The translations under genes and the position numbers were made by a program. Of a stretch of DNA of 14,093 bases, positions 1 to 14,093 are shown piece by piece. The stretch comes from Candidatus Zhuqueibacterota bacterium. GTDB lineage: Bacteria > SM23-31. Each line of letters starts with the position of its first letter. Position 1 is the first letter of the stretch. The DNA lies in assembly GCA_022562855.1 (NCBI GenBank), contig JADFON010000012.1:1-14093 (forward strand), in the 5' to 3' direction. The notes beneath the pieces were generated by a model. It searched no databases. It worked only from the letters and a program-made list of their open reading frames with translations, and had not been told where the DNA came from.

Positions 1-159
1 TTCATTGCCCCAGGCAAGCGCTTCAACGTCTTTCACCTGCCCGGAATCGTCTACAGTGCCGTAAAAAAACACCTCGTTCCCTGCATTGCCGTTGATTTCG
101 CGGAGGATCGTTTGTCGAACTTTCGGCGACAAATATTTGTTGCTATTTACTGCAGCCAT
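1..159 (-). CDS. N-terminal fragment of a JAB-like domain protein, probably a DinG/Rad3-type helicase (cut by the window edge)
   Basis: Reading the minus strand from an ATG at 159 gives 53 uninterrupted codons that run off the window edge, so the gene is truncated at its 3' end by the window. The N-terminus includes LSPKVRQTILREI, then GNEVFFYGTVDDSG and VEALAWGNE. From memory, the pattern of a conserved LSP..R..I..EI helix followed by GNEVFF.G resembles the N-terminal JAB/Mov34-like extension of some DinG-like ATP-dependent helicases in FCB and Gemmatimonadota genomes; no helicase motif is inside the window, so this is an inference. An AAGG lies about 11 bases before the ATG as a weak ribosome binding site. 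The gene diverges from the plus-strand genes across a long intergenic region. Its existence as a gene is fairly safe; the product name is tentative. Confidence 0.5.
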   Translation of the reverse strand, partial: MAAVNSNKYLSPKVRQTILREINGNAGNEVFFYGTVDDSGQVKDVEALAWGNE

Positions 160-212
160 AATGAAAGAACCTTGGACCGGATAAAATTCATAAATCTTGA
201 GATTTTTGCTAC

Positions 213-241
213 TTTATACCCGTTGTGCTAATTAATGAAAA
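213..241 (-). promoter_or_regulatory. Candidate sigma70-like promoter for the minus-strand gene
   Basis: On the minus strand, TTTTCA (241-236) and TATAAA (218-213) are separated by 17 bases, the standard -35/-10 spacing, and sit 54 bases upstream of the ATG at 159. The -35 box matches the consensus at four of six positions and the -10 at five of six. The 13-14 bases between the boxes are the left arm of the inverted repeat at 218-432. This is a by-eye match in A/T-rich DNA and FCB promoters can differ from sigma70 consensus. Confidence 0.3.
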
Positions 242-432
242 TATTTTCGATTTGACGCAAGTTCTTTAATAACATACTATTAGGATCGATTTCAATGTCA
301 TTTCGAGCGTAGCCGAGAAATCTTTACAATGAGATTTCTTCCCATAATGCGGGATCGAAATGACAGAAGGACTTAGTGTAAACCGTAGCAAAAAATGCTC
401 AATATACATCAATTCTATTTAGCACAACGGGT
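218..432. repeat. Element bounded by 14-bp inverted repeats (MITE-like, tentative)
   Basis: The sequence ACCCGTTGTGCTAA at 218-231 recurs as its exact reverse complement at 419-432, giving 14-bp perfect inverted arms around a 215-bp stretch. A further 10-base complementary pair, TTTTTGCTAC at 203-212 and GTAGCAAAAA at 385-394, straddles the left arm, so this is not a single simple hairpin. The interior holds the 70-bp near-palindrome at 296-365 and no ORF. No clear target-site duplication is visible at the flanks. It could be a small non-autonomous mobile element, a nested insertion, or a duplicated regulatory segment. Confidence 0.45.
296..365. repeat. 70-bp imperfect palindrome, dispersed-repeat type
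   Basis: TGTCATTTCGA at 296-306 pairs perfectly with TCGAAATGACA at 355-365, and AGAAATCT at 316-323 pairs with AGATTTCT at 332-339 around the 8-base loop TTACAATG. The central left arm GCGTAGCCG has no good partner in 340-354, so the right arm has diverged. The outer motif TGTCATTTCGAGCGTAGC closely resembles a palindromic dispersed repeat that I recall from many environmental Bacteroidota-type genomes; copy number in this genome cannot be judged from the window. It could form a stem-loop in RNA and might act as a weak bidirectional terminator. Confidence 0.65.
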
Positions 433-531
433 TAATGTATGATTTAAAAAGTAAATATATTGAAAATTAGTTACAAGCTATAATTTAGTGTTGAGGCAAT
501 AAAAATCACCCGGAACAAAGGTGTCTGAAAT

Positions 532-548
532 TGTGAATACAATTCACA
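532..548. promoter_or_regulatory. 17-bp perfect palindrome, CRP/FNR-like operator candidate
   Basis: TGTGAATACAATTCACA is a perfect 7-bp inverted repeat around the three bases ACA. Its ends are TGTGA and TCACA, the half-sites of CRP-family regulators, but separated by seven bases rather than the usual six. It lies about 305 bases upstream of the gene at 854 and about 370 bases upstream of the minus-strand ATG. It could equally be a small hairpin in a transcript. Confidence 0.3.
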
Positions 549-703
549 TAGGAATTCGAAATATGCCCTTATTTATGTTGCATATTATGGAAAATTTGAT
601 TAAAATTGAAGGCTATATATCCTAAATTGGAACGGTGTACAGGAATATTTTTTTCATACGCAGGTATTCTAAAGAGATCGAACCCGTCAATAGAGTCTTT
701 GCA

Positions 704-733
704 GCAATATATTACTTTGAATTAATATATTGC
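704..733. promoter_or_regulatory. Hairpin with 11-bp perfect stem upstream of the exported-protein gene
   Basis: GCAATATATTA at 704-714 is followed by the 8-base loop CTTTGAAT and its exact reverse complement TAATATATTGC at 723-733. The stem is mostly A/T with a G-C closing base, and no T-run follows on either strand, so it does not look like an intrinsic terminator. It precedes the more G/C-rich foldable segment at 751-822 and lies 121 bases before the start codon at 854. An operator palindrome or a leader-RNA stem are the main options. Confidence 0.4.
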
Positions 734-750
734 AAATGAAAATGAGCCGT

Positions 751-822
751 CCCGCAAAACCCCTCCACATAGTGGTCGCTCACAAAGTGATGACTACGTC
801 ATACGTGAACGGGGCAGGCGGG
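751..822 (+). promoter_or_regulatory. Possible structured 5' leader (branched fold)
   Basis: CCCGC (751-755) can pair with GCGGG (818-822), and CCCC (760-763) with GGGG (811-814), closing an interior with successive short hairpins: CCAC/GTGG (765-768/772-775), TCAC/GTGA (780-783/787-790) and ATGAC/GTCAT (790-794/798-802). An alternative pairing CGCTCAC (777-783) with GTGAACG (805-811), with one mismatch, would enclose the last hairpin. The segment is distinctly richer in G and C than its surroundings and ends 19 bases before the Shine-Dalgarno sequence of the gene at 854. I could not match it to a known riboswitch class; it is a hand-made fold without covariation support. Confidence 0.3.
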
Positions 823-840
823 TACAGTCTTCTTAAAAAA

Positions 841-847
841 AAAGGAG
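841..847 (+). promoter_or_regulatory. Ribosome binding site fixing the GTG start at 854
   Basis: AAAGGAG sits six bases before the GTG at 854, ideal spacing for translation initiation. It selects this GTG as the start, which in turn puts a clean signal peptide at the N-terminus. A run of nine A residues (835-843) overlaps its 5' side. Confidence 0.75.
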
Positions 848-853
848 TAATCC

Positions 854-1516
854 GTGAAAGTACATGTAACCATTCTTGTAGTGCTGATATTATTACTAAT
901 CCCGTTAAGCGGGGTTTCATACAGCCAGGAAAATTCCCCGGACGATATGTTAAAGAAAAAACGCCCCAAGCAAGCCGACTTTTTCTTTAACATATCCGAC
1001 ACAGGTATCGGCGCCGGTATGAAAATATTTTATTCTGCCCTGAACCCGGATACTAAAATGGGCTACGGGTTTATGATTTCGGGAATCAGAGGTGAAAACG
1101 AGGCAATCGTCGTTGATCCTTTTGATCCTTTCGGATTTCCCCGAAAGATCGGAAATAATTTTTTTACGTTGGTAATACCGGTTAATTTCACCATAAAGAA
1201 ACGTCTGTTTCGTGATACGATCGATTCAAACATGAGACCGTTCATTGTAGCTGAAGCAGGTCCCGTTTGGGGAGTCGCCTTTCCCAACCGCGACGCCAGC
1301 GGGGTAGACTATGGTTTCGGGAAGAAAATGGGCAAAGGAAAGGGACAAATAAGCGGTAACGTGTTTGCCGGATTCGGGGTTGAAGTTGGCAGCCCGGAAA
1401 CCCGTGAAATCGGATTAACGATTGGATTTCATTATATGAGATTTCCCGTTGCGCTTGGTGAACGAAAAGATTATGCGGGAATTGATCTGAGGTTTAGTTT
1501 TCTAAGCAGTTTCTAA
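854..1516 (+). CDS. Exported hypothetical protein, probable small outer-membrane beta-barrel
   Basis: This 220-residue protein starts with GTG behind a strong AAAGGAG site. Residues 1-25 form a signal peptide: a short basic start (VKVH), a long Val/Ile/Leu core and a likely cleavage around SYS/Q; there is no lipobox Cys. The mature part opens with a polar Lys-rich stretch (DDMLKKKRPKQ), then alternates hydrophobic and polar residues with many Gly and aromatic positions (for example GIGAGMKIFYSAL, FFTLVIPVNFTI and FAGFGVEVG), as in antiparallel beta strands. It ends in LRFSFLSSF, a C-terminal aromatic residue like the signal recognised by the BAM machinery. I therefore infer a small barrel in the outer membrane, but recognise no named family or substrate. 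It is followed by 72 bases before proS and could be co-transcribed with it, although the functions are not obviously linked. Confidence 0.75.
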   Translation: MKVHVTILVVLILLLIPLSGVSYSQENSPDDMLKKKRPKQADFFFNISDTGIGAGMKIFYSALNPDTKMGYGFMISGIRGENEAIVVDPFDPFGFPRKIGNNFFTLVIPVNFTIKKRLFRDTIDSNMRPFIVAEAGPVWGVAFPNRDASGVDYGFGKKMGKGKGQISGNVFAGFGVEVGSPETREIGLTIGFHYMRFPVALGERKDYAGIDLRFSFLSSF

Positions 1517-1588
1517 CCGGTTTCTGCCAGAAAATACAAAAAATGTCAAACTACAGTTTAGATAAAATGCGATGGAGCGAATCCGGAA

Positions 1589-3034
1589 ATGAAGAATAAG
1601 ATTACCAAGCAGTCGGAAGACTTTTCACGGTGGTATAACGATCTTGTATTACAGGCAGAACTTGCGGACTACTCCCCGGTAAAGGGATGTATGGTAATTC
1701 GCCCTAACGGTTATGCTATATGGGAAAAAATGCAGGCGGAACTCGACCGGATGTTTAAGGAAACGGGTCATCAAAATGCATATTTCCCACTTTTTATACC
1801 GGAAAGTTTTATGAAGAAAGAAGCGGAGCATGTCAAGGGTTTCGCACCCCAATGTGCAATTGTAACGATTGGCGGAGACAAAGTGCTCGAAGAACGCCTG
1901 TATATCCGGCCGACTTCGGAAACGATTATTTACGCCATGTATTCCAAGTGGATAAACTCTTACAGGGACCTTCCTCTTCTATTGAATCAATGGGCGAACG
2001 TAGTTCGGTGGGAAATGAGAACAAGGTTGTTTCTTCGCACTACTGAATTTTTATGGCAGGAGGGGCATACCGCTCATGCCACCCATGACGAAGCCGAAGA
2101 AGAGACCCTGAAGATCCTCAACATTTATACTGAGTTTCTTGAGAAATTTATGGCGGTTCCCGTACTTCGAGGCTTGAAAACCGAAAAAGAGAAATTCGCA
2201 GGGGCTCTTCGAACGTACTGTGTCGAGGCGATGATGCGCGACAAAAAAGCCCTGCAGGCAGGTACTTCCCACAATCTCGGACAAAATTTCGCAAAAGCCT
2301 TCGATGTAAAATTCCAATCCCGCGAGGGAAATATGGAGTATGTCTGGCAGACAAGCTGGGGCGTAAGCACAAGGTTGATAGGTTCTCTAATAATGGTTCA
2401 TGGCGACGATAAGGGGATGAAAATCCCGCCAAGGCTCGCATCGACGCAGGTTGTTGTGATTCCTATCTACCGTGATGATAGCGAAAAACAGGCAGTCCTT
2501 GAGGCAGCAGGAAAATTAATAGAAAAGTTGAAAACCAGGGTATCTGTTAAACTCGACGACCGGGACCATTACAGCCCTGGGTGGAAATTCAACGAATGGG
2601 AACTCAAAGGAATTCCTCTTCGGATAGAGATCGGTCCTAAAGACGTCAAGAACCAAAGCGTTATTTTTGTCCGGCGCGATACCGGAGAAAAAACTCCGGT
2701 CCGGTTTGATGGTCTGGAAGATCACGCCTTTACCACACTCGAAGATATCCAGGATAACATGTACAAAACCGCGTTGAAATTTCGGGATGATAATACATTC
2801 GAGGTCGACGATTATAATGAATTCAAAGAAAAGAACAAACGTGACGGCGGGTTTTTTTCGATGTATGTATGCGATTCGAACAAATGCGAAATTAAATTGC
2901 AGGAAGAGACAAAAGCAACCATCCGAGTTATACCGTTGAACCCGCCAGGCGGGAAAAACGGCTCACACAAAGGAAAATGTATTCTTTGCAACGGTTCCTC
3001 AAAACAAAGAGTAATCGTCGCAAAAGCTTATTAG
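1589..3034 (+). CDS. proS: Prolyl-tRNA synthetase, archaeal/eukaryotic-type (ProS type 3)
   Basis: The 481-residue protein charges tRNA-Pro with proline in the cytoplasm using ATP. Class II landmarks are visible: motif 1 around residues 33-71 ([17 protein letters not shown]), RPTSE at 108-112, motif 2 with R140, E142 and the ProRS hallmark [10 protein letters not shown] at 152-161, a [14 protein letters not shown] block at 225-238 and motif 3 [12 protein letters not shown] at 256-267. An anticodon-binding HGTP-like domain begins near VVVIPIYR at 288-295. The C-terminal zinc-type domain has four Cys (428, 433, 464, 467) and ends in the characteristic AKAY. There is no INS editing domain between motifs 2 and 3, so this is the short form, found in archaea and eukaryotes and in some bacteria including many FCB members. 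Length is typical. A GGAG lies 11 bases before the ATG, and no better start precedes the conserved N-terminus. Confidence 0.97.
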
Positions 3035-3051
3035 CAAATATAATTTTCTAT

Positions 3052-3089
3052 TATTTAAGGATATAAAATAACATTAATAACCTTAAATA
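3052..3089. promoter_or_regulatory. Inverted repeat in the proS/acyl-CoA dehydrogenase gap
   Basis: TATTTAAGG at 3052-3060 pairs perfectly with CCTTAAATA at 3081-3089 across a 20-base A/T-rich spacer. It starts 18 bases after the proS stop and ends 20 bases before the ATG at 3110. The stem is weak and not followed by a T-run, so an operator or processing site is as likely as a terminator. The acyl-CoA dehydrogenase start has no clear Shine-Dalgarno sequence. Confidence 0.35.
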
Positions 3090-3109
3090 TCTTACCATTT
3101 GGCGCTATC

Positions 3110-4252
3110 ATGATACTCGAACTAACAGAAGAACAGCAGATGATCCGGGACGTTATCCGGGAATTTTGCGAGAAAGAAATTGCACCCATCGCAGCCCGTA
3201 TCGATGTCGAAATGAGCTTCCCCGAGGAAACAATAAAAAAGATGGGCGAGCTTGGATTTATGGGAATACCGTTTCCTGAAGAATACGGAGGCGCCGGAAT
3301 GGATACGGTGTCCTATTCCTTAGTAATCGAGGAGCTTGCTAAAGTGTGCGCTTCGCATTGCATAACGTGTTCTGCCCATACTTCGCTTGCCACCAATCCT
3401 ATTTACGAATTTGGGACCGAAGATCAAAAGAAGAAATATTTACCGAAAATGACGTCCGGTGAATTTCTCGGTTCCTTTTGTCTGACAGAACCCGGATCCG
3501 GTTCGGATGTTAAATCGATGAAAACCTTTGCAAAAAAAAACAACGACGGGTATGTCCTGAACGGTTCTAAGGCTTTTATCACCAATGCCGGGTATGCAGA
3601 TATTTTTATAGTATTTGCGATTACCGATGTATCGGAAAATGGCTCCGGAATGACAACGTTTATCGTGGAGAAAGATACACCGGGCTTGACCGTCGCCACA
3701 AAAGAGGCAAAGTTGGGCTGGAGGGCTTCTGACACTCGTCAAATTCACTTTGACAACATGTTCGTTCCGGATGAAAACGTGCTGGGTGAGGTTGGCAATG
3801 GATTCGTGCAGGCTATGGCTACTCTGGATGGCGGAAGAATCAGTATCGCGGCAATGTCTCTCGGCATTGCCGAAGGCGCTTTCAAAGCGGCTCTCAAATA
3901 CTCGAAAGAGCGGAAGCAGTTTGACCGTCCGATCTCGGATTTCCAATCGGTCCAGATTATGCTTGCCGATATGGCAACCGAAATCGCAGCGGCAAAACTT
4001 ATGACCTATTATGCTGCGGAATTGAAGGATAACGGTAAGCCGTTTAGCCAGGCTGCCACTATTGCGAAACTGTATTCGTCTGAAGCAGGAACAAGAATAG
4101 CGTACAACGGAATCCAGATACACGGGGGATACGGTTATTCTATGGAGTATCCTGCAGAACGTTATTACCGCGATGCAAAAGGATGTGAAATTGGCGAGGG
4201 AACTTCTGAAATACAGAGAATTCTCCTTGCACGCCAGTTGATCAAAGAATAG
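3110..4252 (+). CDS. Acyl-CoA dehydrogenase, short-chain/butyryl-type
   Basis: This 380-residue FAD enzyme oxidises an acyl-CoA to the trans-2-enoyl-CoA in the cytoplasm, passing electrons to electron-transfer flavoprotein, as in fatty-acid or branched-chain degradation. The N-terminal helical domain (1-120, LTEEQQMIRDVIREF), middle beta domain and C-terminal helical domain are all present. Signature 1 is CLTEPGSGSD at 124-133; signature 2 includes QIHGGYGYSMEYPAERYYRDAK from 336. The likely catalytic base is E363 in GEGTSEIQ, the position used by short- and medium-chain enzymes; isovaleryl-CoA dehydrogenases use a different position. Chain-length preference cannot be settled from sequence alone. 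No etfAB or thiolase gene is nearby. The stop is 8 bases before the next start, suggesting co-transcription with the 7TM-HD gene. An A9 run at 3532-3540 lies inside the reading frame. Confidence 0.95.
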   Translation: MILELTEEQQMIRDVIREFCEKEIAPIAARIDVEMSFPEETIKKMGELGFMGIPFPEEYGGAGMDTVSYSLVIEELAKVCASHCITCSAHTSLATNPIYEFGTEDQKKKYLPKMTSGEFLGSFCLTEPGSGSDVKSMKTFAKKNNDGYVLNGSKAFITNAGYADIFIVFAITDVSENGSGMTTFIVEKDTPGLTVATKEAKLGWRASDTRQIHFDNMFVPDENVLGEVGNGFVQAMATLDGGRISIAAMSLGIAEGAFKAALKYSKERKQFDRPISDFQSVQIMLADMATEIAAAKLMTYYAAELKDNGKPFSQAATIAKLYSSEAGTRIAYNGIQIHGGYGYSMEYPAERYYRDAKGCEIGEGTSEIQRILLARQLIKE

Positions 4253-4260
4253 AAAAAGGA

Positions 4261-6624
4261 ATGCTGAATCAGCTCAAAAAATTAAGCGGAAGACTGTCCA
4301 AAAATGTCCGGTTGTTACGTTGGTACGGACATCTCAGAAATAGAAAGAGTTCGCTTTTTCGAGGGCTTTTATTTGTAATCCTTGTCGCTGTAGGTACAAT
4401 ATTGTTCCCCAGGGACAAGATTTCGCAGTATTCAGAGTACCAGGTGGACACAATCGCTCCCGAAGAAATAATCTCAAACGATACCTTCCCTATAAATAAA
4501 TCTTCACAAGAATATGAAAGAGAAAAAGAAGAGGCGCAATACAGCATCCTCGCCATTTTTTACCGGGATTTCAGAGCGGAATCAGATGCGGAAAGAAATA
4601 TTGTAATATTCTTCAACAATCTACAGCAGTTCAGAAACCTTGAAAGAGACCACAGAGTAATACAGAGAAGAATGGAAAGGTCGCCGGCGGATTCAGACAC
4701 TTCCCTGGTGAACCGACTCGCCAACCTGGAAGACCGAAGTCAAAACACAGTGACCCAGCTAAAACGTGAATATAATATCGATGTAAACAATCCGAACTGG
4801 TCGTTTGTGCAGGAAATGAGCGATAACTCATTTGACGCGTTCAAAAATAATTGTGTGCGGATATTGCAGGACTTGCATGCTATCGGGCTGTTAAGCGTTT
4901 CAAAAAACCTTAATGATTTTGAGGATATTTCCCTCACCCTCATTGAAAATTCCATGAATCGCACAAGAAACATAAATGAGTTTTTTGATAAAGACGACCT
5001 GAATGGTGAGATTTCGGTAAGACTGTCAACGGTGTACGAAATGTTGAGCGATACGATTAGCGTCGGTCTGGAAACAATACGAAATTTCCTTATACCCAAT
5101 ATAAAATATAACTCCGGCAGGACCGACAGTCTGCGTAACAAAGCCTCCGCATTGGTTGCACAAACAAGGGGATTTGTCCTGATCAATGAAAAGATTATTG
5201 ACAAAAATGAAAAAATTACTCCGGAGCATTTCCAGAAAATAGAATCGTACCGGGAATTTCTTGAAAGTGAACGACAGCTTCAAAGCACCTTTGCAGTAAT
5301 TCTCTTGTACATCGGTCAGACCGGTTTTATAGCAATATTTTTTCTGTTATTTGTAATTTACCTTTACCGGTTTCGCCCTGCCATCATAAAGAATACTAAT
5401 AAATTATTTGTCATTTTTCTCATCTTTCTCACACAATTTATATTTCTCTACTTGATTACTCAGAAGTTTGGACTCTCGGAGTACCTGTTGCCCACTACAA
5501 TTGCATCTATGTTACTGACTATATTGATTGACGGAGGGGTCGGTCTATACGGTACAATTACCATAGCTTTTATTGCCGGCGGGTATATGGGATTCGATTT
5601 CAGCATAACGATGTATGTGTTTACCGGAGGGACAGCGGCGCTCATTGCAGTCCGGCATATCCGAAGATTGAGCCAATTCTTCAAAGCAATTCTTTTCATA
5701 TTTTTTGCTTATTCCGTTACATTTTATATAATGGGTATCATGAGGGGCATGACGCTGGGTGATATTTCGCTAACGATACTTAGATTCAGCCTGCCGAATG
5801 CAGTATTATCCCCGTTGATTACTCTTGGCTTTCTTGCACTATATGAGACCTTTTTTGGGTTAACATCCGATATGACTTTGCTTGAACTTTCCGATTTGAA
5901 CAGCCCGTTACTTCGCGACCTTGCCATGACGGCTCCGGGGACATATCACCACAGCATAGTTATCGGCAACCTGTCCGAACGCGCCGCTGAAGCAATCGGC
6001 GCGAATTCCCTGCTTGCAAGAGTGGGGTGTTATTATCACGATATCGGCAAGATGGTTAAACCAAAGTATTTTATTGAAAATGAACCGGACGCCGGCAAGA
6101 AACATGATGCGCTGGCGCCGAGCATGAGCAGCTTGATTATATCGTCTCATATCCGCGAAGGTCTTGAAATTGCCGATAAATACAAACTCCCTGAAGTCAT
6201 AAAGGAATTTATCAGCCAGCATCATGGAACCAGCCGGATATCGTTTTTCTACGAAAAGGCGTTAAAGAAATCGAAAAACAAAAACATAAATCCAGCGGAT
6301 TATTGTTATCCGGGTCCAAAACCTCAGACTAAGGAAACCGGGATAGTCATGCTTGCCGACGGTGTAGAAGCGGCAACACGGTCGTTGAAAGATCCTTCTC
6401 CGGCACGTATCAGGGAACGGGTGGAATCTATCGTCGCTCAACGATTTCAGGAAGGTCAGCTTGACGAGTGTGACGTAACTGTCAAGGATTTAAGACAAAT
6501 AACCGAGAGTTTTATACAAATTCTCAGCGGCATTTTTCATGTCAGGATAGAATATCCCGAAAGAGAGAAGGAAAAATATTCCACAGGAAATAACGGTAAA
6601 GGGGTAAAATTAGCAGAAAAATAA
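4261..6624 (+). CDS. pgpH: 7TM-HD (PgpH/YqfF-family) membrane phosphodiesterase
   Basis: The 787-residue protein has the full 7TM-HD architecture: a cytoplasmic basic N-tail and first membrane helix (about 34-50), a long extracytoplasmic 7TMR-HDED sensor domain (about 55-335), a cluster of membrane helices (about 343-533) and a cytoplasmic HD domain (about 545-760). Putative metal ligands are visible: H563/H564 in PGTYHHS, the H593-D594 pair in YYHDIGK, H630, H654/H655 in QHHGT and D700 in MLADGVEAA. Studied members (Listeria PgpH) hydrolyse cyclic di-AMP; that specificity is inferred here from architecture. It is somewhat longer than Firmicute relatives (about 700 residues), mainly in the sensor region. 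AAAAAGGA directly abuts the ATG, an unusually short Shine-Dalgarno spacing, so the exact start is slightly uncertain. It is followed one base later by ybeY, a common pairing in bacteria. Confidence 0.92.
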   Translation: MLNQLKKLSGRLSKNVRLLRWYGHLRNRKSSLFRGLLFVILVAVGTILFPRDKISQYSEYQVDTIAPEEIISNDTFPINKSSQEYEREKEEAQYSILAIFYRDFRAESDAERNIVIFFNNLQQFRNLERDHRVIQRRMERSPADSDTSLVNRLANLEDRSQNTVTQLKREYNIDVNNPNWSFVQEMSDNSFDAFKNNCVRILQDLHAIGLLSVSKNLNDFEDISLTLIENSMNRTRNINEFFDKDDLNGEISVRLSTVYEMLSDTISVGLETIRNFLIPNIKYNSGRTDSLRNKASALVAQTRGFVLINEKIIDKNEKITPEHFQKIESYREFLESERQLQSTFAVILLYIGQTGFIAIFFLLFVIYLYRFRPAIIKNTNKLFVIFLIFLTQFIFLYLITQKFGLSEYLLPTTIASMLLTILIDGGVGLYGTITIAFIAGGYMGFDFSITMYVFTGGTAALIAVRHIRRLSQFFKAILFIFFAYSVTFYIMGIMRGMTLGDISLTILRFSLPNAVLSPLITLGFLALYETFFGLTSDMTLLELSDLNSPLLRDLAMTAPGTYHHSIVIGNLSERAAEAIGANSLLARVGCYYHDIGKMVKPKYFIENEPDAGKKHDALAPSMSSLIISSHIREGLEIADKYKLPEVIKEFISQHHGTSRISFFYEKALKKSKNKNINPADYCYPGPKPQTKETGIVMLADGVEAATRSLKDPSPARIRERVESIVAQRFQEGQLDECDVTVKDLRQITESFIQILSGIFHVRIEYPEREKEKYSTGNNGKGVKLAEK

Positions 6625-6625
6625 G

Positions 6626-7084
6626 ATGCAAGTATCCGTCACATGTGCCGATGATATATTTAAAATCCCCTTTCAATCAAAAGTAATACGTGCTTGTATT
6701 AAGCGGGTATGCGCCGGCGAAAGCGTTAAGAAAGGTTCTGTCGGCATAATTTTTGCAAATTATTCTAAAATTAAAGAACTTAATAAACGGTTTCTCAATC
6801 ACAATTATTCTACCGATGTAATAACGTTTGAACTACAGGAACCCGGTGACGATTTAGAAGGAGAAATATACGTTTGCTACGAAGTGGCAGAAACCCAGGC
6901 TCGTGAATTTGGGGTTGCGTTCCATGAAGAATTATTGAGGCTAATCGTCCACGGATTGCTTCATCTTGCCGGGTATGATGATAAGGAAGACCACCAACGC
7001 GAAAGAATGAGAGTCAAAGGAGAATATTACCTTCAACAGCTCTATGATAGCGGCATTATTGACGTTAATGAAACAATTTCTTGA
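6626..7084 (+). CDS. ybeY: YbeY endoribonuclease / rRNA maturation factor
   Basis: The 152-residue protein belongs to the UPF0054/YbeY family of metal-dependent RNases, implicated in 16S rRNA 3'-end maturation and ribosome quality control. Conserved blocks are LNHNYSTDVITFEL (57-70), LEGEIYV and the metal-binding helix HGLLHLAGYDDKEDH starting at H109. H109 and H113 match the first two ligands of the canonical HGxxHLxGYDH motif, but the third ligand position is D119 rather than His. As I recall, Asp at this site is common in Bacteroidota-type YbeY proteins, so activity is probably retained. It starts one base after the 7TM-HD stop, implying translational coupling. The length is typical (about 150). 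The 173-base gap that follows separates it from sprA. Confidence 0.93.
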   Translation: MQVSVTCADDIFKIPFQSKVIRACIKRVCAGESVKKGSVGIIFANYSKIKELNKRFLNHNYSTDVITFELQEPGDDLEGEIYVCYEVAETQAREFGVAFHEELLRLIVHGLLHLAGYDDKEDHQRERMRVKGEYYLQQLYDSGIIDVNETIS

Positions 7085-7114
7085 TTTTGTGGTTAAAATG
7101 ATGTAAAGTAAAAT

Positions 7115-7130
7115 AAAATTCGGCAATTTT
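7115..7130. other. Weak A/T hairpin after ybeY
   Basis: AAAATT (7115-7120), the loop CGGC and AATTTT (7125-7130) form a 6-bp A/T stem about 30 bases after the ybeY stop, followed by CAAATTT. It is too weak to call a confident intrinsic terminator but is the only terminator-like element between ybeY and sprA. Confidence 0.2.
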
Positions 7131-7199
7131 CAAATTTAACCTTCCCGGAGATATGCCTATACGTTTGTGTTATTGATTTATACTCTTTCTCAAATCCGA

Positions 7200-7241
7200 T
7201 AGTGACGGTAAAAAGCGTTCACTAAAATAGTTTAGTATAAT
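7200..7241 (+). promoter_or_regulatory. Candidate sprA promoter with overlapping palindromes
   Basis: A perfect -10 hexamer TATAAT lies at 7236-7241, 16 bases before the proposed sprA start, with no good -35 match at 16-18 bases spacing. Upstream, TAGTGA (7200-7205) is inverted as TCACTA (7219-7224), extendable with CG/CG and one bulge around GTAAAAAG. A second palindrome, ACTAAA-ATAG-TTTAGT (7221-7236), overlaps both the first and the -10 box. The close TATAAT-to-start distance would give a very short or leaderless-like 5' end. The missing -35 plus operator-like repeats would suit an activator-dependent or repressed promoter; this is inferred. Confidence 0.35.
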
Positions 7242-7257
7242 CAGGGACACAAAGGTT

Positions 7258-10200
7258 TTGCATAGGCATAGCACAACATACAAAAAGGCAGTTCGATATT
7301 TCTTTGCACTATTGTTCATTATTGCATTTCTGCTGCCAACCTATTCGTTCGCCCAACTAGCCCCTATCATTTCGAGGGTTGGAATAACCTTCAAATACCC
7401 CGGTAACACCGTTGTAGAGTTTACTGAAAATAACATCATTTTTTCCGGTTTGGGTGTTGGAATGATACACAACATCTCACTTCCGAAAAATGTCTTGAAT
7501 ATTTCCCGCAGTACCGTACTCGATTCATCCCTTAACAGCTTTGTAATTTCAGAAGAATATCTTGGAAATCAATTTAAGATACCTCTTATCATCGATATAG
7601 AGAGATACACCTTATTATCAAGAAGACAAACTCTCCTAAAATTGTGGGCTCAAACAAAGTGGAGCAATATTGCAACGCCCGGTACGGCTCAAACCGGCAG
7701 CAGAGGGCTGAATATCAGGATACCCGTTCCGATACAAAGCGAGACGTTTAACCGGATAGTCGGAGGCGGTGGGGCAATCGGTCTAACCGTAAATGGAAAT
7801 GTCAGCATAAACGGAAACTTGATCCATACTGACCGAAGCCAGGTCAAGGACGTATTCCGCGGTTCGGATTATACATTCCGGCTTGAGCAAACGCAGAGAT
7901 TTCAGATAACAGGAACTGTCGGAGATAAAATAACAGTTGCAGTCGACCAGGCTTCAGACCGTGATTTTGATCTTCAGAACAATCTACGTCTTCGTTACCA
8001 GGGCGGTGAAGATGAAATCTTCACATCGATCGAGGCGGGTAACATATCGCTGTCCTTGCCCGGAACGCAGTTTATTACATTCAGCGGTCAGAACAATGGC
8101 TTATTTGGATTCAAGACGGTCAACAGGCTTGGACCCCTGGACATAACTTCGATAGCCAGTCTCGAAAGAGGTCAAAAACAGTCTTTGACGATAAGAGGCG
8201 GGGCAAGTGAACAAAAAAGAATTATCAAAGACTATGATTTCCTGAAAGGCGTCTATTTCTTTGTCGACGCCCGGTACCGTGACATATACGGTTTTGACGA
8301 AACGGGTCTGTTCAGGTTTAACCCGAACGATGAAATCGTTGAACTGGAACTTTGGAAATCCGGTCCTAATTATAATACCGACCCCGAGTCAAAGTCAGCC
8401 TGGGCAGTATGGGACCCGGTTGCCTTAACATCTCAGGACACGTTAAACGGCGGTGACAGAAACAACGTCAAAAGGCATTTTAAACGACTCCTTCCGAACC
8501 GGGATTATACGCTCAATAAAGATCTGGGGTATATAATAATGCAACAGCCGGCGCGTAACGAAATTCTTGCCCTGGCATACCGGACGGTGTCCGGCGACAA
8601 TATCGGTGATGTTATACCACCCGATGAACAGATTACACCTGACAATCGCGCGTTTATTTTAAAACTCTTAAGAACCGACAATCCTCAACCCGCCGACCTG
8701 ACATGGACCCTCGAGTGGAAGAATGTCTACCAATTAGCGGGCGGGCAGATCAACCGGGAGGGATTCAGCCTCCAAATAGTCCGCAATAATCAACAGCGGA
8801 GCCCCATCCAGGACGATCAAACGAGTTTTCTCAAAGTATTCGGTCTCGACAGAATAGATGTGAGCGGAAATCCGGGCGATGACGGTATCGTCGATGTCGG
8901 CAACTCTAATATATTTAATTTTGCCCTTGGTCATTTGATCATGCCGGGCAAACGCCCCTTTGCCCCGGAGAATGGAGAAGACCCGTTTGGCGAATTCGGC
9001 AATAAATCTCCTCTTGATCCTTCACTGTATATACCGGAACTCTATGATAATCTTTTTCTCACGATTACCGATCTTAACAAGTTTTCAAAATTTGAATTCG
9101 AAATTTCGGCTTCAAGCCAGTCGCAGACTTTCAATCTCGGGTTTAATATTATTGAAGGAAGCGAGGAAATTTTCCTGGACGGGATAAGAATGTTGAGGGG
9201 AATCGATTACGATATCGATTACGGCTTTGGACAGTTGACTATATTGAAAAATGATGCTTTGGCGCCCGGTAAAACGATCGAGGTAAAATACGAAAGCGGT
9301 GAAATATTTCAACTCGATAAAAAAACCCTGTTCGGAACGAACCTTCGATACGCTATGGGTCCCAATATGTCCTTCGGGGGTTCGGCGTTATTTTTGAGTG
9401 AGCGCATTATCGATACACGCGTTTCAGTCGGTCAGGAACCAAAACAAAACTTTGTCTGGGGATTTAACACAAGTCTGTCTTTTACACCAAGCGCGGTCAC
9501 GAGCATCCTTGACCGTCTTCCGCTCATCAGGACCAACACACCTACGACTTTGAGCTTTCAAGGCGAAATCGCCCAATCCCTTCCGAATCCGAACACACTG
9601 AATAACAATGCGACCAACGACCCGGCGGGTGTAGCGTACTTAGATGATTTTGAAGGAAGTAAACGCGTTAGTTTCCTGGGAATCATGCGGCGTATCTGGA
9701 CGATTTCGAGTGAACCGGTCTATAAGGATCCTTTCAGCGGCGTAACCACAAACCTATCGCACAGTAACCGGGCAAAAATGATGTGGTACAACCCTTATCA
9801 ACAAATTATCATCAGCGAGATCTTTCCGAACAAAGAATTGAACAACAGAACGCAGAACTTAACAAACATATTGACCATAGGTTTCATAGATGACAGCAGG
9901 GGTCCGGTTCCGGATAACCCCTGGGGCGGGATCATGCAGTGGACGGGACAAAGCTATTTCAACCAGACAGAAAGCAAATTTCTGGAAATGTGGGTCAAAG
10001 GCGAAACGGGAGTTATACATATTGATTTCGGTATTATAAGTGAAGACGCCGTTCCAAACGGCGTTCTTGACACCGAGGACGGAATTACTACCGGGTTTTT
10101 GAACAGTGTTTTGGATGATGATGAAGACGTTGGTTTATGGAGCAACTGGAACATTACAAATCCCGCAGACCAATGGGACGACGACTGGTTTTATTCTCAA

Positions 10201-13200
10201 GGCAGTTCAGACTATACAACCATTAACGGAACTAAGAATAACGGCAACATAGAAAATAGCGACGGGAGCCGTTTTCCCGATACGGAGGATATCGACCGTG
10301 ACGGAGCTCTCGATCTCAGAAATGATTACTTCCAGGCAAGTATTAACCTCGGAGACGATTTCGTGTCTGGCAAATACAAAGTCAGCGGACCCAATCAGAA
10401 CGGCTGGAAATTGTACAGGATACCGCTCAGCGACTTTATACCGATAAATAATCCCAACTGGGGTCAGATCGAGTTCACGCGGCTCTGGTTTACAGAAATG
10501 GGTAAAGGGGATCTTGTAAGTATATATACTGTAGACCTTGTCGGAAACTCCTGGAAAGAACTCGGTGTCGCTGAAGACGATTCGCTGGTAAGAAAAGGAG
10601 TCTATTCTCTCGCCGATTCGTCGATCGTTATCGATGTGGTCAATACCGAAGATAACTTCGGAGAATATACAAGTCCTCCGGGAGTTGAGGGGCGTCTCGA
10701 CAGGATCACCAGGGTAAGAGCGCGGGAACAAGCGCTGTCGCTCAAATTCGAGAATCTGCAGGAAGGTCAAAGCGGCGCTGCTCAAAGCGTATTTATAAGA
10801 GACCGGAATGTTATTCACTACCGCAGGCTGAAGCTATTTGTTTATGGCGATCCGGCGATAACGAACCCGGATACATCTTCCCTGGAGTTTTTTATACAAG
10901 TCGGGTTTGATAACAATAATTACTATGAAATCAGGAAAAAAATATATCCCGGTTGGGATGAACGTAACGAAATCGACGTCGACCTTTGGGAGCTGACAAA
11001 ACTCAAAACCGAATTATACGGGGGAAAAAGAGTTATGGAAAACGGTGAGATATGGACCATGATCGGCAATCCGACCTTTCAAAAACTCCGGGTTACAACT
11101 ATCGGAGTAAAAAACCTCGACATTTTTCCCAAATCGGGTTTTATCTGGGTCGATGAATACAGGGTGAGCGAAGTTGACCGTGCGCCGGGTGTAGCGATGC
11201 GGGCATCCATGTCGATGAATCTCGCCGGACTTGGTTCAATATCAGGAAGCGTATCGAGGATAGAAGACGATTTTCACACCTTAAACAGCCAGTTCGGTTC
11301 CGGTCAAAATACGAACAGTTTTTCTTTGAATTTTTCGGGATTTGCAGTGGAAAAAATATTTCCGTTTTTGAATGCCTTTGCAATTCCAATAAGTTATTCT
11401 TTCAGCCGGTCCACAGGAACCCCGAAATATCTCCTGGGAAGCGATGTGCTGTTTTCACCTGATCTTCCCGACGCGGAAAAGGAAGAAAGATCTTCATTTT
11501 CATCAAACATAACCACTTCTTTTTCGAAAAGAGCGACATCATTAAACTGGTTTATCCGCAACACCTTAGAGGCGGTGTCTTTGAACTTTAACCGCCAATT
11601 CACTACTTCCCGGGATGTAAATAATGAAATAAACCGTTCCACCCGGAGCAGCGCCCGGATTACGCATAGACTGTCTTTGAGTCCGAAATATATTGAACCG
11701 TTTAAATTATTGGGCGGTATAAAGCTGCTGAACAGTCTCAGCCAGTTCAAATTCTATTATTTACCGACAAGTTTTAACTCGACAATCTCGGGAAGAGAAT
11801 CTTCTTCAGTGCTCAAATTAAGAAGAAGCGACGAAATAAAACCAAGTCAAAAGATCACCGCATCAAAAAGAATTTCTACCGCTTTCAGACCTATGGAGAA
11901 CCTCACCATTACTGTTACAAGATCGACGGAAAATGATCTGAGCCATTTAAAGGACAAAACCAAAATATTTTCAGAAATGTTCAATGACACCACTGTTACG
12001 AGCACAACCCAGAATATACAGGGAACGTACAATCCCAAAATTCTGGGCTGGTTATCTCCGAATTTATCTTATACCTCGATATATGGTCTCAGGTCAAATC
12101 CACAGTTAAAAAGCGCCGGTAGTTCGGCAAGCTCACAGCGAAATATGAAGGCGGCCTTTTCTGTTTCTTTGAACCAATTGATAAAAAAAATATACGATAA
12201 TTCGGCACAGGAACAAAATCCGGGCAGAAGACCGCCCCCGTCGCGTGCAGGAAGAGTTGTCGTTCCGCCTGATATTCAGATTGAGGAGGAGGAAGAAGAA
12301 CAAGAGCAGGAAGAAGAAACCCGGACAGCCGGCTTAGCATTAAATCCACTTTATTACATAAGTAAGTTTACGGAAAAGCTTGGAACAATCAGCATAAATT
12401 TTACCAGGAATTCAAGCCTCGACAACCGGGGTCTTACCGGCACACCGTCTTACGCGTATCAATTTGGTTTCTCTGAAGACCCGGGTGTAACGCTTATAGA
12501 AAAACTGGGCAAAAATACCGGCGGAAAGACCGATGAATCTACAATCAGGCTTTCTTCATCTCTCAGGGTATTTGAAAAATTAAACCTCTCCCTGACATTT
12601 GACAAGTCTAACAGGGAAAACGACAAGGGTAACAATCCGACCGGAAATACCAGTATGACAATGTTTATTTTTAAGGATATCAGGCTCCCTCTCCCAACGT
12701 ATTCGTTTCAACTGAACAACTTGAATAAAATATCATTTCTTGATAGAGTCACAAACAACATATCGCTGAGACACTCATATTCGGGAAGAAAAAGTTTGGT
12801 GTGGACGGGCAATAAAGACAATCTAAAAAGCACTAAATTCGACTGGGGATTTTCTCCGCTTGCCGGAATAAATATCGCCTGGAAAGGCGGAATAAATTCG
12901 ACTGTCAGTATGACCCGGAAGAATTCACTCACCATCGATAGAACGGGAGCCGAAGCAAAAACAGTGAGCAGCACATTTACCGCTTCGACATCTTATAACC
13001 TCAGTTCCGGTTTCAAGATACCATTCCCGTTCGGACTGTTCGGCGATAAACGTATCGACAACACGGTCAATTTTACAATGGATATCAACAAGACAAGCAG
13101 CGGCACATTCCAAAAGAAACCAAATTCCGATGAGTTTCTACTGAGAAGCAGCCGGTCAAGATTGAGCATCACGCCCAGAATGACCTACACTTTTACTTCA

Positions 13201-13311
13201 AAGGTCACCGGGGGATTTAATTTCAAATACCAGATAAATGAAAACAACCGGAATGGGAAAGATGTTACGACCGACTTCGGACTCAGTGTACGAATCAGGA
13301 TAGCGGGTTGA
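7258..13311 (+). CDS. sprA: SprA/Sov-type outer-membrane protein, type 9 secretion translocon
   Basis: This 2017-residue protein matches the SprA (Sov) family, whose Flavobacterium member is a giant 36-strand outer-membrane barrel that forms the type 9 secretion pore and is needed for gliding. A signal peptide spans about 1-32 (hydrophobic ALLFIIAFLLP, cleavage near SFA/Q). Family-typical blocks are the segment starting EQTQRFQITGTVGDKI at 210 with a following IEAGNISLSLPG, a GLDRIDVSGNPGDDG loop at 530-543, AYLDDFEGSKR at 793-803, and PDTEDIDRDGALDLRNDYF around 1008-1026. The C-terminal 700 residues are Ser/Thr/Asn-rich amphipathic strands ending VRIRIAG. It is shorter than typical Bacteroidota SprA (about 2300-2500). 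A Pro/Arg-rich stretch and an acidic run of E/Q at 1676-1687 form a disordered insert. The start is a TTG only two bases after AAAGG; no ATG exists nearby and a stop lies at 7228-7230, so the start is uncertain. No other T9SS gene is in the window. Confidence 0.88.
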   Translation: MHRHSTTYKKAVRYFFALLFIIAFLLPTYSFAQLAPIISRVGITFKYPGNTVVEFTENNIIFSGLGVGMIHNISLPKNVLNISRSTVLDSSLNSFVISEEYLGNQFKIPLIIDIERYTLLSRRQTLLKLWAQTKWSNIATPGTAQTGSRGLNIRIPVPIQSETFNRIVGGGGAIGLTVNGNVSINGNLIHTDRSQVKDVFRGSDYTFRLEQTQRFQITGTVGDKITVAVDQASDRDFDLQNNLRLRYQGGEDEIFTSIEAGNISLSLPGTQFITFSGQNNGLFGFKTVNRLGPLDITSIASLERGQKQSLTIRGGASEQKRIIKDYDFLKGVYFFVDARYRDIYGFDETGLFRFNPNDEIVELELWKSGPNYNTDPESKSAWAVWDPVALTSQDTLNGGDRNNVKRHFKRLLPNRDYTLNKDLGYIIMQQPARNEILALAYRTVSGDNIGDVIPPDEQITPDNRAFILKLLRTDNPQPADLTWTLEWKNVYQLAGGQINREGFSLQIVRNNQQRSPIQDDQTSFLKVFGLDRIDVSGNPGDDGIVDVGNSNIFNFALGHLIMPGKRPFAPENGEDPFGEFGNKSPLDPSLYIPELYDNLFLTITDLNKFSKFEFEISASSQSQTFNLGFNIIEGSEEIFLDGIRMLRGIDYDIDYGFGQLTILKNDALAPGKTIEVKYESGEIFQLDKKTLFGTNLRYAMGPNMSFGGSALFLSERIIDTRVSVGQEPKQNFVWGFNTSLSFTPSAVTSILDRLPLIRTNTPTTLSFQGEIAQSLPNPNTLNNNATNDPAGVAYLDDFEGSKRVSFLGIMRRIWTISSEPVYKDPFSGVTTNLSHSNRAKMMWYNPYQQIIISEIFPNKELNNRTQNLTNILTIGFIDDSRGPVPDNPWGGIMQWTGQSYFNQTESKFLEMWVKGETGVIHIDFGIISEDAVPNGVLDTEDGITTGFLNSVLDDDEDVGLWSNWNITNPADQWDDDWFYSQGSSDYTTINGTKNNGNIENSDGSRFPDTEDIDRDGALDLRNDYFQASINLGDDFVSGKYKVSGPNQNGWKLYRIPLSDFIPINNPNWGQIEFTRLWFTEMGKGDLVSIYTVDLVGNSWKELGVAEDDSLVRKGVYSLADSSIVIDVVNTEDNFGEYTSPPGVEGRLDRITRVRAREQALSLKFENLQEGQSGAAQSVFIRDRNVIHYRRLKLFVYGDPAITNPDTSSLEFFIQVGFDNNNYYEIRKKIYPGWDERNEIDVDLWELTKLKTELYGGKRVMENGEIWTMIGNPTFQKLRVTTIGVKNLDIFPKSGFIWVDEYRVSEVDRAPGVAMRASMSMNLAGLGSISGSVSRIEDDFHTLNSQFGSGQNTNSFSLNFSGFAVEKIFPFLNAFAIPISYSFSRSTGTPKYLLGSDVLFSPDLPDAEKEERSSFSSNITTSFSKRATSLNWFIRNTLEAVSLNFNRQFTTSRDVNNEINRSTRSSARITHRLSLSPKYIEPFKLLGGIKLLNSLSQFKFYYLPTSFNSTISGRESSSVLKLRRSDEIKPSQKITASKRISTAFRPMENLTITVTRSTENDLSHLKDKTKIFSEMFNDTTVTSTTQNIQGTYNPKILGWLSPNLSYTSIYGLRSNPQLKSAGSSASSQRNMKAAFSVSLNQLIKKIYDNSAQEQNPGRRPPPSRAGRVVVPPDIQIEEEEEEQEQEEETRTAGLALNPLYYISKFTEKLGTISINFTRNSSLDNRGLTGTPSYAYQFGFSEDPGVTLIEKLGKNTGGKTDESTIRLSSSLRVFEKLNLSLTFDKSNRENDKGNNPTGNTSMTMFIFKDIRLPLPTYSFQLNNLNKISFLDRVTNNISLRHSYSGRKSLVWTGNKDNLKSTKFDWGFSPLAGINIAWKGGINSTVSMTRKNSLTIDRTGAEAKTVSSTFTASTSYNLSSGFKIPFPFGLFGDKRIDNTVNFTMDINKTSSGTFQKKPNSDEFLLRSSRSRLSITPRMTYTFTSKVTGGFNFKYQINENNRNGKDVTTDFGLSVRIRIAG

Positions 13312-13314
13312 GCT

Positions 13315-13506
13315 ATGCCTGATATCCGAGCCTGCCGATACCTCGATTGTTACTTTAATAATAACTTCGAAAATACATGCCTTAAAGATTCTGTGACCGT
13401 TAGCGCTACAGGAGAATGTGAATCCAAAATTTATTGTGACGATTATCAGTGCCATGAATGCGATAAATTTGAAGTATGCAAAAAGCAAAAAAAGGAAGAA
13501 TTCTAA
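13315..13506 (+). CDS. Small Cys-rich protein, two four-Cys clusters; C-terminus probably artefactual
   Basis: This 63-codon frame starts three bases after the sprA stop and is likely read from the same transcript. It holds eight Cys at 7, 12, 22, 35, 41, 46, 49 and 55. The first four (C-x4-C-x9-C-x12-C) recall small DUF1540-like metal-binding domains, while CDDYQCHECDKFEVC resembles a second zinc or iron-sulfur knuckle. There is no signal peptide, so it would be cytoplasmic. No family is assigned with certainty. Codon use up to about residue 55 matches the upstream genes, but the last codons lie in the A-rich stretch where the sequence changes to a foreign, low-GC style; the KKQKKEEF tail and TAA stop may therefore not belong to this gene. 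Confidence 0.6.
   Translation: MPDIRACRYLDCYFNNNFENTCLKDSVTVSATGECESKIYCDDYQCHECDKFEVCKKQKKEEF
13473..13500. other. Compositional and coding junction: probable contig chimera breakpoint
   Basis: Upstream sequence is moderate-GC and codes in the style of sprA; downstream sequence is very A/T-rich (15-33% GC in lines I counted) and codes in a different frame for the middle of MnmA. The MnmA frame meets a TGA at 13470-13472, so the usable homologous frame begins abruptly within 13473-13490. The breakpoint falls in the A-rich stretch AAAAAGCAAAAAAAGGAAG, a typical place for false assembly overlap. Horizontal insertion is the alternative. Confidence 0.7.
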
Positions 13507-13973
13507 ATCCTGAAGGAAAAATTATAGGTGAACATGATGGAATTTACTATTACACTATAGGTCAAAGATTGGGACCTAGATATGGATTTGAAATAGAAAA
13601 ATCTAGTTTAGATAAAAAAAATTTAAAAAAATGGTATGTTGCAAGAAAAAATCCAAAGAAGAACGAGATCATCGCAGCTCCAGAAGGGCATGAATTAAAT
13701 TTCAGAAAAGAAATAATCCTTAAAAATTTTTATTTGATCTCAAAAGATAAAAATGAATTTAAAAAATCAAATTTAAAAAATCCTATAAAAGTTCTTTCAA
13801 GAATAAGGCAAGTTGGAGAATTACTCCCAAGTAAAATTATTTACAACAAAAATAAAAAGCAATTTAAAATAATTCTCAATAAACCAATAACTGGAATTTC
13901 AAAAGGACAAGCAATTGTTTTATATCAAGGTAAAGAAGTTCTAGGAGGAGGAGAAATTAGGTTTGAAGATTGA
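13476..13973 (+). CDS. mnmA: tRNA 2-thiouridylase MnmA, C-terminal fragment (5' two-thirds missing)
   Basis: MnmA uses ATP and a persulfide relay to thiolate U34 of Glu, Gln and Lys tRNAs. Only the C-terminal part is present: the hallmark IIGEHDGIYYYTIGQR, then KWYVARKNPKKNEIIAA, the RIRQVGE stretch of the central beta domain and the closing GISKGQAIVLYQGKEVLGGGEI. A full protein has about 350-370 residues; this frame has 165. The catalytic PP-loop domain and both catalytic Cys are absent, and homology starts mid-protein at about KKGRI, so the ATG at 13476 is not a genuine start. Very low GC and Lys/Asn/Ile-rich composition, plus the GPRYGFEI variant after TIGQR, suggest a CPR/Patescibacteria source. 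It is best read as the 3' end of a gene from another genome joined here. Confidence 0.85.
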   Translation: MQKAKKGRILNPEGKIIGEHDGIYYYTIGQRLGPRYGFEIEKSSLDKKNLKKWYVARKNPKKNEIIAAPEGHELNFRKEIILKNFYLISKDKNEFKKSNLKNPIKVLSRIRQVGELLPSKIIYNKNKKQFKIILNKPITGISKGQAIVLYQGKEVLGGGEIRFED

Positions 13974-14013
13974 TGACAATAATATTTAAGAAGTTAGTTC
14001 ATTTAATTTAATA

Positions 14014-14093
14014 ATGGATCCTCAATTTTATCCTAAAAGATTTAATTTGTTAAGTGATGGGCATGCCATTACAAATTTGGCTTATGATACATT
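14014..14093 (+). CDS. Start of an unrecognised low-GC gene, cut by the window edge
   Basis: From an ATG at 14014, 26 codons stay open to the end of the window, beginning MDPQFYPKRFNLLSDGHAI. It lies 40 bases after the mnmA fragment, on the same strand and with the same A/T-rich composition, so it belongs to the putative foreign segment. There is no clear Shine-Dalgarno sequence. The fragment is too short for a family assignment. Confidence 0.35.
   Translation, partial: MDPQFYPKRFNLLSDGHAITNLAYDT

Follow-up and report, generated by a model that had tools for sequence, protein, structure and literature searches.

A bacterial metagenomic contig ending in a DPANN archaeal mnmA fragment, most probably through chimeric assembly

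The last ~600 nt of a bacterial contig were found to be of a different origin from the rest, with the homologies of the two sides breaking at one short common word at about positions 13,480 to 13,503. The window that we analyzed is the entire contig C361 (14,093 nt), belonging to a bacterial metagenome-assembled genome (MAG) that comprises 491 contigs (2.51 Mb in total) and is 79.6% complete. On its left side the DNA is bacterial and on its right side it carries the 3' part of an archaeal mnmA gene. We are highly confident that this contig end is an assembly chimera and not a case of gene transfer, because homology on both sides breaks within the same ~20 nt, the foreign stretch sits at the contig end, and the MAG has an intact mnmA elsewhere.

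The bacterial part contains, from left to right, a 220-amino-acid (aa) open reading frame (ORF), proS, an acyl-CoA dehydrogenase-like gene, a 7TM-HD phosphohydrolase, a ybeY-like gene, sprA/sov, and a 63-aa Cys-rich ORF, the acyl-CoA dehydrogenase and ybeY labels coming from reading of the translations. The last large gene on this side is sprA/sov (7,258 to 13,311, + strand), encoding the outer-membrane translocon of the type IX secretion system (T9SS), with matches to the profiles SprA_N (E value of 4e-30) and TIGR04189 (E value of 2e-233), and its homologues are present in genomes of the same family and the same class. No known structured RNA was detected within the window, and there was no plasmid match for the junction. 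Near the left end of the contig (216 to 434) there is also a MITE-like repeat of about 217 nt with terminal inverted repeats TAACCCGTTGTGCTAAT and TTAGCACAACGGGTTA, of which at least five further full or near-full copies (75 to 96% identity), as well as fragments, were found on other contigs of the MAG.

Immediately before the joint lies the 63-aa Cys-rich ORF (13,315 to 13,506, + strand), whose final codons enter the joint and which has no Pfam match. In a sister genome of the same family (G002), a homologue with 53 to 55% identity is located just 3' of sprA on the same strand, and its alignment extends to the final residues (..CKKQKKEEF versus ..CGKEKKNSF), although the frame of the homologue is longer. 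Since this alignment spans to the end of the ORF, bacterial DNA reaches at least its conserved Cys codon (13,477 to 13,479). It probably continues to ~13,494 to 13,503, and the true 3' end of the ORF has probably been lost. Further homologues were found in two more genomes (G004 and G005), where a second similar Cys-rich unit seems to come after the first, in the same or another frame. This small Cys-rich ORF is kept in several genomes of the class (loci L044, L045, and L046).

The initial annotation had claimed a genome switch at 13,473 to 13,500, with a sharp fall in GC content and a change in codon style, and had proposed tetranucleotide frequencies as a check. Composition and homology confirm the switch, at about 13,480 to 13,503. 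Along the contig, GC content drops from values of 0.43 to 0.45 on the left of the joint to 0.26 over 13,501 to 14,093, close to the values of the archaeal mnmA loci (0.29 to 0.33), and every other stretch of that length (593 nt) has a GC content of at least 0.31. Likewise, the tetranucleotide distance of the contig end (0.71) is the largest, all other stretches being at 0.56 or less, and the GC content at third codon positions (GC3) is 0.13 in the mnmA piece versus 0.45 to 0.49 in most bacterial genes of the contig. The maximum-likelihood GC changepoint falls at 13,346, with a 2-log-likelihood interval (13,336 to 13,487) that covers the start of the joint zone. As this interval is broad, the joint was placed by homology.

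To the right of the joint, the sequence is the 3' portion of mnmA (13,481 to 13,973, + strand), the tRNA-U34 2-thiouridylase gene, from a DPANN archaeon, with matches to the Pfam domains tRNA_Me_trans_M and tRNA_Me_trans_C and to TIGR00420 (positions ~212 to 351). The frame (13,476 to 13,973) covers only MnmA profile positions from ~208 to 351, that is, the C-terminal PRC-barrel (PF20259, E value of 2e-15) and beta-barrel (PF20258, E value of 6e-14) domains. The N-terminal PP-loop with the catalytic cysteines is absent, the profile match beginning at ~208 to 213, and the score (89 to 91 bits) is under the family cutoff of 236.95. The absence of the catalytic N-terminal two-thirds had already been described from the DNA alone, as had the stop directly upstream of the homologous part, which is an in-frame TGA at 13,470 to 13,472. 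This fragment is not a functional gene on the contig. The remaining foreign stretch (13,974 to 14,093, + strand) is also low in GC and runs to the contig end, with a short spacer and a possible ORF start at 14,014; the 26 codons that follow stay open and have no Pfam match, and the stretch had no match within the archaeal neighborhoods.

An intact mnmA native to the MAG lies on a different contig (C68, 5,850 to 6,926). It is only 22% identical to the fragment, so that we rejected a paralogue or duplicate of the bacterial gene. A split mnmA with its other half elsewhere in the MAG was also discarded, since the N-terminal half that the fragment lacks was not found there.

To the level of Nanoarchaeota/Pacearchaeota, sequence comparison assigns the mnmA piece to a DPANN archaeon. 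When 84,980 species genomes of bacteria and archaea were scanned, 20 related loci were retrieved, all of them in DPANN/nanoarchaeal MAGs labeled as Nanoarchaeota, Pacearchaeota, Diapherotrites, or unnamed archaeon. Amino acid identity to archaeal MnmA is about 50 to 72% (50 to 70% for the 20 scan loci, the best, at ~70%, being in Pacearchaeota L002), while bacterial MnmA proteins are only 22 to 34% identical. In the maximum-likelihood tree, the fragment pairs with the L002 protein (support of 88/86) within archaeal rows that form one side of a 100/99 branch, apart from bacterial MnmA, whereas the complete mnmA of the MAG falls with its bacterial sisters. The initial annotation had taken the tail as coming from a CPR bacterium, and low GC content and the presence of an MnmA gene do fit CPR genomes generally. 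However, the scan, in which no CPR was compared by name, gave only archaea, and both the tree and the identities put the fragment within the archaeal rows. We therefore rejected a CPR origin, and a cross-phylum join to such a bacterium has hardly any probability left. The join bridges domains and not bacterial phyla alone, with a bacterium on one side and a DPANN archaeon on the other. Complete bacterial-type MnmA proteins (360 to 492 aa) are widespread in Nanoarchaeota/Pacearchaeota (L002 to L021). According to a passage of one source, archaea are usually described as using NcsA for U34 thiolation (PMC10067955). The occurrence of MnmA in many DPANN genomes, against this usual NcsA, may be the reason why a bacterial source was assumed earlier.

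The joint zone itself (13,481 to 13,503) reads AAAAGCAAAAAAAGGAAGAATTC, an A-rich stretch, as the initial annotation had indicated, and it fits the bacterial ORF, with its Lys-rich tail, as well as the archaeal mnmA (..KxKKGxI..). Among 31 archaeal loci, some of which are one genome present twice, DNA similarity starts at 13,481 in 21; positions 13,482 and 13,486 are the start in four loci each. Upstream from 13,481 the archaeal genes continue in frame (..KINLKKFLQKKIKPKKGKILNP..), where the window has the bacterial ORF instead. Of the joint zone, about 14 nt are backed by the homologies of both sides, with a possible extent of 23 nt. A near-identical donor was found neither in the archaeal order (200 genomes) nor in the phylum (371 genomes). 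As the donor archaeon is absent from the genomes searched (best match of ~72% at the DNA level), the exact common word was deduced from relatives.

The smallest k-mers used by common metagenome assemblers are about the size of this common word (14 to 23 nt). The bacterial genome (3' of sprA) and a co-occurring DPANN archaeon (inside mnmA) would share the A-rich word AAAAGCAAAAAAAGGAAGAATTC or part of it, at which the two genomes would have been joined, either in an assembly step with a short k or in a read that was itself physically chimeric. From this word the contig would have followed the archaeal gene for ~600 nt before ending. Taken at face value, the assembled sequence reads as a recent transfer, in which DPANN DNA (the 3' part of mnmA and more past the contig end) was inserted 3' of sprA in the bacterial chromosome, and DPANN archaea are frequently cell associated with other microbes, which makes such an event conceivable. 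The insert would, however, have to start midgene, inside the common word and with no other trace, interrupt the end of the bacterial ORF, and stop exactly at the contig end. Its GC3 has no sign of adaptation, in the sister genome G002 the only mnmA is the native one, which lies on a separate contig, and a joint within a common A-rich word is what a false join would be expected to produce. We consider a real transfer very improbable, if somewhat less so than a CPR join, and we infer that the two genomes were joined by the assembler or in a chimeric read and not in nature. An assembly chimera was also the earlier interpretation, and this part of it stands, supported by the shared break, the contig end, and the separate mnmA of the MAG, while its CPR source does not, given that only archaeal relatives were found.

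The meaning of this result is one of quality control only. We recommend trimming the last ~600 nt of the contig and counting the mnmA fragment neither as a gene of the bacterium nor as a case of gene transfer. As in the chimeric contigs that short-read metagenome assembly forms between genomes, two organisms meet near a contig end at a short low-complexity word that they share, with a step in composition at the joint, although here they belong to two different domains and the case is known from the assembled sequence alone. Compared with the MnmA of DPANN archaea, the C-terminal ~160 residues are alike at 50 to 72% identity (DNA at ~72% at best), but the contig lacks the catalytic PP-loop portion of the N terminus.
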